From Pelosinus sp. UFO1 (GTDB lineage Bacteria; Bacillota; Negativicutes; DSM-13327), in NCBI RefSeq assembly GCF_000725345.1, contig NZ_CP008852.1, forward strand, positions 1,889,693-1,953,692: 64,000 bases of DNA, given 5' to 3'. The translations under genes and the position numbers were made by a program. The notes under the pieces were generated by a model. It had not been told where the DNA came from. It made no database searches and saw nothing but the letters and a program-made list of their open reading frames with translations. This document shows positions 1-64,000 of this stretch, in pieces (position 1 is the first letter of the stretch; each line of letters begins with the position of its first letter).

Positions 1-377
1 AAGCATGGGGGAATCGTACAGGCGTATTTCCCGGTGCGAGTGATCCAAAAGATAGTTGGATACCAGTGAGGAGAATGTTTAATTGGATTGGGAATGAACT
101 TATTTTGACGTATTGGCAAAAGGTTGATAGCCCAATAAACAAGCGTTTAATACAAACAGTTGTAGATAGTTTTAATATTCGTCTCAATGGTCTTACTGCT
201 AGAGGTGCTTTACTTGGTGGCCGGGTGGAGTTTCAGTCTGCTGAGAATCCAATCACAGATCTTATGAATGGGAAGGTTCGATTTCATGTTTACCAAACTC
301 CACCAACTCCTGCAGAGGATCTAGAGTTTACACTTGAGTTTGATACCACATATTTAGAAAGTTTATTTAGTGAATAA
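1..377 (+). CDS. Phage tail sheath protein, C-terminal part (partial)
   Basis: The 5' end lies outside the window; the open frame begins at base 3 with AWGNRTGVFPGASDPKDSWI and ends at 377. This matches the C-terminal domain of P2 FI-type contractile tail sheath proteins, including the conserved stretch around PVRRMFNWI and the ending in which the chain folds back as an antiparallel strand (LEFTLEFDTTYLESLF). The sheath polymerises around the tail tube and contracts to drive it through the host envelope. It is followed after 14 bases by the tail tube gene, the usual order in P2-like phages. Confidence 0.9.
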   Translation, partial: AWGNRTGVFPGASDPKDSWIPVRRMFNWIGNELILTYWQKVDSPINKRLIQTVVDSFNIRLNGLTARGALLGGRVEFQSAENPITDLMNGKVRFHVYQTPPTPAEDLEFTLEFDTTYLESLFSE

Positions 378-391
378 GGGAGGTGCGATGA

Positions 392-922
392 ATGGACGGA
401 ATTAATACAATTCCAGAAAGAATTGTAGGTCATCGGGTTTATCGGAATGGAAAAGATCTACTAGGTGTTGCTGATGTAGAGCTGCCGAAGATTCAATATA
501 TTACCGAAACCTTAAAAGGGGCGGGTATCCTGGGAGAACTGGAAACACCGACGACAGGACAAACCAAAGCATTGAAGACGAAAATAAATTTTCGAACAAC
601 TACGCCAGATATGATCAGTTTATTGGATTGTAGTGGCCATGATTTAGAATTTAGGGCTGCAATACAAAAATATGATGTTGCAAGTGGAGAACGAAGCTTT
701 AATGCGGATCGGATTATAATTCGCGGTTTTCCTTCTGAAGGAGAACTAGGAAAATTGGAATCAGGGGCATCCGGCAATAGCTCTGTAGAACTAGAATGTG
801 TGTACCTTAAATATGTAATCAATGATATAACGGTTCTTGAAATCGATAAATTAAATTATAAATATGTCGTAAATGGTGTAGATTCTTTAAGTGTGGTCCG
901 TCAAGCATTGGGCCTATTATAA
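392..922 (+). CDS. Phage major tail tube protein (P2 FII-like)
   Basis: A 176-residue protein of the P2 FII / phage major tail tube family, which stacks as hexameric rings to form the inner tube of a contractile tail. Family features are the N-terminal INTIPERIVGHRVYRNGKDL segment, the ELPKIQYITETLKGAGILGE stretch and the late VELECVYLKYVINDITVLEID strand. An ATG four bases upstream is out of frame and stops at once, so the ATG at 392 after GGGAGGTG is the start. It sits between sheath and tail assembly chaperone. Confidence 0.92.
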   Translation: MDGINTIPERIVGHRVYRNGKDLLGVADVELPKIQYITETLKGAGILGELETPTTGQTKALKTKINFRTTTPDMISLLDCSGHDLEFRAAIQKYDVASGERSFNADRIIIRGFPSEGELGKLESGASGNSSVELECVYLKYVINDITVLEIDKLNYKYVVNGVDSLSVVRQALGLL

Positions 923-944
923 AAAGGTTGGAGGAAGATTTAAG

Positions 945-1253
945 ATGAAACTTAATAAACCAATTACAAAAAATGGTGTTGAAATAGCGGAATTAAATTT
1001 TGATTTTAATAAAATCACTGGGAATCAAATTATAGCAGCCGAAAAAGAAGCTAGATTATTGGGAGATACTACTCCAGACTCTTGCTATAGCAAGACATTT
1101 CAAGCTATCATAGCTGCCAGAGCGGCAAACGAATCAGTTATTGTTGATGATATCTTGAATTTATCCGGTGCTGATTTCATACAAGCCACTACGGTGGCAG
1201 CAAATTTTTTGTTCGGATGGGCATTACCGGGCGCTCACCAGGAAAACTCATAA
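945..1253 (+). CDS. Phage tail assembly chaperone, short form (P2 E-like)
   Basis: A 102-residue protein beginning MKLNKPITKNGVEIAELNFD, typical of the phage tail assembly chaperone (Mu gp41 / P2 E-like) that keeps the tape measure protein soluble while the tube assembles. I chose the ATG at 945 because a GGAGG (931-935) precedes it at good spacing; the frame is open upstream without a good ribosome site. Near its 3' end a T TTT TTG heptamer in the right register (1205-1211) is followed by a long overlapping -1 frame, so a frameshifted longer product is expected. Confidence 0.85.
   Translation: MKLNKPITKNGVEIAELNFDFNKITGNQIIAAEKEARLLGDTTPDSCYSKTFQAIIAARAANESVIVDDILNLSGADFIQATTVAANFLFGWALPGAHQENS
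1205..1211 (+). promoter_or_regulatory. Programmed -1 ribosomal frameshift site (T TTT TTG)
   Basis: The heptamer TTTTTTG is read as AAT TTT TTG in the zero frame, so it fits the X XXY YYZ rule. Slippage moves the ribosome into the -1 frame, which is open for 59 codons. No obvious strong stem-loop was found just downstream by eye. Confidence 0.75.
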
Positions 1254-1384
1254 GAAAAACAGCATTATCCTTAACTGAATATGAAAAAGTCTCGTATTGG
1301 ATGGAAATCCCCTTACGAGACTTTTTTGATTGGATTCAGGATGCTGTTGAATTGATGAAGGAAAGGAGGAAAAGAGAGAAGTGA
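1205..1384 (+). CDS. -1 frame extension of the tail assembly chaperone (P2 E'-like)
   Basis: From the slippery T TTT TTG at 1205 the -1 frame stays open to the TGA at 1382-1384, adding about 59 residues that include YWMEIPLRDFFDWIQDAVEL. This resembles the short aromatic and acidic E' domains of P2-like phages. It has no start or ribosome site of its own. The short form (945-1253) ends within it, and its stop overlaps the GTG of the tape measure gene at 1381. In P2 the E and E+E' products arise by programmed -1 frameshifting; I infer the same here from position, register and sequence. Confidence 0.8.
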   Translation, partial: FFVRMGITGRSPGKLIRKTALSLTEYEKVSYWMEIPLRDFFDWIQDAVELMKERRKREK

Positions 1385-3552
1385 GTAAAGTGTTTCAAGT
1401 AGCCTTTGAAATTGCAGGTAAAATGGGATCTAGTTTTCAAAGCACCTTTTCCTCTGCCTCTGCTCAAATGAGAACCCTAGGGGCTCAGTCGGTTGCCCTT
1501 CGAGGTGATTTAAAGACTCTTGATGCTGCATATAAGTCGGGCGTAATCAATGTGGATAGCTATAAAAATGCTCAGGCTATGTTGAAAAATCAGCTTGAGC
1601 AAACCCAGTCAGCGCAATCAAGATTGATAGCAGCACAATCACAACAAAACGAAGCTAGTAAGCGGTCTTCACAAATTCGTGGTCGTATGGTCGATACAGC
1701 AATCACTGCAGCTCCATTATTGGCTGCTACAAAACAGGCTATTGACTTCGAAACCGCAATGGGCGGTGTAGCCAAACAGGTTCAGGGCGCTAGAGATGAT
1801 AATGGTGACCTAACCGATACGTATTATCAAATGCAGTCAAGTGTAATGCAACTCAGTAGAGATTTACGTATGTTGCCAGCTCCCGTAGCTGAAACAACAG
1901 CCGCTGCCGCCAGGATGGGTGTACAGGGAGTCGATGCACTGAATGATTTTGTCAAAATGTCTGTGCAAATGGGTGTAGCGTTTGATGGGAGTGGCGATCA
2001 AATTGCGGAATCAATGGCTAAGATTGCTAATATCCGAGGCATTAAATTAGACACTGCAGAAGGTCGGGCACAAATTAGGGATTTGGCTGATACCGTTAAT
2101 TATCTTGATGATCAGACAACGGCAAAAGGTCCTGAAATAATCGAAGTTTTAAAGCGTATCAGTGGGACTGCAGCGCAATCCTCGTTTTCCAACAATGACC
2201 TAGCAGCATTTGCTACAACAATGCTAGACTTGGGGAAAACTCCAGAAATTGCTGCTACTGGGTTAAATGCGTTTATGAATAGGTTAGCCACCGCACCGTC
2301 GCAGGCGAAGCCATTTCAGCAAACATTAGCGCAATTAGGAATTGATGCGCGACAATTGCAGGCATCGTATATGGTTGATTCTAAAGGGACCGTATTTGGC
2401 TTGCTCGATCAGATTAAAGGTTTGGACAAGGCTCAACAGGCTGAGACACTAACGGGTCTATTTGGTGCTGAATACCAAGATGATATTTCTGCGTTAGCAT
2501 CAGGCATGGACAAGTTACGCGGCAACATGGATTTACTCAATGATGCTGCTCGACAGGGTAGTATGGAAAAAGAATTCGCCGCAAAGCTAAAACTCACAGC
2601 GTCCTCGATCGATGCAGTTAAACAGTCTGCCGCAGAAACGGGTATTTCGTTAGGGCAGGTATTTTTGCCAGCAATCGTGCAGGTATCGGCATCGTTTCAA
2701 GCGGGAGCACAACATTTGGCAGCGTTTAGGCAGGAACATCCCCAATTAACAAATGCGGTTATAATCGCTACAGCTGGTTTGGTTGGATTTCGTCTTGCAT
2801 GGCTGGCTACATCATTTTCTATGAATCAATATAAGGATACCGTAGCAGGAATGAAATTGTTATTAGCCAGTCAAAATGCACAGATCGTTTTAAATAAAAC
2901 ATCCATGCTCCTGTCAGCCGGATCAACTCAAGTAGTTACCGCGGCACAATGGGCTTGGAATGCAGCCTTGACAGCAAATCCGATAGGTCTAGTGATTGTT
3001 GGGATTGCCGCCTTAGTTGCAGCTGGATATGTATTGTATCAAAACTGGGACACAATGAAAGCCTTCTTAATTACGATGTGGAATGATCCGACAGCAGCGA
3101 TTGCTCAATTCACGGGATATATTCGCTCACAGTTTGAAGAAAAATTAAATTGGCTATCTGAGAAATGGGAATGGGTTAGAAGTATATTTAGTACCCCAAT
3201 CCAAGCAACCGTACAGGCAAGTGCAAATGCTGCAGGGAAAGCTAATATTTATCAAAATGCTACTGGCGGTATCTATGGCAGAGGATCATTTCTAACAACA
3301 TTTGCAGAGCAATCTGCCGAGGCAGCTATACCGCTTGACGGATCGGCGCGAGCCATTTCTCTCTGGCAACAAGCTGGCGATATTCTTGGAGTAAGTGGCA
3401 ATGGCGGTAATATATTTAAAATCACCTTTGCTCCAGTTATAAGCGGTGGAAATCGTGAGGAGATCATGCCAGAACTGCAACGTCAACAAGATGATTTCAT
3501 GGAGAAATTACAAGACGTAGTTCATCAGCAAGGGAGGGTAAGTTATGGCTAG
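1381..3552 (+). CDS. Phage tail tape measure protein
   Basis: A 723-residue tape measure protein that fixes tail length and is released into the host on infection. It has an N-terminal heptad-like helical part rich in Ala, Gln and Ser (about residues 20-130), a central TP901-type core (around residues 130-430), hydrophobic segments near 458-480 and 535-555, and a Gly-rich end. It starts with GTG after GAAAGGAGGAAA, overlapping the end of the frameshifted chaperone. Its length implies a fairly short tail, as is common in P2-like phages of Firmicutes. Confidence 0.92.
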   Translation: MSKVFQVAFEIAGKMGSSFQSTFSSASAQMRTLGAQSVALRGDLKTLDAAYKSGVINVDSYKNAQAMLKNQLEQTQSAQSRLIAAQSQQNEASKRSSQIRGRMVDTAITAAPLLAATKQAIDFETAMGGVAKQVQGARDDNGDLTDTYYQMQSSVMQLSRDLRMLPAPVAETTAAAARMGVQGVDALNDFVKMSVQMGVAFDGSGDQIAESMAKIANIRGIKLDTAEGRAQIRDLADTVNYLDDQTTAKGPEIIEVLKRISGTAAQSSFSNNDLAAFATTMLDLGKTPEIAATGLNAFMNRLATAPSQAKPFQQTLAQLGIDARQLQASYMVDSKGTVFGLLDQIKGLDKAQQAETLTGLFGAEYQDDISALASGMDKLRGNMDLLNDAARQGSMEKEFAAKLKLTASSIDAVKQSAAETGISLGQVFLPAIVQVSASFQAGAQHLAAFRQEHPQLTNAVIIATAGLVGFRLAWLATSFSMNQYKDTVAGMKLLLASQNAQIVLNKTSMLLSAGSTQVVTAAQWAWNAALTANPIGLVIVGIAALVAAGYVLYQNWDTMKAFLITMWNDPTAAIAQFTGYIRSQFEEKLNWLSEKWEWVRSIFSTPIQATVQASANAAGKANIYQNATGGIYGRGSFLTTFAEQSAEAAIPLDGSARAISLWQQAGDILGVSGNGGNIFKITFAPVISGGNREEIMPELQRQQDDFMEKLQDVVHQQGRVSYG

Positions 3553-3757
3553 TACCTACACAACAAAACAAGGAGATATGTGGGATGCTATCGCTTACAA
3601 AGTATACGGTAGTGAACACCAAATGCATGTTTTAATGGATGCGAATCCAGTATATATTCCGACTGTCATTTTCCCTGCTGGTGTAATTTTGGTAGTACCC
3701 GATATAGCAACATCACAACCACAAAACCTACCTCCATGGAAAAGAGTGAGTATATGA
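3545..3757 (+). CDS. Phage tail protein X, LysM-like
   Basis: A 70-residue protein of the P2 gpX family, which carries a LysM-like fold and takes part in tail completion. Typical are the opening TYTTKQGDMWDAIAYKVYG and the NPVYIPTVIFPAGVILVVPD end. It overlaps the tape measure stop by eight bases with GGGAGGG upstream, and its stop overlaps the ATG of the next gene, so the genes are translationally coupled. Confidence 0.85.
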   Translation: MASTYTTKQGDMWDAIAYKVYGSEHQMHVLMDANPVYIPTVIFPAGVILVVPDIATSQPQNLPPWKRVSI

Positions 3758-4776
3758 CGATAGCAAGACAGGCATGGTTGCAGTTGCAATATGAAAATGC
3801 AGATATCACGACAGATTTACAACCTCACCTGAAAGGATGGACCTATACTGACAATCTCAGTGGTCAGGCAGACGACTTACAAATTACGTTAGAAGACCGT
3901 CAACAGTTGTGGATAGGAGACTGGTTTCCAGATTTAGGCGCAAAATTAAAGGCGACAATTAAGCGGAGCAACTGGAAAGAGGATAGTAAGGATGATGAAC
4001 TGCCGTTAGGTACCTTTGAAATTGATGAGCTGGATGTTAGTTATCCACCATCAGAAGTGAAGATCAAAGCGTTATCCGTATTTCAATCGACATCTTTAAA
4101 AGGTGAGGATAAAAATCGAGCATGGGAGAAAACAAAACTATCGATAGTAGCCAATGATATTGCTACAGGTGCAGGTTTGGAGCTGTTTTATGACGTACAG
4201 GATGATCCAGAATATGACCGTGTTGAGCAAACCGAACAGCAAGATTTACCTTTCCTGCAAAAGCTTTGTCAAGACGCGGGACTGGCCTTAAAAGTATCTG
4301 ATGAACAAATTGTTATTTTTGATGAAGCAAAATACGAACAAGCTGATCCAGTATTGACTATTGACCGTCTGAAATTCCCTATTAAAAAATATGGTGGACG
4401 GGCAACCATTAATGACACATATTCCTCCTGTCGTTTGAAATATCGATCTCCTAAAGGGCGTAAAAACTATGATTATGAATATACTCCACCAAATCCGCTA
4501 CCTACAAAGCGGGTTTTAGTGTTGCGTGAACGATTCGATAATTTAAACGAAGCGGAGAGGAAAGCGAAGAAAGCTCTTCGCGAAAAAAATAATCAGGCAT
4601 GGCAGTTTAATCTTACAATTCTAGCTGATTTACGATTATTGTCCAGCATGGTCGTAATCTTAAAGAATTTTGGAAAGTTTGATGGCAATTGGATCATAAC
4701 CCAGGCTACACATGGTCAAAGTAGCAGTGGTTATGAAGTGAGCCTGCAAATGCGTCGATGTTTGGAGGGCTATTAA
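3754..4776 (+). CDS. Phage late control gene D-like baseplate hub protein
   Basis: A roughly 340-residue homologue of P2 gpD (related to Mu gp44 and T4 gp27), the hub ring joining tail tube to spike. The N-terminal part contains LKGWTYTDNLSGQADDLQIT, where the D-x-L-x-L-x-L pattern is typical, and a later FLQKLCQDAGLALKVSD segment is also characteristic. I place the start at the ATG overlapping the previous stop (ATGA at 3754); an in-frame ATG at 3736 is possible but lies deeper inside gene X. It ends in a TAATG overlap with the spike gene. Confidence 0.85.
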   Translation: MTIARQAWLQLQYENADITTDLQPHLKGWTYTDNLSGQADDLQITLEDRQQLWIGDWFPDLGAKLKATIKRSNWKEDSKDDELPLGTFEIDELDVSYPPSEVKIKALSVFQSTSLKGEDKNRAWEKTKLSIVANDIATGAGLELFYDVQDDPEYDRVEQTEQQDLPFLQKLCQDAGLALKVSDEQIVIFDEAKYEQADPVLTIDRLKFPIKKYGGRATINDTYSSCRLKYRSPKGRKNYDYEYTPPNPLPTKRVLVLRERFDNLNEAERKAKKALREKNNQAWQFNLTILADLRLLSSMVVILKNFGKFDGNWIITQATHGQSSSGYEVSLQMRRCLEGY

Positions 4777-5258
4777 TGAATGGAAATGATATAAAAAATC
4801 TTTTTCGCACTGGAACTGTGACTGCAATCGATGAAGTAAAACAGTTAATTCGGGTCACATTTGATGATTTGGATGATACTGTTTCGCCTTGGATGCAAGT
4901 TGCAGCACGTGGTGTATCTAAAGATGATGACTATTGGGTGCCGGACATTGATGAACAAGTACAATGTATGTTTATGCCAACAGGGAATGCTGAAGGATAT
5001 GTACTTTTTAGCGTACGTGGTGCGAATAATGTGCCAAGGGCTGGAAAGATGGGGCGGAGATATATTAAATTTGCTGACGGTTCGTCTGTGGAACATGATA
5101 GGGAAAGCAGTACTATGACGATTGTGTGTTCTGGACCTATCAATATCATTGCGGCAGGAAATGTAAATGTAACTGGCGATGTAATTGCAAATGGTGTTAG
5201 TTTAATCAACCATATCCATCCTGAATCCATCGGAACCGTAACAGGTAAACCGCAATAG
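4776..5258 (+). CDS. Phage baseplate assembly / spike protein V
   Basis: A 160-residue homologue of P2 gpV, the needle-like trimer at the tip of contractile tails. An N-terminal OB-fold part (RTGTVTAIDEVKQLIRVTF) is followed by a beta-helical repeat tail (GPINIIAAGNVNVTGDVIA). Near the C-terminus the HIH in NHIHPES fits the His-x-His metal site of the P2 spike apex. The start is the ATG overlapping the previous TAA, with GGAGGG upstream; the earlier ATG at 4758 has no good ribosome site. Confidence 0.88.
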   Translation: MNGNDIKNLFRTGTVTAIDEVKQLIRVTFDDLDDTVSPWMQVAARGVSKDDDYWVPDIDEQVQCMFMPTGNAEGYVLFSVRGANNVPRAGKMGRRYIKFADGSSVEHDRESSTMTIVCSGPINIIAAGNVNVTGDVIANGVSLINHIHPESIGTVTGKPQ

Positions 5259-5268
5259 AGGTGATGCA

Positions 5269-5811
5269 ATGTCTATAGGAGTTTTAAGCGGTACCACAAA
5301 AGAGAATGAGCTAATAGAGGTAGTTTTTGAGTCTTACTACCAAGCGTCCGCCACTGAAAATAATAATTTGTTTGGAAACTGGCTATCATCAAAGTTCGGT
5401 ATTTCAAGTTTAAATAATGTATCACAGAGTAAAGATACTTTTAAAGTTCTAACATTTGATGGATTACAGCGTGATGGTTCAGGCCGATGGGCCACTCATG
5501 AAATCATCGGGCAAGATAGAAAACCCTTACTGGAGTTCTTAGGACCTGATTTAGAAAATCTTTCTTTTTCAGTTTTTATGTCGTCTTTCCTTGGAATTAA
5601 TGCATCTACTGAATTGCAAAAGCTTCGAAATCTACGTGATGGTGGAGTTATCTGTGATTTTGTTATAGGCGGAGCTTCTTTTATAACAAATAAATGGGTA
5701 ATAAAAAGCTTGAGTGAAGCCCATAAAACCTATGACAAAAGTGGTAATTTACTTATTGCAGTTGTAAATATATCACTGATTGAGTATGTCAAACTGCCGG
5801 AGGAGGGATAG
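5269..5811 (+). CDS. Phage tail terminator-like protein, P2 gpU family
   Basis: A 180-residue protein whose second half fits the P2 GpU pattern: W-A-T-H-E near residue 80, then FLGPDLENLSFSVFMSSFLG, a Leu-rich stretch with LRNLRDGG, and WVIKSLSEAHKTYDKSG before an LIEYV ending. GpU caps the growing tail tube. It starts at ATG after GAGGTGATGC, between spike V and wedge W. Assignment is by motif spacing and context; N-terminal similarity is weak. Confidence 0.7.
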   Translation: MSIGVLSGTTKENELIEVVFESYYQASATENNNLFGNWLSSKFGISSLNNVSQSKDTFKVLTFDGLQRDGSGRWATHEIIGQDRKPLLEFLGPDLENLSFSVFMSSFLGINASTELQKLRNLRDGGVICDFVIGGASFITNKWVIKSLSEAHKTYDKSGNLLIAVVNISLIEYVKLPEEG

Positions 5812-5814
5812 TGA

Positions 5815-6135
5815 TTGGCTAATGAATATGAAATAGATGTCTCTGGTTCGCTGACATTAAACTTTGGTGCAACTGGTAATCAAGAAATCTTGCAAAACGT
5901 AGCTATGATATTAAATTCAGTTGTCTACTCATGCCCTATGGACCGTGCATTTTCATGGGATGCCAGTCTTTTAGATCGGCCTATCAACTTAATCCCATCA
6001 CTGCTTTCCTCACGGCTTATTTCTGCTGTAAATAAATACGAACCAAGAGCATCTATCGTGGAAATTACATATAGCGGTGATGGTGCCAATGGTCAACTGC
6101 AGCCAAAAGTGAAGGTGAAAATTAAAAATGGCTAA
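5815..6135 (+). CDS. Phage baseplate wedge protein W (gp25-like)
   Basis: A 106-residue member of the GPW/gp25 family, which includes the T4 baseplate wedge protein and has lysozyme-like ancestry. The line EILQNVAMILNSVVYSCPMD, followed by DASLLDRPI and a late RASIVEITYSGD, is diagnostic. It starts at TTG 4 bases after the previous stop with AGGAGGG at ideal distance; no ATG is available nearby. Its end overlaps the next gene by eight bases. Confidence 0.87.
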   Translation: MANEYEIDVSGSLTLNFGATGNQEILQNVAMILNSVVYSCPMDRAFSWDASLLDRPINLIPSLLSSRLISAVNKYEPRASIVEITYSGDGANGQLQPKVKVKIKNG

Positions 6136-7246
6136 GTATAATCTACCTGATATTACATTTGCTGAGAAAGACGCGAAAATCATTGAAAATGAAATAATAC
6201 AAAGTTATGAAGAAGTCTCTGAACAATCCCTTGCCGTAGGAGATCCGCGTAAAAAACTATTGCAATCAGAAGTGCCGATCATTGTTGGACAGCGGTCTTT
6301 AATAGATTATTCCGCAAAACAAAATCTACTTGCTTATGCCGTTGATGATATTTTAGATCACATTGGAATTCTAGTTGGTTGCACACGATTGCCGGCTAAA
6401 GCAGCTACTTCGACTATCCGGTTTACATTAAGTGTTGAGCGTAGTCAGCCAACTACCATAGAAGCTGGCAAACGTGTTACATCTGGCGACAATATATTTT
6501 TCGCGACAGTCTCTGAAGCTGTTATTCCGCCAGGAACAATAACAATAGATAGCAAAGTACAATGTTTGACCGAAGGTACTATAGGTAATGGTTATGGGAT
6601 AGGAGAGTTAAAAACACTTGTTGATCCTATACCTTATGTATCCAGCATATCAAACATTACGGTAAGCGAGGGCGGAATTGATATTGAGGCTAACGATCCT
6701 TATCGAGATCGCATTCAGCAAGCACCTGAGAGCTTTTCTACAGCGGGTCCTGATGGTGCCTATATATATTGGGCCAAAACAGCGTCCAGCACCATTATTG
6801 ATGTAGAAGTTTATTCTCCCAGTCCTGGGGTTGTTCATATTTGCCCTTTGGTTACGGGTGGAGAGATTCCCGGACAGGAAATATTAGATGCGGTATTGGC
6901 AATCTGTAGCGATAAAAAAGTGCGGCCATTGACGGATAACACCTATGCAGTAGCGCCAGAGCAAGTGGAGTATACCATTGATGTTTCTTATTGGATCGAT
7001 AAGCAAAATGAAAATCTAGCATCTAGTATCCGTACAAAAGTAAATCAGTCTGTGAGTGATTATAGAACATGGCAAAAATCAAAGCTTGGTCGTGGTATTG
7101 ATCCGTCAGAGCTAATAAAGGTCATGAAGAATGCAGGGGCAAAAAGAGTAGCAGTGGCAACGCCAATCTATCAAGCATTAAACAAGAATCAAGTGGCAAA
7201 AGAACAGGAAAATATAACGGTCAATTATGGGGGTATTGAGGAATGA
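6128..7246 (+). CDS. Phage baseplate assembly protein J
   Basis: A 372-residue homologue of P2 gpJ / Mu gp47, the second wedge component of the baseplate. Family marks are LLQSEVPIIVGQRSLIDYSA near residue 50, the LGVLVG-type segment DHIGILVGCTRLPAKAA, and APESFSTAGPDGAYIYWAKT before the mixed alpha-beta C-terminal domain. It overlaps gene W upstream and gene I downstream (ATGA), showing a tightly packed tail operon. Confidence 0.92.
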   Translation: MAKYNLPDITFAEKDAKIIENEIIQSYEEVSEQSLAVGDPRKKLLQSEVPIIVGQRSLIDYSAKQNLLAYAVDDILDHIGILVGCTRLPAKAATSTIRFTLSVERSQPTTIEAGKRVTSGDNIFFATVSEAVIPPGTITIDSKVQCLTEGTIGNGYGIGELKTLVDPIPYVSSISNITVSEGGIDIEANDPYRDRIQQAPESFSTAGPDGAYIYWAKTASSTIIDVEVYSPSPGVVHICPLVTGGEIPGQEILDAVLAICSDKKVRPLTDNTYAVAPEQVEYTIDVSYWIDKQNENLASSIRTKVNQSVSDYRTWQKSKLGRGIDPSELIKVMKNAGAKRVAVATPIYQALNKNQVAKEQENITVNYGGIEE

Positions 7247-7881
7247 GCAAAGACATATATAATGTCAATTGGCTTGACTTAATACCTCCATCGATTTCCG
7301 CAGATCCCCAGGTACAGGCAATTTCAGCGGCAGTTACACCACAGCTGCAAGAGGTAAGTCAGTCTATTCGAGAGTGCATTATATTAGCCAGACTAGACGA
7401 ATTACCGGAAGAGGTAGTGGATCTATTAGCATGGCAGCATCATGTTGACTTTTACGATGCGGATTTATCTATCAACCAAAAAAGAAATCTTGTTCGAACG
7501 TCCATCGATGCCCACCGACATAAAGGAACGCCTTATGCAGTTGAACTTGTTGTTAAATCAATACTAGAAGATGCAGTTGTGCAAGAATGGTTTGAATACG
7601 GCGGTGAGCCGTATTTTTTTCGTGTGATAAAAATCAATGGACAAATTACAGCAGATATGTACCCCAGGTTAAAAAAAGCTATAGATACTGTAAAAAATAC
7701 ACGGTCATGGCTAGAGGGTGTGTCGCTCTCACGAACTATTAACAGCACGCTTTATTTAGGTGTAGGCCAAAGCATCCACAAAAAGATAGATATTTCACCT
7801 GTTGCTTTCCGCATGCCCGAAATATCAAGTCGAGAATATTTGGGTGGGGCTATAAATGTACATAAAAAAATACGGATATAA
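7243..7881 (+). CDS. Phage tail protein I
   Basis: A 212-residue P2 gpI-like protein, a baseplate component that carries the tail fibres. The line LLAWQHHVDFYDADLSINQK, followed by RNLVRTSIDAHRHKGTPYAV, is the family signature. A later VVQEWFEYGGEPYFFRV is also typical. It overlaps gene J by four bases and is followed by the fibre gene after 12 bases. Confidence 0.9.
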   Translation: MSKDIYNVNWLDLIPPSISADPQVQAISAAVTPQLQEVSQSIRECIILARLDELPEEVVDLLAWQHHVDFYDADLSINQKRNLVRTSIDAHRHKGTPYAVELVVKSILEDAVVQEWFEYGGEPYFFRVIKINGQITADMYPRLKKAIDTVKNTRSWLEGVSLSRTINSTLYLGVGQSIHKKIDISPVAFRMPEISSREYLGGAINVHKKIRI

Positions 7882-7893
7882 AGAGGTGAGCAC

Positions 7894-9963
7894 ATGCCAA
7901 ATTGGTCAGGAGGAATCCTTACAACCAAAGGCCAGGCACTACAGGCTAAAGTAGATGCAGGCCAAACAAAGCTTATAGTTACAAAAATGAAGGTCGGTTC
8001 TGGTGTCCTGCCTAACGGGCAAAATTTACAGAGTCTTAATGATTTAGTTGCTCCAGAAATGAATGTACCAATCAGTGCAGTTTTAGCAAATGCCAATATA
8101 TCCACTATTGTTGGTGTTATAACCAACGCAGGGTTAACCAATGGTTTTAATGTCCGAGAATTAGGGGTATATGCCCAAGATCCAATACTAGGGGAAATTC
8201 TATACGCGATAACAACTGATTCAGCCCCCGATTATTTACCCCCTGAAGGTGGAGCAGTCACAGTATCAAGTGAATTTAGTTATAATATAGTCGTTAGTAA
8301 TGCAGCCAATGTTACTGCAACAATAGATTTAAATGGGTTAGTAACTGTAAGTATTCTACAACTACATAAAAATGCACCCGTGCTTGACCATCCAGATAAC
8401 TCTGTCACTGATGCCAAAATCGGAAATCGCACTATAACCGATACAACAGCTCTTGCAGGCGCAGCTGGCACGCTTACTACCTTGCTGGGGCGTATCGGCA
8501 ATATGCTGAAAAGTATTACGGGTAAAGCAAATTGGTATACTGCGCCAGCTACTACGCTAGAGGCGGCCAAAGGCCATATGGACGCGCCAGCCCCGCATGC
8601 GGGACACGCGCCTAATGGCTATGGTTTAGGCGGGAGTGCGACTACCGTAGATGATTGCAATCTAGCCGTTTTGTGTGGCTTCTACTGGGTATCTGCTAGC
8701 GGTGCTAACATGCCTTCAGGACTTACCTTGGCGTCTTACTTATTTGTAGAAACGCTAGACTCTGGCAACCTAAAGCAAACACTATTTAGCAGGTCTAATG
8801 GCGCTATGTACACTAGGCAGAAGCTTTCTACTGTATGGCAGGCATGGCAGAAGCTAGCTACTTCCGACCAGATAACTACTTACGGTCTTGGGAGTGCGGC
8901 GTTAGCAATTGGAGACTGGAATAATTACAATGCTACAGGTTTTTACTTCGCTAATAATCTTACGAATGCGCCAGTATCAGGGGTTAATACCTGGTGTTGG
9001 GTTCAGACAATTAACTACAGTACTAACTATATATATCAGCAAGCTCACACTTTTGGGGCTAGTCCATGGGGCATAAGTTACGAAAGAACTTGTAACTTGG
9101 GAACATGGAGCGCGTGGAAACAGATTGCTACAATGGACTTAGTGGCCCCAGCAGGATTTGGGCTGGGGACTGCTTCCACTGTATTTACTGGGGACTACAA
9201 CAGCGTAACGGCTAACGGATTCTATAGAAGTAGTACGGTGGGACAGGCTAACGCCCCTTCGTCACTTTACGTTTATTTTGTAGAAGTTACGGGGTATAAC
9301 GGTGTTAATTACACCATACAAACCGCTACGAACTCCAGTACAGGAGAGGTACACACACGCGCGCAAATCGCGGGCGTTTGGTCGTCATGGAAGCAGATTG
9401 CTACAATGAACTTAGTAGCGCCAGCTGGGTATGGTTTAGGCGCAGGCGCCACGAGGTTGACCCCAGGCACAGACCTAGACACAGTGGCGGCAAACGGGTG
9501 GTACGACATAAATGCTGGAGTAAACACGCCTGGAAGCGGGATAGATAGCTGGTTTAAAGTCTTTGTTATTTGCGGGGGTGACACTAACTACGTAACCCAA
9601 AAGGCATATACAATGACCAGCGCTGTAAATTATGAATACACAAGGCAAAAAACCGCTGGCGTTTGGGGAGCATGGAAGAAAACTACTACCTCTGACGAGT
9701 CGGCGTATATAGTAGCCTCTGGTCGTGGCACAGGGTACTATTGGAGAAAGTGGAGCAATGGCGACGTCGAGCAGTGGGCTGTCGCTAACAGCTACAGTAA
9801 TAATACATTTCCAATAGCTTTCCCCACGGAAGTTACGCAAATTGTCGTAACTGGTTCTGTTGACTATAGTTTTGTTGATAAAACACAATTTTACTTAGGA
9901 GACACGAACATATCAGATAGTGGTAAACCAGCAACACGTACTTATATGGCAATAGGACATTAA
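7894..9963 (+). CDS. Phage tail fibre with four pyocin-knob-type repeats
   Basis: A 689-residue tail fibre. Residues 1-150 are the conserved N-terminal attachment domain (NWSGGILTTKGQALQAKVD, then NVRELGVYAQDP). After a linker, four repeats of about 90 residues start near 238, 328, 420 and 510, each opening YGLG or FGLG and closing with W-x-x-W-K/Q. These resemble pyocin-knob beta modules that display receptor-binding surfaces. The last 80 residues are a separate tip. The repeat part has noticeably more G+C and different codon use than the N-terminal part, which suggests fibre exchange. It precedes a likely fibre-associated gene. Confidence 0.85.
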   Translation: MPNWSGGILTTKGQALQAKVDAGQTKLIVTKMKVGSGVLPNGQNLQSLNDLVAPEMNVPISAVLANANISTIVGVITNAGLTNGFNVRELGVYAQDPILGEILYAITTDSAPDYLPPEGGAVTVSSEFSYNIVVSNAANVTATIDLNGLVTVSILQLHKNAPVLDHPDNSVTDAKIGNRTITDTTALAGAAGTLTTLLGRIGNMLKSITGKANWYTAPATTLEAAKGHMDAPAPHAGHAPNGYGLGGSATTVDDCNLAVLCGFYWVSASGANMPSGLTLASYLFVETLDSGNLKQTLFSRSNGAMYTRQKLSTVWQAWQKLATSDQITTYGLGSAALAIGDWNNYNATGFYFANNLTNAPVSGVNTWCWVQTINYSTNYIYQQAHTFGASPWGISYERTCNLGTWSAWKQIATMDLVAPAGFGLGTASTVFTGDYNSVTANGFYRSSTVGQANAPSSLYVYFVEVTGYNGVNYTIQTATNSSTGEVHTRAQIAGVWSSWKQIATMNLVAPAGYGLGAGATRLTPGTDLDTVAANGWYDINAGVNTPGSGIDSWFKVFVICGGDTNYVTQKAYTMTSAVNYEYTRQKTAGVWGAWKKTTTSDESAYIVASGRGTGYYWRKWSNGDVEQWAVANSYSNNTFPIAFPTEVTQIVVTGSVDYSFVDKTQFYLGDTNISDSGKPATRTYMAIGH

Positions 9964-9976
9964 GGAGGTAATAACT

Positions 9977-10519
9977 ATGTATTATTTACATTATGATGAG
10001 AGTACAGGTTTTATAGTCGCACCGTACCATTCTGCAGTTCACGGCAAAGAAATACCTCTGTATAATGCAGAACCACTCGTTACGAAGGTAGCAGAGGTAG
10101 ACGAAAATGGCAATACGGTTGTAGATAAAGACGGAAACCAGGTCATGAAAGAAATAATTCAGGATCCAGGTACTGTGCAAATAGGTACTACTTTAGACTT
10201 ATCAGCAATTCCTACACCGTACATTGAAATTACGGACTCGGAACACGACGACTGGATGCAAAACCAATCGACTAGAAAAATTGATATTGACACTAAAAAG
10301 TTGGTTGAATATACGCCTCCTGCACCTTCCGTGGAGGTAATTAGGCAAAATAAATTATCTGCCCTAGATGCCGAATATCAGCCACAATTTGCCGAACTAT
10401 CACAGGCTTTAGGTATGGCAATGTTGTCAGAGAATACCGATTTAATCACCAGTATTAAAGCTGATTATGCAGAACTAAAAACCGAATATGACACAAAGAG
10501 AGGTGAGATAGATGATTAA
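9977..10519 (+). CDS. Probable tail fibre assembly / accessory protein
   Basis: A 180-residue protein directly downstream of the fibre gene with AAGGAGG at good spacing. The N-terminal part has MYYLHYDESTGFIVAPY and a DENGNTVVDKDGNQV turn; the middle has YIEITDSEHDDWM, which resembles tail fibre assembly proteins (T(E/D)xEwxxW-type); the C-terminal 55 residues form a charged, probably coiled helix. Position and the SEHDDWM motif support a fibre accessory role, but I do not recognise a precise family. Confidence 0.55.
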   Translation: MYYLHYDESTGFIVAPYHSAVHGKEIPLYNAEPLVTKVAEVDENGNTVVDKDGNQVMKEIIQDPGTVQIGTTLDLSAIPTPYIEITDSEHDDWMQNQSTRKIDIDTKKLVEYTPPAPSVEVIRQNKLSALDAEYQPQFAELSQALGMAMLSENTDLITSIKADYAELKTEYDTKRGEIDD

Positions 10520-10592
10520 AAGATGCTTTGTGTGTGGAGCAAAAGAAAATGAGGGGAAATGTACAAATTCAGGTTGTAGTCGTAGTAAGTAG
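10512..10592 (+). CDS. 26-residue Cys-rich phage mini-protein
   Basis: ATG 10512 follows AGAGGTGAGAT and overlaps the end of the previous gene. The 26-codon product is MIKRCFVCGAKENEGKCTNS followed by GCSRSK. Its C-x-x-C and C-x4-C pairs could form a small zinc ribbon, like the tiny zinc-binding proteins coded after tail genes in other phages. A terminator follows directly. The strong ribosome site, overlap and Cys spacing argue that it is real; its function is unknown. Confidence 0.55.
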   Translation: MIKRCFVCGAKENEGKCTNSGCSRSK

Positions 10593-10618
10593 GAGCCTAG
10601 GGGCTCTATTTTTATTTT
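10593..10618 (+). terminator. Terminator of the tail operon
   Basis: GAGCC-TAGG-GGCTC hairpin followed by a T-rich run, right after the 26-residue gene. Confidence 0.75.
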
Positions 10619-10718
10619 TACCTATCTTATCCGGCTGAATTTGTACGGAATAAATAGGCGTTTATTTTGTAGCAAATTTTGAATGTAAGTATGTAGATAG
10701 AATTTTGGGGGTGGGGTA

Positions 10719-10976
10719 TTGGATTTTCAGCGTGAAGTATTAGATCGTATGATTATATTAGAAACAAAAATGGACGTAGTAATAAGTGGTTGTCCTACGT
10801 GCAAAGCCAAAGTGGATGCAAATGAAATAGCACTTACAAAGAATATTGAAAGTACTAAATCAGCTCATCACCGAATTGATGAGGTATACAAAACGGCGGG
10901 GTACATTTCAGCTGGTATTGGGCTAGTTTTACAGGTTATAGCCTTCGCTTTACAAAATTTTAAAGGGGTGCATTAA
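10719..10976 (+). CDS. XhlA-like phage lysis-associated membrane protein
   Basis: An 85-residue protein with an N-terminal helical, probably coiled part (residues 1-60) and one C-terminal transmembrane segment (about 62-80, AGYISAGIGLVLQVIAFAL). This layout fits the XhlA / haemolysin family that works with holins in PBSX-like prophages. It starts with TTG after GGGGGTGGGG and ends directly at the ATG of the next gene. A CPTCK pair near residue 27 is unusual. Confidence 0.7.
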   Translation: MDFQREVLDRMIILETKMDVVISGCPTCKAKVDANEIALTKNIESTKSAHHRIDEVYKTAGYISAGIGLVLQVIAFALQNFKGVH

Positions 10977-11315
10977 ATGACAAACGAATACCAAATTGCA
11001 TTATGTGGCGCTGGGGTAATCCTAGTGGCTAATATTTTAGCCATGGGGCTGTTTGTGATGTATGTAAGATTGCAGGATGGTCCGTTACGCGAAGCGGTCA
11101 AGAGCACCATTTATGAGCTGGACAGGTTTGCCGATAATATGGAAAACGCTGAAAAACGCAGATCTGCAATCCAGCAAATCAATGAAATATTAGGCTGGCG
11201 ACGTATTTTAGTACCCGGAGCGTTCATAGGATGGATTATCGACGCGGAGGTGGCCGCCGTCCGTAAGATGCAGAAAGCGGCAGGAACACCTGATTTATAC
11301 AACGAGGAGGAATAG
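10977..11315 (+). CDS. Phage holin
   Basis: A 112-residue protein with one strong N-terminal transmembrane segment (about residues 8-32, IALCGAGVILVANILAMGLF) and a charged helical C-terminal part. Size, topology and position between an XhlA-like gene and the endolysin support a phage LL-H-type holin that opens the inner membrane for lysis. The start follows the preceding stop with AAGGGGTG upstream. The holin subfamily is not certain. Confidence 0.65.
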   Translation: MTNEYQIALCGAGVILVANILAMGLFVMYVRLQDGPLREAVKSTIYELDRFADNMENAEKRRSAIQQINEILGWRRILVPGAFIGWIIDAEVAAVRKMQKAAGTPDLYNEEE

Positions 11316-11318
11316 ATA

Positions 11319-11882
11319 ATGATAAAAGGTATTGACGTATCCCATCATAACGGTGTGGTCGATTGGCAGGCGGTGGCTGCTGCTGGAATTGAATTCGCGA
11401 TCATCCGCAGCTCCTACGGTCTGCAATCAAAGGATGGAATGTTCGAGCAGAATGTAATCGGCGCTAAAGCTGCCGGTCTGAAAGTTGGCGCTTATCACTA
11501 CTCGTATGCTTTGAGCGTCGAAGATGCAATACATGAAGCAAAAAATTGCCGGGAGGCAATAGACAGTACAGGACAACTATTAGAATTACCAGTGTTCTTT
11601 GACATGGAAGATGCGGACGGCTATAAACGGCGTAAAGGCTTTGCATTTAACCCGGTAGAAATTACAGCCATGTGCAAAACGTTTATTTGCAATATAGGTC
11701 TAGACTGCGGCATTTACGCCTCTTACTCCTGGCTGACTGATTATATTGACTGGCGTAGTATTGGTTGTGCCGTATGGAATGCCCAATGGAGCCAGAGCGA
11801 CGATATTAAAGGTTATATGTGGCAGTATACTGATAAACTGGAAATTGGCGGAAAACTATTTGATGGAAATATCAAGTATTAG
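11319..11882 (+). CDS. Endolysin, glycoside hydrolase family 25 (lysozyme)
   Basis: A 187-residue single-domain N-acetylmuramidase of the GH25 (Chalaropsis-type) fold. Catalytic features are GIDVSHHNGVVDW at the N-terminus, the FAIIRSSYG strand, and FFDMEDAD holding the D-x-E active-site acids near residues 92-96. YASYSWL and the final WQYTD are also family marks. There is no separate wall-binding domain or signal peptide, so release depends on the holin. AGGAGG lies upstream. Confidence 0.95.
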   Translation: MIKGIDVSHHNGVVDWQAVAAAGIEFAIIRSSYGLQSKDGMFEQNVIGAKAAGLKVGAYHYSYALSVEDAIHEAKNCREAIDSTGQLLELPVFFDMEDADGYKRRKGFAFNPVEITAMCKTFICNIGLDCGIYASYSWLTDYIDWRSIGCAVWNAQWSQSDDIKGYMWQYTDKLEIGGKLFDGNIKY

Positions 11883-11893
11883 GTGGTGATAAA

Positions 11894-12433
11894 ATGGCAT
11901 TTGTAAAAAGTAACTGGAAGTATCTTTTAGGACTAGCAGCAATGCTAGTTCTGCTTTTTTTCGGGCATCAAGAATACCGCGACTGGAAGCAGCATATCCT
12001 GCAGGAAAAACAAGTCAAATCTGCTGATCCCTTCGTACTGCCTCCCCAGGTTATTCATACGACAACGGAAACAATCCGGGAAGTAGCCGTACAACCTCCC
12101 AGTCAAGAAGGAGCTATCTTACAGTTTGTAGAACGGCAAGGCAAAGTTATTGCTATTGTAAATGGTCAAGAGGTTGAAGTGCCCAATGTATCCGGTCAGT
12201 CTGACGTTAAAATAGGTGAGAATGGTGAGCTTAGATTTTCTACATCGTCTACTACTAAAATAGATGTAACAGACATGGCAAATGCTCAAGCACGTTTGAT
12301 TGCTAATCAAGAATTAGAGAAACAGGCCAAAGTGCACAAGCAGGAAATGGACAAAGAAAAATCTTCGCGACAGAAAGAACGTATTGGATGGATACTTGGC
12401 ACTGCTGCTGGAGGATATTTGTTAACACGTTAA
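11894..12433 (+). CDS. Membrane-anchored phage protein of unknown function
   Basis: A 179-residue protein with an N-terminal transmembrane anchor (about residues 9-25), a mid region with Pro-rich PFVLPPQVIHTTTETIREV, a likely beta part, a charged helix (145-165) and a short hydrophobic end (IGWILGTAAGGYLL). It is the last gene of the lysis cassette, just before a terminator. In a host with an outer membrane a spanin role is conceivable, but there is no lipobox and no clear spanin match, so this is only context. Confidence 0.5.
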   Translation: MAFVKSNWKYLLGLAAMLVLLFFGHQEYRDWKQHILQEKQVKSADPFVLPPQVIHTTTETIREVAVQPPSQEGAILQFVERQGKVIAIVNGQEVEVPNVSGQSDVKIGENGELRFSTSSTTKIDVTDMANAQARLIANQELEKQAKVHKQEMDKEKSSRQKERIGWILGTAAGGYLLTR

Positions 12434-12440
12434 AAGATAT

Positions 12441-12480
12441 AGCCGTCTACCTTTAACTAGGTGGACGGCTCTTTTATTTT
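12441..12480 (+). terminator. Terminator of the lysis cassette
   Basis: AGCCGTC...GACGGCT hairpin followed by CTTTTATTTT, 7 bases after the last lysis-cassette gene. Confidence 0.85.
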
Positions 12481-12670
12481 GTACCTATCTAAAATTAGGT
12501 ATATGTATGGATAAAGAGTGAGAAATAAATTTGCATTCCCTAGTTGAATTTATAGTTACTAAGGAATGTGTATTAGTGAAAGCCGATATACAGGATACAC
12601 ACATTGAAAATAAGAGGTCCTTGGCTATGTTGGTGATAAGAAATATTAATTTAATTTGGAGGAATGAAAA

Positions 12671-13741
12671 ATGGCTTATAATTCAAATTTACCTATGGAC
12701 AATACTTCGGATATCAGAGAAAATTTTAGAGCGTTAAAGGATGATAAGATTGTTGCGGCTGCTACAGCTATTACTGCAGATACTGCTGTAAAATTAGCAA
12801 ATGCGAGGAAGATATCTCTTGATGGTGATGCAACAGGTAGTACAAGCTTTGATGGTTCTGCAGATGTGACTATTACCGTGGATGTACTTACTGCAGATAC
12901 ATCAGCTCAGTGTACTGGTAATGCAGCTACTGCTACAAAGTTAGAGACTGCAAGGAAAATTAATGGAGTATACTTTGATGGTACAGCAGATATTACAATT
13001 ACTCAACTAAATGGAAAAGATATTGCTACAACAGATCAGATTCCAACAAGTTTACCTGCAAATGGTGGGGATGCGGATACGGTAGACGGGAAGCATGCTG
13101 TGGACTTTGCACCAGCAGGATATGTTCCACCAAATGCTACTGAAACTACAGATGGCTCAATGAGTGCTGCTGATAAAGCAAAGCTTGACAGTATTGAAGC
13201 GGGAGCTCAAGTTAATCAAAATGCTTTTTCTAATGTAGTAGTGAATGGTACAACTATCCATGCCGATAGTCAAGCCGACACCATCGAATTAGTAGGAGGC
13301 ACAAATATTGCGTTAACAGCGGATGCAACGAGTGAAAAAGTAACGATTGCAGTTACTGGGAAAGTAGCAAGTGCGGCACAGGCTGATACGGCAACTAATG
13401 CAATAAGTGCTGGTAATGCAGATACACTTGATGGACATCATTGGAGTGAGGTTCAAGCTGCAATTGCAAATAATAATTTTGATGCTGGTCATAGTTTTAA
13501 TATTAATGGTTATCAAAAGTTTGGGAGTGGCTTGGTTATGCAATGGGGTTCATGGTCAGGAGCTACACCAACGACTGTTAGTTTCCCAATACCTTTCCCA
13601 AGGGCTTGTTTCTCGGTCTCAATTGATAATACTAGTGGTGGCAGTTATTCACTTAGCGGCATCAATATTACAACTAAAACCTTTGATAATTCTTATCCTG
13701 GAATGTTATTTCCCGCTAGTTGGATTGCTTTTGGATATTAA
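12671..13741 (+). CDS. Second phage tail fibre-like protein (receptor-binding tip)
   Basis: A 356-residue fibre protein placed after the lysis genes as its own unit. It has fibre repeats (two ADTLDGHH / ADTVDGKH-type motifs, KLANARKISLDGDATG and KLETARKINGVYFDG) and a C-terminal domain starting GYQKFGSGLVMQWGSW, typical of gp53-like tips of side tail fibres. GGAGG lies at good distance from ATG 12671. It could be an alternative receptor-binding protein or a fusion partner for fibre switching. Terminators stand on both sides. Confidence 0.75.
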   Translation: MAYNSNLPMDNTSDIRENFRALKDDKIVAAATAITADTAVKLANARKISLDGDATGSTSFDGSADVTITVDVLTADTSAQCTGNAATATKLETARKINGVYFDGTADITITQLNGKDIATTDQIPTSLPANGGDADTVDGKHAVDFAPAGYVPPNATETTDGSMSAADKAKLDSIEAGAQVNQNAFSNVVVNGTTIHADSQADTIELVGGTNIALTADATSEKVTIAVTGKVASAAQADTATNAISAGNADTLDGHHWSEVQAAIANNNFDAGHSFNINGYQKFGSGLVMQWGSWSGATPTTVSFPIPFPRACFSVSIDNTSGGSYSLSGINITTKTFDNSYPGMLFPASWIAFGY

Positions 13742-13780
13742 AAATATGCAAACAGATTAATTACTGGTTTATCCACATAA

Positions 13781-13820
13781 GCCCCGTCTTACCTTAATTG
13801 GTAGGGCGGTGCTTTTTTAT
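13781..13820 (+). terminator. Terminator after second fibre gene
   Basis: GCCCCGTCTTACC / GGTAGGGCGGTGC hairpin with one mismatch and G-T pairs, followed by TTTTTTAT. Confidence 0.75.
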
Positions 13821-13889
13821 TTAGTAGTCATATAATCGTCATCGATTGCATAGAATGTATCTATCTGTGTTATGAGGAGGTTTAATAAT

Positions 13890-13973
13890 ATGTTAGTTTT
13901 ATATGGATTAGTGACTATTGGTGTAGTCACTATGAGTTTATTGGTAAGCATGTTTAATCGGCTTCCACAATAA
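13890..13973 (+). CDS. 27-residue hydrophobic small protein
   Basis: ATG 13890 follows GAGGAGG at 9 bases. The product starts MLVLYGLVTIGVVTMSLLVS and ends MFNRLPQ, a single membrane span with a short tail. It stands alone between two terminators in the prophage cargo zone. Such small membrane proteins are sometimes type I toxins, but no antisense RNA signal was obvious here. Confidence 0.5.
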   Translation: MLVLYGLVTIGVVTMSLLVSMFNRLPQ

Positions 13974-13983
13974 ACTCATGTTT

Positions 13984-14020
13984 AGCCGTCTTGCTCTTAA
14001 TGAGTGAGGCGACTTTTGTT
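13984..14020 (+). terminator. Terminator after 27-residue gene
   Basis: AGCCGTCTTGCTC / GAGTGAGGCGACT hairpin followed by TTTGTTATTTT. Confidence 0.7.
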
Positions 14021-14073
14021 ATTTTCCAACAACTACTACTTGCCTTCCGCCTCAGAAAATCTTACAATAAAAA

Positions 14074-14087
14074 CAAACATATGTTCG
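14074..14087 (+). promoter_or_regulatory. LexA (SOS) operator candidate
   Basis: CAAACATATGTTCG differs at one base from the Gram-positive LexA box CGAACATATGTTCG. It lies 16 bases before the ATG of the 79-residue gene at 14103, so LexA would block its expression. Confidence 0.65.
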
Positions 14088-14102
14088 TTTTAGAGGTGAA
14101 GT

Positions 14103-14342
14103 ATGAGCAATTACAAGGTTTTTGTGGAAGTAACAGCAAAACACGATATACGGGGCAACATCCGTCCATTATCAATAAAATGGGAAGATGGGCGGGTATT
14201 TGAAGTTGATCGCCTCCTAGATGTACGACAAGCCGCATCTTTAAAAGCTGGTGGCATGGGAATGCGGTATACTTGCAGGATATGTAATAAGCAAGTCTAT
14301 TTGTTTTGTGATCAGGGAAAATGGTTTATGGAACGGAAATAG
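14103..14342 (+). CDS. Small protein with a C-x-x-C motif, probably SOS-regulated
   Basis: A 79-residue protein opening MSNYKVFVEVTAKHDIRGNI, with a beta-rich look, a DVRQAASLKAGGMGMRYTCR stretch, and TCRICNKQVYLFCDQGKWF near the end (C-x-x-C plus a third Cys). I believe small proteins of this type occur beside Y-family DNA polymerase genes in Firmicutes, but I cannot verify that here. AGAGGTGAA is upstream. The near-perfect LexA box suggests induction together with the prophage or with DNA damage. Confidence 0.6.
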   Translation: MSNYKVFVEVTAKHDIRGNIRPLSIKWEDGRVFEVDRLLDVRQAASLKAGGMGMRYTCRICNKQVYLFCDQGKWFMERK

Positions 14343-14381
14343 CCTATATTTTATATCGTATAAATATATTTATTACATAGA

Positions 14382-14415
14382 AGCCGCCTTACTCGCTTGA
14401 GTGAGACGGCTTTTT
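14382..14415 (+). terminator. Terminator after the LexA-box gene
   Basis: AGCCGCCTTACTC / GAGTGAGACGGCT hairpin followed by TTTTTGATTT. Confidence 0.85.
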
Positions 14416-14524
14416 GATTTTATACCTATCTAAAAGTATGGTGAGTTTTTGTTGTTTGAGGAACTTATTCAATCCAAATTTATATAATAATATAGAATAC
14501 TTTCATAATAAAAAAAGGATTGGA

Positions 14525-15301
14525 ATGAAAATGAGCGAAACTAAAGATATTTTGCCTTATCTTGAATTTCATTTAACAGATCACTGTAATTTAAATTGCA
14601 AAGGGTGCAATCATTTTTCCTCAATTGCAAACGAAAACTACTTAAGTATGGAATCCTTTCTTAAAGATATGAAAAGATTATCTGAAATTTTCTTAAACAT
14701 TACTAAAATTAGAATAATGGGCGGGGAGCCTTTACTCCATCCACTCATTACAAAGTTTGTTCAAGAAACACGTCGTTTTTTCCCTTACAGCGTGATTTCA
14801 GTTGCAACGAATGGAATTTTATTACCTGCAATGGATGTTCATTTTTATAATTGTTTATTTGAAGATAATATCATATTGGATGTATCGATTTATCCTATTA
14901 CAGAAAAACAGATGGTAACTTATCTTGATTTGCCAATACAGCGTAGGATTCCTATTCGGTTTACGAAGGTTAGAAAGTTTTGTAAATCAATAAATGCTTT
15001 GGGCAACTCAGATGCGTTAAGCATGTATATTCAATGCTGGGTAAGAACTTGCACCTTTTTACGGGAGGGTAAAATTTATCATTGTTGTTTACCCGCTTTA
15101 TCTGACATTATCAACCAGAAGTTTAATTTAGCAATACCGAATATAGGTATAGATATACATGAAGATATTTCAGGTTCAGAGATATTGAACTTTATTAGCA
15201 AGCCGTCGCCAGTATGTTCTTACTGTAGCAAAACTGAATGGTTTCCTTGGGAACAATCTAATCAACAGAAAAATGAATGGTTAACATGTAGTGATAAATG
15301 A
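14525..15301 (+). CDS. Radical SAM protein, prophage cargo
   Basis: A 258-residue radical SAM enzyme. HLTDHCNLNCKGCNHFS near residue 15 holds the C-x3-C-x2-C that binds the 4Fe-4S cluster, and RIMGGEPLLHP is the usual GGEP motif for S-adenosylmethionine. Further cysteines, including CWVRTCTFL, HCCLP and CSYCSKTEWFPWE near the end, look like a second cluster site of the SPASM/Twitch type. The frame is open upstream, but the ATG at 14525 after AAAGGATTGG fits best. It sits between phage terminators and the attachment site, so it is cargo. The substrate is unknown. Confidence 0.75.
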   Translation: MKMSETKDILPYLEFHLTDHCNLNCKGCNHFSSIANENYLSMESFLKDMKRLSEIFLNITKIRIMGGEPLLHPLITKFVQETRRFFPYSVISVATNGILLPAMDVHFYNCLFEDNIILDVSIYPITEKQMVTYLDLPIQRRIPIRFTKVRKFCKSINALGNSDALSMYIQCWVRTCTFLREGKIYHCCLPALSDIINQKFNLAIPNIGIDIHEDISGSEILNFISKPSPVCSYCSKTEWFPWEQSNQQKNEWLTCSDK

Positions 15302-15389
15302 AATATTTCCAGCACACCTTCGATAGAGGGAATGGGATGAGTGTACTAACTAGCAGCAGAATAATACATGGAACGGAAATAGGAAAAAA

Positions 15390-15415
15390 TCCCTATATGA
15401 TTAGGGAGTTTTTTT
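15390..15415 (+). terminator. Terminator after radical SAM gene
   Basis: TCCCTA-TATGAT-TAGGGA hairpin followed by a run of eight T after one G. Confidence 0.8.
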
Positions 15416-15680
15416 ACGCTGTTTTCTTAGATTTACGTGGAGTTTTCTTCTTCTCGTTTGCCTTTGAGGCCGCCTTGGTAGATGCAATACTTGCTTCTAA
15501 GGCTGCCATTAAATCCATATAATGAGGCGCAGTATCAGTAGTGTTAATGATTTCCTCATTAACAGCTTTATCTTCAATCATTTTGATAACTTGCTTTTGA
15601 TATTCGTTTTCATACTTAGTTGGATCAAATTTTGTAATTAGGGTGTCGATAAGAGTTTTGTATTTTGAACGGTTAAACAT
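15414..15680 (-). pseudogene. C-terminal remnant of a Ku DNA end-binding protein
   Basis: The 88 residues from ATG 15680 match only the last part of bacterial Ku: LIDTLITKFDPTKYENEYQK, then VIKMIEDKAVNEEI, then DLMAALEASI and a basic tail ending PRKSKKTA. In Ku this segment follows the core beta-barrel and contributes to LigD contact. The barrel domain is absent, and upstream frames look like non-coding DNA. It lies inside the prophage next to the attachment site, so it is either a decayed phage Ku or host DNA picked up by the phage. Confidence 0.7.
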
Positions 15681-15699
15681 AATATTAATTCCTTTACAT

Positions 15700-15731
15700 A
15701 TGACCTCTTCGGAATCCACCGAAGAGGTCAT
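15700..15731. repeat. 13-base perfect inverted repeat
   Basis: ATGACCTCTTCGG, six-base loop, then CCGAAGAGGTCAT. It lies just upstream of the Ku remnant. No T-run follows on either strand, so it is not a standard terminator; an operator or an integration-related site is possible. Confidence 0.6.
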
Positions 15732-15915
15732 ACAACGAAAAAGCTGCCCCTTATTCTGCACCTTACGGTGTGAAAAAAGGGGGAAAGTACTGCTTAAAAC
15801 TGCAAAAAACTTTGTAAAAATGAAAGAGTAAAAACATCTAGATGTGCTGAATTTACTGGGTTTCGGAGGTTCTGTGGATAGAGAGATTTTAATTGGGAAA
15901 ATGGTAAAAATGACG

Positions 15916-15960
15916 TTGACATCGAAGAGGTCTGCGGTTCGAGTCCGCCTAACCCCACCA
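15916..15960 (+). other. Prophage right attachment site: 3' half of tRNA-Val(GAC)
   Basis: From 15916 the sequence reads as tRNA from the anticodon loop on: loop TTGACAT (anticodon GAC), stem CGAAG, variable loop AGGTC, T-arm TGCGGTTCGAGTCCGCC, acceptor TAACCCC, discriminator A and CCA. The 5' half is missing: the bases before the loop do not pair as an anticodon stem. Tyrosine integrases often recombine in anticodon loops, so this is what an att site at the prophage edge should look like. The complete tRNA should lie at the left end. Confidence 0.75.
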
Positions 15961-15973
15961 TCTATGAATATAG

Positions 15974-16015
15974 ACACTACAAGGCTTCGTGAGCCCTGTA
16001 GTGTTTTTTATTTTT
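15974..16015 (+). terminator. Terminator after the att site
   Basis: ACACTACA ... TGTAGTGT hairpin followed by TTTTTTATTTTT, 14 bases after the tRNA CCA. It probably terminates the original tRNA gene. Close relatives occur at 43119 and 50644. Confidence 0.8.
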
Positions 16016-16037
16016 CTCAAAAATAGGTCAAATACAG

Positions 16038-16089
16038 TAAAATGTTGCTACCCTGCTTCTTACTGTAGCAACATAATAGCAACATTTTA
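16038..16089. repeat. 13-base inverted repeat in the post-prophage gap
   Basis: TAAAATGTTGCTA and TAGCAACATTTTA are perfect arms separated by 26 bases, with an extra TAGCAACAT copy inside. The gap 16016-16441 otherwise holds only the REP-like unit at 16264; no gene is seen. Confidence 0.5.
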
Positions 16090-16263
16090 CGCCAGTGGAA
16101 GCACTCTAACCAACGAAGCTATATCCCATATTGCTCTTAAATAAATGTGATGATGTTGTATACCCTCAAGAAAGATTGTTAAGTAGGGAAGAAACCGGAC
16201 TTTTTATTAGTTTAAGAGAATATGGAATTTAATAGATAATAGCTTTGTTTTAGGGAGAGATAA

Positions 16264-16330
16264 CGGGGACAGTTCTTTTTGGCAACTTTATTGTGAAGAA
16301 ATGACAAATAGGACCGTCCCTTCTGACACC
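16264..16330. repeat. REP-like palindromic unit, copy A
   Basis: Starts GGGGACAGTTCTTTTTGGCA and ends GGACCGTCCCTTCTGACACC. The outer GGGACRGTYC / GRRCCGTCCC arms pair with G-T tolerance. A near-identical unit stands at 17879. Units of this look are associated with RAYT-type (IS200-like) transposases in Firmicutes; no such transposase is in the window. Confidence 0.7.
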
Positions 16331-16441
16331 TCTTATTCTCTATAGCAGTTTTTACCATATTCTTAGCAGGTTAAGCAATGTCCGGATGAAATATTTTCGT
16401 TATAATGAAAATGGAATTAACTATATAGAGGGTGAAGGAAA

Positions 16442-16879
16442 ATGTTAACCATAACTTTTGTAAGTTCCTCGGATTTGGGGCAACTTGCCTTACTATATGA
16501 GGAACTTACTGGAACAAAAACTAATATGGTGCTTATGGAAAGCTTGTATAAAAAAATTGCAAATAATACAGATTATATTTTAATCGGGGCAAAAGATGAA
16601 GAACAACGGTTGGTGGGTTCGGTCATGGGAATTGTATGTACCGATATTGTAGGAGAATGCAAACCATTTATGGTGCTTGAAAATGTCATTGTAAGTGAAA
16701 AAAACCGCAGACAAGGTGCAGGTCGTCAATTGGTCAAATATATTGAGAATTGTGCCAGAGAACGGAACTGCTACTATATCATGCTGGTATCCTTGCTCAA
16801 ACGTAAGGAGGCTCATGCTTTTTATAAATCTATTGGATATAAGCTGGGAGTTGTTCAGGGATTTAAAAAATATTTATAA
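16442..16879 (+). CDS. GNAT family N-acetyltransferase
   Basis: A 145-residue acetyltransferase with the GNAT fold. The acetyl-CoA loop is seen in NVIVSEKNRRQGAGRQLVKY (R-x-x-G-x-G/A type) near residue 90, preceded by the VLENVIV strand and followed by the ECA-type helix and AHAFYKSIGYK near 130. The substrate cannot be read. It is followed after 60 bases by a DapF-like gene; the two may form a unit, and the pair is bracketed by two REP-like elements. Confidence 0.88.
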   Translation: MLTITFVSSSDLGQLALLYEELTGTKTNMVLMESLYKKIANNTDYILIGAKDEEQRLVGSVMGIVCTDIVGECKPFMVLENVIVSEKNRRQGAGRQLVKYIENCARERNCYYIMLVSLLKRKEAHAFYKSIGYKLGVVQGFKKYL

Positions 16880-16939
16880 AGAACACGGCTCTGCAGTTTT
16901 AGGGGAAAAGGGTCAGTAGGGCAATGGGGAGGAGATTAA

Positions 16940-17797
16940 ATGGATTTTCATTTTTACAAATACCATGCTTTGGGTAATGATTATATTGTCATTGATCCCA
17001 ACAAGACCAGAGTTAACTTATCTGAGGAAAACATTAGGTTGATTTGCCACCGCAATTTTGGTATCGGCTCGGATGGTATCTTATACGGTCCATTATTTCA
17101 AAATGATTCCATCTATTTAAGGATATTAAATCCGGACGGAAGCGAGGCCGAGAAAAGCGGCAATGGAATCAGGATTTTTTCCCGGTATCTATTTGATGCT
17201 GGCTATTTAAAATCCTACCAGTTTTATATTGAAACGTTAGGTGGAAAAGTCCACGTTGAATTATTAGACTCTAAGGCAAATCAAATAAAAGTGGATATGG
17301 GACAAGTCACTTTTTATAGCACTAAAATACCAGTGGCTGGTACCCCGCGTGAAGTTATAAGTGAAGAGTTAATTATCAATGAAAGAAAGTTTACTGTGAG
17401 TTGTCTTTCAATAGGAAATCCGCATTGCGTAATTCCTCTTAATGCTGTCTCGAGGGAACTTGCAGAAGAATTGGGTCCTATTATTGAGAATTATAAGCTT
17501 TTTCCTAACAGAATAAATGTTCAATTTCTTCAAGTGCTTGATCGTAATAATATTAAAATAGAGATTTGGGAGCGTGGAGCAGGTTATACATTGGCATCAG
17601 GTAGTAGTAGTTGTGCGGCAGCAAGTGCCGCTTTTCAGCTCGGCATGGTCGATAGTGATGTAGATGTTCACATGCCAGGTGGAACAATTAGCATAATAAT
17701 AAGTCCTGATGGACATGTGCACATGACTGGTTCGGTAACAGGGGTTAGCAAAGGATGTTTCTCGGATGACCTCTTAGCGCAAATCTCTAATTGCTGA
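16940..17797 (+). CDS. DapF-like epimerase-fold protein with both catalytic Cys replaced by Ser
   Basis: A 285-residue protein that aligns along its length with diaminopimelate epimerase (YHALGNDYIVID, NPDGSEAEKSGNG, LSIGNPHCVIP, WERGAGYTLASGSSSCA). In true DapF the motifs are QCGNG (Cys73) and ACGSGAC (Cys217), the two cysteines that act as acid and base. Here they read KSGNG (Ser73) and ASGSSSC (Ser220). The lysine-pathway reaction is therefore unlikely, and a different epimerase, isomerase or dehydratase reaction is more plausible. GGGAGGAG precedes the ATG. It follows a GNAT gene, which could act on the same amino acid. Confidence 0.8.
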   Translation: MDFHFYKYHALGNDYIVIDPNKTRVNLSEENIRLICHRNFGIGSDGILYGPLFQNDSIYLRILNPDGSEAEKSGNGIRIFSRYLFDAGYLKSYQFYIETLGGKVHVELLDSKANQIKVDMGQVTFYSTKIPVAGTPREVISEELIINERKFTVSCLSIGNPHCVIPLNAVSRELAEELGPIIENYKLFPNRINVQFLQVLDRNNIKIEIWERGAGYTLASGSSSCAAASAAFQLGMVDSDVDVHMPGGTISIIISPDGHVHMTGSVTGVSKGCFSDDLLAQISNC

Positions 17798-17878
17798 CAA
17801 AAACATCATTCCATGAAGGAGCTTAAATAAAGAATCTTTTTTAGTAGAGATTGGTATTCAGATCTAGATCATATTACA

Positions 17879-17944
17879 GGGGATGGTCCTTATTGGCAAC
17901 TTTATTGTGAAAGAATGACAAATAGGGCCGTCCCTACTGACACC
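17879..17944. repeat. REP-like palindromic unit, copy B
   Basis: GGGGATGGTCCTTATTGGCA ... GGGCCGTCCCTACTGACACC, nearly identical to copy A at 16264. Its end coincides with the start of the truncated RusA frame at 17943, so it appears to have replaced or cut that gene. Confidence 0.7.
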
Positions 17945-18077
17945 CAAAGCCATACTAGATGGATTAAAAGGTATAGCTTGGCAGGATGATGAGCAAGTTG
18001 TAAAGGTAATAGCTGAGAGGATAGTAGCTGGCAGTAAGGAATCAGAGAGAGCAGAAATTGAGATAATGGTGGTGTAA
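17943..18077 (+). pseudogene. rusA: C-terminal remnant of a RusA-type Holliday junction resolvase
   Basis: An open frame with no start reads PKAILDGLKGIAWQDDEQVV, then KVIAERIVAGSKESERAEIEI and stops at 18075-18077. This is the RusA end: K-A-I-L-D-x-L-x-G and W-x-D-D, where the two Asp belong to the active site, followed by the final beta strand. RusA is usually a phage gene. The N-terminal half is gone; a REP-like unit abuts the break. Confidence 0.7.
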
Positions 18078-18131
18078 AATACACAGAAAGAAAAAGCCCG
18101 AAAGCTTTTTAAAAAATAAGTATGTGTGAAG

Positions 18132-18392
18132 CTAGCGCGGCCAACAATCTTGTCTAGGCCAGCAACTTCGCCGAGGCCAACAAGATCTTCTAGGCCAACA
18201 GCTGTCATTAGGCCAGCATCCTTGATTAGGGCAGCAATTTCTCCTAGGCCAGCAACACCTAGGGAAACAAGAACCACTGGGATAACACCAATAGCCAAAT
18301 TCCCATAAATCTGATGCATAGAGTTTTTTTCTGGAATTTGGGTCTTCTCTCCATTCATCAATATCAGGATCTCCCCATTTACGATAATCCAT
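18132..18392 (-). CDS. Cys-Trp-Pro hexapeptide-repeat protein (possible spore surface protein)
   Basis: An 86-residue protein starting MDYRKWGDPDIDEWREDPNS at ATG 18392, with AGGAGGTGAT upstream. From residue 44 it consists of about seven six-residue units of the type C-W-P-R-R-S. The reading frame is supported by the repeats: the unit RRS is written aga aga tct in one copy and cgg cga agt in the next, changes that are silent only in this frame. Two other overlapping frames are shadows. The composition suggests a cross-linked or metal-binding coat-like protein; function unknown. Confidence 0.65.
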   Translation of the reverse strand: MDYRKWGDPDIDEWREDPNSRKKLYASDLWEFGYWCYPSGSCFPRCCWPRRNCCPNQGCWPNDSCWPRRSCWPRRSCWPRQDCWPR

Positions 18393-18510
18393 ATTATAAA
18401 ATCACCTCCTAATAACCATAGAAAGATCATTTATACACAATATGATCTTTGGTAAATAAGAGTGATTAATCTGTTATCAATTGTTATTAGAGCGTGAGGG
18501 AGGGGTGAGT

Positions 18511-18678
18511 ATGGCATGTATCAATAACGTGATTGGATATGTAAGACATTTAGAAATAGCAATTTCAGAACATGACTTGATTGGTATGCGAAGAGCTAAT
18601 GCAGAACGCTATATTGCAGCATTTAGAGAGTGTGCTGATAGAGTTAAAAAATTGTATCAAATAGAGGAAGAGGAGTAA
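18511..18678 (+). CDS. Small helical protein of unknown function
   Basis: A 55-residue protein starting MACINNVIGYVRHLEIAISE, with GGGAGGGG upstream of ATG 18511. It is predicted almost entirely helical, has two Cys, and ends with an acidic IEEEE tail. No family is recognised. The strong ribosome site supports it. Confidence 0.55.
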   Translation: MACINNVIGYVRHLEIAISEHDLIGMRRANAERYIAAFRECADRVKKLYQIEEEE

Positions 18679-18981
18679 CTTAGTTTATTTTAGTGGTAGG
18701 AGAGAGGTTCTTATGGGAAGGGCGTAATAGTATTATTCAAAGGATTTCAAAAGAAGGCAAACAAATTCCTAATATTTTGCGATAGGTTTGTTCGTATTCA
18801 GGTAATATACTGAATCCTACTATATAGTGCCTCTTTAAGACAACTACGTATTGAAACCAATTATGAAGCAGTATGATGCCTTGACTACTGTAGTCGAATC
18901 TCTCAGTGTTGAAAGTGTAAACTTATGACACTGATAAGTGCAAAAAAAACAGAGCCGATCCAACCCTGCTTTTTATATTAA
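18679..18981. other. Intergenic stretch without recognisable gene
   Basis: No supported gene. A 12-base motif AACTTATGACAC occurs here (near 18919) and again near 19647, so it brackets the CBO0543-type gene. A hairpin-less AT-rich sequence fills the rest. Confidence 0.4.
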
Positions 18982-19542
18982 CTATTCATCCTTATCCTGC
19001 GAGCTGTTTTCGTTTCTATCTTGGGCTAGTGGTTTGGCTGCTTCTGACTGTAAGATTCGCAAATTCTTTGTTTTCTCAGTTCTTTCATAACGAACGAAAA
19101 TACCTTCTTGCCACATTTGATAAGCATATACTAAAGCACCATCGGTAGTAGTAATTAATGCATTTACAAAAGGCGTTATACCTACCTCATGAAAAATCCC
19201 TCTACTGCCAAGGAAATAGACATGAAATAAATATATAAATCCAAAGTTTAGCACTAGATCTATCATTATATATTTCCAAAAATCGCCATAAACAAAGTGA
19301 AAAAGCCAGATAGTAGTGACGCAATTTAATCCGAAAATAATATAAGAAGATGTCCTTAAAGGATAAGTTGTTTCTCCATAAATAAACCACCCTAGACTTT
19401 CCCCCGTCTCTACAGCTATTACACTAGTAAGCGCAGAGAACAGAGCGACAGGCATAAAACGCTTTATCTCCTCTTTATTCATAAAAAACAAAGTAAGCCA
19501 TGGCAGAAATAGCATAGACCATGATATTGCTTGATTACTCAT
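18982..19542 (-). CDS. CBO0543-type multi-pass membrane protein
   Basis: A 186-residue integral membrane protein of the type annotated as CBO0543 in spore-forming Firmicutes. About five hydrophobic segments are seen, starting with WSMLFLPWLTLFFM. ESLGWFIYGETTYPLRTSSY resembles the conserved E-x-x-G-x-W/F-x-Y-P loop of the family, and the C-terminal 35 residues are charged and cytosolic-looking. Start chosen at MSNQAIS (19542) with GGTGATG upstream; the upstream ATG gives an unlikely charged leader. A second member is at 25588. Function unknown. Confidence 0.65.
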   Translation of the reverse strand: MSNQAISWSMLFLPWLTLFFMNKEEIKRFMPVALFSALTSVIAVETGESLGWFIYGETTYPLRTSSYIIFGLNCVTTIWLFHFVYGDFWKYIMIDLVLNFGFIYLFHVYFLGSRGIFHEVGITPFVNALITTTDGALVYAYQMWQEGIFVRYERTEKTKNLRILQSEAAKPLAQDRNENSSQDKDE

Positions 19543-19794
19543 AAACACATCACCATCCCTAACTTTCATTCAATTTAGCTTAGTGTTTCCTTTATTTAAA
19601 CAATTAATTCTTTCCCATCACAAACCTGTCATACAGACCTAAAATGTTAACTTATGACACCGTCCTAAAGAGCGTCTTATCAAGACACCATTTTCTGATC
19701 TGTCAGATTGATACTCAGGCTATCTTGTATGAATCTTTCAAACGTATGGGAGATACTCCTTTATATGACCATAAATAATAGGAGGACAAGCATA

Positions 19795-19890
19795 ATGACT
19801 AAAGAAGAATTAGCGGAGATTCGTGGGCGGGTGGATAAGATAAGGGTGGTAAAAATTAAGATAGCTGCTCTAAAAAGAACAGCCATTTGA
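19795..19890 (+). CDS. 31-residue small protein, possibly truncated
   Basis: ATG 19795 after AATAGGAGGACAAG. The product begins MTKEELAEIRGRVDKIRVVK and is basic and helical. It may be the N-terminal piece of a longer decayed gene, since no hairpin follows directly. Confidence 0.35.
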   Translation: MTKEELAEIRGRVDKIRVVKIKIAALKRTAI

Positions 19891-20036
19891 AAACGGTTGA
19901 TTTGGATATATATGAAGTTATCTCCAATTGGCAGTTTGCTCTACAGCAAGGCCAGATCTAAAATAATTTCAATAAATAATGTATTGTATTTCCTTTGCTA
20001 TGTGGAGTTACTTTATTATATAAATTATTTAATCCT

Positions 20037-20062
20037 TGAGCCTTTTTGGGCTCTTTTTCTTT
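20037..20062 (+). terminator. Rho-independent terminator
   Basis: GAGCC-TTTTT-GGGCTC hairpin followed by TTTTTCTTTT, upstream of the first Cys-rich gene. Confidence 0.7.
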
Positions 20063-20135
20063 TACTCCACCGAGGGACATTTTTTATCAAAGCAACATAT
20101 TATGTAATAAATATAATAAGGAGGGTTGATAAAAA

Positions 20136-20321
20136 ATGAGTGTGGATTCTGACCGGGATTGTTGTCATCATCATAAGAAGTGTTCAAAGTGTTGTCGTAG
20201 ATGCCCAAGATGTCATTTCGAATGTGATATAGAATGTCGTGAATGTCCTGTATGTCATCACTGTTTTGATAATTGCTGCGAGTGCTGTAAGTGTGGTTGT
20301 AAACATGATCACTGCTGGTAG
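20136..20321 (+). CDS. Cys/His-rich small protein, copy 1
   Basis: A 61-residue protein with roughly one third Cys or His, opening MSVDSDRDCCHHHKKCSKCC and containing CHHCFDNCCECCKCGCK. AAGGAGGGTTGAT precedes the ATG. The spacing of Cys pairs would suit metal binding, metallothionein-like or spore-coat-like; no family is certain. Its second half is duplicated in the 36-residue gene at 20717. Confidence 0.65.
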   Translation: MSVDSDRDCCHHHKKCSKCCRRCPRCHFECDIECRECPVCHHCFDNCCECCKCGCKHDHCW

Positions 20322-20328
20322 ATTTATG

Positions 20329-20390
20329 GGCGTCCTTCGGGGCGCTTTTTCTTATACAAAAAAATAAACCACGCCAGGCGAAGCGTGGTT
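20329..20390. terminator. Convergent terminator pair between Cys-rich and YjcZ-like genes
   Basis: On the plus strand GGGCGTCCTTCGGGGCGC is followed by TTTTTCTT. On the minus strand AACCACGCTTCGCCTGGCGTGGTT is followed by TTATTTTTTT. The same pair stands at the other YjcZ-like loci. Confidence 0.85.
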
Positions 20391-20425
20391 ACAAGAGATT
20401 GGAAATTAGTGGATTAGTTTAAAAA

Positions 20426-20548
20426 TTAGCAACTAGAGAAAGAGTCTTCACCGCAACAAGAGAATAACAAGATGATGATGATAATTATAATAATACAGCT
20501 GGAGCCGCCAAATCCATTGCGACCGCCGCTTCCAAAACCGAATCCCAT
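20426..20548 (-). CDS. YjcZ-like Gly-rich small membrane protein, copy 1
   Basis: A 40-residue protein: Gly/Phe-rich start MGFGFGSGGRNGFGGSSC, a run of eight Ile as membrane span, then LLFSCCGEDSFSSC. This is the layout of YjcZ/YhfH-type small sporulation proteins. GGAGGAATAC lies upstream, and 31 bases before the ATG is CATACAAT, a perfect SigE-type -10. Copies stand at 20931, 34316, 38328 and 47904. Confidence 0.8.
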   Translation of the reverse strand: MGFGFGSGGRNGFGGSSCIIIIIIIILLFSCCGEDSFSSC

Positions 20549-20574
20549 AAGTATTCCTCCTTTTTATCTACTCA

Positions 20575-20618
20575 CTACATTGTATGATAGCTAACTGCAG
20601 GAGGTGAGTACAATGTAG
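20575..20618 (-). promoter_or_regulatory. SigE/SigK-type promoter and inverted repeat of YjcZ-like copy 1
   Basis: On the minus strand CATACAAT (20579-20586) matches the mother-cell sigma -10 consensus. It is embedded in a 10-base perfect inverted repeat, CTACATTGTA (20575-20584) and TACAATGTAG (20609-20618). The -10 is conserved at all five copies. Confidence 0.55.
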
Positions 20619-20716
20619 CCGGTGATCATGAATTTAATATAATTATTTAAGCAACCATCGGATAATATAGACCAATGGTTTTTTATTATATCCAAAAAAC
20701 AAGAGAGGTGTGTAGT

Positions 20717-20827
20717 GTGTTTTATTGTAACGATATAGAATGTCATGAATGTCCTGTATGCCATCACCGTTTTGATAATTGCTGCGAGTGCTGTAAGTGT
20801 GGTTGTAAACATGATTACTACTGGTAG
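20717..20827 (+). CDS. Cys/His-rich small protein, copy 2 (shortened)
   Basis: A 36-residue protein starting at GTG 20717 with GAGAGGTG upstream. From residue 7 it repeats the second half of the 61-residue gene at 20136 almost exactly (CHHRFDNCCECCKCGCKHD). The first half was lost in the tandem duplication, yet a usable start and ribosome site remain. It is followed by the same terminator pair. Confidence 0.5.
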   Translation: MFYCNDIECHECPVCHHRFDNCCECCKCGCKHDYYW

Positions 20828-20834
20828 ATTTATG

Positions 20835-20896
20835 GGCGTCCTTCAGGGCGCTTTTTCTATAAAAAAATAAACCACGCTTTGGCGACGCGTGGTTGC
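20835..20896. terminator. Convergent terminator pair, duplicated copy
   Basis: GGGCGTCCTTCAGGGCGC followed by TTTTTCT on the plus strand; ACCACGCGTCGCCAAAGCGTGGTT followed by TATTTTTTT on the minus strand. Confidence 0.8.
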
Positions 20897-20930
20897 AAGA
20901 GGTTGGGGAATTAGTGGATTAGTTTAAAAA

Positions 20931-21053
20931 TTAGCAACTAGAGAAAGAGTCTTCACCGCAACAAGAGAATAACAAGATGATGATGATAATTATAATAATA
21001 CAGCTAGAACCGCCAAAACCATTGCGACCGCCGCTTCCAAAACCGAATCCCAT
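20931..21053 (-). CDS. YjcZ-like Gly-rich small membrane protein, copy 2
   Basis: A 40-residue protein with the same sequence as copy 1; the few base differences are silent. CATACAAT (21086-21093, minus strand) is kept upstream. Together with the Cys-rich gene it forms the second unit of a tandem duplication with an offset of about 505 bases. Confidence 0.8.
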   Translation of the reverse strand: MGFGFGSGGRNGFGGSSCIIIIIIIILLFSCCGEDSFSSC

Positions 21054-21262
21054 AAGTATTCCTCCTTTTTATCTACACTCACTACATTGTATGATAGCTA
21101 ATTGCAGGAGGTGAGTACAATATAGCCGGTGATAATCAATTTAATATAATTATTTAAGCAACCATCGCATAACATAGACCGATTGAAAATAACTCAAAAA
21201 GAAGATGTCATAAAAACACAGCAAAAAGCGGGCGTTTCATACGCCCGCTATGGATTGATACG

Positions 21263-21338
21263 TTATTATTTTAAGGTAAACCTGTTATCTCTAGGATGCT
21301 AGCCATGTTTACCAATGAATATTTGATTGCTCGCCATC
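21263..21338 (-). pseudogene. Duplicated 3' end of the secreted-protein gene at 26253
   Basis: Bases about 21190-21338 repeat 26180-26327 (terminator AGCGGGCGTTTCATACGCCCGCT and the last codons IGKHGW...). Homology stops sharply after GCTCGCCAT, where transposase sequence begins. The part before the stop is a 3' gene end without its gene. Confidence 0.7.
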
Positions 21339-21533
21339 GGAATAATTTTTATAATGAGTTCGATTTTCTAAAACTTTATATCCATTCAATTCATAACGAT
21401 GACGCCAATTTAGCAAGGTTGATTTATTAATATCATATTTCTTAGCAATATCTAAAAGTGTAGTCTGACTCGTTTCAATTTCTTGCAATATAACTAGTTT
21501 TTCTGCTGCACTATATTGATTTATTTTTGACAT
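21309..21533 (-). pseudogene. Truncated IS transposase OrfA (helix-turn-helix) fragment
   Basis: A 74-residue frame opening MSKINQYSAAEKLVILQEIE and QTTLLDIAKKYDINKSTLLN, the DNA-binding start of IS3-type OrfA proteins. After about residue 65 it runs into unrelated sequence, the duplicated end of another gene, and stops. The remainder of OrfA and all of OrfB are missing, and no inverted repeats were seen. It is a dead IS remnant. Confidence 0.7.
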
Positions 21534-21712
21534 TAAAATGCTCCCCTTTCGGTAGTAGGTTTTTTATTATTTAACCTGTCTACCTATAGGGGAGAATATC
21601 CAATACGCAAGGGTTGAGGTCATTTTAAACCATCACAGGGGATACGGCTCTTGCACCTGGCATAACGGCAATTATTACTGAAAATTTAAAATTAGAGTTG
21701 CTGCCGTACAGA

Positions 21713-22705
21713 TTATTCGGCAAAATAATCTTTGTAATGATATAAAGCAGGTGATCCGCCTGTATGAACAAAGACTACATTCTCGCCTTTCTTAAAGCGA
21801 CCTTGACGAATCAGCCCAATTAGTCCTGAGAAAGATTTGCCAGTATATACAGGGTCTAATAAGATTGCTTCCGTTCTAGCCATCAGTCTAACAGCTTCTA
21901 CCATTGCAGACGTAGCTAACGAATATCCTGATCCAACGTATCCCTCAACACACTCAATAATTTCTTCAGGGAATTGAAGTCCAAACCGTGCTGCTGTCAA
22001 TACGGCGTCTTTAATGATTATCGGGCGTTGGGTTTCATTCGGTCTGCTGATATTGATACCTACTACCGGAATGCCAGTATTATTTCCCCAAAAGCCTACT
22101 GCTAATCCCCCATGAGTACCACCGCTGCCGCTAGTGCAAACCACGCAGTCAATATTTAGACCTTTATCAAAGGCTTGCTCTAAAATTTCTTCTGCACAGG
22201 CGACATAGCCCAATGATCCTACAGCATTGGAACCGCCACCGGGAATAATATATGGTTTTCCGCCTTTTTTGCGAACATCTTCAGCTACTTTTTCCATGGC
22301 TTCCATCATATTAGACCCACCAGGAACAACAGTAATTCCTGCAACACCCATTAGGTGAAATAAAAAGTTATTTCCAGATGCATTCTCGTTGTAACTGCCA
22401 GATACCCGCTCCTCAATTACAAGGTGGCAAGGCATCCCTTCTTTACAGGCTGCCGCTAGCGTTAGGCGAGCGTGATTGGACTGAACAGCACCACAGGTAA
22501 TCAGTGTATCGGCACCTTTAGCTAAAGCATCCGCAACTAGGAACTCTAGCTTGCGTGTTTTGTTGCCGCCACCTGCCAGCCCAAGCATATCATCTCTTTT
22601 AATCCAAATATTCGGACCATCTAATGCCTCGGTAAGACGAGGTAAAAATTCTAATGGAGTTTGTCCCTCAGTATAACGTCGACGTGGAAATTGTGCAAGA
22701 TTCAA
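21713..22705 (-). CDS. dcyD: D-cysteine desulfhydrase (PLP-dependent, ACC deaminase family)
   Basis: A 330-residue fold-type II PLP enzyme. IWIKRDDMLGLAGGGNKTRK carries the PLP lysine (residue about 49), LITCGAVQSNHARLTLAAA the substrate loop, and CTSGSGGTHGG the phosphate-binding Gly-rich turn. These fit D-cysteine desulfhydrase, which makes pyruvate, sulfide and ammonia, better than ACC deaminase, but the two families are close. It is divergent from a LysR gene with a clear operator between them. Sulfide release fits the other sulfur gene here, the encapsulated cysteine desulfurase. Confidence 0.85.
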   Translation of the reverse strand: MNLAQFPRRRYTEGQTPLEFLPRLTEALDGPNIWIKRDDMLGLAGGGNKTRKLEFLVADALAKGADTLITCGAVQSNHARLTLAAACKEGMPCHLVIEERVSGSYNENASGNNFLFHLMGVAGITVVPGGSNMMEAMEKVAEDVRKKGGKPYIIPGGGSNAVGSLGYVACAEEILEQAFDKGLNIDCVVCTSGSGGTHGGLAVGFWGNNTGIPVVGINISRPNETQRPIIIKDAVLTAARFGLQFPEEIIECVEGYVGSGYSLATSAMVEAVRLMARTEAILLDPVYTGKSFSGLIGLIRQGRFKKGENVVFVHTGGSPALYHYKDYFAE

Positions 22706-22779
22706 TGTTTTTTCCTCCTCTCTATAAATCTTCTTTATCTAGTTCTAAGTATAGACTATAATTAATAATAACCAAAATA

Positions 22780-22833
22780 ATTTATTTCTATGTTTATTAT
22801 AAGTTAATGCTTATGATAAGCATAGAAATAAAT
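22780..22833. promoter_or_regulatory. LysR-type operator between dcyD and its regulator
   Basis: Outer arms ATTTATTTCTATG and CATAGAAATAAAT (13 bases, perfect) enclose inner ATAAG-TTAATG-CTTAT and CTTATGATAAG repeats. Nested T-N11-A dyads in a divergent gap are typical of LysR control with autoregulation. Confidence 0.75.
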
Positions 22834-22856
22834 ACCAATATAAGGGGATTGATATA

Positions 22857-23765
22857 ATGGATCAGTCTTTGCTTGTCTTTATCACAGTTGTGGAAAAAAA
22901 GAGTTTTACACGTGCGGCAGATGCACTACATATGACACAACCAGCGGTTAGTCAATATATTCAAATGCTAGAAAGAAACGTTGGGACAAAACTATTGGAC
23001 CGTAATAATAAGTATGTGCAATTGAATAAAGCCGGGGAAATTGTCTATCACCACGCAAACGAGATCATTGGCCTCTATACACAAATGCAGAATCTAATAG
23101 ATGACACGCTGAATAAGGCTAGCGGCAACCTATCCATAGGTGCAAGTTATACCTTCGGAGAATACGTACTGCCTCATATTGTGGCCTATTTACGCGCAAA
23201 ACATCCCCTGATAAAGCCCAAAATCACTATAGCAAATACAAAAAGAATTTCCGAGTGGGTAGCAAACCGCCAGTTAGATATTGGAATCGTTGATGGCGAG
23301 GTTCAACATAATAATTTACACATGGAAGCATTTGCCGATGATCTAATGTATATAGTTGCTGCCGCCAATAAGCCATGTGCAAATCAACACACACAGAAGA
23401 TAGCTGATTTTAAAAATGAGACTTGGATTATTCGCGAAGAAACGTCCGGAACACGAGAAGCAACGGAAAAAATGTTTTCTGGGTTAAACTTTTATCCGGA
23501 AAACATTATGGAGTTTGGAAGTACACAAATCATTAAGGAATCTGTGCAGGCAGGACTGGGTATTACATTATTATCACATTGCACAATCCAAAATGAAGTA
23601 TCGTTAGGCATCCTTAAGATAATCGATGTGGTCGGGAGTCCTTTTAAACGAAAGTTTTCGTTAATTACACCTCCTACTCGATTCAAAACAAAAATTACAA
23701 CAGTCTTTATAGACGTTTTGCGAGACCATAAAGGCTTACCTAACTTTTTTGGAAAACCTATTTGA
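22857..23765 (+). CDS. LysR-family transcriptional regulator
   Basis: A 302-residue LysR regulator. The N-terminal helix-turn-helix is clear (FTRAADALHMTQPAVSQYIQ, residues about 18-37), followed by a linker helix and the effector domain with the usual GLGITLLSH stretch near 237. AAGGGG precedes the ATG. It is divergent from dcyD with an inverted-repeat operator between them, so it probably controls D-cysteine breakdown. Confidence 0.9.
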   Translation: MDQSLLVFITVVEKKSFTRAADALHMTQPAVSQYIQMLERNVGTKLLDRNNKYVQLNKAGEIVYHHANEIIGLYTQMQNLIDDTLNKASGNLSIGASYTFGEYVLPHIVAYLRAKHPLIKPKITIANTKRISEWVANRQLDIGIVDGEVQHNNLHMEAFADDLMYIVAAANKPCANQHTQKIADFKNETWIIREETSGTREATEKMFSGLNFYPENIMEFGSTQIIKESVQAGLGITLLSHCTIQNEVSLGILKIIDVVGSPFKRKFSLITPPTRFKTKITTVFIDVLRDHKGLPNFFGKPI

Positions 23766-23801
23766 TACCACCCATATTCCACCGGTAGCTTCAACTGTCG
23801 G

Positions 23802-23935
23802 TTAGGCAACTCCGTTAACACTAAGCACTACACTTGCGCCGGAAGGGGCAGTCCCTGATACAGTTGTATCTATTGCTGTTACTATTCCTGTTACTATTCC
23901 GGAGATTATTGGTACGCCAAGAGTTTTTTTATCAT
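23802..23935 (-). pseudogene. C-terminal fragment of an Ig-like surface protein
   Basis: On the minus strand a frame without start reads GVPIISGIVTGIVTAIDTTV, then SGTAPSGASVVLSVNGVA and stops. The S-G-T-A-x-x-G-A-x-V-x-L-x-V-N-G pattern is that of bacterial Ig-like repeats in surface proteins. No upstream part remains, so it is a remnant. Confidence 0.4.
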
Positions 23936-24013
23936 TTCAATATTGTTCTCAAGTTCGGTCAACTCCGATGAACTTTATCTGACTGCTGTTGTGCATTCGG
24001 CTTTTGGGAGCTT

Positions 24014-24265
24014 TTGCCGCAAGCAGCTAATTGGGTAAGTATTATTATTACAAATATTGAAAATAAGATGGGTATATCACTGATCCCTAGTGGGAATATA
24101 ACAAAAGAACTTTCTGATGGCAAATTTACAATTCTTTCTGAGTTTCCAACCTCTGAACTTACAGGTGGTGCTATACTAATTAAAAATGGGGAATTAAATA
24201 AAGCTTCTAAATTAGTACTGGAATACTTTAAAAAAGATGTTGCTTCCTCTCGTTATTATCACTAA
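24014..24265 (+). pseudogene. C-terminal remnant of a LysR-family regulator
   Basis: The frame reads ENKMGISLIPSGNITKELSD and continues to TGGAILIKNGELNKASKLVL, the last part of a LysR effector domain (G-I-S-L-I-P plus final helix). There is no DNA-binding part or ribosome site. With the Ig-like fragment this marks 23770-24280 as a graveyard of gene pieces. Confidence 0.6.
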
Positions 24266-24285
24266 ATGTTAATCTTCACTCATAG

Positions 24286-24316
24286 CAAAAGCTCCCTGTT
24301 CTCGGGGAGCTTTTGT
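24286..24316 (+). terminator. Rho-independent terminator
   Basis: CAAAAGCTCCC-TGTTCTC-GGGGAGCTTTTG hairpin with the T-run in its 3' arm; it would work in both directions. Confidence 0.75.
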
Positions 24317-24392
24317 GTATTTATGTCCTTATAAGCTATAAGTTGGTATGACTACCGCCACAATACGGCTCCACTAGAAACACTAGAACATT

Positions 24393-24407
24393 GTTGACAC
24401 AGTCAAC
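24393..24407. promoter_or_regulatory. MarR-type operator
   Basis: GTTGACACAGTCAAC is a perfect palindrome; a weaker related half-site pair, TTGATAAAGTCCA, follows at about 24428. Both lie just upstream of the MarR gene at 24461, pointing to autoregulation. Confidence 0.65.
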
Positions 24408-24460
24408 TAAATGTGTTGTTGTAATTGTTGATAAAGTCCACTAAAAGGGGAGGGCCTATA

Positions 24461-24901
24461 ATGGACGTAAATGATAATGTCATAGCAGATATAAGGTATT
24501 TCAATAGATTTTATACTAATATACTTGGTGTGTTAGATAGGACTGTGTTGGATACCGGATATTCTTTAACAGAGGCACGGGTCATTATAGAAATCGGTAT
24601 GATGGGGCAGTGTATAGCAAGCAATTTGGTCGATATCTTGGAAATTGATCGCAGCTACTTGAGTAGAATAATTGCTAAGCTCGGCAAAGATGGACTTCTC
24701 ATAAAGGAAGATTCTACCGTAGATAACAGAACAAGTTTGATTAGTTTGACCTCAAAAGGGACTGAACTATATAAGCAACTGAATGAAAAATCTGATGAAC
24801 AAATAATGAGATTATTGCAAGGTTTATCACAGAAAGAAATTAAGGAAATACATGCTTCGATGTTGTTAATTCAGAAGAAATTGGAGAGGATTAAAAGATG
24901 A
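24461..24901 (+). CDS. MarR-family transcriptional regulator
   Basis: A 146-residue winged-helix regulator. IASNLVDILEIDRSYLSRII is the recognition helix part, and DNRTSLISLTSKGTEL is the wing with the usual D-x-R motif. Start at ATG 24461 after AAGGGGAGGG; the upstream TTG has no site. It overlaps by four bases the remains of a threonine aldolase gene, which it presumably once controlled. Confidence 0.88.
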   Translation: MDVNDNVIADIRYFNRFYTNILGVLDRTVLDTGYSLTEARVIIEIGMMGQCIASNLVDILEIDRSYLSRIIAKLGKDGLLIKEDSTVDNRTSLISLTSKGTELYKQLNEKSDEQIMRLLQGLSQKEIKEIHASMLLIQKKLERIKR

Positions 24902-25366
24902 TACGATTTGAGAGTGACTATACAGAAGGTGCTCATAAGCGCATTATAAAACGATTAGTGGAAACCAATGAAGAGCAGACACCAGGTTACGGAATGGATG
25001 AACACTGTGAAAAAGCCAGAGCTTATATTAGAAAAGCATGTCATGCAGAGAATGCAGGTATACACTTTTTAGTCGGAGGAACACAGGAGAATACTACTAT
25101 TATCGCTTCAATCTTGCGCCCGCATCAAGGTGCAGTTGCTGAAAAAGGATTTTCTTTCTGATTCTATGACAAATCAGCAGTTTCCAATATTACCGAATGA
25201 AGTGTTAATCAAATTGAGCGAGAAATATTCTTATTCTTACTGGGAAAAAGTCGATGCAAGTCACAGTGCTGTGAGATTTTGCACCAGTTGGGCTACGAAG
25301 AAAGAAAACGTTGAAATGCTGATAAAGGATATTAAGGCATTACAATTTTTAAATTCGGCGGTTTAG
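24898..25366 (+). pseudogene. Internally deleted L-threonine aldolase
   Basis: The first about 80 codons match the N-terminus of low-specificity threonine aldolase (SDYTEGAHKRIIKRLVETNE and FLVGGTQENTTIIASILRPH). After 25140 the reading shifts frame and jumps to the family's C-terminal part (TNQQFPILPNEVLIKLSEKY, then RFCTSWATKKENVEML). About 200 codons in between, including the PLP lysine, are gone, so no activity is possible. The MarR gene in front is intact. Confidence 0.8.
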
Positions 25367-25508
25367 AAGTAAATTCAAAGCCGTCCTTTTCCATTTTCAT
25401 TACTAATGACGGGAAAATCATCAGGGGACTTAGTTTTAACTGCTTTTATCATAAGATTACTCCATGAATATATGGTCTACTATTAGGAAAACTATATTGG
25501 GTGATTCT

Positions 25509-25580
25509 ATGCGGATATTTTTTGCGGTAGCATTTATTGTAGCTGCTTGGCGAAAAAGTAAACCTTGTTTAGAGAGGTAA
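25509..25580 (+). CDS. Possible 23-residue leader protein
   Basis: ATG 25509 after TTGGGTGAT. The product starts MRIFFAVAFIVAAWRKSKPC and ends LER. Its last codons contain the AGAGGTAAGG that serves the next gene, so translation could be coupled. Weak evidence beyond that. Confidence 0.35.
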   Translation: MRIFFAVAFIVAAWRKSKPCLER

Positions 25581-25587
25581 GGTAAGT

Positions 25588-26142
25588 ATGAGCGGCTTTC
25601 CAACGGATGAACAACTCGCACAGATGACAAAAGAATTGACACAGGCGCGTATTGAAAACTGGCTGGCAACAGACTTATTCACCTGGCAGTGGTGGTTTAT
25701 CCTAGCTACATTCGTAATTCCCTGGATCATCTTTTACTATATAGGAGATAGAAAACAGTTACCCAAACTGTTATTGTACGGTACTCTCCTTATGTTATTA
25801 ATAATTTCCCTCGACCGCTTTGGCTTTGAGATTGGACTTTGGTACTATCCGTTTAGATTACTGCCAGTTGGTCCACTGACTGCCTATATTGATGTTAGTC
25901 CGCTGCCTATTATCTATATGCTGGAATATCAGTATTTTCCAAGATGGAAGGATTTTGTTAAGGTGTCTATTGTGACTGGTTTCGTATTTTCTTTCTGTTT
26001 TGAACCTTTTCTAATAGCTGTAGGATTATATGTCCCTGTACGATGGGAGCATCATTTTAGTTTACCTTTTTATATCCTTATGCCAGTTTTGATGAGGCTG
26101 GCTGTGGAAAAGATATTTGCCTCTGCAAAAGAACCGTCATAA
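25588..26142 (+). CDS. CBO0543-type multi-pass membrane protein
   Basis: A 184-residue integral membrane protein with a hydrophilic, helical N-terminus (residues 1-30) and five or six membrane segments, including WWFILATFVIPWIIFYY and a LPKLLLYGTLLMLLIISLDR start of the next. FGFEIGLWYYPFRLLP matches the family's conserved E-x-G-x-W-x-Y-P loop. It is the second CBO0543-type protein in the window (other at 18982). Function unknown; the family is common in spore formers. Confidence 0.7.
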   Translation: MSGFPTDEQLAQMTKELTQARIENWLATDLFTWQWWFILATFVIPWIIFYYIGDRKQLPKLLLYGTLLMLLIISLDRFGFEIGLWYYPFRLLPVGPLTAYIDVSPLPIIYMLEYQYFPRWKDFVKVSIVTGFVFSFCFEPFLIAVGLYVPVRWEHHFSLPFYILMPVLMRLAVEKIFASAKEPS

Positions 26143-26213
26143 ACAGTAAAAAAACGTTAACTTTTAAATCGAGGATTTACTTGAAAAAAAGAAGATGCCA
26201 TAAAAGCACAGCA

Positions 26214-26240
26214 GAAAGCGGGCGTTTTATACGCCCGCTT
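26214..26240 (-). terminator. Terminator of the secreted-protein gene
   Basis: AAAGCGGGCG ... CGCCCGCTTT hairpin; on the minus strand it lies 14 bases after the stop. It is part of the block duplicated at 21215. Confidence 0.75.
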
Positions 26241-26252
26241 TGGATTGATCCG

Positions 26253-26708
26253 TTATTCTTTTAAGGTAAACCTGTTATCTCTAGGATGCCAGCCATGTTT
26301 ACCAATGTATATTTCATTGCTCGCCATGTCATGGCCGTCTTTATTGACATCAAAAGTTAAGGTATCTCCTCCTCTTACTTTGAAATCTAATTCATCAATC
26401 CCACGACCTGTGAAATGGAAGCGAATTGTGTTACGGTCACGATCTACTTTCACGAAATCACCATTTTCCAGATCCCTGTCGTCAATGTCGTAAAAGCGTC
26501 CATCGGTTCGAATTACGCCAGAAAATACATGTTGGTTACGAAAGTTAGTTGTTTTTAAATGAAACTCGTCATTGCGATTATGCCATACGGAGAGGCCAGG
26601 GGGATTTTGTTGTGGACGGCCCTCGGAACGGTCACTCCAGGCAAAAGCGGTTCCTGATAAGGTAACAAGGAAGCAGGTGAGCAGTGCTAAGCAAGATAAT
26701 TTTTTCAT
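26253..26708 (-). CDS. Secreted protein of unknown function
   Basis: A 151-residue protein with a signal peptide (MKKLSCLALLTCFLVTLSGT, cleavage likely after AFA near residue 23). The mature part is polar and beta-rich, with NPPGLSVWHNRNDEFHLKTT, HVFSGVIRTDGRFYDID and a final IYIGKHGWHP. It resembles small exported stress-type proteins, but I do not recognise a family. Start at the second ATG (26708), because GAGGAG abuts the first one. Its 3' end is duplicated at 21190-21338. Confidence 0.65.
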   Translation of the reverse strand: MKKLSCLALLTCFLVTLSGTAFAWSDRSEGRPQQNPPGLSVWHNRNDEFHLKTTNFRNQHVFSGVIRTDGRFYDIDDRDLENGDFVKVDRDRNTIRFHFTGRGIDELDFKVRGGDTLTFDVNKDGHDMASNEIYIGKHGWHPRDNRFTLKE

Positions 26709-26945
26709 ATGTACCATCTCCTCAATCTTGATCTGATATTACTATATTACAAAACTTTGACAAAAATATGACAAAGGGAAGAATTAGGAAAAGTATAGAG
26801 AGAAATCCGCAAACATACAGAATTAACTGTACACCTGCGGATTTCTTTATGTCCCTATATTAATGAAATTGAGTCAGGGGGCGGTTCGTTGACTCGTAGT
26901 GCTACCCGATAAATGAATTTGGTGATTAGGGATTTTTTAATCGTG

Positions 26946-27599
26946 TTAAAAGCTTATTAGACTTACTTTGGTTAGTGTCGCTCGATTTCGTGTTCCCGGA
27001 CTGTTAAGCATATGCCATGCAGTATACTGTTCGGCAAACGGATTGCGAGCGGACATGCAGTCAACTGGAATAATAACATCGTAGCCCCGGAAACTAGCAC
27101 TAGTGGCTGTATGAAGAACTGCGCCGTTAGCAGCATAGCCAGTAATAATAACAGTTTTAACACCATTCTCTTGTAATATTTTATTTAAGTTGGTCTTGTA
27201 AAACTTATCAACGTTTGACCTCACAATAGGATCATCTGGTGTAGGGGCTATTTGCCTTATAATATCCGCGGGGTATCCTGTATGTGTTAGGCTATAGACA
27301 ACTAGCATGCCTTCCCTGCGGACTATTGTCAATAGATCATTAATCTTAGAGATGGAGGCTAGACAACGGGGATTATTGCATATAGAGGTCTCCATATCCA
27401 AAATTAGTAGGGCACTAGTTTCCGGAGTAATCACAACTGGTTTCAGCTCAGGTGGGAGGGGAGTAGGAATGGTTTCCCATTCATCAATGATTGTTTGGTC
27501 CTCTACTCCCGCCTGGTTGTCCGATTGAAACCAGTAGTCACTATAATTATGACTATCGTATTCACACCATTCATCACATTTAGGACAATAATATCTCAT
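26946..27599 (-). CDS. Isochorismatase-like protein lacking the catalytic cysteine
   Basis: A 217-residue protein. Residues 1-12 hold CPKCDEWC, a likely small metal site; residues 60-210 have the cysteine hydrolase fold. The Asp (LLILDMETS, D68) and Lys (VDKFYKTNL, K132) of the triad are there. The nucleophile motif, normally T-N-x-C-V, reads AANGAVLHTA, so Ala160 stands where Cys should be. Hydrolysis by the usual mechanism is not possible; a binding or regulatory role is more likely. It stands alone on the minus strand with AGGAGG upstream. Confidence 0.75.
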   Translation of the reverse strand: MRYYCPKCDEWCEYDSHNYSDYWFQSDNQAGVEDQTIIDEWETIPTPLPPELKPVVITPETSALLILDMETSICNNPRCLASISKINDLLTIVRREGMLVVYSLTHTGYPADIIRQIAPTPDDPIVRSNVDKFYKTNLNKILQENGVKTVIITGYAANGAVLHTATSASFRGYDVIIPVDCMSARNPFAEQYTAWHMLNSPGTRNRATLTKVSLISF

Positions 27600-27863
27600 A
27601 TTAATCCTCCTAAGACACTCCGATACTTTACTATATATTATGCATCAGAACTGAAAAAGACAGCACCAGTCATGATGCTGCTTCCAAATTGCTATTAGGT
27701 AATTTAATGGTAATGAAAAAATAACAGATCATTATTTATGTAAAAGAAATTAGCAGCTGTCTCATTGCATGTTCAATGTGTTAAATAAAACGTTACTGCC
27801 GACAGAATTTACTTCTTAGTAAATGTAATAATATGGTATAATAACTATACAGGTTGTTGGGGG

Positions 27864-28030
27864 ACGGTTAGCCACACCCTTTTGAAAGGGGGTGGTATGA
27901 TGACAATATTTGAGGCGATGTATCTTATGATAGCATTTGCAACACTTATTGTTTTAATCATAAAAAAGAAATAACCGCCCCTCTCTAAAGTTCGCGGTTA
28001 TTTCACATACCCAAGGACTGGGCTAACCGT
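27864..28030 (+). promoter_or_regulatory. 5'-3' long-range pairing in the toxin mRNA
   Basis: ACGGTTAGCC (27864-27873) is the exact complement of GGCTAACCGT (28021-28030). Together with the CCCTTTTGAAAGGG hairpin over the ribosome site this would keep the full-length mRNA inactive, as known for hok and Bacillus type I toxins. Confidence 0.6.
27897..27974 (+). CDS. Holin-like type I toxin (Hol_Tox family)
   Basis: A 25-residue protein, MMTIFEAMYLMIAFATLIVL followed by IIKKK: a short N-terminus, one membrane span and a Lys tail. This is the pattern of the putative holin-like toxins of Firmicutes type I systems (relatives of TxpA/BsrH). AAAGGGGGTGG precedes the ATG but is paired with CCCTTT just upstream. 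TATAAT at 27837 is a good -10. An antisense RNA is expected over the 3' part. Confidence 0.8.
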   Translation: MMTIFEAMYLMIAFATLIVLIIKKK

Positions 28031-28078
28031 TTCCGGTTAGGCAACTTGTAGGGGCTGGCGTGTATCGAGCACGTCAGT
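27962..28078 (-). ncRNA. Candidate antisense (antitoxin) RNA of the type I toxin
   Basis: On the minus strand TATAAT (28085-28090) could start an RNA near 28078. It would end at the AAATAACCGC ... GGCGGTTATTT hairpin followed by CTTTTTTATG (about 27962-28005). It would cover the toxin's last codons and 3' UTR, the usual arrangement in txpA-ratA-like loci. Its ends are inferred, and the -35 is weak. Confidence 0.6.
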
Positions 28079-28088
28079 CCTTTTATTA
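28015..28088 (+). terminator. Toxin mRNA terminator with branched stem
   Basis: GGACTG (28015) pairs with CAGTCC (28075), enclosing CTAACC-GTTTCC-GGTTAG and CTGGCGTG...CACGTCAG hairpins, followed by TTTTATTATA. Confidence 0.6.
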
Positions 28089-28090
28089 TA

Positions 28091-28696
28091 GTATACTCAT
28101 TTGGAAAAAAATATGCAACCAATAGGCAAAAATAATGAGTAGAGAAAGTCATTTTTCATGGTCCATGTACTTGCAATTATACCCAGAAGTACTATAATTA
28201 GTAATAGGTGGAAATTAAAAAAGTCGCCGTGTCCTGAGAGTGGTGGAACACTCCCAGGCACGAGCAGGTGTACTCGGCACCTACACGTAACAGCTAGCTG
28301 TCTACGACGACAATTTATTATACCGTGATCTTTCCTTGAAAACAAGGGAAGGTACGTTCGGAGTAGTAAAATTGTGGGTCTTAGCAGAGGCTTAGCGTCT
28401 GCATGCAATCAAGACGAAGCAAAGCGCATGTGTAGGTTGAATAACCTCGCATGCGCTCTTTTAATTTCCCCTGAAACAAACTGTATGTTGGTTTCTTCTA
28501 TCCTGAGCTTCGGATAGAAGAAACCTTCTACAGGATGAAGATGGGGGGATATAAATTGGGTTCAGTACAAGGTAAGAGAAAAGGTAAAAGTACCGCACCG
28601 GTGTGTGGCGGGGACTCCTCCTCGCCACCATGGATGGGAGGCATCTCCATTTACGAGGGACAAAATTCGGTTTCTGGAAAAATGAGGATACTGTAG
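28091..28696. other. Hairpin-rich region without a recognised gene
   Basis: About 600 bases with unusually many stems. GTCG (28212) can close with CGAC (near 28310) around GTGTCCTG/CAGGCAC, AGGTG/CACCT and ACAGCTAGCTGT. Then come TTTCCTTG/CAAGGGAA, GCAGA/TCTGC, AGCGCATG/CATGCGCT with CTTTTAATTT (a terminator ending near 28466), GGTTTCTTCTATCC/GGATAGAAGAAACC (28488-28524), and GTGGCG/CGCCAC. I recognise no Rfam family. A structured RNA of about 250 bases (28210-28466) is possible. Confidence 0.4.
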
Positions 28697-28969
28697 ATGT
28701 ATAAAACCTACAGAACAACGAAAGACACAATTATGGGGGCGGAAACAGAGAGCACTGATATTTCACTTAAGTTGATTACAGATTTAGATGAGAAAGAATA
28801 TGTGATGGTCAAGAGGCAAAAGGAAGTTGCTATATATAGTCTTTTGCTGGTTGGCAACGTCACTGAAATAGTTCACGGCGTTTCATTCAAAGAGTATAGA
28901 GACATTACCTATGCAAGACTAGATAAGGAATTATTAGAGCAAGGAATCAAACCCAAGAAAAGGCTATAA
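28697..28969 (+). CDS. Small conserved-looking protein of unknown function
   Basis: A 90-residue soluble protein, MYKTYRTTKDTIMGAETEST at the start, later LDEKEYVMVKRQKEVAIYSL and a C-terminal charged end KPKKRL. The ATG at 28697 has GAGGAT upstream at eight bases; the ATG at 28733 has no visible site. No family is recognised. It follows the hairpin-rich stretch, so its expression may be affected by it. Confidence 0.5.
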   Translation: MYKTYRTTKDTIMGAETESTDISLKLITDLDEKEYVMVKRQKEVAIYSLLLVGNVTEIVHGVSFKEYRDITYARLDKELLEQGIKPKKRL

Positions 28970-28995
28970 TTTCTATCGGAAGTCTTTCACAAAAA

Positions 28996-29027
28996 AAGGC
29001 CGAACTAGCTTATGCTAGTTCGGCCTT
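28996..29027. terminator. Bidirectional terminator
   Basis: AAGGCCGAACTAGC-TTAT-GCTAGTTCGGCCTT perfect hairpin, between convergent genes (28697 gene and LysR gene). Confidence 0.9.
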
Positions 29028-29031
29028 AACC

Positions 29032-29982
29032 TTACATAAAATCATAAATAATTGAACCAAACTTTTCACTCACCATTTTGATAAACAGTTGCGCGGCTTT
29101 AGAAACGTAGGCATTTTTTTGAACCGCCACGCACATTGTCCAGTAAGGTGAATAACTTTCATCGATGTAGTAGTAGTCAGGATGATAGTCACCTGGAAAT
29201 AGCTTTAAATATTGATGAGGGACAAAGGTTACACCAATGCCCTCAGAGGCTAGTCGTCTTGCGGTTTCAAAGCTTTTAGTGGTTAATGAAATGGTTGGAT
29301 TGATATTGGCTTTTTGTAAGATCAGGTCAGAAATCTGCCTGATTTTTTGTTCTTTGTGTAACATGACAAAGGGTTCGCTGGCAAACAGAGGAAGGTCTAT
29401 TTTCGGATACTCTAATCCTTTAACACTTACAGCGTATTGACGCAAAGGGTGATCTTTTTTGGTTGCCAGAATAATTGGGTCTTTAAATAAAGGATAAATA
29501 TTTATATTTTGACTGTTGGAGTGATCGCTAAACGGTAAGGTATGCATAATAGCAAAGTCAATTTCTCCCGAGGACAAGGCCTTGTCTAGTTCAGTCGAAT
29601 TTCTTTCAACAAGAAATATTTCTATATTGGAACATTGTTGCTTAAAAGCAGGCAAAATAACCGGCAATATATATGTAGCAAGATAAACGGTAATACCGAC
29701 TGTAATTCTGCCCTTTTTCAAATTATTTATATCACTGACCTCGATTTCAAAATCGCTATAGATCTTCATGATATCAGTAGCAATTTGATAATATCTTTCT
29801 CCCGCAAAGGTCAGAAGTAGACCGGTATTTGTACGTTTAAACAACTTGGTGCCGAGGTTAGTTTCAATCTTTTGGATACAATGGCTGAGAGAAGGCTGGC
29901 TCAAAAATAGCTTTTTTGCAGCTTTGGAAATACTTTGCTCTTCTGCGATTGTTTTTACATATAGTAATTCACGTTCTGTCAT
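29032..29982 (-). CDS. LysR-family transcriptional regulator
   Basis: A 316-residue LysR regulator with helix-turn-helix in ISKAAKKLFLSQPSLSHCIQ (about residues 18-37) and an effector domain with the usual GEIDFAIMHTLP and LASEGIGVTFVP segments. It is divergent from the aconitase-family hydratase and DcuC operon, so it probably senses their organic acid substrate and activates them. Terminator at 28996. Confidence 0.9.
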   Translation of the reverse strand: MTERELLYVKTIAEEQSISKAAKKLFLSQPSLSHCIQKIETNLGTKLFKRTNTGLLLTFAGERYYQIATDIMKIYSDFEIEVSDINNLKKGRITVGITVYLATYILPVILPAFKQQCSNIEIFLVERNSTELDKALSSGEIDFAIMHTLPFSDHSNSQNINIYPLFKDPIILATKKDHPLRQYAVSVKGLEYPKIDLPLFASEPFVMLHKEQKIRQISDLILQKANINPTISLTTKSFETARRLASEGIGVTFVPHQYLKLFPGDYHPDYYYIDESYSPYWTMCVAVQKNAYVSKAAQLFIKMVSEKFGSIIYDFM

Positions 29983-30394
29983 AGTAGTTCATCTACCTCT
30001 TCTATTTTATTTAAAGAAATACTTTATATTTTTGCAATTTCCAGGAAGGCAGCTTTCTATTTACCGCTATTGGGGAGCGAGTTTGTTAGCGATATAGAAA
30101 AAAACTATAGGAGATATAAAACAATAAGTATTTGAGTATACCCAGCCCTCATTATATAATTTGAAATATAAAAAAACAAGAATTTTCACAATACATATAT
30201 TATTGAAGAATTTTTCATGTCCATGTTCTTAGATGTAAGAATTCCATTGGACGAACACAAGACAATATTACAAGCTTGCAAGTGAAGAATTGTAAGGATG
30301 AAATTTTTGGATTTTTTTTATTACAACTAGGTATACCGTGAATAGTAAATGTCAAAGTAATACAAAAACATTAGTAGAAAGAAGCGTGATTTGT
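29983..30394. promoter_or_regulatory. Divergent control region of the hydratase-transporter operon
   Basis: No gene. Near 30205-30222 the sequence TGAAGAATTTTTCA forms a TGAA-N6-TTCA dyad, with a related AGAATTTTCA about 25 bases upstream; both fit LysR boxes. The rest is AT-rich, with several possible -10 elements. Confidence 0.45.
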
Positions 30395-32734
30395 ATGGTT
30401 GAACTATTAGATAAAGGTGTTTATCTTTTGCAGGGACAGGTAATTTTAGAAGATGCCGATAAGTTAGGACTACAAGAAGTTAATAATCGTTTGGCTTATG
30501 AGGGACTTGAGCTGCTAGCAGAGTCCGGTATTAATCATGAACAAGCTCGTGCTGGCACAATTGCCCATCAAATCCTTAGCGCTCATAATACGATCGCTGA
30601 CAAACAGAATTTGAGAATAAAATTTGATGCCTTGACCTCCCATGATATTACCTATGTTGGTATTATCCAGACAGCTTCTGCCAGTGGTATGAAGGAATTC
30701 CCTGTGCCATACGTTTTGACAAATTGTCATAACAGTCTATGTGCTGTTGGTGGAACAATCAATGAAGATGACCATGTTTTTGGTTTATCTGCGGCTCGGA
30801 AGTATGGGGGAATTTTTGTTCCCGCACATCAAGCGGTTATTCATCAATACATGAGAGAAATGATGGCCGGTTGCGGTAAAATGATCCTCGGTTCTGACAG
30901 TCACACTCGCTATGGTGCACTGGGAACGATGGCAATTGGTGAAGGCGGTGGAGAACTTGCCAAGCAACTGGTAAAACGTACTTATGATATCGCTTATCCT
31001 GATGTGGTTGCGGTATATCTTGAAGGTTCTCCAGTGCCAGGTGTCGGACCTCAGGATATTGCCCTTGCTATCATTAAGGCCGTCTTTAAAAATGGCTTTG
31101 TTAAAAATAAGGTCATGGAGTTTGTAGGGCCTGGCATTAGCAATCTTACGGTAGATTACCGTAATGGAATTGATGTTATGACTACTGAAACTACTTGCTT
31201 AACTTCAATCTGGCGCACAGATGAAAAGGTAAAAGAATATTTTGAAATTCATGCTCGTCCTGAAGCGTATAGCAAATTAGACCCTAAATCAGTGGCTTAC
31301 TATGATGGTTTGATAAAAGTAGATCTAGGCCGCATTCAACCGATGATTGCGCTGCCTTTCCATCCTAGCAATGCATGGACTATTGCTGAATTCAATCAAA
31401 ATTCACTTGCTATTTTAAAGCAAGTTGAAGAAGAAGGTCGCAAGCTAATTAATAATCCGAACATTAAATTCCAATTAACAGATAAGTTAGTAAACGGTCG
31501 ATTGAAAGTAGATCAAGCTGTAGTTGCTGGTTGTGCTGGTGGAACTTATGAAAATATTGTGGCTGTAGCCCAAATCCTTGGAGAAAAATCCCTTGGCGAT
31601 TTCCCTTTAAGCGTTTATCCATCTAGCCAACCAGTATTTTTGGGACTGATGAATAATCGTTCTATTGAAAAATTAACAATCGCAGGTGCTAGCATCCGAT
31701 CCGCTTTCTGTGGACCTTGTTTTGGTGCTGGTGACGTTCCGTCCAATAATGCCCTTAGCATTCGTCACACCACGCGTAATTTCATAAATCGTGAGGGCTC
31801 TAAACCAGATAATGGTCAGTTGTCTTCTGTAGCATTGATGGATGCTCGTTCCATTGCGGCTACTGCCTTGAATGATGGCATATTAACTGCAGCCACTGAT
31901 GTTGCAACGTTGCTGTCACCGACACCAGCATATAAATTCAACCAAGAAATATACAAAAACCGAGTGTATCAAGGATTTGGTACTCCACGTTCTGAAGAAG
32001 AGTTAGTGTTTGGACCTGGTATTATTCCATGGTCTAAAATGCGTCCACTGACAGAAAACTTGTTACTTAAAGTAGCAACAGTCATTTATGATCCAGTTAC
32101 TACGACTGATGAATTAATACCTTCTGGTGAAACTTCATCCTACCGATCGAATCCTCTGAGACTTGCTGAGTTTACCTTGTCTCGTAAAGATCCAGCTTAT
32201 GTGGGGAGAGCTAAGGCAATTCAGGCAATTGAGTTACAACGCCAAGAATTGCTAGCTGCGGGTAAAGTTCCAGAGGGCATGGATGAACTATTCTTACCTA
32301 TTTTAGAAAATGGTCATATGAACCCAGAAGAGGTACAAGAGTTAATCAGCAAAACTGGGCTAGGAAGTCTTGTCTTTGCAATCAAGCCTGGTGATGGTTC
32401 GGCCCGCGAACAGGCTGCTTCCTGCCAAAAGGTTCTGGGAGGAGATGCTAATGTTGCCATTGAGTATGCTACAAAACGATATCGTAGTAATCTGATTAAT
32501 TGGGGAGTGGTGCCCTTCACAATAGATGAAGCTGATAAATTTAAATTCACAGTGGAGGATTTGCTATACATTCCCAAGATTCGTCAGGCAATAAAGAATG
32601 GTGACGAAAGAGTGAAGGCTTACATTGTTAATGCGAGTGGCAAAGTTGCCGTTGAGTTGAAACTTGAAAATCTTTCGAAAGATGATAGAGATATTATTTT
32701 GGCTGGATGCTTAATTAATTATTATGCCAAATAA
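30395..32734 (+). CDS. Aconitase-family hydratase (YbhJ-like)
   Basis: A roughly 780-residue aconitase superfamily enzyme, closest in feel to E. coli Ybh[21 protein letters not shown] is the substrate-binding H/S motif; cluster cysteines appear in CAGGTYEN and [19 protein letters not shown]. The C-terminal swivel domain begins after residue 560. It should hydrate or dehydrate a tri- or dicarboxylic acid. Start taken at [16 protein letters not shown] (30395); the GTG at 30338 adds an unlikely leader. Next comes a DcuC-type carrier, which suggests uptake and conversion of the same acid. Confidence 0.82.
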
Positions 32735-32750
32735 AAGATGATTAGTGGTA

Positions 32751-32770
32751 GAGGATGGCTAGCCATCCTC
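32751..32770 (+). repeat. Perfect 20-base palindrome in the operon gap
   Basis: GAGGATGGCTAGCCATCCTC lies 17 bases after the hydratase stop. No T-run follows directly, so it may be an mRNA-stabilising or partial attenuation hairpin between hydratase and transporter. Confidence 0.6.
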
Positions 32771-32927
32771 AGCCATGTTCTTTAACGGTAAGATTGTTAA
32801 TTTTTTTTTAGATTTATTGTTTGGAATATTTAGAACAAGCGAGTTGCGACTCATTGAGGAGGGAAGCTGGAGAATAAACTACATATTAGGGTGCTTGTAA
32901 TGAAACATAAAATATTGGAGGTTGAAT

Positions 32928-34199
32928 ATGTTAATTGTACTGAGTATTATTGTTGTTTTTATTACAGTTTATTGCTTAGTTAAGCAGTATGAGACACGTC
33001 TGGTTCTATTCTGTTCAGGTGTTATACTCGCCCTTATGGGTGGTGACGTTATGGGTCCATTTAAAGCTTTTTCCCATGCCATGCTAGAAAGCAAACTATT
33101 TGAAGCTATTATATCCGTGATGGGTTTTGCCTTTGTTATGAAACTAACCGAGTGTGATAAACATCTTATTAATTTACTAATTAAGCCTTTGAAAAAGGCT
33201 GGACCACTATTGATTCCAGCAACGACGCTAGTTACTCTATTTATTAATACGTCAATTACGAGTTCTGCAGGTTGCTCAGCAGCTGTGGGCGCAATATTGA
33301 TCCCCCTCCTTATGGCGGCAGGTGTTCATCCAGCAATTGCTGCTGCGTCTATATATGCGGGAACATATGGAGCCATATTTAACCCAGGTTATGCACAAGT
33401 AGCGATTATTGTCGATGTAGCAAAATCTACGCCAGTAGCTGTTGTAGCCAACCATTTTACAGCACTGCTCACTGCTGGAGTTATTGGTGCTTTTAGTTTG
33501 CTTGCAGTCGCCTACGTGCGTAAAGAAAACAACGGCTATGAGCTGCCCGCAGAAAAAATGGTAGAAGATACTACAGGTACCTTTAAAGTGAATGTGATAC
33601 GTGCTTTTATTCCGCTTCTTCCTATCCTTCTGCTAGTGTTGGGAAGCATGAATGTAATTCCAGCTTTTAAGCAATTGCAAATTTCTCACGCTATGATTAT
33701 TGGTGTATTTTGCGCCTTCATCGTGACAAGGGTCAGCCCACAGAAAATTTCCAAAGAATTTTGGAAAGGTGTAGGAGATTCTTTTGGTCATGTATTTGGG
33801 ATTATTATTTGTGCCTTGGTTTTCGTGGGCGGTCTGAGCTCAGTTGGTCTGATTCAGGCGTTGATTAGCCTTATGATTTCTAATCCTTCCATTGCTAAAA
33901 TAAGCTCAGCAGTCGGTCCATTTCTATTAGGAGTCATGAGTGGTTCTGGTGATGCAGCGGCAGTTGCATTTAATAAGGCGGTCACTCCTGAGGCTGCTAA
34001 GTTTGGTTTAACGTCTATGGATATGGGAAGTATGGCTGCTATTGGTGGTGCCCTTGGACGTTCCATGTCACCAGTTGCTGGTGGATTGATTATTTGTTCA
34101 ACCTTGGCTGGTGTTTCACCTATGGAAGTTGCTAAACGCAATGCTCCTGGTATGATCCTAGCTTGTATCGCTACCCTAATCTTGTTGTTATACCGGTAG
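32928..34199 (+). CDS. dcuC: Anaerobic C4-dicarboxylate carrier, DcuC-type
   Basis: A 423-residue transporter with about twelve membrane segments. INTSITSSAGCSAAVGAILI and IYAGTYGAIFNPGYAQVAI are typical DcuC loops, as is the late SGSGDAAAVAFNKAVTPEA. DcuC proteins exchange fumarate, succinate or related acids across the inner membrane. Start at ATG 32928, six bases after GGAGG; the upstream TTG is inside that spacing. It forms an operon with the hydratase and probably imports its substrate. Confidence 0.88.
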   Translation: MLIVLSIIVVFITVYCLVKQYETRLVLFCSGVILALMGGDVMGPFKAFSHAMLESKLFEAIISVMGFAFVMKLTECDKHLINLLIKPLKKAGPLLIPATTLVTLFINTSITSSAGCSAAVGAILIPLLMAAGVHPAIAAASIYAGTYGAIFNPGYAQVAIIVDVAKSTPVAVVANHFTALLTAGVIGAFSLLAVAYVRKENNGYELPAEKMVEDTTGTFKVNVIRAFIPLLPILLLVLGSMNVIPAFKQLQISHAMIIGVFCAFIVTRVSPQKISKEFWKGVGDSFGHVFGIIICALVFVGGLSSVGLIQALISLMISNPSIAKISSAVGPFLLGVMSGSGDAAAVAFNKAVTPEAAKFGLTSMDMGSMAAIGGALGRSMSPVAGGLIICSTLAGVSPMEVAKRNAPGMILACIATLILLLYR

Positions 34200-34227
34200 A
34201 GATAGGCAAGACATACAATATGAGATC

Positions 34228-34285
34228 CTTCGGGGGTGCTTTTCTTATGCAAAAAAATAAACCACGCTTTGGTGAAGCGTGGCTG
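34228..34285. terminator. Convergent terminator pair next to YjcZ-like copy 3
   Basis: Plus strand: ATCCTTCGGGGGTGCTTTTCTT, a weak hairpin after dcuC. Minus strand: CCACGCTTCACCAAAGCGTGG followed by TTTATTTTTTT. Confidence 0.75.
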
Positions 34286-34315
34286 GCAAGAGCTCAGAGT
34301 TTAGCGGATGTTACA

Positions 34316-34423
34316 TTAACAACTAGAGGATGAGTCTTCATCAAAATAGAATAATAATAAGAGGATAATAACCCAGCCGAAACTACCGAAGAATCTATTG
34401 CGGGGAAAACAACCAAAGCCCAT
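34316..34423 (-). CDS. YjcZ-like small membrane protein, copy 3 (diverged)
   Basis: A 35-residue protein: MGFGCFPRNRFFGSFGW, then VIILLLLFYF and DEDSSSSC. It keeps the plan Gly/Phe head, membrane span, acidic Ser-Cys tail, but the head has lost most Gly and the Ile run is Leu-rich. AAAGGAGGCATAC lies upstream, and CATACATT (34453-34460, minus) stands at the promoter position. Confidence 0.7.
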   Translation of the reverse strand: MGFGCFPRNRFFGSFGWVIILLLLFYFDEDSSSSC

Positions 34424-34527
34424 ATGTATGCCTCCTTTGTAGTTACTAATACAATGTATGATAGTTAAATGCAGGAGGCGAGTAATGTAGTCGATGATAA
34501 TCAATTAATTAATACAGTTACTGAAAG

Positions 34528-34559
34528 TAGCCACCGGTTCAAACATAGACCGGTGGCTA
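34528..34559 (+). terminator. Hairpin at the right edge of YjcZ-like cassette 3
   Basis: TAGCCACCGGT ... ACCGGTGGCTA. A GGAGGCGAG-like ribosome site stands 70 bases upstream without an open frame. The same order is seen in the other cassettes. Confidence 0.6.
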
Positions 34560-34694
34560 TTGCTATTCAAATAGAAGAGAGACGAATTCTACAATAAAGA
34601 GCTACTGACATATAGCCAATAGCCCATCACATCAATTTCAATAACCTAGCGGATACCTAAAAAACGATTTTTTATTAACCAGTGGATAATATTA

Positions 34695-36125
34695 TTAGTA
34701 AGTGGCGTAGTTATGGTAAAAACCGACTTCTACATTGTCTAGGCTGGCGAGGGCTTCATCGGTCAGGACAGCAGTTGAGAAATATAGGGTAAGCAGATAG
34801 GAGGTAAGGGCCTTGTTGTCAATGCCCATCGTACGCAGCGACAGACTCGGCAGAATTTCATCAGGGATGCCTAATTGGTGCAGTCCGACGACCCCTTGTT
34901 CTTCCTCTCCCAGGCGCATTAAAAGTATGCTGGTTGTTCCCACATAGCACCCGCTTTTTGCCTTGCCATTTACCATCAGCTTATTACAGGGCACGATAGG
35001 TACACCACGCCAAGTCATGAAAGGAGAACCATGGAGCGTTACGGTAGCAGGCGGGACGCCACGTTTAGTACATTCACGCCCGAAGGCGGCAATGGCTTTT
35101 GGATGAGCTAGAAACAGGGCGGGCTTTTTCCAAACTCTTGAGAGCAATTCATCCATATCATCAGGAGTAGGAGGGCCATAGCGAGGTTGTAAGCGCATAG
35201 ATGGTGCTACCGAATGAAGCAGACCGAAGTCTTTATTATTGATAAGTTCCCATTCTTGTTGTTCTTTCATGGCTTCTACGGTCAGCCGTACTTGCTCTTT
35301 TAGTTGATCAATCGGGTCGTTGTAAAGATCGGTAACACGGGTATGTATTTTTAAAACTGTTTGTATGATACTCAGAGGATATTCCCTCGGTTCTTCGATA
35401 TAATCGACGAAGGTTTCTGGTAGTATACATTCACCTTTGTGTCCGGCCTGGATACTAATCTTGTGTTCGCCATGTTCGTTGACTTTGGAGCTCCATTCAG
35501 CCTTAACTTGCGCGGTATCTTCCAGTCGTTTGCCAAGCTCTGGTTTTTGGCGAACAAGGGCTTCAAATTCGGCTTGATCCAGTGCCAGAACAGAACAGTT
35601 GGATAAAGCCGTGATGGTTGCGGTACAGGGCTTGGTGTCCAACAAAGCAAATTCGCCAAAGAAATCGCCAGTAGATAAGATGGCTAGCTGCAACTTTTGT
35701 CCACGGTCTCCTACTGTAGTTGCTTCGACAGCTCCATTGGCGATAATAAAGAGTTTAGTACCTGTTGCCCCTTCATGGATGATTTCTTGATGCCGCTCAT
35801 ATTGTTCTAGAATAAATTTATTCGCCAGTTGGTCCATTTCCTCATCTGTGGTGTTAGAAAATAAGGGTATTTTTCGCAGCTGATCAGCTGCCACGCTGAA
35901 TTCACCAGTATTTTTCGTAACATGAACTTTGCCTTCTTCTTTAAACAAAACTTTTATTCGATTGGCTCGGTAGGTTCCGGAATTAACTTGAACCCAAGGC
36001 AGGAATTGAAGAATCCATCGTGGGGTAATTTCCTCCATCATAGGAAGTGACTTAGTAGTGGTAGCCAAATTTCTGGCCACTTGGGTACTTAGGCTTTCCT
36101 GGTCATTAATTAAATCGCTACTCAT
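34695..36125 (-). CDS. Family 2B encapsulin shell protein with cNMP-binding-like insertion
   Basis: A 476-residue encapsulin of family 2B. The N-terminal arm (LATTTKSLPMMEEITPRWIL, residues about 20-40) and the C-terminal HK97-type part (about 235-476, with YGPPTPDDMDELLSRVWKKP, GSPFMTWRGVPIVPCNKLM and GVVGLHQLGIPDEI) are typical. In between, about residues 82-205, lies a cyclic-nucleotide-binding-like domain. Its phosphate cassette reads GEFALLDTKPCTAT; Cys167 takes the place of the usual Arg, so normal cAMP binding is doubtful. It is 19 bases downstream of a cysteine desulfurase, the expected cargo, with AAGGAGG upstream. Confidence 0.88.
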   Translation of the reverse strand: MSSDLINDQESLSTQVARNLATTTKSLPMMEEITPRWILQFLPWVQVNSGTYRANRIKVLFKEEGKVHVTKNTGEFSVAADQLRKIPLFSNTTDEEMDQLANKFILEQYERHQEIIHEGATGTKLFIIANGAVEATTVGDRGQKLQLAILSTGDFFGEFALLDTKPCTATITALSNCSVLALDQAEFEALVRQKPELGKRLEDTAQVKAEWSSKVNEHGEHKISIQAGHKGECILPETFVDYIEEPREYPLSIIQTVLKIHTRVTDLYNDPIDQLKEQVRLTVEAMKEQQEWELINNKDFGLLHSVAPSMRLQPRYGPPTPDDMDELLSRVWKKPALFLAHPKAIAAFGRECTKRGVPPATVTLHGSPFMTWRGVPIVPCNKLMVNGKAKSGCYVGTTSILLMRLGEEEQGVVGLHQLGIPDEILPSLSLRTMGIDNKALTSYLLTLYFSTAVLTDEALASLDNVEVGFYHNYATY

Positions 36126-36144
36126 TTATTTAGCCTCCTTGATT

Positions 36145-37617
36145 CTATTGAATGGATTTTCGGATGGCCCAAACCAATTTTTCGATTTCCGAAAAGGTAT
36201 TATAAAAGGCGATTGATGGCCTTATTGTGCTCTCTAAACCAAAACTACGCAGTGAGGGCTGGGCACAGTGGTGTCCAACACGTAACGCGATACCTTGTTT
36301 GTCTAGAAATTCAGCGATTCTTTCGGAGGGAACACCTGGCACGACAAAGGACAAGATACCGGCTTTATGGGTTGATGTGCCTACGAGGTGTAGTTTAGGG
36401 ATGTTGCCTAAGGCTTCTGTGGCATAGGACAATAGATTTTTTTCATACCTTTCGATTTTACTAAATCCCAGATTGGTGAGGTAGTCGATAGCAGCCCCTA
36501 AACCGACTGCTCCTGAGATATGACCGGTTCCCGCTTCGAATTTGTTAGGGAGGGAGTTGAACGTGGTATTCTCAAAGGTGACGTCTTTAATCATATTACC
36601 ACCGCCTTGCCAAGGTGGCATTGCTTCAAGTAGATCTTTCTTTCCATACAACACACCAATTCCTGTCGGACCGAACAGTTTATGTCCGGAAAAGGCATAG
36701 AAATCAACCCCCAAATCCTGAACGTTAGTTTGGAAATGGGGCAGACCTTGCGCTCCATCGACCAGTACCGGGATGTTGCGGCTATGGGCCATATCAATGA
36801 TGGTTTTGATGGGTATGACTGTTCCTAGGGAGTTGGAAACGTGGGGGATGGCAATCAAACGAGTTTTAGGACTGAGCAGTTTTTCATATTCCTCTATAAT
36901 AAGTTCGGCGTGTTCATTTACGGGAATCACCCGTAATATGGCGTCTTTCTCCTCGCACAATAATTGCCAAGGCACAATGTTGGCATGATGGTCCAATATA
37001 CTGACGATAATTTCATCACCCGGCCCAACGATCCTCCGTCCGTAACTTTGGGCAACGAGATTGATGGCTTCCGTAGCACCTCGCACGAACACAATTTCAT
37101 CTGGGGAACTCGCGCCGATCAGATTCATAACTTTTTTTCGAGCCCCTTCATAAGCGTCAGTAGCTCGTTTGGCTAATGTATGGGCGCCGCGGTGTACATT
37201 TGAGTTATCTTGGGAGTAAAACTGAGCAACAGCGGTTATAACGCTTTGCGGTTTTTGGGTTGTGGCGGCATTGTCTAACCAGATGAGCGGTCGACCGTTT
37301 ACTTGTTGGTGAAGTGCCGGAAAATCTCTGCGGATAGCCTCAACGTCTAACTCCTGACTAGTAAGTGTCAATGGAGCCGAACTTGGGGTCAAAAAATAGT
37401 AACTCCCAGTTTCATCGAAACTTGCCGGTGAATCGGGTAAGGAGGATGATGCCAATGAATTGCGGATTTCTGTTAGAAAGTTCGGCTGTGTTAATTGATG
37501 GGAATTGATGCACTGCGCGGGAAAAGCAGTTTGCATACAGCTTTGCTTGGCTAGTTGGTCAATCGGGCTCCAGTTCCAGTGATTTTTCGCTGATACTAGG
37601 CCATCCTCTTTCGTCAT
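36145..37617 (-). CDS. Cysteine desulfurase (SufS-like) with N-terminal cargo-type extension
   Basis: A 490-residue PLP enzyme. Residues from about 90 are the SufS core: LIWLDNAATTQKPQSVI, SILDHHANIVPW, FYAFSGHKLFGPTG with the PLP lysine (about 313), and RVGHHCAQPS with the catalytic Cys (about 451). Residues 1-88 are an extra polar, Ser/Pro/Gln-rich and probably disordered stretch that SufS lacks; such extensions direct cysteine desulfurases into family 2 encapsulins. Start at ATG 37617 after GAGGGGGG. It is the first gene of the encapsulin operon; it should release sulfur from cysteine inside the shell. Confidence 0.9.
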   Translation of the reverse strand: MTKEDGLVSAKNHWNWSPIDQLAKQSCMQTAFPAQCINSHQLTQPNFLTEIRNSLASSSLPDSPASFDETGSYYFLTPSSAPLTLTSQELDVEAIRRDFPALHQQVNGRPLIWLDNAATTQKPQSVITAVAQFYSQDNSNVHRGAHTLAKRATDAYEGARKKVMNLIGASSPDEIVFVRGATEAINLVAQSYGRRIVGPGDEIIVSILDHHANIVPWQLLCEEKDAILRVIPVNEHAELIIEEYEKLLSPKTRLIAIPHVSNSLGTVIPIKTIIDMAHSRNIPVLVDGAQGLPHFQTNVQDLGVDFYAFSGHKLFGPTGIGVLYGKKDLLEAMPPWQGGGNMIKDVTFENTTFNSLPNKFEAGTGHISGAVGLGAAIDYLTNLGFSKIERYEKNLLSYATEALGNIPKLHLVGTSTHKAGILSFVVPGVPSERIAEFLDKQGIALRVGHHCAQPSLRSFGLESTIRPSIAFYNTFSEIEKLVWAIRKSIQ

Positions 37618-37991
37618 AAATACCCCCCCTCTGTTGACTGAATACTGGCATTTGCAGTGCGCTGCGAACAAAGCAAATAAGTATCTGCATAAATAATATT
37701 CGGATGATTGTGGTATAGAACCAAATTATACAAACGAATGAAAAGATGCGGCAATTTTGTACAAATTGTCGCATCTTCTATCTGGTTTTATTGGTGATTA
37801 GGGAATGATGTGATGATCAGGAAATTGTTTATCAATAAGGGGTGGAGAATGTAATAATTTAATACAAAAAAAAAAGTAGAGAAAGCAAAAAAGAAGTATC
37901 TGGGGTAGTAGCTGATAAAAGTCCGAAAAATCACCTGTGAATTGCATATATTTTTAAAATTAAAGGATAATATTGTCTTTTATTGAATAAG
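37618..37991. promoter_or_regulatory. Leader region of the encapsulin operon
   Basis: On the minus strand a TATAAT-like -10 lies near 37725. A 15-base inverted repeat, AAGATGCGGCAATTT / AAATTGTCGCATCTT with one mismatch (37743-37777), sits just upstream of it. It could be an operator or the terminator of something to the right. No gene is seen on the plus strand before 37992. Confidence 0.5.
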
Positions 37992-38219
37992 ATGAAAGTA
38001 TATTTGGAATTTTCGGAAAACAATAAGGGGGTGATTGTAATAGAAACTACCACTAGAATATTTAGTAAGGATGGAACTGCAGCAATTGTTATATCTGATG
38101 ATAGATTTCTTTTCTTAAATCTAAAAACAAAACAAGGTAAAACGATTGGTACAACAAGAAAGGAAGCACTAGAACAATTACGCAATATGGGTAAAATTGA
38201 CGATTTCCCAAATATATAA
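37992..38219 (+). CDS. Small protein of unknown function
   Basis: A 75-residue protein beginning MKVYLEFSENNKGVIVIETT, with alternating hydrophobic residues that suggest a beta-sheet, and a helical end KEALEQLRNMGKIDDF. No family is recognised. The ribosome site before 37992 is weak; GTG 38033 after AAGGGG is out of that frame. It ends before the terminator of YjcZ-like cassette 4. Confidence 0.4.
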   Translation: MKVYLEFSENNKGVIVIETTTRIFSKDGTAAIVISDDRFLFLNLKTKQGKTIGTTRKEALEQLRNMGKIDDFPNI

Positions 38220-38221
38220 GG

Positions 38222-38291
38222 CTAAGCATCCTTCGGGGGTGCTTTTCTTATGAAAAAGAGATAAACCACGCTTTGGTGAAGCGTGGTTGGC
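38222..38291. terminator. Convergent terminator pair next to YjcZ-like copy 4
   Basis: Plus strand: AAGCATCCTTCGGGGGTGCTTTTCTT. Minus strand: AACCACGCTTCACCAAAGCGTGGTTT. Same arrangement as at 20329 and 34228. Confidence 0.8.
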
Positions 38292-38327
38292 AAGAGGTTG
38301 GGGATTTAGTGGATTAGTTTATAAAAA

Positions 38328-38447
38328 TTAACAACTAGAGGAAGAGTCATCACAGCCACAGAATAATAACAAGAGGATAATTATAATAATTATACAACTG
38401 GAACCGCCGAAGCCATTGCGGCCGCCTCCGAAACCACCGAAGCCCAT
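38328..38447 (-). CDS. YjcZ-like Gly-rich small membrane protein, copy 4
   Basis: A 39-residue protein: MGFGGFGGGRNGFGGSSC, then six Ile and four Leu, then FCGCDDSSSSC. GGAGGAATACAT lies upstream and CATACAAT (38476-38483, minus) at the promoter position. It stands just downstream of the encapsulin operon's upstream region. Confidence 0.8.
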   Translation of the reverse strand: MGFGGFGGGRNGFGGSSCIIIIIILLLLFCGCDDSSSSC

Positions 38448-38626
38448 ATGTATTCCTCCTTTTTATTTATAACACATTGTATGTTAGTAAAATGCAGGAG
38501 GTGAGTACTATATAGCGATTATAATCAAATTAATTTAATTACTTAAGCAGCCACCAGAGAAACCCAGAAGGTGGCTTTTTTATTTTTCCAACTTAGGAGT
38601 TCTTCGTGGATTCAATAGCCATAGTT

Positions 38627-38977
38627 TTATGTGTCTTTACAATGAGGGATACCACAGTTTGGGAAGTTTATGATTGACCATTGCTCAATCATACTTAGAG
38701 CAGGAAAAAGATTTTTGCCCATTTCAGTTAAGAAATACTCCACACGAGGAGGAACTTCAGGAAAAACTTTTTTTTGAATAAGACCGTCGATTTCTAGTTC
38801 GTTAAGTTTCTCAGTAAGCACCTTCTGGCTGATGTTGCCAGTAATTCTTTGAAGTTCTAGAAATCTTTTCGGACCTTCATGTAAATGACATAGAATAACA
38901 GCTTTCCATTTTCCTCTTATTAATTCAAAAGCTAAATCTAAATGACATACAAATTTTTTATCTCTATAATGTAGCAT
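38627..38977 (-). CDS. HxlR-family transcriptional regulator
   Basis: A 116-residue winged-helix protein with CHLDLAFELIRGKWKAVILC at the start, the conserved core of the HxlR family, and FLELQRITGNISQKVLTEKL as recognition part. HxlR proteins often sense electrophiles or redox change. It is divergent from the DJ-1-like and old yellow enzyme genes, which fits control of a reactive-electrophile response. Confidence 0.88.
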   Translation of the reverse strand: MLHYRDKKFVCHLDLAFELIRGKWKAVILCHLHEGPKRFLELQRITGNISQKVLTEKLNELEIDGLIQKKVFPEVPPRVEYFLTEMGKNLFPALSMIEQWSIINFPNCGIPHCKDT

Positions 38978-39369
38978 GATTTCTCCTTCTCAAAATTGTG
39001 GACCGATATAGTAAAAGTATATCAGATTTGGAGTTGAGTGCAAATTTAATTAATGGGGAGATTTTTTTTGAGATTAACTGTTGGAAAGCCTTGATAAAAT
39101 ACATTTCATACATTTAGGTAAGTTAACATACTTAAAAGTGCGTACTTGCCCGGCATAAACGTATAAAGTAAACTGAGATTGACAAAAAAATAATGAGTAT
39201 CTGGAGGGGTAAAATGATTAATCAAGTAGAAAGAAAAAACCGATCCTAAGTTGTGATAACAAAACTGACGTAATTCTATCGAAGCTTAACTATTTGATGA
39301 AAAAATCAACTGATAAGCACATCGTTCAAACTATAATATTTTATATTAAGAGGAGAATTGAAAATAAAT
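38978..39369. other. Divergent gap between HxlR and DJ-1-like genes
   Basis: Contains GATATA-GTAAAA-GTATATC near the HxlR start and TTGACA at about 39180 as a -35 candidate. A tiny 11-codon frame after GGAGGGG (39214) is too short to call. Confidence 0.4.
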
Positions 39370-40128
39370 ATGAAAAAATTTGCCTTATTTTTAGTGTTAA
39401 TTACACTATTATCCAGCAGTGTAGGGTTTGCCAATAATCCAAAGGAGGAAAGCAGTATGAAATCTTCAAATAAAATATTAATGGTTGTTACTAACCGAGA
39501 TCACTTCAATAATTTCCATAAAACTGGTCTATGGTTGGAAGAATTTGTAGTCCCCTATCTAGAATTTCGAGCAGCTGGTTATGAGATTGTGGTGGCAAGT
39601 CCGTTGGGAGGAGCCTCTCCGGTCGATCCCCAGAGCATTCCCGAAAAAGTTCCTGCCGAATGGAGTTCTGCAATACAAGTCCTAGAATCGACTGTAAAAC
39701 TTGATCAAGTTGATTATACACAATACGATGCTATCGTATTACCGGGCGGTCATGGACCTTTATTTGATCTACCAAGCGATCCTACCCTTGCCCGTATCTT
39801 AAGCTATTTTAACGCGGAAAATCGCATCATTGCTGCCGTATGTCATGGGACTGCTGGATTGATGGGTGCAACGACACCAGAAGGAAAGCCTTTGGTCGCA
39901 GGTAGAAAAATGACGGGTTTTACTAACGCTGAAGAGAAAATTGCCCAATTGGACAAATTAGTTCCATTCCCACTGGAGAGCAAACTTAGAGAATTAGGAG
40001 CTAATTATGTTTCAGGAGATCCTTGGAGCGATTATGTTGTCGTTGATGGCAACCTGATTACCGGACAGAATCCTCAATCCAGCGTTACTTTTTCCAAAGC
40101 AATTTTGGAATCACTGGTGAATAAATAG
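39370..40128 (+). CDS. DJ-1/PfpI family protein (Hsp31-like) with signal peptide and internal start
   Basis: A 252-residue protein. Residues 1-21 form a signal peptide (MKKFALFLVLITLLSSSVGF, cleavage likely after FA). The rest is a DJ-1/PfpI domain of the Hsp31 type: WLEEFVVPYLEFRAAGYEIV, YDAIVLPGGHGPLFDLP, and IAAVCHGTAGLMG with the nucleophile Cys followed by His. Such proteins act as glyoxalase or deglycase-like holdases. A perfect AAAGGAGG lies inside the gene before an in-frame ATG (39457), so a cytosolic form lacking the signal peptide may also be made. Confidence 0.85.
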   Translation: MKKFALFLVLITLLSSSVGFANNPKEESSMKSSNKILMVVTNRDHFNNFHKTGLWLEEFVVPYLEFRAAGYEIVVASPLGGASPVDPQSIPEKVPAEWSSAIQVLESTVKLDQVDYTQYDAIVLPGGHGPLFDLPSDPTLARILSYFNAENRIIAAVCHGTAGLMGATTPEGKPLVAGRKMTGFTNAEEKIAQLDKLVPFPLESKLRELGANYVSGDPWSDYVVVDGNLITGQNPQSSVTFSKAILESLVNK

Positions 40129-40179
40129 ACAGATTTGGGCTGGTGTACAGTCTTCAGAATATGAAGGGCGATAGGAAAG

Positions 40180-41280
40180 ATGAAAAAACTTTTTGATAAA
40201 ACGAAACTATTAAATACGGATCTTAAAAATAGGTTTTTTAGAGGTGGGCTTTGGGAAGGATTAGCTGATGCCAAAGGACATATGACACAAGAGTTATTTA
40301 ACATATATGAAGAGTTAGCAAGGGGTGGAGTTGGAACAATCATAACGGGATATGCCTTTATTACAGAAAATGAGCAACCTAACCCAAGAATGATGGGAAT
40401 ATATAATGATTCGTTCATAGAAGAATATAAAAAGCTGACAGATATGATTCATGGATATGGAACAAATGTAATTATGCAAATAGTTTATGGAGGATCTCAA
40501 TCGAAGTTTAACACAGAGGGAAGAATTATATGGGGACCTTCGAGGGGTGAAAATGAAGTAACGAAAGTGATTCCAACGGAAATGAATAAGGAAGATATAG
40601 GATCTTTAGTAAGCGCATATGGCGATGCTGCCTTGAGAGTAAAAAAGGCAGGGTTTGATGGCGTAGAAATGCATGGTGCACATGGGTATTTATTAAGTCA
40701 GTTTTTATGTCCGTATTATAACAGAAGAACCGATGAATACGGTGGCCCGATAGAAAATAGAGCTAGAATAATATTTGAAGTATATAAAGAAATAAGAAAT
40801 AGAGTAGGGGATGATTTTCCTGTACTTATAAAAATAAATGCAGAAGATTTTATGGATAATGGATTAACGGCAGAAGAAAGTTTATATGTATCTAAGAGGC
40901 TAGCAGAGTTAGGTATTACGGCAATAGAAGTTAGCGGTGGTAACGAATCATCTGTAAATGTACTAGAAGGGAACTTAGGTCCTGCAAGAACTAAGGTAGT
41001 TGTTAATAAAGAAAGAGAATCGTACTTTAAAGAATATGCAACAAGGTTAGCACATGAAGTAGAGATACCAGTAATATTAATAGGAGGAAACAGACATTTT
41101 AATGTGATGGAAGACATATTAAACAATACTAAAATAGAGTATTTTTCATTAGCAAGACCGTTGACTGCAGAACCAGATTTAATCAGTAAGTGGGTTATTG
41201 GGGATACTAAAAAACCTAAATGTGTTTCCTGCAATAAGTGCTATAATACGACAGGTCATAGATGTATATTTAATATTTAG
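40180..41280 (+). CDS. NADH:flavin oxidoreductase (old yellow enzyme family)
   Basis: A 366-residue FMN enzyme with TIM-barrel fold. Typical are the H-G-A-H motif GVEMHGAHGYLLSQFLCPYYNRRTDEYGGP split around residues 165-195, and the phosphate-binding end YFSLARPLTAEPDLI near 325. A C-x-x-C-x-x-C (CVSCNKCYN) at the end could hold a cluster or be structural; the second and third domains of the larger 2,4-dienoyl-CoA reductase type are absent. It reduces activated C=C bonds and lies with a DJ-1-like gene, divergent from HxlR. Confidence 0.88.
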   Translation: MKKLFDKTKLLNTDLKNRFFRGGLWEGLADAKGHMTQELFNIYEELARGGVGTIITGYAFITENEQPNPRMMGIYNDSFIEEYKKLTDMIHGYGTNVIMQIVYGGSQSKFNTEGRIIWGPSRGENEVTKVIPTEMNKEDIGSLVSAYGDAALRVKKAGFDGVEMHGAHGYLLSQFLCPYYNRRTDEYGGPIENRARIIFEVYKEIRNRVGDDFPVLIKINAEDFMDNGLTAEESLYVSKRLAELGITAIEVSGGNESSVNVLEGNLGPARTKVVVNKERESYFKEYATRLAHEVEIPVILIGGNRHFNVMEDILNNTKIEYFSLARPLTAEPDLISKWVIGDTKKPKCVSCNKCYNTTGHRCIFNI

Positions 41281-41354
41281 TTAATATAAAGGTCCTTAAA
41301 AGCAGAAAAAAGCTAGTTGAAGCGCTTTAATCAACTGAGCTATCACCAAATATA

Positions 41355-41396
41355 AAATAGGCCAGAGACATTTATTTGTCTTTGGCCTTATTTTAT
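41355..41396. terminator. Bidirectional terminator
   Basis: AAATAGGCCAGAGAC ... GTCTTTGGCCTTATTTTAT hairpin between two convergent genes. Confidence 0.85.
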
Positions 41397-41406
41397 GACT
41401 GCTTGT

Positions 41407-42303
41407 TCAGATTGATAGCTTTGCTATTTTTAAAGCGCTCTCCATGCTTTTAGTCGATGCGATAAAACCTGCCTTGTGACAAAATATAGCATCATCTATT
41501 TTAATTATAGAATTTATTTCTTCACTTGATTTGCCTCTAATGGATTCTAATAGATCTTTTCTTGCTTCGAAAGTATCAACGGTTTTCTTTACAGTCTGAA
41601 TCTTATAATCGGCATTATTATCATCTGGAGAAATAACGAACAATACCTCATTATTTATATCTATTTTAAGTAATTGTTGGAGCCAAGGGCATCCGTTTTC
41701 TAAAACCATTATTTCATTAATAGTTCTGTTTTGAAAGGCTTCATTTACTATGGTCCTTGCTTTTATAACAGAAACTTGTTTACTTATTATTCTTCTTAAA
41801 ACCTCAGTAGCATAGTGAACGGCTTCTTCAAATGCCTCATCTTTGGAATCAGTTGAATCCCACGTAGGATTAAAACTTTGGATAATATCACTTATTGAAG
41901 TTACTTTAATTTCTGATTTTACATCTATGCCATTATCTGTAGCGTCAATCCCCTGGACTAAAGTTTTATCAACATAATCAAAAATTGAACTTATATCATT
42001 TTCTTCTAATTGAGAATTAAACTTTTGTATTACTCTTGAACCAAACTCTCTCCAGATTAGACCACAAGAGGCATACGGAATATTATTTTCTCTTATTTCT
42101 TTATTTATTTGGTGATGGTCGAATTCTCCCAAGGATATATCATAAACCAGATCTATTTCTTTTAGTATATTTTCATCTCTTGTTCTTGTTACCTTTATAT
42201 CCCCTAGTAGTAACCGAAGTATAGCGGTAGCCATAACATCGTCTGCATGAAATTTTCCGCTGTGTGTTCCTAAAGTTTTAATATTCTTTTCATTAATCAT
42301 CAT
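41407..42303 (-). CDS. MYG1-family protein (UPF0160)
   Basis: A 298-residue MYG1 homologue, a DHH-like phosphoesterase family. THSGKFHADDVMATAILRLL holds the H-x-D-D metal site at the N-terminus, EFDHHQINK the D-H-H motif near residue 60, and YASCGLIWREFG, DATDNGID and CPWLQQL are other family marks. Eukaryotic MYG1 is an RNA exonuclease; the bacterial role is unknown. It is a monocistronic gene on the minus strand. Confidence 0.87.
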   Translation of the reverse strand: MMINEKNIKTLGTHSGKFHADDVMATAILRLLLGDIKVTRTRDENILKEIDLVYDISLGEFDHHQINKEIRENNIPYASCGLIWREFGSRVIQKFNSQLEENDISSIFDYVDKTLVQGIDATDNGIDVKSEIKVTSISDIIQSFNPTWDSTDSKDEAFEEAVHYATEVLRRIISKQVSVIKARTIVNEAFQNRTINEIMVLENGCPWLQQLLKIDINNEVLFVISPDDNNADYKIQTVKKTVDTFEARKDLLESIRGKSSEEINSIIKIDDAIFCHKAGFIASTKSMESALKIAKLSI

Positions 42304-42588
42304 TTACCCTTTCCTATTCGAACTATTTATTATCATTTATATTTATATTATAAATATAGTATAGCATTGTTTAGGAAAATCTTATGCAATAACATGAATT
42401 TAAGTAAGTTTTCTAACAGTGATTTAACGTAGTTTTTAGACGTTGTGAGCCCTGTAGTGTTTTTATTTTGAATATTTATAATTCCCATAATAGTGTTTTT
42501 TGACGAAATAAACTTTTAAATTTACAGTTATTGTAAAACGGTGTATATTAATCATAGATTAGTAAGTTAATGGAAGGGAATGATTATA

Positions 42589-42765
42589 ATGGCAAATACA
42601 TATTATCATAACGGATATTGTGAACCAACAGATAAAGAAAGTAATACGGTGGTTAGTGATATAGTTATAATTGGTGGTTATGTTTTATCCATGATAGCTT
42701 TCACAGCTATAATATGGTATGGAGCTTCTATAGGAATTTATGTAGATCCTACATCTATTTCCTAG
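42589..42765 (+). CDS. Small membrane protein
   Basis: A 58-residue protein with polar start MANTYYHNGYCEPTDKESNT and one membrane segment (about residues 26-48, IVIIGGYVLSMIAFTAIIWY). GGAAGGGA stands nine bases before ATG 42589; an in-frame ATG at 42580 is too close to it. No family recognised. Confidence 0.5.
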   Translation: MANTYYHNGYCEPTDKESNTVVSDIVIIGGYVLSMIAFTAIIWYGASIGIYVDPTSIS

Positions 42766-42806
42766 TAATTGAGGGTTTGAAAGAACTAACTTTAGGAGCA
42801 ATAATT

Positions 42807-42896
42807 ATGATAAGGTTAAAGAAAATAGGTGCGTTTATCGTAAGGCAATTTGCAAGGCGGGGCGAATTTATACAAAAAACATGGTTTTATGAATAA
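42807..42896 (+). CDS. Possible 29-residue basic peptide
   Basis: ATG 42807 after TTAGGAGC. The peptide MIRLKKIGAFIVRQFARRGE plus FIQKTWFYE is amphipathic and strongly basic. It follows the small membrane protein gene by 41 bases. Whether it is expressed cannot be told from sequence. Confidence 0.35.
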   Translation: MIRLKKIGAFIVRQFARRGEFIQKTWFYE

Positions 42897-42982
42897 GCGA
42901 ATCCATTGATATATGTCAGAAATTTTGAAACCATATATAGGAAAACGTAATCCTACGACAGGATATTTTCTTGTACGATTAA

Positions 42983-43018
42983 TCCCGTCTTGCCTTGGTA
43001 AGATGGTGTTTTTTATTT
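42983..43018 (+). terminator. Rho-independent terminator
   Basis: CCCGTCTTGCC-TT-GGTAAGATGGTG hairpin followed by TTTTTTATTT, of the same family as those at 13781 and 12441. Confidence 0.7.
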
Positions 43019-43118
43019 AAATGGAAAGTGAAAAAATGAAGAGGACGACATTGTACCGCGATGATTTTTAGTAAATATGCAATCGAAGCAGTGACATCCG
43101 CTAACTTATATAGCAATA

Positions 43119-43157
43119 CAAAAACTACACGGCCTAGTGAGCCCTGTAGTTTTTGTA
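43119..43157 (+). terminator. Terminator of the ACTACA family
   Basis: AAAAACTACA ... TGTAGTTTTTGT with loop CGGCCTAGTGAGCCC, a relative of the hairpins at 15974 and 50644. Confidence 0.7.
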
Positions 43158-43191
43158 TTCTTTAACCATATATTGATGTTCGTATTATTTA

Positions 43192-43394
43192 ATGTGGCAA
43201 CTTCTTTTTTGTATCGGTGCATACTGGCAATATCTTAAGGAACCATATGGCATTATGGCGATTATAGCAGGTTCTCTAGCTGCTGGCTCAGTAACGACTT
43301 GGATTGAGCAGAACATGGGACGCCTCCTGCTCCTCCGGCTATTTCTGAGGATATTAAAAGAAAGTATGCGGAAGAAAATAAAATTTGGGATTAA
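43192..43394 (+). pseudogene. Possible frameshifted small gene
   Basis: One frame reads MWQLLFCIGAYWQYLKEPYG and a hydrophobic IMAIIAGSLAAGSVTTWIEQ. Near 43320 a better coding frame continues as PPAPPAISEDIKRKYAEENK before a stop at 43392. Joining them needs one frameshift, so this may be a decayed small membrane protein. Evidence is weak. Confidence 0.3.
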
Positions 43395-43404
43395 ATCAGA
43401 AAAA

Positions 43405-43430
43405 ACCAGCAAGCAAATTTACTTGCTGGT
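43405..43430 (+). terminator. Hairpin between small genes
   Basis: ACCAGCAAG-CAAATTTA-CTTGCTGGT, no long T-run; lies at the end of the minus-strand 48-residue gene. Confidence 0.45.
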
Positions 43431-43443
43431 ATTGAAACAGAGT

Positions 43444-43590
43444 TTATTGATTTACGGGTCTGCTTGATTTTAATACAACTGATAAAGCCATTGAAGCTAC
43501 TTTTTTAGAATCACTCGATGATGCTCCAAAATTTTTGGCTATGCTTTTAATTTCATTTTTAAACTTTTCCTCATCAAAATCAATAATCAT
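43444..43590 (-). CDS. 48-residue small protein
   Basis: ATG 43590 on the minus strand after CGAAAGGGGGTGAC, a very strong ribosome site. The product begins MIIDFDEEKFKNEIKSIAKN and ends with a helical, Ser-rich part (VASMALSVVLKSSRPVNQ). It looks soluble and helical; no family recognised. Confidence 0.6.
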   Translation of the reverse strand: MIIDFDEEKFKNEIKSIAKNFGASSSDSKKVASMALSVVLKSSRPVNQ

Positions 43591-43827
43591 AATGTCACCC
43601 CCTTTCGAGGTGAAATTTGGATCAGTATAAAAATTGAGCAGTGCTCTTTATTTAAGATATGCGTATTTAACATAAGAGGTGAACCAATGATTTGCGCTAA
43701 ATGCGCAAGTCAATCGACTTAATAATGCGCAGTGAATTGATCATGCCGGATATATAACTAGGAAGACTAATACCAAGGATTACAGCTCGGAATAAGACTA
43801 ACCATCAAGATCGGTGTTACCAAAGGC

Positions 43828-43934
43828 ATAAAAAAAGGCTCTCTAGAAGAGAGCTGAGAGAAGAATGGGAAAGATTGTTAGCGACGTGAGTATGCGTCAA
43901 TAGAATTATCACCAATAAATAGGAGTTCTATACA
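43828..43934. repeat. Direct repeat, left copy (about 107 bases)
   Basis: Starts ATAAAAAAAGGCTCTCTAGA, contains GGCTCTCTAGAAGAGAGCTGAGAG (a hairpin) and CGACGTGAGTATGCGTCAA, and repeats at 45871 with few changes. It precedes the LysR gene at 44024. The gap 43591-43827 otherwise holds no gene. Confidence 0.8.
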
Positions 43935-44023
43935 TTATGCTTGTCCCTATTGCCCTTAAACATTGGAATGTTATAATAAGAAAAATAAGTGTTTCAAGAA
44001 CATGGTATTGTAGGTGTAGTTTT

Positions 44024-44914
44024 ATGGATATAGGATTATTTAAGACCTTTTTATTGGTAGCTGAATTGCTTAACATTACGAGGGCTTCAGAACAGCTTAG
44101 TTTCTCACAGCCAGCTATAACTGCTCAAATTTGTAGCCTAGAAGATGCTTTTCGTGTGAAGTTATTCGAGAGAACCGGGAAAAGGTTAACATTGACTGAC
44201 GCGGGTAAGAAGATGATAGACTATGCTCAGCGGATTGTAAGCTTGTATGAAGAGACACAAAACGTTATGGCAACTTTTAGTCATGCGAGCGAAACTATTA
44301 GGTTAGGTGTATCAACACAAATGATAAATTATTTTTTGCCTTTCGTTTTAAAGGAACTCCAAGGGCAAATGCCGTCTCTTAACATTAGTGTAGAGATCTG
44401 CATGAATACGCAAGATGTTTTAAAAGGGATATTAGAATGTCGTTATGATTTTGGTTTTATACACGGAGAAAATACATTTAAGCAAATTAGACAGCATGGA
44501 ATATGGACGGAAGATGTTTTATGGGTGGCAAGTCAAGAGTTTATCAAAAACAATGAAGTAAAAGATAATAATGATTTACCTGTTATCAACTACACAGTAG
44601 GAAGTGTATTAAGAGGAAAGTTAGATGAATTGACGGGAAATGAAGATTTACAGTCGCCGATTGAGTATAGTGATTCCGAGGCAATTAAACGTGCTGTTAT
44701 AGCTGGATTAGGTATTTCTTATTTGCCAACAACATTGATAAAGGATGAGATAGCGATTGGGAAATTAATTGTCCTTGAAAGAGAACCGTTAATTCAGTTA
44801 CAGATATCGTTAGTATATCATCACGATAAAACTTTCACACTTCCGATGTACGCTTTGTTATTAGCTTTAGCTAATCAACCTGGTGCAGATAAGACTATAA
44901 AGGAACTTCTATAG
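44024..44914 (+). CDS. LysR-family transcriptional regulator
   Basis: A 296-residue LysR regulator starting MDIGLFKTFLLVAELLNITR; ASEQLSFSQPAITAQICSLE is the recognition helix. The effector domain has the usual AVIAGLGISYLP near 225. The frame is open upstream, but AGGTGTAG before ATG 44024 and the domain start decide. It lies 103 bases before an Asp/Glu racemase gene in the same direction; both are flanked by direct repeats. Confidence 0.88.
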   Translation: MDIGLFKTFLLVAELLNITRASEQLSFSQPAITAQICSLEDAFRVKLFERTGKRLTLTDAGKKMIDYAQRIVSLYEETQNVMATFSHASETIRLGVSTQMINYFLPFVLKELQGQMPSLNISVEICMNTQDVLKGILECRYDFGFIHGENTFKQIRQHGIWTEDVLWVASQEFIKNNEVKDNNDLPVINYTVGSVLRGKLDELTGNEDLQSPIEYSDSEAIKRAVIAGLGISYLPTTLIKDEIAIGKLIVLEREPLIQLQISLVYHHDKTFTLPMYALLLALANQPGADKTIKELL

Positions 44915-45017
44915 ACAATAATAAGAAGTTTCTATAAGTAAATTAATAACTTGAATTTCCTTTTTATTTATAAATTCTGTAGTATAAATTTATAGAGTAA
45001 AATGAGGGGGAATTCAA

Positions 45018-45755
45018 GTGATAACGATTGGGATATTAGGCGGAATGGGACCTATGGCAACAGCCGATTTATTTGAAAAAATAATCAAAAATACTCCAGC
45101 AAGTACCGACCAAGAGCATTTAAAGGTCATTGTTTATAATAATCCCCAAATACCTTCACGTATTAATGCGATTATAAATGGAACAGAAAGCCCGCTGAAA
45201 GAACTTATCTCTTCGGCCAAGTTACTTGAAAAAGCAGGTGCTGAAGTTTTGGTGATGCCATGTAATACAGCTCATTTTTGGTATCAAGACATTCAAAAAG
45301 CTGTGAATGTTAAGCTAATTAACATGATTGAAAATACAGCAGATTATGTGAAAGTTCAAAAGTTAGATAGCACTGAAAAGTTTATGCTGTTTGCAAGTGT
45401 CGCTACGGTTAAAACAGAAATGTACCAAAAAGCATTTTTGGCAAAAGGGTTAGTTGTACTTACTCCAAATATTGAAGAACAAAAGATTGTATCGCTAGCA
45501 ATCCAAGAGGCAAAGGCAGGGCGAATCGAAGACAATTCAAATAACAAGTTACTGTCAGAAATAATTTTTAAGTATCAGCAAATGGGGGTAAGCGCATTCA
45601 TTGCGGGATGCACAGAAATACCCTTGCTATTTCCTTGCATTAGTGGAAATTATCAATTGATTGACCCAACTAAGATATTGGCACAAACAGTTGTTAATCA
45701 AGCAATGAAAATCAATTTGAAATCATCTCCGACGGACCTATATTGCAATCTCTAA
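45018..45755 (+). CDS. Aspartate/glutamate racemase family protein
   Basis: A 245-residue cofactor-free racemase. GILGGMGPMATADLFEKII is the family start, VMPCNTAHFWY holds the first catalytic Cys (about 82), and FIAGCTEIPLLF the second (about 197). It probably interconverts D- and L-aspartate or another amino acid. It starts with GTG after AATGAGGGGG. The upstream LysR gene is its likely regulator. Confidence 0.88.
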   Translation: MITIGILGGMGPMATADLFEKIIKNTPASTDQEHLKVIVYNNPQIPSRINAIINGTESPLKELISSAKLLEKAGAEVLVMPCNTAHFWYQDIQKAVNVKLINMIENTADYVKVQKLDSTEKFMLFASVATVKTEMYQKAFLAKGLVVLTPNIEEQKIVSLAIQEAKAGRIEDNSNNKLLSEIIFKYQQMGVSAFIAGCTEIPLLFPCISGNYQLIDPTKILAQTVVNQAMKINLKSSPTDLYCNL

Positions 45756-45765
45756 CGATACCAAG

Positions 45766-45793
45766 AACCTCTAGGGAATCTAGAGGTTTTTTT
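45766..45793 (+). terminator. Terminator after the racemase gene
   Basis: AACCTCTA-GGGAATC-TAGAGGTT hairpin followed by TTTTT. Confidence 0.9.
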
Positions 45794-45870
45794 GCTATGA
45801 CTAAACTTTAAATTGTCAGGCATGAATGGCCAAATTTCTTTTGCACCCCACTGAGTTAATTAGACCAAGA

Positions 45871-45978
45871 CATAAAAAAGGCTCTCTAGAAGAGAGCTGA
45901 GAGAAGAATGGGAGAGATGTGTCAACGACGTGAGTATGCGTCAACATAATTATCTCCGATAAATAAGAGTTGTATACA
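45871..45978. repeat. Direct repeat, right copy
   Basis: Second copy of the unit at 43828, about 85-90 percent identical by eye. It lies in the 306-base gap after the racemase gene, which holds nothing else recognisable. Confidence 0.8.
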
Positions 45979-46061
45979 CAAAGGATGAGGGAGGAGGATA
46001 AAAAATATTAGAAAGGGCTTCGCTGCAGCAGATTGCTGTTTCATAATAAATTAGACAATAG

Positions 46062-46553
46062 TTAAAATAGAAACTCAAAGTTGGACATAATCTGATCAAA
46101 ACTTTTCTGATCTTCATCTAGTTGGCTGAGGTTACCGTCACCTTCTACCCTAACAATAACCCCTTTTTTGTAGAAAAGGTAGCTAACTTTATATACCGAT
46201 TTATTGTTATCAACAGTTATAAAACGTATGGCATTGCGGTTGTCAATCATTATATTGTGCTTATCTTCTAACTTACCTGCGTTTTCAATAAGAAAGTCTG
46301 CAAATCTGTCTATCTCTTCCTCGCTAGGTTCTATTTCAGTATATCCAAGAGAAATATAAACTTTAATCGTGGAACTACTGGGTGAAGTTGCCGCGAATAA
46401 AGTTCCATGAAAGTTGCTGATTTGCCAGTCGTTGGGCAATGTGATGCGAAATGTATTGTGGAATCGATCCTCATACACACTTCCTTCGGACGCAAAGGTG
46501 CAATTTGTCATAAATACAGTAAACAATACAACAAATAATAATATACGTTTCAA
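46062..46553 (-). CDS. Secreted protein of unknown function
   Basis: A 163-residue protein with a signal peptide (MKRILLFVVLFTVFMTNCTF, cleavage after FA near residue 22). The mature part has FRITLPNDWQISNFHGTLFA, the start of a PsbP/Mog1-like or lipocalin-like beta fold often seen in small exported proteins, and ends KSFDQIMSNFEFLF, also typical of that fold. The cellular role is unknown. Preceded by AGGAGGTC. Confidence 0.6.
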   Translation of the reverse strand: MKRILLFVVLFTVFMTNCTFASEGSVYEDRFHNTFRITLPNDWQISNFHGTLFAATSPSSSTIKVYISLGYTEIEPSEEEIDRFADFLIENAGKLEDKHNIMIDNRNAIRFITVDNNKSVYKVSYLFYKKGVIVRVEGDGNLSQLDEDQKSFDQIMSNFEFLF

Positions 46554-46823
46554 ATGAAGACCTCCTATTTTTCAGCATGATTCTGAAGATTTTATTAAAG
46601 TAAATACGTTTCCCTTTAGTTAATGGGCTTCCCATATTCCACCAATATATCGGTAAATGCTTACTATTTCTTAAGTTTGAGTAAGAGTGAGTAACGTGAT
46701 ACTTATAGCTAATCTGATTTTTTCTAAAATTTTTTTAAATAGAATGCCATCATTGCAGGAGAAAGATGTATTTTATGGTAATTATGCCATTATAAGTAAT
46801 AATCGTTTAGGAGTGTGATTGTT

Positions 46824-47450
46824 TTGAAATTAAAAGTATCTATGATTGTATTTTTTCTTCTACTTAGCATATCAATACCAGTACTTGCGTCATCTAAAAT
46901 TGACCAATATATGTCAAATGCTAGATTTTCATCTGTTGTACCTTTAGAAACCGTATTAGATAACGGTGTTAGCATTAAGTTTGTTACATTAATGACTGGA
47001 TATCTAGTTGAAGATTGGGGTAAGTCATATTATACTTCAAAACAAGGATTACTCGGTGTACCTTACACTGCGACAGTTGAGGGAGTTCGTATATCTATTA
47101 ATAACCCAACAACTAAAGTAGCTATTATGAAATGGAGCGAATCGAATTTATCAATAGATTCTTTTTCGGGTATTCCCTTTTTGGATGGTATGAAATATCG
47201 GGATGCAGGAAACCCAGCATTTACACCAAATACAATTATAATGCCTGGACAGATTGTAGAAAAAAGCCTTTTTATTTCGAATATTACATATGCTGCAAGC
47301 ATGTCTACAATGAAACATGAATGGCAAGTCATAGGAGTTCCAATACGCAGGGACGGAACAACAAAAGCAACAGTAACTTTCAATTTAATTCTAGGTAATG
47401 ATCAACCACAATACCATAGCATATCAACACCTCCAATAATTATTCAATAA
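46824..47450 (+). CDS. Secreted protein of unknown function
   Basis: A 208-residue protein with a signal peptide (MKLKVSMIVFFLLLSISIPV, cleavage after LAS near 24) and a beta-rich mature part containing VEGVRISINNPTTKVAIMKW and EWQVIGVPIRRDGTTKATV. I chose TTG 46824, eight bases after TTAGGAG; the GTG at 46815 is too close. No family recognised; beta-sandwich adhesin-like folds are possible. Confidence 0.55.
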   Translation: MKLKVSMIVFFLLLSISIPVLASSKIDQYMSNARFSSVVPLETVLDNGVSIKFVTLMTGYLVEDWGKSYYTSKQGLLGVPYTATVEGVRISINNPTTKVAIMKWSESNLSIDSFSGIPFLDGMKYRDAGNPAFTPNTIIMPGQIVEKSLFISNITYAASMSTMKHEWQVIGVPIRRDGTTKATVTFNLILGNDQPQYHSISTPPIIIQ

Positions 47451-47501
47451 TCAAATATGCAAAAGTCCTTACAAGTGTAGAAAGCATATTAACATGATAG
47501 A

Positions 47502-47530
47502 AACCGCTTACAAATGTAGGCGGTTTTATT
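47502..47530 (+). terminator. Terminator after secreted-protein gene
   Basis: AAACCGCTTACAAATGTAGGCGGTTTTATTG hairpin; a weaker related hairpin lies 40 bases earlier. Confidence 0.75.
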
Positions 47531-47620
47531 GTTGCTATTTGTATTAATTTGAATAAAGGAAATAATTACATTTTATCCAATATATGTAAAATATAAAATG
47601 GATGAAATGGATGTGGATGA

Positions 47621-47788
47621 ATGACTTCTCCAGTAACTCGAATAACGCCTATTTATAAGACCGAATTGAGAAAGCAACCCTATCAAAATATCTATTTACC
47701 AAATAGGAAACCGAAGGAAATTTCTAAAGAAGTATTAAATAAAGAAATATGTAAGGAATTAGGTTCTAAAATTTCAGTGAGAATTTAA
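47621..47788 (+). CDS. Possible 55-residue basic protein
   Basis: ATG 47621; product MTSPVTRITPIYKTELRKQP, then a Lys-rich helix (KEISKEVLNKEICKELGSKI). The ribosome site is weak, but the frame ends 11 bases before a proper terminator, which supports it. No family recognised. Confidence 0.4.
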   Translation: MTSPVTRITPIYKTELRKQPYQNIYLPNRKPKEISKEVLNKEICKELGSKISVRI

Positions 47789-47798
47789 GATTTAAATC

Positions 47799-47868
47799 TG
47801 TTAGCGTCCTCTGGACGCTTTTTTTTGTGCAAAAAATTAAAACCACGCTTTGGTAAAGCGTGGTTGCA
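47799..47868. terminator. Convergent terminator pair next to YjcZ-like copy 5
   Basis: Plus strand: AGCGTCCTCTGGACGCT followed by TTTTTTTT. Minus strand: AACCACGCTTTACCAAAGCGTGGTTTT. Confidence 0.85.
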
Positions 47869-47903
47869 AGAGGTTGGGGAATTAGTGGATTAGCCTAGAA
47901 AAA

Positions 47904-48023
47904 TTAGCAACTAGAGAAAGAGTCTTCACCGCCACAACATAAGAATAAGAGGATAATAATAATAATAATAATACAGCCGGAACCGCCAAAGCCGTTGCGA
48001 CCGCCTCCAAAACCTAAACCCAT
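47904..48023 (-). CDS. YjcZ-like Gly-rich small membrane protein, copy 5
   Basis: A 39-residue protein: MGLGFGGGRNGFGGSGC, seven Ile, then LLFLCCGGEDSFSSC. GGAGGAATAC lies upstream; CATACAAT (48053-48060, minus) marks the SigE-like promoter. The closest relatives are the two copies near 20.5-21 kb. Confidence 0.8.
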   Translation of the reverse strand: MGLGFGGGRNGFGGSGCIIIIIIILLFLCCGGEDSFSSC

Positions 48024-48459
48024 AAGTATTCCTCCTTTATCTTTACTCATATATTGTATGTAGTTAAATGCAGGAGGTGAATACAATGTACCTTAATAAT
48101 TAATTTAATATAGTTTTTAGTAAGCCACTGGATGAAAGAATTAACGGTGGCTATTTCTATTTTAAATTCCAAGAGATTTAATCGTAACTTGCGAGGTACA
48201 GAGTGGCACTAGAGGATTATCTTAATCGTCTAAAACAAATAATTAGATTATGTGCATATAGGGAAAAAAATCCATAAAAAATAGAATTTGGTGAGGTAGT
48301 TTAGTTCCCTAACGTGTGAAAAGAGTATAATAGAATTAGTAGAAGTAGACACTAAAAAGGCTGCCTTTCGTAGGTAAATAAACTAGATAACGAAAAGTCG
48401 TAGAATCGTTATGATTTTAGCTAAGATACACAAAGAACAAAGGCGAAGGAGATACGACG
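48024..48459. promoter_or_regulatory. Gap with cassette 5 promoter and selO upstream region
   Basis: Left part: conserved promoter and GCAGGAGGTGAAT block of the YjcZ-like cassette, then a GCCACTGG ... CGGTGGC hairpin (about 48124-48153). Right part: AT-rich, with a likely -10 TATAAT near 48326. GAAGGAGATAC before ATG 48460. Confidence 0.5.
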
Positions 48460-49929
48460 ATGGAGAGAAAAACAATATCAGATACAGGATGGAACTTAGA
48501 TAGCAGTTATGCCCGTTTGCCGGATATGTTTTTTACTAGACTAAACCCAACCGCTGTACGCTCACCGCAATTGGTTATTCTCAATTATCCGTTAGCTACG
48601 TCACTGGGGTTGAATGCCGAGGCACTGCAAAGTGAAGATGGCATAGCGGTATTTGCTGGCAACCAGATTCCAGAAGGTGCTTCGCCTCTGGCTCAAGCTT
48701 ACGCGGGGCATCAATTCGGAAATTTTGCTTTGTTAGGGGATGGGCGGGCTCTGCTGCTTGGCGAGCAGATTAATCCTCTAGGTCAGCGGGTTGATATTCA
48801 GCTCAAGGGTTCAGGAAGAACGCCATATTCCCGCCGGGGCGACGGTCGAGCGGCACTTGGGCCAATGCTGCGCGAATACATCATCAGCGAAGCAATGCAT
48901 GGTCTTGGTATTCCTACCACTCGCAGCCTAGCGGTGGTGACAACAGGTGAGACCTTAATCCGCGAAACCTACCAGCCTGGTGCAATTCTGACCCGTGTGG
49001 CTGCTAGTCATCTGCGCGTCGGCACCTTTCAGTATGCTTCAAACTGGGGCACTATTGAGGAACTCCGGATCCTAGCTGATTATACATTGCAACGACATTT
49101 TCCAAACGTTGACATTGCTCCGAACCGCTATTTTTCTTTGCTTCAAGAAGTGATCAAACGGCAGGCCGTATTGATTGCCAAATGGCAACTGGTTGGCTTT
49201 ATTCACGGGGTGATGAATACCGACAACATGACCCTTAGTGGCGAAACTATAGATTATGGTCCTTGTGCCTTCATGGATATCTATGACCCAGCAACGGTAT
49301 TCAGTTCTATTGATTTACAAGGTCGCTATGCTTATGGCAATCAGCCGCATATTGCTGGATGGAATCTCGCGCGATTTGCTGAAACCCTATTGCCATTGTT
49401 GCATGACAATCAGGAGCAGGCTGTCAAGCTAGCCCAGGATGCAATTTCAGATTTTACTGAGTTGTATCAATCTAATTGGCTTGCGGGAATGAGAGCAAAA
49501 CTGGGAATATTTAATGAAGAAGAACAGGATAAAAATCTTATTGAAGACCTTCTCGGTATGATGAAGAAGTATCGTGCGGACTATACCAACACCTTCCGCG
49601 CATTAACTTTTGATATGCGGCCCAATATGGAACTGTTTGGCACCACAGAATTTGCTCAATGGCATGAGTTGTGGCAGGCGAGGCTAGGCAGGCAGCAGGA
49701 AGCGGAAGCCTCTTCGCATCAGTTGATGCAAAATAGCAATCCTACGATAATCCCACGTAATCACCGGGTAGAAGCCGCACTAGAAGCCGCGGTGCAAGGA
49801 GAATACAGTGTAATGGAGCGGCTTCTTGATGTTCTTTCATGTCCTTACGCACACTCCCCCGAACAGGCTGATTACTCTACACTGCCAGCGCTATCAACCC
49901 GTCCTTACCGAACTTTTTGCGGTACCTGA
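48460..49929 (+). CDS. selO: SelO-type protein AMPylase (YdiU family)
   Basis: A 489-residue pseudokinase-fold enzyme that transfers AMP from ATP to Ser, Thr or Tyr of target proteins. [73 protein letters not shown] (metal-binding N and D) and the end [10 protein letters not shown] are all family marks. The C-terminal C-G-T carries Cys where some relatives have selenocysteine. It may act in redox stress. GAAGGAGATA precedes the ATG. Confidence 0.95.
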
Positions 49930-49974
49930 CATAGAAGCAAAGGGAGGATGTAGAGAGTACCATATAGGAATTCA

Positions 49975-50015
49975 AAAAAGCCACTACTGGTCATTTGACT
50001 GGTAGTGGTCTTTTT
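49975..50015 (+). terminator. Terminator of selO
   Basis: AAAAGCCACTACTGGTC-ATTT-GACTGGTAGTGGTC followed by TTTTT; nearly perfect 13-base stem. Confidence 0.9.
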
Positions 50016-50094
50016 ACCTTGCAAAGCGGCACTGCTTTTAAAACGTCTCCAGAGGCCGCTATAAAACATATTATAGTAGTTACCGTTTTTTACT

Positions 50095-50304
50095 TTAGGT
50101 ATTTGGGTGATTGGGCTGATCTATACTAGCAATATAGGCAGCATTTTTTATATCCTGTTGTTTGTCTTTGGTTGATCGTTGTTGTTGCGAGTTACTGGCT
50201 TGTTGCGAGTTACTGGCTTGTTGCGAGTTACTAGCTTGTTGCGAGTTACTGGCTTGTTGCGAGTTACTGGCTTGTTGCGAGTTACTAGCTTGTTGTTGTG
50301 TCAT
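50095..50304 (-). CDS. QQASNS hexapeptide-repeat protein (possible small spore protein)
   Basis: A 69-residue protein: MTQQQ, six tandem Q-Q-A-S-N-S units, then QQRSTKDKQQDIKNAAYIAS and a short end. AGGAGGTGATCAT is upstream. The Gln, Asn, Ser and Ala composition is like that of gamma-type small acid-soluble spore proteins, but there is no clear match to their cleavage site. The 18-base units differ only at a few third positions, so the repeat may expand and shrink. Confidence 0.65.
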   Translation of the reverse strand: MTQQQASNSQQASNSQQASNSQQASNSQQASNSQQASNSQQQRSTKDKQQDIKNAAYIASIDQPNHPNT

Positions 50305-50490
50305 ATGATCACCTCCTGACCATATTATTTACGCATAGTGATCGAGCTATGCAATTGGTATTGGATATACGTCGTACCTATTGGTAGCACGGTGTTTTTT
50401 ATTTTGAAGATTGTGTTATAAAAAATGATAAATAAAGTATGTATATAGTAAGGCTTTTCAAAAACATATATAGTTATGGGAGGGGGAGAA

Positions 50491-50589
50491 ATGTGGTTCG
50501 ATGGGCCTGATGTGTTTGAAGTAGGGGTTATTTTAACTCTGGTAGCTGCTTTGTGTATTTTTTGGCTAACTCATTCGGATCGTGCTTAA
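50491..50589 (+). CDS. 32-residue single-span membrane protein
   Basis: ATG 50491 after GGGAGGGGGAG. Product starts MWFDGPDVFEVGVILTLVAA and continues LCIFWLTHSDRA: acidic N-terminus, one span, short basic end. Unknown small membrane protein. Confidence 0.55.
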   Translation: MWFDGPDVFEVGVILTLVAALCIFWLTHSDRA

Positions 50590-50643
50590 AGAAATTATTA
50601 TCTTTTTTTGACCAAAAATTTTAAAATGCCGTTCTCATCTCAG

Positions 50644-50679
50644 ACACTACAAGGGTTAACGAGCCATGTAGTGTTTTTA
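50644..50679 (+). terminator. Terminator of the ACTACA family
   Basis: ACACTACA ... TGTAGTGT with loop AGGGTTAACGAGCCA, followed by TTTTAG. Confidence 0.8.
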
Positions 50680-50702
50680 GTTTACTGCTTAAAATATCTT
50701 GA

Positions 50703-50804
50703 TTAATCAAATATTACTAACTCATAGGCGATTATAATTAGTACAATCCAAGGGAAATAATGTGAAGCATTGGATAATAAAGTACACGTAGTTGTTAAAT
50801 CCAT
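50703..50804 (-). CDS. 33-residue single-span membrane protein
   Basis: Minus strand, ATG 50804 after AGAGGAGACTTT. Product starts MDLTTTCTLLSNASHYFPWI and ends VLIIIAYELVIFD. A strong ribosome site and typical span support it. Convergent with the 32-residue gene at 50491. Function unknown. Confidence 0.5.
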   Translation of the reverse strand: MDLTTTCTLLSNASHYFPWIVLIIIAYELVIFD

Positions 50805-51054
50805 TATAAAAGTCTCCTCTAAAAATAAAATAGATTCTAAATATACCAGTAATTAGGTTAAATGTAAAGTATTTACATTTAACCTTTTGAAATGCTTCTA
50901 GAGGAATTTTATTGAAATCGATAATGGAATGTTTTGAAAAATAGAAAGATGAATTATGATAATAGATGTTATGTATCTTAAATATTTAACAATATACCAT
51001 AATTATGCAGGAATTTAACAATATTGAGCGAAAATTAACTAAAAAGTATATAAT

Positions 51055-51128
51055 TGGCAAACCTTCTGAAAAGAAGGGACGCAAAGCTATGGGTCTAAGG
51101 ACGATTAAGTCTATGATTGCCAGGTTGC
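51055..51128 (+). promoter_or_regulatory. c-di-GMP-I (GEMM) riboswitch
   Basis: GGCAAACC, then CTTCT-GAAA-AGAAG with the GNRA tetraloop, then GGGACGCAAAGCTATGGG and CTAAGG, closing with GCCAGGTTGC: all conserved elements of the class I c-di-GMP aptamer in order. The closing stem pairs TGGCA (51055) with TGCCA (51118). These last bases also belong to the 5' arm of the terminator at 51119, so ligand binding should prevent termination (an ON switch; inference). Confidence 0.92.
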
Positions 51129-51158
51129 ATTTCTTGAAATGCAACCTGGCATTTTTTT
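51119..51158 (+). terminator. Riboswitch-controlled terminator
   Basis: GCCAGGTTGCATTT-CTTG-AAATGCAACCTGGC followed by ATTTTTTT: a perfect 14-base stem overlapping the 3' side of the c-di-GMP aptamer. Confidence 0.93.
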
Positions 51159-51310
51159 GTGCAAAAATTGATGTTTGTTGCCAATTTTCCATCGAGAGGA
51201 ATTAACCTGTATAAGTGTTGCAGCAAGCTTTCAGGTGAATGAAACGTATGTAATGGGACAACCAGACGCGACTATGAAAATACATCTTATCAGGGCGGTG
51301 AGTTTTTTAA

Positions 51311-52804
51311 GTGAAAAAGGTTTTTATATTACTGTTTTCGGTTGCAACGATAGTCGTTATACCAATAAATGAGCCCGGGGGAAACGTGGTATATGCTTCA
51401 AATGAAATGAAAATCGAGGGTGACAATAAACTTGTAATTCCAGGAAATACAGAAAAATTCAAAGCTGAATTTGCCTATGAAATGGCACAAATTACAGGGA
51501 AAATATTATCTACCCCAACCACAAATGTCGAGAACTTTAAAGTTGAATTTGCGTATTCAACTGCTAAGGTAACAGCAAAAATAATGCCGATTTTACCTAA
51601 CAACCAAAGAAATGAATTCGCATATAAAATGGCACAAATCACAACAAAAATAATTGGTGACCAAAACCTAGATATTGAAAAAGCCAAAGCTGATTTTGCG
51701 TATGAAATTGCGCAAATGACAACGAGAATTATAACGAATCCAGACAAACTCACTACTGATAAAAACACAATGCTTACACTAAATAATGACTATGTTGATC
51801 CGAAAACAATGCTTAGGAATAATGCTGATATTGAGCCAAAAACAGTGGTTCAGTTAAATAATACAGTAACTAAGGAAAAAACAAAAAGTAGTAATACAAA
51901 TTATATCTCACCGGAAACGTATACAGGCCTTGTAGATGAATTGAGTCATATAGGTGACCGGAGCAATCAGTTGGATAACAAAGTAAAGATTGATGGAGAA
52001 ATTCGTTATCATTACGCATTGAATAGTGGTCCTGGGCAATTAGATCGGGATTCATCTGGAATTCGTGCCCGTATTGGTTTTAATAGTGCAGTGAATCAGG
52101 ATTGGCGTGCTTATGGTATGCTAGAAGGTCAAAAGAATGTAGTAAATTATAATAATGACTTCAAGCTTTCACATCTATATGTGGCGGGAAAAAGCGGTGA
52201 ATCGATAGTGACAGCAGGTTCGTTCGGTTACCTTATGGCGGACGGTAATATTTATGATAGCGATTTTAAAGGCGTCAAAGTTGAGTTTGGAGATCCGATA
52301 AAATACACGGTAAGTTATGGCGAAACCGATTACACGAAAAAAACATTGATAGCAACCGCGCGGTATAACGATTTTGATTACAATCTTGAAGTCGGTGCTC
52401 ATCACTACCAAAAGGATGACGGAGATCACAGTCAAAACACAATCTGGACTCTTGGTGGGAATTATAATTTCAGTAATTTTGGTGTAGGGGCCATGGCTTT
52501 GGGATCTACTTTGACAGATAGCAAAGGTTATGTGCTTAGTGCTAACTATGGAGAATTAAAAACATGGAGGCCGGGTACCTATGGAGTATTTGCCAAATAT
52601 TATAATCAACCCCAGGGCACGTATATTGCTCATGGAATGAATGGCACAGGTAGCTCTATGAAAGGATTTAAAGGCTATGGCTTAGGAATGAACTATACTT
52701 TGACAGAAAATGTTGTTACAGGTATCGAATATTATGGACTAAAAGACAAAATCAGCGGAGATAAAGGCGACACATGGTGGAGCCACTTAACTCATTATTT
52801 CTAA
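51311..52804 (+). CDS. Outer-membrane beta-barrel protein, probable exopolysaccharide porin
   Basis: A 497-residue protein, first gene behind the c-di-GMP riboswitch. A signal peptide (about 1-30, cleavage near VYA) is followed by four imperfect 25-residue repeats starting near residues 50, 76, 100 and 126 (type F-x-A-E-F-A-Y-E-M-A-Q-I-T-x-K-I). After a Thr/Asn-rich linker, residues about 210-497 are alternating-residue beta strands, ending HLTHYF; a final Phe is the usual outer-membrane assembly signal. Start is GTG 51311 after GGGCGGTGAG. In a diderm EPS locus an AlgE/PgaA-like export role is likely; there is no clear family match. Confidence 0.7.
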   Translation: MKKVFILLFSVATIVVIPINEPGGNVVYASNEMKIEGDNKLVIPGNTEKFKAEFAYEMAQITGKILSTPTTNVENFKVEFAYSTAKVTAKIMPILPNNQRNEFAYKMAQITTKIIGDQNLDIEKAKADFAYEIAQMTTRIITNPDKLTTDKNTMLTLNNDYVDPKTMLRNNADIEPKTVVQLNNTVTKEKTKSSNTNYISPETYTGLVDELSHIGDRSNQLDNKVKIDGEIRYHYALNSGPGQLDRDSSGIRARIGFNSAVNQDWRAYGMLEGQKNVVNYNNDFKLSHLYVAGKSGESIVTAGSFGYLMADGNIYDSDFKGVKVEFGDPIKYTVSYGETDYTKKTLIATARYNDFDYNLEVGAHHYQKDDGDHSQNTIWTLGGNYNFSNFGVGAMALGSTLTDSKGYVLSANYGELKTWRPGTYGVFAKYYNQPQGTYIAHGMNGTGSSMKGFKGYGLGMNYTLTENVVTGIEYYGLKDKISGDKGDTWWSHLTHYF

Positions 52805-52832
52805 ATTAATAGGTAGGTGAAATGAGATAGGG

Positions 52833-54155
52833 ATGGAAATATTTGAAAGAATACGAACGAAAAAAGATTTTTTAGCAGTTGTAGGCCTTGGTTATGTGGG
52901 ATTACCTGTTGCTGTTGCGTTTGCTGAGAAAGTCAAAACGCTGGGATTTGATACGAATCAAGAAAAAATTAATATTTACAAAAAGGGAATTGACCCTACT
53001 AAGGAAATTGGTGATGAGAAAATTCAAAGTACGGCATTGGATTTTACCACGGACCCAGCTAGGTTAAAAGAAGCCAAATTCATCATTGTTGCTGTTCCAA
53101 CGCCTGTCAATGGAGATAAAACGCCAGATTTGGCACCGATTGTTAATGCCAGTAAAATAGTAGGGCAAAATTTATCAAAAGACAGTATTGTTGTTTTTGA
53201 ATCTACAGTATATCCGGGCGTTACAGAAGACGTTTGTGTACCTATTTTAGAGAAAGAATCAAATCTGGTATGCGGAAAAGATTTCAAAATCGGTTATTCT
53301 CCAGAAAGAATTAATCCTGGAGATCGAGTACATAAACTTGAAAATATTCAGAAGATCGTATCTGGTATGGATGAAGAAACCGTGGAAAACATTGCGGCTG
53401 CCTACGAGTTGATTATTCAGGCAGGTGTTTATAAAGCACCTAGCATTAAAGTTGCGGAAGCAACAAAATTAGTTGAAAATGCCCAAAGAGATATTAATAT
53501 TGCTTTTATGAATGAATTGGCAATGGCATTTAATCGAATGGGCATTAATACCAAAGAGGTCATCGATGCTATGAATACCAAATGGAATGCTTTAGGTTTT
53601 TATCCAGGATTGGTAGGCGGACATTGTATCGGTGTCGATCCGTATTATTTTATCTATCAAGCAGAGGTGCTAGGTTATCATTCCCAGATTATTGCGGCCG
53701 GTAGAAAGGTTAATGACAATATGGGGATTTTTGTTACTGATAATGTAATAAAGAAAATGATTCAATCTGATATCAATGTCAAGAAATCGAACGTTTATAT
53801 TATGGGAATTACCTTCAAAGAAAATTGTCCGGATATGCGCAATTCAAAAGCCGTTGATGTTTTTAAATACCTTGCTTCCTATGGAATCAAGGTAAAGGTG
53901 GTAGATCCGGTCGCTGATAAGGCTGAGTTCAAGAAAGAATTCAATATGGAACTTGTCGATATAAAGGATGTTCGAAATGCTGATTGTCTGGTGTTCTTAG
54001 TAGCACATCAGCAATTTAAAGACTTACAGATAGAGGACTTAGAAAGTATGTTAAAACAACAAAAACAACAAACAAAGCATGTAATTATTGATATCAAGAA
54101 TATATTTGACAAAAAGAACATAGAAGAGAAGGGCTACTCTTATTGGAGTCTTTAA
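52833..54155 (+). CDS. UDP-N-acetylhexosamine/UDP-glucose 6-dehydrogenase family (WbpA/TviB-like)
   Basis: A 440-residue nucleotide sugar dehydrogenase. FLAVVGLGYVGLPVAVAFAE is the NAD-binding start, VPTPVNGDKTPDL and ESTVYPGVTEDV follow, and GFYPGLVGGHCIGVDPYYFI carries the catalytic Cys near 268. The P-G-L-V-G-G-H-C-I-G-V-D-P-Y-Y form is that of the WbpA/TviB branch, which oxidises UDP-GlcNAc or UDP-GalNAc to the uronic acid. It would supply a uronic acid monomer for the polymer made by the PilZ-glycosyltransferase three genes on. Confidence 0.88.
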   Translation: MEIFERIRTKKDFLAVVGLGYVGLPVAVAFAEKVKTLGFDTNQEKINIYKKGIDPTKEIGDEKIQSTALDFTTDPARLKEAKFIIVAVPTPVNGDKTPDLAPIVNASKIVGQNLSKDSIVVFESTVYPGVTEDVCVPILEKESNLVCGKDFKIGYSPERINPGDRVHKLENIQKIVSGMDEETVENIAAAYELIIQAGVYKAPSIKVAEATKLVENAQRDINIAFMNELAMAFNRMGINTKEVIDAMNTKWNALGFYPGLVGGHCIGVDPYYFIYQAEVLGYHSQIIAAGRKVNDNMGIFVTDNVIKKMIQSDINVKKSNVYIMGITFKENCPDMRNSKAVDVFKYLASYGIKVKVVDPVADKAEFKKEFNMELVDIKDVRNADCLVFLVAHQQFKDLQIEDLESMLKQQKQQTKHVIIDIKNIFDKKNIEEKGYSYWSL

Positions 54156-54174
54156 TGATAAGGGGATGATATAC

Positions 54175-56847
54175 GTGAAAAACAAGAAAATTGTATCATC
54201 ACTGGTTCTGCTTATAGGTATTTGTCTAATGGGGGTGCTATTCTCCAAAGACTTCTTTACAACGCAGACAGCCGGCGACTATCGCAATATTACCGATGTC
54301 CAAAATTCCTATAATGCCGATGCAGAAACTGCACAAGCCTTAACGCAGCTTAAAACAAGTCAAGAGAAGGCAACGGTTATTACACATAGCAATAGTGGAC
54401 AGCGCCATATTGCATTAACTTTTGATGGATTAACAGATCGCACAAGTGTACAACAAATTTTGGACTTATTGAAAAAATATAATGCAAAAGCGACTTTTTT
54501 TGTTGATGGGATGCAGACTGCCGAAGATCCCCAGACTGTTGTAAACATCAAAAAAGAAGGACAAAGAATCGAGAATTATACACTCTCAGGTATGGTTAAA
54601 ATGGAGAATCTCCCCGTAGAAAGAATAGTTAAAGATTTTTGTCGGGCGCAAAAGATTATCAAAGTAACCACTGATCAGGGGCCAAATCTTTTAAAATGCA
54701 ATGAAACCAAATATACGGATCAATTGCTTCAAGTGGTGAAAGCCTCTGGGTTTAACAGTGTTGTAAAAAGCGATGTTTTCTTAAATGTGAAACAAATAAA
54801 CTCTCTTCCTACAGCAGACAATTTTGTTGGTAATATCAAACCGGGGAGTATTGTTTCCATTAAACTAAAAACTAACCCCGAGCCGGTTGTTAATGAACCA
54901 GGAAAAACAGACTTAAAACCAGCTATAGACAAACAGCCAGGTTTAAAAGTGTTGCCACAATCGACAGACTTGGGAGAAAAAGAAATTATTGATGCGGTAG
55001 AAAAATTATTAATTGCGTTGGATAAGGCAAATTATACTACAGCCTATGTGGAGGATTTTTCAAAAACCAATACTACCCCAAAACCAGTAAAAACCACCCT
55101 ATTGCAGAATCGTAATGATGTTAAAGTAAATAACGTTTTTTCCTTTATGCCTAAAATCACTGACTTTTTACGAGAACAGATCGCGGATTTGTTTACCTGC
55201 CGGACAGCTTATGCAGCAGAGATTGTAGATAACAATGCTAAAGAAATTAAGATAGTTTTAACCACAGAACCAGCTCTTTCCTATACATTCGGTGGACTGT
55301 CCAACGAAGCAGTAGTGAATGATGTACTTGGAAGATTGAACAGCCTTGGCATTAAAGCAACCTTCTTTGTGGCGGAAATAGAAATGAAAAAATATCCCGA
55401 AACACTACGGAGGATTATTGCAAACGGGCACGAAATCGGTGTTGCGATACGGCCAAAAGATGGGGAAACAATCGATGAAACTCGCAACACTATTATGCGT
55501 GGCCGTAATACCTTGCAAGAACAGTTTGGTGTGAAAACCAACTTGGTAAAACAACCATGGGGTGCCGTAGCAGATACAACAAAAGAAGCCGTTTTTAGCC
55601 TGGAATGCAAATTAATTGGTCAATCAATCAATGTTGTGCAAAGTAAACATAAAGATTACACCTCCGCAGATCAGGTTATGGCGGAAATTTTCGGTAAGTC
55701 CATATTTTCTTTAGCCCGCGGACAGATCATACATTTTAGAATGGATTACTATACCAATGATCGATTGGTTGGTGATTTGATGGAAACAATCAAACAACGC
55801 AAAGTGGATAACATTGCCTATGCAACATTTTATGATAATCCTGCAAATAATCCTGCAAATTATTCTCAGTATAAGATTAAGCCAGTCGGAGAAATTCTTA
55901 GTAATACAAAATTTACTTATCAATACCCAGTAGATCCGAAGAACATTCCAGTACGCTTAAGAAATGATCTTCATAGGTTAACGATTGATCAATACAATTT
56001 CCTCGACGAAGTTTCCAAACGCTATATTGGTAACGCGGATGTTACTTATGAAGATCGTATGCTCGGTTTTTCAAAAATGGAGACTCGTCATCTTGATAAG
56101 AGCGGTTTAGTACAAACAGAAGACAATGTTATATTCCTAACCTTCGATGACTGGGGGACGGATGCGGCAATCAATAAAATTTTATATGTCCTGCATAAGC
56201 ATAATGTCCCAGGGACATTCTTTGTTCTTACAAACAATGTATTGAATAACCCTAATTTGCTCCGAACAATTGCCGTGCAAGGTCATAATATCGGGAGTCA
56301 TTCTGACAAACATAAGCCAATGGTGGTTCGTGATCCGAAAACAGGTAAGCAAGTTATAACCCAGAATAAAGAAGAATATACCAAGGATCTTGCCACAGCA
56401 TATCAAAAATTGCGGGATGTTACAGGTGATGTAACAATCAACGGCAAAACCGCCTTGACCAGATTCTTCCGTCCACCAACGCTAGCAATCAGCAAGATGG
56501 GGGCTGAAACATTGTTTGAAACCGGTTACGAGTATATTATTTCTGGTTCGTGTAGCACATACGATTATAAGGCCCAAAGTATTCCTGAGCTTGTTGAAAC
56601 TATCAAAGAAGGAGTATATGCAAAAAACGGTAGTGTAAAAAAGGGTGCTATTTTAACTATGCATATGGGGGATAGCTGTATATACACTCCAACAGCGTTA
56701 GATATATTGCTGACTGCAAATGAAGCAAAATCTGATACTGATCCTTCCAAGTTTAAAGTTGGCAGGCTATCCGACTATTTAATTGATGGCTATTCGCAAA
56801 TAAATCGAAAAAAGTCACTGAAATTAACTAGCCATGATAAGGATTAA
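54175..56847 (+). CDS. Polysaccharide deacetylase with three NodB-type domains
   Basis: An 890-residue membrane-anchored protein (span at about residues 8-24). Three NodB-like domains follow. Domain 1 (from about 77) has IALTFDGLT, with one metal Asp missing; domain 2 (from about 358) has IVLTTEPAL and no metal site; domain 3 (from about 650) has VIFLTFDDWG, HNIGSHSDKH, RFFRPPTLA and ILTMHMGD, the full catalytic set. So only the last should be an active de-N-acetylase. Start GTG 54175 is nine bases from AAGGGG; ATG 54166 is too close to it. It probably trims acetyl groups from the exported polymer. Confidence 0.82.
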   Translation: MKNKKIVSSLVLLIGICLMGVLFSKDFFTTQTAGDYRNITDVQNSYNADAETAQALTQLKTSQEKATVITHSNSGQRHIALTFDGLTDRTSVQQILDLLKKYNAKATFFVDGMQTAEDPQTVVNIKKEGQRIENYTLSGMVKMENLPVERIVKDFCRAQKIIKVTTDQGPNLLKCNETKYTDQLLQVVKASGFNSVVKSDVFLNVKQINSLPTADNFVGNIKPGSIVSIKLKTNPEPVVNEPGKTDLKPAIDKQPGLKVLPQSTDLGEKEIIDAVEKLLIALDKANYTTAYVEDFSKTNTTPKPVKTTLLQNRNDVKVNNVFSFMPKITDFLREQIADLFTCRTAYAAEIVDNNAKEIKIVLTTEPALSYTFGGLSNEAVVNDVLGRLNSLGIKATFFVAEIEMKKYPETLRRIIANGHEIGVAIRPKDGETIDETRNTIMRGRNTLQEQFGVKTNLVKQPWGAVADTTKEAVFSLECKLIGQSINVVQSKHKDYTSADQVMAEIFGKSIFSLARGQIIHFRMDYYTNDRLVGDLMETIKQRKVDNIAYATFYDNPANNPANYSQYKIKPVGEILSNTKFTYQYPVDPKNIPVRLRNDLHRLTIDQYNFLDEVSKRYIGNADVTYEDRMLGFSKMETRHLDKSGLVQTEDNVIFLTFDDWGTDAAINKILYVLHKHNVPGTFFVLTNNVLNNPNLLRTIAVQGHNIGSHSDKHKPMVVRDPKTGKQVITQNKEEYTKDLATAYQKLRDVTGDVTINGKTALTRFFRPPTLAISKMGAETLFETGYEYIISGSCSTYDYKAQSIPELVETIKEGVYAKNGSVKKGAILTMHMGDSCIYTPTALDILLTANEAKSDTDPSKFKVGRLSDYLIDGYSQINRKKSLKLTSHDKD

Positions 56848-56936
56848 AAATAGTCGGGACAAGAAAATTTATGGTGAAATGGCGAGATTGATTTATTTTA
56901 TGCTGGTGCAGCGTGGAAATGGCAAGGAAGTGAACT

Positions 56937-58775
56937 ATGAATAAATTATTTCAACAACAGATAAAAGAAGAAAAGGATGTTTTACTTGTTGCCAAACCTG
57001 ACCGCAGGCTACTTTCAAAAGTGCCTGACAAGGAAGGTGTGCGTACAAATCTAGATAGGCGCCAAGTAAAAGATAATGAGGGTTCTAGCGATATTTCAAA
57101 TCTTATAGAACATGAAAAAATGGGCAGACGTTATCTAGTGAATTATGATGTTTCAATCGAATATGTTTCTGCTGACAAAAAAGTAACTTGCCACGGGAAA
57201 GGTACTGATATATCGACTACCGGTATGTTAATTGAAGTCCCCCATGAGGTTGCTCAAGATTTGAGTCACGCATCGCAAATCAAGCTAAGGTTTATCATAA
57301 CACCCGGCAGTATGCCGGAAGGATATGAAATGAAAGTCAATATTGCTGCTAAATATATTCGCTTTGACAAAAATGCAGACGGGAAAACCTTATGTGGAGT
57401 AGCATTTTTAGAATCACTAGCCCAGTATGCAACCAAGAAGAAAAATTGGTATATGTTATCGGTAGCCGCATTTTTCCTATTTTTTATTAGTGCTTGCATT
57501 CTTCTGATGAGGGCGGAAAGTGTACTTTATTTTAAGTTTAATAAAATTTTGTATATGTATAGCATTATTGCAGCAACCTTTTTGCTCACTAGATATTTGT
57601 TCGGTTCTTTTTATCGACCTGTTCCCATTGATAAAGACTTTACACCAGGCGTTACGATCATTGTTCCTTGCTTCAATGAGGAACAATGGATACAAAGAAC
57701 GATTTCAGGTTGTATTAATCAAGATTACCCAATCGACAAATTAGAAGTTATTGTTGTAGACGATTGCTCTAACGACCAATCTTTTAAAAAAATTAAAGAA
57801 ATCGTCGAAGAACTAAAAATCAAAGAACAACGTTATGATATCGAAAACAGGGTTTATTGTGTTCGTCAGGAAGTAAATGCAGGTAAGCGGGAGGCCTTAG
57901 CAAAAGGAACTTTAATGGCCAAGCACGAATTAATTGTATTTGTTGATTCGGACAGTTTTTTAGATCCCTTTGCGATTCGTAATATCGTCCAGCCATTTAA
58001 AGATACGAAAATGGGTGGCGTTTCTGGTAGAACCGATGTTGCTAACACGTATACTAATGCACTCACAAAAATGCAGGCTGTACGATATTTCATTGCCTTT
58101 CGTATTATAAAAGCGGCAGAAAGCTATTTTGATGCAGTCACATGTTTATCCGGTCCTCTCTCTTGTTATAGGAAAGATTTGATTGTAAAACATATGGATG
58201 CGTGGTTAAATCAGCGATTTTGGGGAGCAAAAGCCACTTTCGGTGATGATCGAAGTATGACCAACTTTATATTAAGAGAAAACCGTACAGGCTACCAAGA
58301 TACTGCAATATGTAATACGATTGTACCGAATACATATCGTATTTTTCTGAAGCAGCAGATGCGCTGGAAGCGTTCGTGGCTTAGAGAATCGCTAATTGCA
58401 GCTGTATTCATGTGGAAGAAAGAGCCCTTTATGGCGTTATCTTTTTATATGGGCGTGCTCGTGCCGCTCTTAGCACCCCTTATCGTTCTTTATAATTTAA
58501 TTTACATTCCACTTACACACAGGGTGTTTCCGTTAACCTTTATCATCGGTATTTGTTTAATGGCATTGCTTATGAGTATGGCGCAATTGTTTCTTAGAAA
58601 AAGTTCAACTTGGATTTACGGGTTATGGTTTTGCTTATACTACGAAGCCGTACTTTTATGGCAAATGCCCATTGCTTGGTTTACTTTCTGGAAAACAACA
58701 TGGGGAACACGCATGACTCCAGCAGATCTTGCAGAGCTGTTAAAAAAGAATAGTAAAAAGCAAGAGAGGGCATAG
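56937..58775 (+). CDS. PilZ-domain processive glycosyltransferase (EPS synthase)
   Basis: A 612-residue fusion. Residues about 60-165 form a PilZ domain (MGRRYLVNYDVSIEY, then GTDISTTGMLIE with D-x-S-x-x-G). The second Arg of the usual R-x3-R appears to be Asn, so c-di-GMP binding may differ. After two membrane spans (about 168-215) comes a GT2 domain: TIIVPCFNEEQWI, VVDDCSND, VFVDSDSF (D-x-D), FGDDRSM, and QQMRWKRSW (Q-x-x-R-W, processive). Further spans and an amphipathic end follow. This resembles BcsA, Alg8 and PgaC synthases. It is predicted to polymerise and push the polymer across the inner membrane. Confidence 0.88.
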   Translation: MNKLFQQQIKEEKDVLLVAKPDRRLLSKVPDKEGVRTNLDRRQVKDNEGSSDISNLIEHEKMGRRYLVNYDVSIEYVSADKKVTCHGKGTDISTTGMLIEVPHEVAQDLSHASQIKLRFIITPGSMPEGYEMKVNIAAKYIRFDKNADGKTLCGVAFLESLAQYATKKKNWYMLSVAAFFLFFISACILLMRAESVLYFKFNKILYMYSIIAATFLLTRYLFGSFYRPVPIDKDFTPGVTIIVPCFNEEQWIQRTISGCINQDYPIDKLEVIVVDDCSNDQSFKKIKEIVEELKIKEQRYDIENRVYCVRQEVNAGKREALAKGTLMAKHELIVFVDSDSFLDPFAIRNIVQPFKDTKMGGVSGRTDVANTYTNALTKMQAVRYFIAFRIIKAAESYFDAVTCLSGPLSCYRKDLIVKHMDAWLNQRFWGAKATFGDDRSMTNFILRENRTGYQDTAICNTIVPNTYRIFLKQQMRWKRSWLRESLIAAVFMWKKEPFMALSFYMGVLVPLLAPLIVLYNLIYIPLTHRVFPLTFIIGICLMALLMSMAQLFLRKSSTWIYGLWFCLYYEAVLLWQMPIAWFTFWKTTWGTRMTPADLAELLKKNSKKQERA

Positions 58776-60647
58776 ATGATGACGATATCAAATGAAAAAT
58801 TCACTGCCCAAAAAGACAGAAGAAAATTTATACGTGTCGTGATACAAATTATTATCATCCTTGCAGTGATTGCTATTTGTATAACAACTTTTTTTACCCT
58901 AAGAGCGTATAAAACTTTTACGCCACAAAATACAAAAATTTCAGGAGATAAAGGCTTTATTACTCTTGCCTATTTTGGTGTAGAACGAATAGGCAACCAA
59001 AACCTAATTGGAGTGGAGCGTTTGCATGAACATTTGCAAGCGCTAAAAGATTTAGGTTATGTAACTATCACACAACAAGATGTTTTAAATTACTATCAAT
59101 CAGGAAAAAACTTGCCCGAGAAATCATTACTTTTGATTTTTGAAGACGGCAGGAGAGATACTGCAATTTTTTCGCAAAAGATTTTGGAAGAAATGAATTT
59201 TAAAGCTACAATGCTGACATATCCGGAAAAGTTTGAGAAAAAAGATACTAAATTTTTAATGCCAGAAGAACTAATAGAACTTGAAAAGTCAACTTTTTGG
59301 GAAATGGGTACCAATGGATACCGACTTGCATTTATTAACGTATTTGATCGATACAATAATTATCTAGGAGAATTAGATCCATTGGAGCACGCTAAAGTTG
59401 CGCCTTATTTAGGACGTAAATACAATCATTATTTAATGGATTATATTCGTGACGAATACGGTATTCCAAAAGAGAGCTATACCAAGATGAAAAGCCGTAT
59501 TGCTTATGACTATGAAACCCTGCGAGATATTTATACTAAATCAATCGGGTATGTACCTGGAATGTACATTCTAATGCATTCCAATACAGGGAGTTTCGGC
59601 AATAATGATAAAGTAAGTGCTGTAAATGAATATTGGATTAAAAATTTGTTTAAGATGAACTTCAACAGAGAAGGCTTTTCCTTCAATCAGAGAAACAGTA
59701 GTATTTATGACTTAACAAGGATGCAGCCACAGGCGTACTGGTACACGAATCATTTGCTAATGCGTATAAAATACGATAATAATCAAGACTTAGAATTTGT
59801 CAAAGGCGATTTGAATAAACAAAAATCATGGGAAACTCTTAAAGGGGCACTAGAAATCAAAGAGGAAACTATGATCTTGAGCTCTTTGCCAAAAGACAAA
59901 GGTTTGTTGCGCTTAAAGAATAGCAGTGATTTTGATGACATGAAACTTTCCGTAATGTTGAAGGGAAATAAACTTGGTTTACAGAAAATATATCTTAGAG
60001 CAGATGAAAATTTGAATCGATTCTTATCTGTACATATTCTCAATAATGTTTTATATGTTACGCAGAAAAATGGCGATTCCGAAAAAGAACTATTTAAATT
60101 AAATTTAGATAAACATGATGGTAAAGAAAGCCTGTCAATCCCTGAAGATAAAAAAGCGGCTGAAATGCGGGAGCTAGAAACTTTCGTAAAATATGCTAAT
60201 TCTGCTGAGAAGGCAAAGATTTACTCAGAACGATTAAAAGATAAAAACCTAGAAAACGCTGCCACAGTGACAGCGGGCGCAGAGGAATATATACCTGACC
60301 TCAGTGTTCATGCAAAAGGCGATCGTAATGTATCACTCTCTCTCAAGGGAGATAAGATAAGTATTATGATAGATGGTAAAGATGCTGTAAAGGATTTACA
60401 AGTGTTTAATACCAAAGCGGGTGCTGTTTACCTTGAAACGGCATGGGGCGGTTATGGCTGGAGTCAAAGAAATTTGGCGGATGATGTATATGACGGTGTA
60501 TTTGAAAAACTAGTTATTACAGAAAATACGGGTGCCGAGAAAGAAAAGATTTTATTTGACAGCAGTCTGCACGGACTTGATGCCGTCGAATTTAAACTTA
60601 AGAAGTTATGGGAAACGCTTATAAACTGGTTTATTGTCAACTTGTAA
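58776..60647 (+). CDS. Membrane-anchored deacetylase-like protein with C-terminal beta domain
   Basis: A 623-residue protein with basic N-terminus and one span (about residues 20-45). The next part is NodB-like: FITLAYFGVERIG, ALKDLGYVTITQQDVLNYYQ, LLLIFEDGRRDTAIFSQKIL (acidic pair), and KATMLTYPEKF, similar to the deacetylase domain of PgaB/IcaB-type proteins. The final 200 residues look like a lectin-type beta-sandwich that could bind polysaccharide. The start follows the previous TAG directly. Role: periplasmic modification of the EPS. Confidence 0.65.
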   Translation: MMTISNEKFTAQKDRRKFIRVVIQIIIILAVIAICITTFFTLRAYKTFTPQNTKISGDKGFITLAYFGVERIGNQNLIGVERLHEHLQALKDLGYVTITQQDVLNYYQSGKNLPEKSLLLIFEDGRRDTAIFSQKILEEMNFKATMLTYPEKFEKKDTKFLMPEELIELEKSTFWEMGTNGYRLAFINVFDRYNNYLGELDPLEHAKVAPYLGRKYNHYLMDYIRDEYGIPKESYTKMKSRIAYDYETLRDIYTKSIGYVPGMYILMHSNTGSFGNNDKVSAVNEYWIKNLFKMNFNREGFSFNQRNSSIYDLTRMQPQAYWYTNHLLMRIKYDNNQDLEFVKGDLNKQKSWETLKGALEIKEETMILSSLPKDKGLLRLKNSSDFDDMKLSVMLKGNKLGLQKIYLRADENLNRFLSVHILNNVLYVTQKNGDSEKELFKLNLDKHDGKESLSIPEDKKAAEMRELETFVKYANSAEKAKIYSERLKDKNLENAATVTAGAEEYIPDLSVHAKGDRNVSLSLKGDKISIMIDGKDAVKDLQVFNTKAGAVYLETAWGGYGWSQRNLADDVYDGVFEKLVITENTGAEKEKILFDSSLHGLDAVEFKLKKLWETLINWFIVNL

Positions 60648-60667
60648 TAATAGGAGGAAGTAAGTGG

Positions 60668-61702
60668 GTGGGCAGCATATTTTGTAAATTTTTAAAAGCA
60701 ACTATAGTTGCATCTGTCTTTCTTATCTTAATAGGCTGTAATTATAGTAGTCAATCTGCTGTAAATGCAGTGGCAAAAGAACCAACGAAAAGAGCGGCAT
60801 GGTTAGCTTACTGGGATTTAGATGCCGGGGAAAAGGATTTAGAAAAGATCGGAGATAAACTGAATAAACTCTCTTATTTTGGCGCATATTTTGACAAAAA
60901 CGATTGCCTATTCATACCAAAAGAACTTAGTGATAAAAGAATGGAACTAAAAAAGAAGAAAGAAAAATATGAGACGTATCTTACTTTTGTCAATGACAAG
61001 CAAAATCTTGATGGATCGGTTGTAGTGAAAGATATAGAAGTTCTTCGCAGGCTATTTTTGGATGAGACGTCTATGGAGAAACATATTGATGAAATCATTG
61101 CGTTGACTTTGCAAGGCGGATATGATGGCATTGAAATTGACTATGAAAAAATATGGAAAGACGAAAAAGTCGGACAGTCCTTCTTGAAATTTACAGATAA
61201 ACTTTATGAAGCAGCCCTGAAAAATAATTTAAAACTAAGGCTTGTACTGGAACCAAGTGCCCCTTTCTCTTCCGCCGAATTTTCCAAAGGACCAGAATAT
61301 GTAGTTATGCTTTATAATCTTTACGGATTGCATAGTGCTCCAGGGCCGAAGGCCAATAAGGAATTTATTCAAAAAATGTTGAAAAGGATGGAAGCTTTGC
61401 CTGGTGAAAAAACAGTAGCATTTTCAACGGGCGGTTGCCTATGGGGTGACAATGGTGAAAAAAGATTTTTGACGGAAGTAGAAGCAAAAACCCTTGCAGT
61501 GACATATGGTGTTGAAACCAAAAGGGATGAAGAGAGCCAATGCGTAGTGTTTGAGTATAAAGATATGGGGGTTACATATCAAGTCTGGTATGCTGATGTG
61601 AAAACTCTAAATTACTGGATCGCTATCGCTAAGGAACAAGGGGAAAATAGCATCAGCTTATGGCGTTTTGGCGGCAATGTAGACATTAACAAAATACTAT
61701 AA
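60668..61702 (+). CDS. Glycoside hydrolase family 18-like lipoprotein
   Basis: A 344-residue lipoprotein: signal MGSIFCKFLKATIVASVFLI and lipobox L-I-G-C at about residue 26. The barrel has AAWLAYWDLD, GYDGIEIDYEKIW with the GH18-type D-x-x-x-D-x-E, VEFLEPS-like LRLVLEPSAPF, and NSISLWRFGG at the end. GTG 60668 with AGGAGGAAG is the start; the open frame upstream overlaps the previous gene. It may cut the EPS or an amino-sugar polymer, for release or length control, in the periplasm or outer membrane. Confidence 0.72.
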   Translation: MGSIFCKFLKATIVASVFLILIGCNYSSQSAVNAVAKEPTKRAAWLAYWDLDAGEKDLEKIGDKLNKLSYFGAYFDKNDCLFIPKELSDKRMELKKKKEKYETYLTFVNDKQNLDGSVVVKDIEVLRRLFLDETSMEKHIDEIIALTLQGGYDGIEIDYEKIWKDEKVGQSFLKFTDKLYEAALKNNLKLRLVLEPSAPFSSAEFSKGPEYVVMLYNLYGLHSAPGPKANKEFIQKMLKRMEALPGEKTVAFSTGGCLWGDNGEKRFLTEVEAKTLAVTYGVETKRDEESQCVVFEYKDMGVTYQVWYADVKTLNYWIAIAKEQGENSISLWRFGGNVDINKIL

Positions 61703-61776
61703 GTAAACTTATACCTTGCAGGATAATATTACCTTTTACCGAAATGCTTATAAAAATGGTAAAGGGAGTGATCTTT

Positions 61777-62061
61777 GTGTCTGCTAAAGTTTATGCGGCT
61801 ATCTATGTGAAGGGCAAAAAGGAAAAAATAAAAGAAGATTTAAAAGCGTATTTTTCTAAAGAAAACATTATTAGCGAAAAGACTTTTGACAATGTCGATA
61901 GTGTTCACATGTCTGTTAGGAGTGGTTCCGAAGAGAACTTGTATCATTTGCATTTAGAGGTAGATGAGGATGAAAGTGAAAGAGCAATGAATCTTCTACA
62001 TGACTGGCTGAAGAAAAACAAGGGTGTTCAAATACACAGAACTCCATGCATAGAAAAATAG
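61777..62061 (+). CDS. Small protein at the end of the EPS locus
   Basis: A 94-residue soluble protein starting at GTG 61777 with AAAGGGAGTG upstream: MSAKVYAAIYVKGKKEKIKE, later VHMSVRSGSEENLYHLHLEV and a helical end. An alpha-beta fold like an ACT or ferredoxin-like domain is plausible. No family recognised. A terminator follows at once, so it may be the last gene of the locus or a separate unit. Confidence 0.55.
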   Translation: MSAKVYAAIYVKGKKEKIKEDLKAYFSKENIISEKTFDNVDSVHMSVRSGSEENLYHLHLEVDEDESERAMNLLHDWLKKNKGVQIHRTPCIEK

Positions 62062-62085
62062 CGTCCTATGGGACGCTTTTCTTGT
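62062..62085 (+). terminator. Terminator at the end of the EPS locus
   Basis: GCGTCC-TAT-GGGACGC followed by TTTTCTT, right after the stop codon. Confidence 0.85.
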
Positions 62086-62121
62086 ACGATTTTTGGTTAC
62101 ACTACATATGAGGTGGTGTAA

Positions 62122-62298
62122 ATGGATGAGGTACAAAAAATCGAGCAGATAATTGAAGAATTACGTACTCGATTACATGGACAAGCGAAAGGGAAATGTC
62201 TTACTGATCCTGAAGTCGTGAAAGCGAGTCAAGAGCTTAACAAGATGTTAAATGAATATGAGCGGTTATTAACAAAAAAATGTAAGTTAGAGCCATAA
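62122..62298 (+). CDS. Spo0E-like sporulation regulatory protein
   Basis: A 58-residue helical protein: MDEVQKIEQIIEELRTRLHG, then GKCLTDPEVVKASQELNKML. Spo0E-type phosphatases remove phosphate from Spo0A and carry the motif S-Q-x-L-D; here it is S-Q-E-L-N, so the Asp is changed to Asn. Size and layout otherwise fit. GAGGTGGTG precedes the ATG; a terminator overlaps its end. Confidence 0.72.
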   Translation: MDEVQKIEQIIEELRTRLHGQAKGKCLTDPEVVKASQELNKMLNEYERLLTKKCKLEP

Positions 62299-62318
62299 AA
62301 GGCTCTTTCTTTTTTTAT
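62289..62318 (+). terminator. Terminator of the Spo0E-like gene
   Basis: AGAGCC-ATAAAA-GGCTCT followed by TTCTTTTTTTATT; its stem begins inside the last codons. Confidence 0.85.
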
Positions 62319-62342
62319 TAAAATCAAATGAGGCGTGTAGTG

Positions 62343-62603
62343 CTATTGAATCGTCTTTATACTGCTGTTTAAAGAAGCAATGCTATTTGAAAGTTCAATA
62401 ATATTAGAGAAATTGGCAACTGGGTTAACTGCCTGTTGCTCAATTATTTCTTGTAATACAAACATAGTGAATAATGCAATAGCATTACCAGTGAGCGGGG
62501 CTAATTGGGGAAATTCAATTGCCCTATTCGCCTTTTTCTCTAATTCTTCAAGATTCAAAACACCACAAGTGGCTAAACAATCATGGTTTTTATGGCAATT
62601 CAT
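62343..62603 (-). CDS. Small protein of unknown function
   Basis: An 86-residue protein: MNCHKNHDCLATCGVLNLEE, with three Cys and two His at the start, then a hydrophobic helix (NAIALFTMFVLQEIIEQ). GGCGGAGGCG lies before ATG 62603, which I prefer over the in-frame ATGs at 62624 and 62645. No family recognised; proteins of this look occur in spore formers. Confidence 0.5.
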   Translation of the reverse strand: MNCHKNHDCLATCGVLNLEELEKKANRAIEFPQLAPLTGNAIALFTMFVLQEIIEQQAVNPVANFSNIIELSNSIASLNSSIKTIQ

Positions 62604-62721
62604 CAGTTTCGCCTCCGCCTTCATTGATACTTCTAATATATTCATCAGATTGGATTTTGTACCGATACGAAAGTAAAGGGTTGGAAATTATAAATAAGTT
62701 ACTTGATTCATGGTAATAAGG

Positions 62722-62755
62722 AAAACCCCTTAAGCTAATTGCTTAAGGAGTTATT
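62722..62755. terminator. Bidirectional terminator
   Basis: AACCCCTTAAGC-TAATT-GCTTAAGGAGTT hairpin flanked by T-rich sequence, between the small gene and the pilin-like operon. Confidence 0.75.
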
Positions 62756-62774
62756 TGTTTAATTATATTTAGGT

Positions 62775-63902
62775 TTATTGCCCCCAATTCGACAGGACAT
62801 TAGGATCATAGTAAATTGTACCACCGTTAAGCGTTAAAAATCTACCTGCAATAATACAACCAGTTATTACGACACCGCTATTTATAGATAAATCTTGTCC
62901 GGCAATGACAACGGCTTTATTTAGCACAACATTGGAATTGATAGTTATGTCTTGATCTGACATTATTTGTACGTAATTAGTAGGTGGAGGGGTACCTGTT
63001 CCACTGTTAATCTGTATCCCTTGGTGTGAGAATATCTTAATGTTTCCTATAAGGTTTACGTTACTATTTATATTGAATCCTTGATCTGTAATAAGTGTAA
63101 GAGTTGTTGTCGCATCGGTTTTTAAAAGTGCAGGATTAGTGGAACTATTACCACCTAAATTACCTCCGCCGTGAGCAAAAATAACAACATCGCCACCACC
63201 TGATGCAATAATACTATTGCCGTTATTATTTATACCATCAGGCATATAATAGGTACCTTTTGTAAGGTTGAGAGTTGATTTTAAAGGGGTTAATAGCGAA
63301 GGAAATTTATTATAAGAACCGTTATTTGTATCGACTGGCATCTTTGGTATCTCCATAGACTTATATATCAAAGGAAAATGAGCATTATTGTTAATTTGAT
63401 TTATATTTGCTTGAGTTGAAAGCATGCCCTCTTGGTCTATTTGCCCGTTATATATGATATGGAAACCTTGGTTTACAGTTAATTTATTTCCGCCGTTATA
63501 TACTGCATAAGGGAAAAGTGACTTGGAGACCTTTATTGTTACTGCCTTTCTAAGACCATTAACAATTCCAGTAGATATAATTGTGTATGTTTTATTTTGC
63601 TCAGCGGAAGCATTATCTTGAATTGTTGGGATAATTGTCACATTATATGTTTTATTTTCATCAGTAGCCACCGATATAGAGGTATTGAGCCATGACCAGT
63701 CACTACTCCCGCTTAAAATGCCGCTTTTTGCACGCACAGCCCCAGATTCGGCAGCATATTGTGCTTCTAACGCATTTTTGTTTTTAGTCATTAGTTTTAC
63801 ATTGGTTTCAGTTGCAAAGGTTAATCCTGATACGATAATTCCCATAAAAATCATAAACACTAAGCCCATTACAATGACGCTGCCACGTTGATTATTAATC
63901 AT
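62775..63902 (-). CDS. PilX-type pilus assembly / pilin-like protein
   Basis: A 375-residue protein with an N-terminal prepilin-like span: MINNQRGSVIVMGLVFMIFM, then ESGAVRAKSG, as in PilX N-terminal domains (A-E-S-G motif after the helix). The long rest is beta-rich and Asn/Gly/Ser-rich with repeated INSNV and NLIGNIKIFSHQGIQINS patterns, suggesting a beta-helix. It would be a minor pilin or pseudopilin-like surface protein. It overlaps the upstream gene by one base (TAATG). Confidence 0.72.
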   Translation of the reverse strand: MINNQRGSVIVMGLVFMIFMGIIVSGLTFATETNVKLMTKNKNALEAQYAAESGAVRAKSGILSGSSDWSWLNTSISVATDENKTYNVTIIPTIQDNASAEQNKTYTIISTGIVNGLRKAVTIKVSKSLFPYAVYNGGNKLTVNQGFHIIYNGQIDQEGMLSTQANINQINNNAHFPLIYKSMEIPKMPVDTNNGSYNKFPSLLTPLKSTLNLTKGTYYMPDGINNNGNSIIASGGGDVVIFAHGGGNLGGNSSTNPALLKTDATTTLTLITDQGFNINSNVNLIGNIKIFSHQGIQINSGTGTPPPTNYVQIMSDQDITINSNVVLNKAVVIAGQDLSINSGVVITGCIIAGRFLTLNGGTIYYDPNVLSNWGQ

Positions 63903-64000
63903 TATATTCCACCTGTCATAATGTTACTGGTGATAGTAATATCGTCATCTTTACCAGATGAATTGAATAGTATTCTCACTATATAATTCTTGGTAGTACC
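63902..64000 (-). CDS. C-terminal end of an upstream pilin-like gene (partial)
   Basis: From the right edge the minus strand reads GTTKNYIVRILFNSSGKDDD and then ITITSNIMTGGI with a TAA at 63902-63904 overlapping the next ATG. The coupled position before a PilX-type gene suggests a pilin or PulJ/PilW-like protein; only 32 residues are visible. Confidence 0.5.
   Translation of the reverse strand, partial: GTTKNYIVRILFNSSGKDDDITITSNIMTGGI

Follow-up and report, generated by a model that had tools for sequence, protein, structure and literature searches.

Introduction

Catalysis by cofactor-independent racemases is attributed to a pair formed by a thiol and a thiolate, and their Cys-to-Ser mutants serve as inactive forms. 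The closest described system to the protein studied here is diaminopimelate (DAP) epimerase, DapF (EC 5.1.1.7; TIGR00652, PF01678), with structures from Anabaena (9MRO) and H. influenzae (1GQZ/2GKE). The DapF fold is shared by other cofactor-independent enzymes, namely O-ureidoserine racemase (7VDY), HisR/CntK, and the 2,4-diaminobutyrate racemase PddB. O-ureidoserine racemase uses a Cys pair, as do HisR, CntK, and PddB. In the proline racemase superfamily, some members have Ser or Thr in place of a catalytic residue and so indicate that the fold tolerates a hydroxyl group there, although their substrates differ; we know of none in that superfamily with Ser at both positions that acts on DAP.

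Single Cys-to-Ser changes leave PddB with less than 0.1% of its activity (PMC8225329), and activity is greatly reduced by Cys-to-Ser substitution in HisR (PMC11602996). An enzyme with two natural serines would thus be expected to need compensating help. Engineered C73S and C217S forms of DapF (PDB 2Q9H and 2Q9J) have one catalytic serine each and are among the nearest structures to the protein described here, but they are laboratory single mutants of a Cys/Cys enzyme. We found no papers giving their kinetics in the openly licensed literature, which likewise yielded no mention of a natural Ser/Ser DapF and no published assay of any Ser/Ser member.

Here we describe a DapF homologue in which both catalytic cysteines are replaced by serine, as in a whole clade of natural double-Ser proteins with co-conserved neighboring residues. 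This clade is a sister group of DapF without the thiols, and its members most likely interconvert LL- and meso-DAP. Being DapF-like but without the defining cysteines, the clade is treated here as a DapF variant rather than as an ordinary member of the family.

Results

A DapF homologue with two catalytic serines

The window, that is, the whole stretch of 64,000 nucleotides that was analyzed, is set in a complete genome of 5.1 Mb, probably that of a Negativicute, with Anaerospora and Selenomonadales among its relatives. The Ser/Ser gene and its flanking features are as follows.

16265–16330, no strand: 66-bp direct repeat, left copy
16442–16879, + strand: GNAT acetyltransferase, 145 amino acids, 60 bp upstream of the Ser/Ser gene
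16926–16934, + strand: predicted ribosome-binding site GGGGAGGAG, read from the sequence
16940–17797, + strand: Ser/Ser DapF homologue, 285 amino acids (open reading frame, profile matches, alignment, and tree)
17153–17158, + strand: codons of Lys72-Ser73, first catalytic position (M-Cys in most ordinary DapF proteins)
17585–17599, + strand: codons of Tyr216 to Ser220, second catalytic position (xTLAC in ordinary DapF)
17879–17944, no strand: 66-bp direct repeat, right copy

The open reading frame starts with ATG, and its product scores 240.9 bits against the TIGR00652 DapF profile (cut-off 114.65). PF01678 is its sole Pfam match (190.1 bits); the PhzF-like family PF02567 does not match it, and the PF02567 matches of this genome sit elsewhere. 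Serine at both catalytic cysteine positions, as had been claimed in a preliminary description of this DNA, was confirmed: Ser73 is encoded by AGC (17156–17158) and Ser220 by TCA (17597–17599). The two direct repeats are 88% identical and bracket the pair formed by the GNAT gene, a probable operon partner, and the Ser/Ser gene. No further copies occur elsewhere within the window, and the repeats may be REP-like or the trace of a mobilization.

The genome encodes two DapF-family proteins. A search for the true dapF, as proposed in the preliminary description, located a separate Cys/Cys protein (G000:C1:2553278-2554108) that is 35% identical to the window protein. The conversion of LL-DAP to meso-DAP is therefore not left to the Ser/Ser protein alone in this genome.

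The Ser/Ser proteins form a single widespread clade

Ser73 and Ser220 are invariant in 21 aligned relatives. Both serines were present at 100 of 100 loci drawn from named genomes and from the window's class, which were collected with two search patterns, one including Ser73 and neither including Ser220. In a larger set that takes in Verrucomicrobiota and added Cys/Cys sequences, 139 distinct sequences were Ser/Ser and 31 were Cys/Cys (one of these a fragment spanning the second catalytic position only), with no mixed Ser/Cys sequence. The occurrence of both serines in 139 distinct sequences led us to reject a sequencing or assembly error. A tree of DapF paralogues, also proposed earlier, was inferred by maximum likelihood after removal of the catalytic columns; the Ser/Ser rows were all grouped together by a branch whose SH-aLRT support was 100. 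Convergent or scattered loss of cysteine was rejected on this basis. The Ser/Ser clade is thus a real, monophyletic, and widespread variant.

A search of 300 genomes of the window's class gave 28 orthologues including the window's own. The other 27 are 59–85% identical to it, as compared to at most 41% for ordinary DapF. Hundreds of further orthologues appeared in a scan with one genome per species, and the best 80 of these span Bacillota, Verrucomicrobiota, Planctomycetota, Spirochaetota, Cyanobacteriota, deltaproteobacterial lineages, and others. Although a prophage tail region precedes the Ser/Ser gene, carriage as phage cargo was rejected, as phage and plasmid records held no close copy (all matches below 60% identity, the best among the matches listed being 42%).

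Two genomes, those of Dulcicalothrix desertica (L060/L112, G302) and a Ruminiclostridium MAG (L062/L065, G332), were observed to carry two Ser/Ser copies each along with one Cys/Cys DapF.

DAP-binding residues and fold are retained

The residues that hold DAP were taken from structures of Anabaena DapF, in which the backbone amide of Gly227 bonds the catalytic sulfur (PMC12039745). In the Ser/Ser set, N13, N64, G74, N75, N160, H162, N193, E211, R212, and G221 are invariant or present in 138 of 139 sequences, so that proximal and distal DAP contacts are retained, the distal ones in Firmicutes members too. The counterpart of Thr226 is Ser222 or Thr, a conservative change. Residues specific to the clade cluster at the catalytic positions (139 sequences): Lys72 (100%), which like Ser73 occurs in 139 of 139, replaces the Met, Thr, or Leu of DapF; Tyr216 (99%) replaces Ile, Glu, or Val; and Ser223 (99%) replaces Gly, being the counterpart of Gly227.

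The AlphaFold2 model of the window protein has a pLDDT of 92.9, and its best match in the PDB is Anabaena DapF (9mro; TM-score 0.89/0.91). Ser73 and Ser220 immediately precede helices 74–86 and 221–233 in the model, like the cysteines of DapF. The preliminary view that the fold is kept despite the substitutions is borne out by the model. The protein thus resembles DapF in fold, length, DAP contacts, placement of the catalytic residues at helix N-termini, and, in several genomes, dap/lys context; it differs in having both cysteines replaced, in its identity of about 35%, and in its placement in a separate clade.

The distal contacts bear on the substrate. In PddB, which acts on 2,4-diaminobutyrate, the residues contacting the distal carboxylate of DAP are replaced (PMC8225329). 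Their retention in the Ser/Ser clade argues for DAP as the substrate. The preliminary description had held that the swap brings new chemistry on another substrate. This is doubtful given that the DAP-binding residues are kept and that several members lie in dap/lys operons.

Cys/Thr trans-3-hydroxyproline dehydratases belong to the proline racemase superfamily, and the serines might, on the analogy drawn in the preliminary description, make a dehydratase or eliminase. Such enzymes do occur among the distant matches of the fold search, but DapF proteins account for all the best matches in both fold and sequence, DAP offers no leaving group at the beta position, and neither placement in dap operons nor the replacement of DapF in Verrucomicrobiota fits this chemistry. 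We regard it as very improbable, the least favored of the explanations considered.

Ser/Ser proteins as the only DapF-family proteins of a genome

The product of DapL is LL-DAP. Bacterial LysA acts on meso-DAP, and some enzyme must therefore epimerize LL-DAP in Ser/Ser-only genomes that carry a lysA homologue and lack meso-DAP dehydrogenase (Ddh). Most genomes in the following distribution tests are MAGs or drafts.

Among 40 Ser/Ser genomes, 25 have the Ser/Ser protein as their only PF01678 protein above the family cut-off. In this first sole-copy set, 24 genomes lack Ddh, 19 have DapL above cut-off, and all 25 have a LysA-type match, above cut-off in 20. More than one Alr C-terminal domain was found in none of the 25. 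The closed genome CP011265.1, one of the 25, has the Ser/Ser protein as sole DapF-family protein, plus DapL and one Alr-type protein; with this single Alr-type protein, no spare PLP-type DapF2 is seen there. Sole-copy genomes beyond Verrucomicrobiota include the MAG chromosome CP070660.1 and MAGs of Halanaerobiales and Poribacteria, whose Ser/Ser proteins share 63% and 66% identity, respectively, with that of the window.

A sample of 240 Verrucomicrobiota genomes comprised 48 with the Ser/Ser type, about 170 with the ordinary type only, and 22 without a match. The two types are nearly mutually exclusive in this sample (Fisher p = 2.5e-28, with shared ancestry ignored, and with ordinary-type genomes classed by identity, about ten of them spot-checked as Cys/Cys). 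No other DapF-family protein was found in 45 of the 48 Ser/Ser genomes, the other three having a divergent second one. Three of these 45 have Ddh and one shows no lysA match. In the other 41 of the 48, CP011265.1 among them, the Ser/Ser protein is the sole DapF-family protein, Ddh is absent, and a lysA homologue is present, although for many of them the LysA match falls short of the family cut-off. A bypass through Ddh was rejected because the enzyme is absent from 44 of 47 Verrucomicrobiota Ser/Ser genomes, as from nearly all of the first sole-copy set. DAP has been detected in Opitutus terrae (PMC5303756); this species was dropped as a clean test case, since Ddh is present and the detection is uninformative about the Ser/Ser enzyme.

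Judged from genome content, the DapF family offers no candidate other than the Ser/Ser protein for the conversion of LL-DAP to meso-DAP in the 41 genomes, which is consistent with the clade filling this step. A lysine-making bacterium without another dapF is what the preliminary description had named as counting against its reading, and at the genome level many relatives are of this kind. Its expectation that the protein would be misannotated as DapF is likewise doubtful, as in many relatives no other DapF-family protein exists.

The DapF-like protein could instead be regulatory and catalytically dead, the reaction in Ser/Ser-only genomes being left to an unrecognized epimerase. This would agree with the near inactivity of Cys-to-Ser mutants of Cys/Cys enzymes, and for Staphylococcus a DapF2 of the PLP type has been put forward (PMC9026213). 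However, the binding site and both serines are strictly conserved across several phyla, a second Alr-type protein was not found in Ser/Ser-only genomes, and a dead protein leaves the mutual exclusion unexplained. Such a role thus seems highly unlikely, if slightly less so than a dehydratase.

Gene neighborhoods

Several Ser/Ser genes share operons with dap or lys genes. At L088 the order is lysC, dapB, dapA (in two fragments), and the Ser/Ser gene; at L114 it is Ser/Ser, dapA, and dapB; and at L082 it is dapB, Ser/Ser, and a DapL-like aminotransferase (under the cut-off of the DapL model). At L062 and L060, lysA is followed by the Ser/Ser gene. Instead of dap/lys genes, a GNAT gene is the neighbor at the window locus and at several loci from Firmicutes and Planctomycetota. 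Of the GNAT partnership put forward in the preliminary description, the pairing at the window locus is real, but a GNAT gene is adjacent in only a minority of the relatives' loci. Within a distance of two genes from Ser/Ser genes, GNAT genes show some enrichment (16/303 versus 12/798, p = 0.0009, with neighboring GNATs as seeds of the search and some near-duplicate loci included).

This enrichment would suit an epimerase or racemase of another diamino or dicarboxylic amino acid or of a DAP derivative (e.g., N-acetyl-DAP, given the GNAT), arising by duplication and drift of DapF at least in the Firmicutes branch. In keeping with such an origin, 27 of the 28 Ser/Ser genomes of the window's class also keep a Cys/Cys DapF, and an Irr/2OG-oxygenase cluster on a plasmid of Agrobacterium vitis includes a divergent Ser/Ser relative. 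On the other hand, every distal DAP-binding residue is retained in Firmicutes members too, two members of the same branch (L043 and L044) are the sole DapF-family proteins of their genomes, and dap/lys genes share operons with Ser/Ser members. We consider a different substrate unlikely, whether another amino acid or a DAP derivative, though less so than a dehydratase or a dead protein.

The plasmid relative (L210:5953-6849, NZ_AP023281.1, WP_180608185.1) is 40% identical to the window protein. It has Arg72, again a basic residue, lacks Tyr216 and Asn160, and has as neighbors a regulator of the Irr type, a 2OG-Fe dioxygenase, and a redox enzyme that contains iron. It is probably a natural-product enzyme with another substrate.

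A putative thiol-free DAP epimerase

Together, these observations make it reasonably probable that the clade consists of thiol-free DAP epimerases. With a slightly lower likelihood, the clade would constitute a second catalytic solution for 1,1-proton transfer at the unactivated alpha-carbon of an amino acid, in which a Ser/Ser enzyme assisted by Lys and Tyr has replaced the Cys/Cys enzyme in whole bacterial lineages and coexists with it elsewhere. Ser73 and Ser220 would provide two opposed acid/base groups on either face of the alpha-carbon. Assistance is predicted from clade-specific residues, above all Lys72, the immediate neighbor of Ser73, and Tyr216, which precedes Ser220 by four residues. 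Their basic and phenolic side chains could depress or share the pKa of the hydroxyl groups, and Ser223 might also tune or relay the proton with them. Alternatively, Lys72 and Tyr216 may themselves carry the proton as bases.

As an extra gene beside a Cys/Cys DapF in nearly every Ser/Ser genome of its class, the window copy is less certain to be a DAP epimerase than is the clade, and it need not do the same job. It would be a second enzyme in its genome, probably coexpressed with the GNAT, and a specialized or oxidation-proof role, perhaps together with the GNAT, is possible.

If the clade does epimerize DAP, the deprotonation of a carbon of pKa ~29 could be tested by comparing Ser/Ser with Cys/Cys enzymes. 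Thiol-directed inhibitors of DapF, such as aziridino-DAP, should fail on Ser/Ser bacteria, and Ser/Ser activity could resist oxidation.

Other features of the window

Directly downstream of the prophage tail genes, a short protein of the radical SAM type is encoded (14414–15301, + strand); it has a CxxxCxxC motif, and MoaA and viperin-like models match it only under cut-off. A stretch at about 15930–15961 resembles a tRNA 3' end, with a GGTTCGAGTCC arm plus CCA; a tRNA gene search found none there, and the stretch is possibly a remnant of prophage attachment. Six tandem units of 18 bp (GGCCAACAA-like) at 18139–18256 encode a CWPRR-type repeat in one reading frame. Farther downstream, a D-cysteate sulfo-lyase, CuyA (21713–22705, − strand; 505.8 bits, cut-off 450), is divergent from the gene for a LysR-type regulator, named by sequence reading (22857–23765, + strand).
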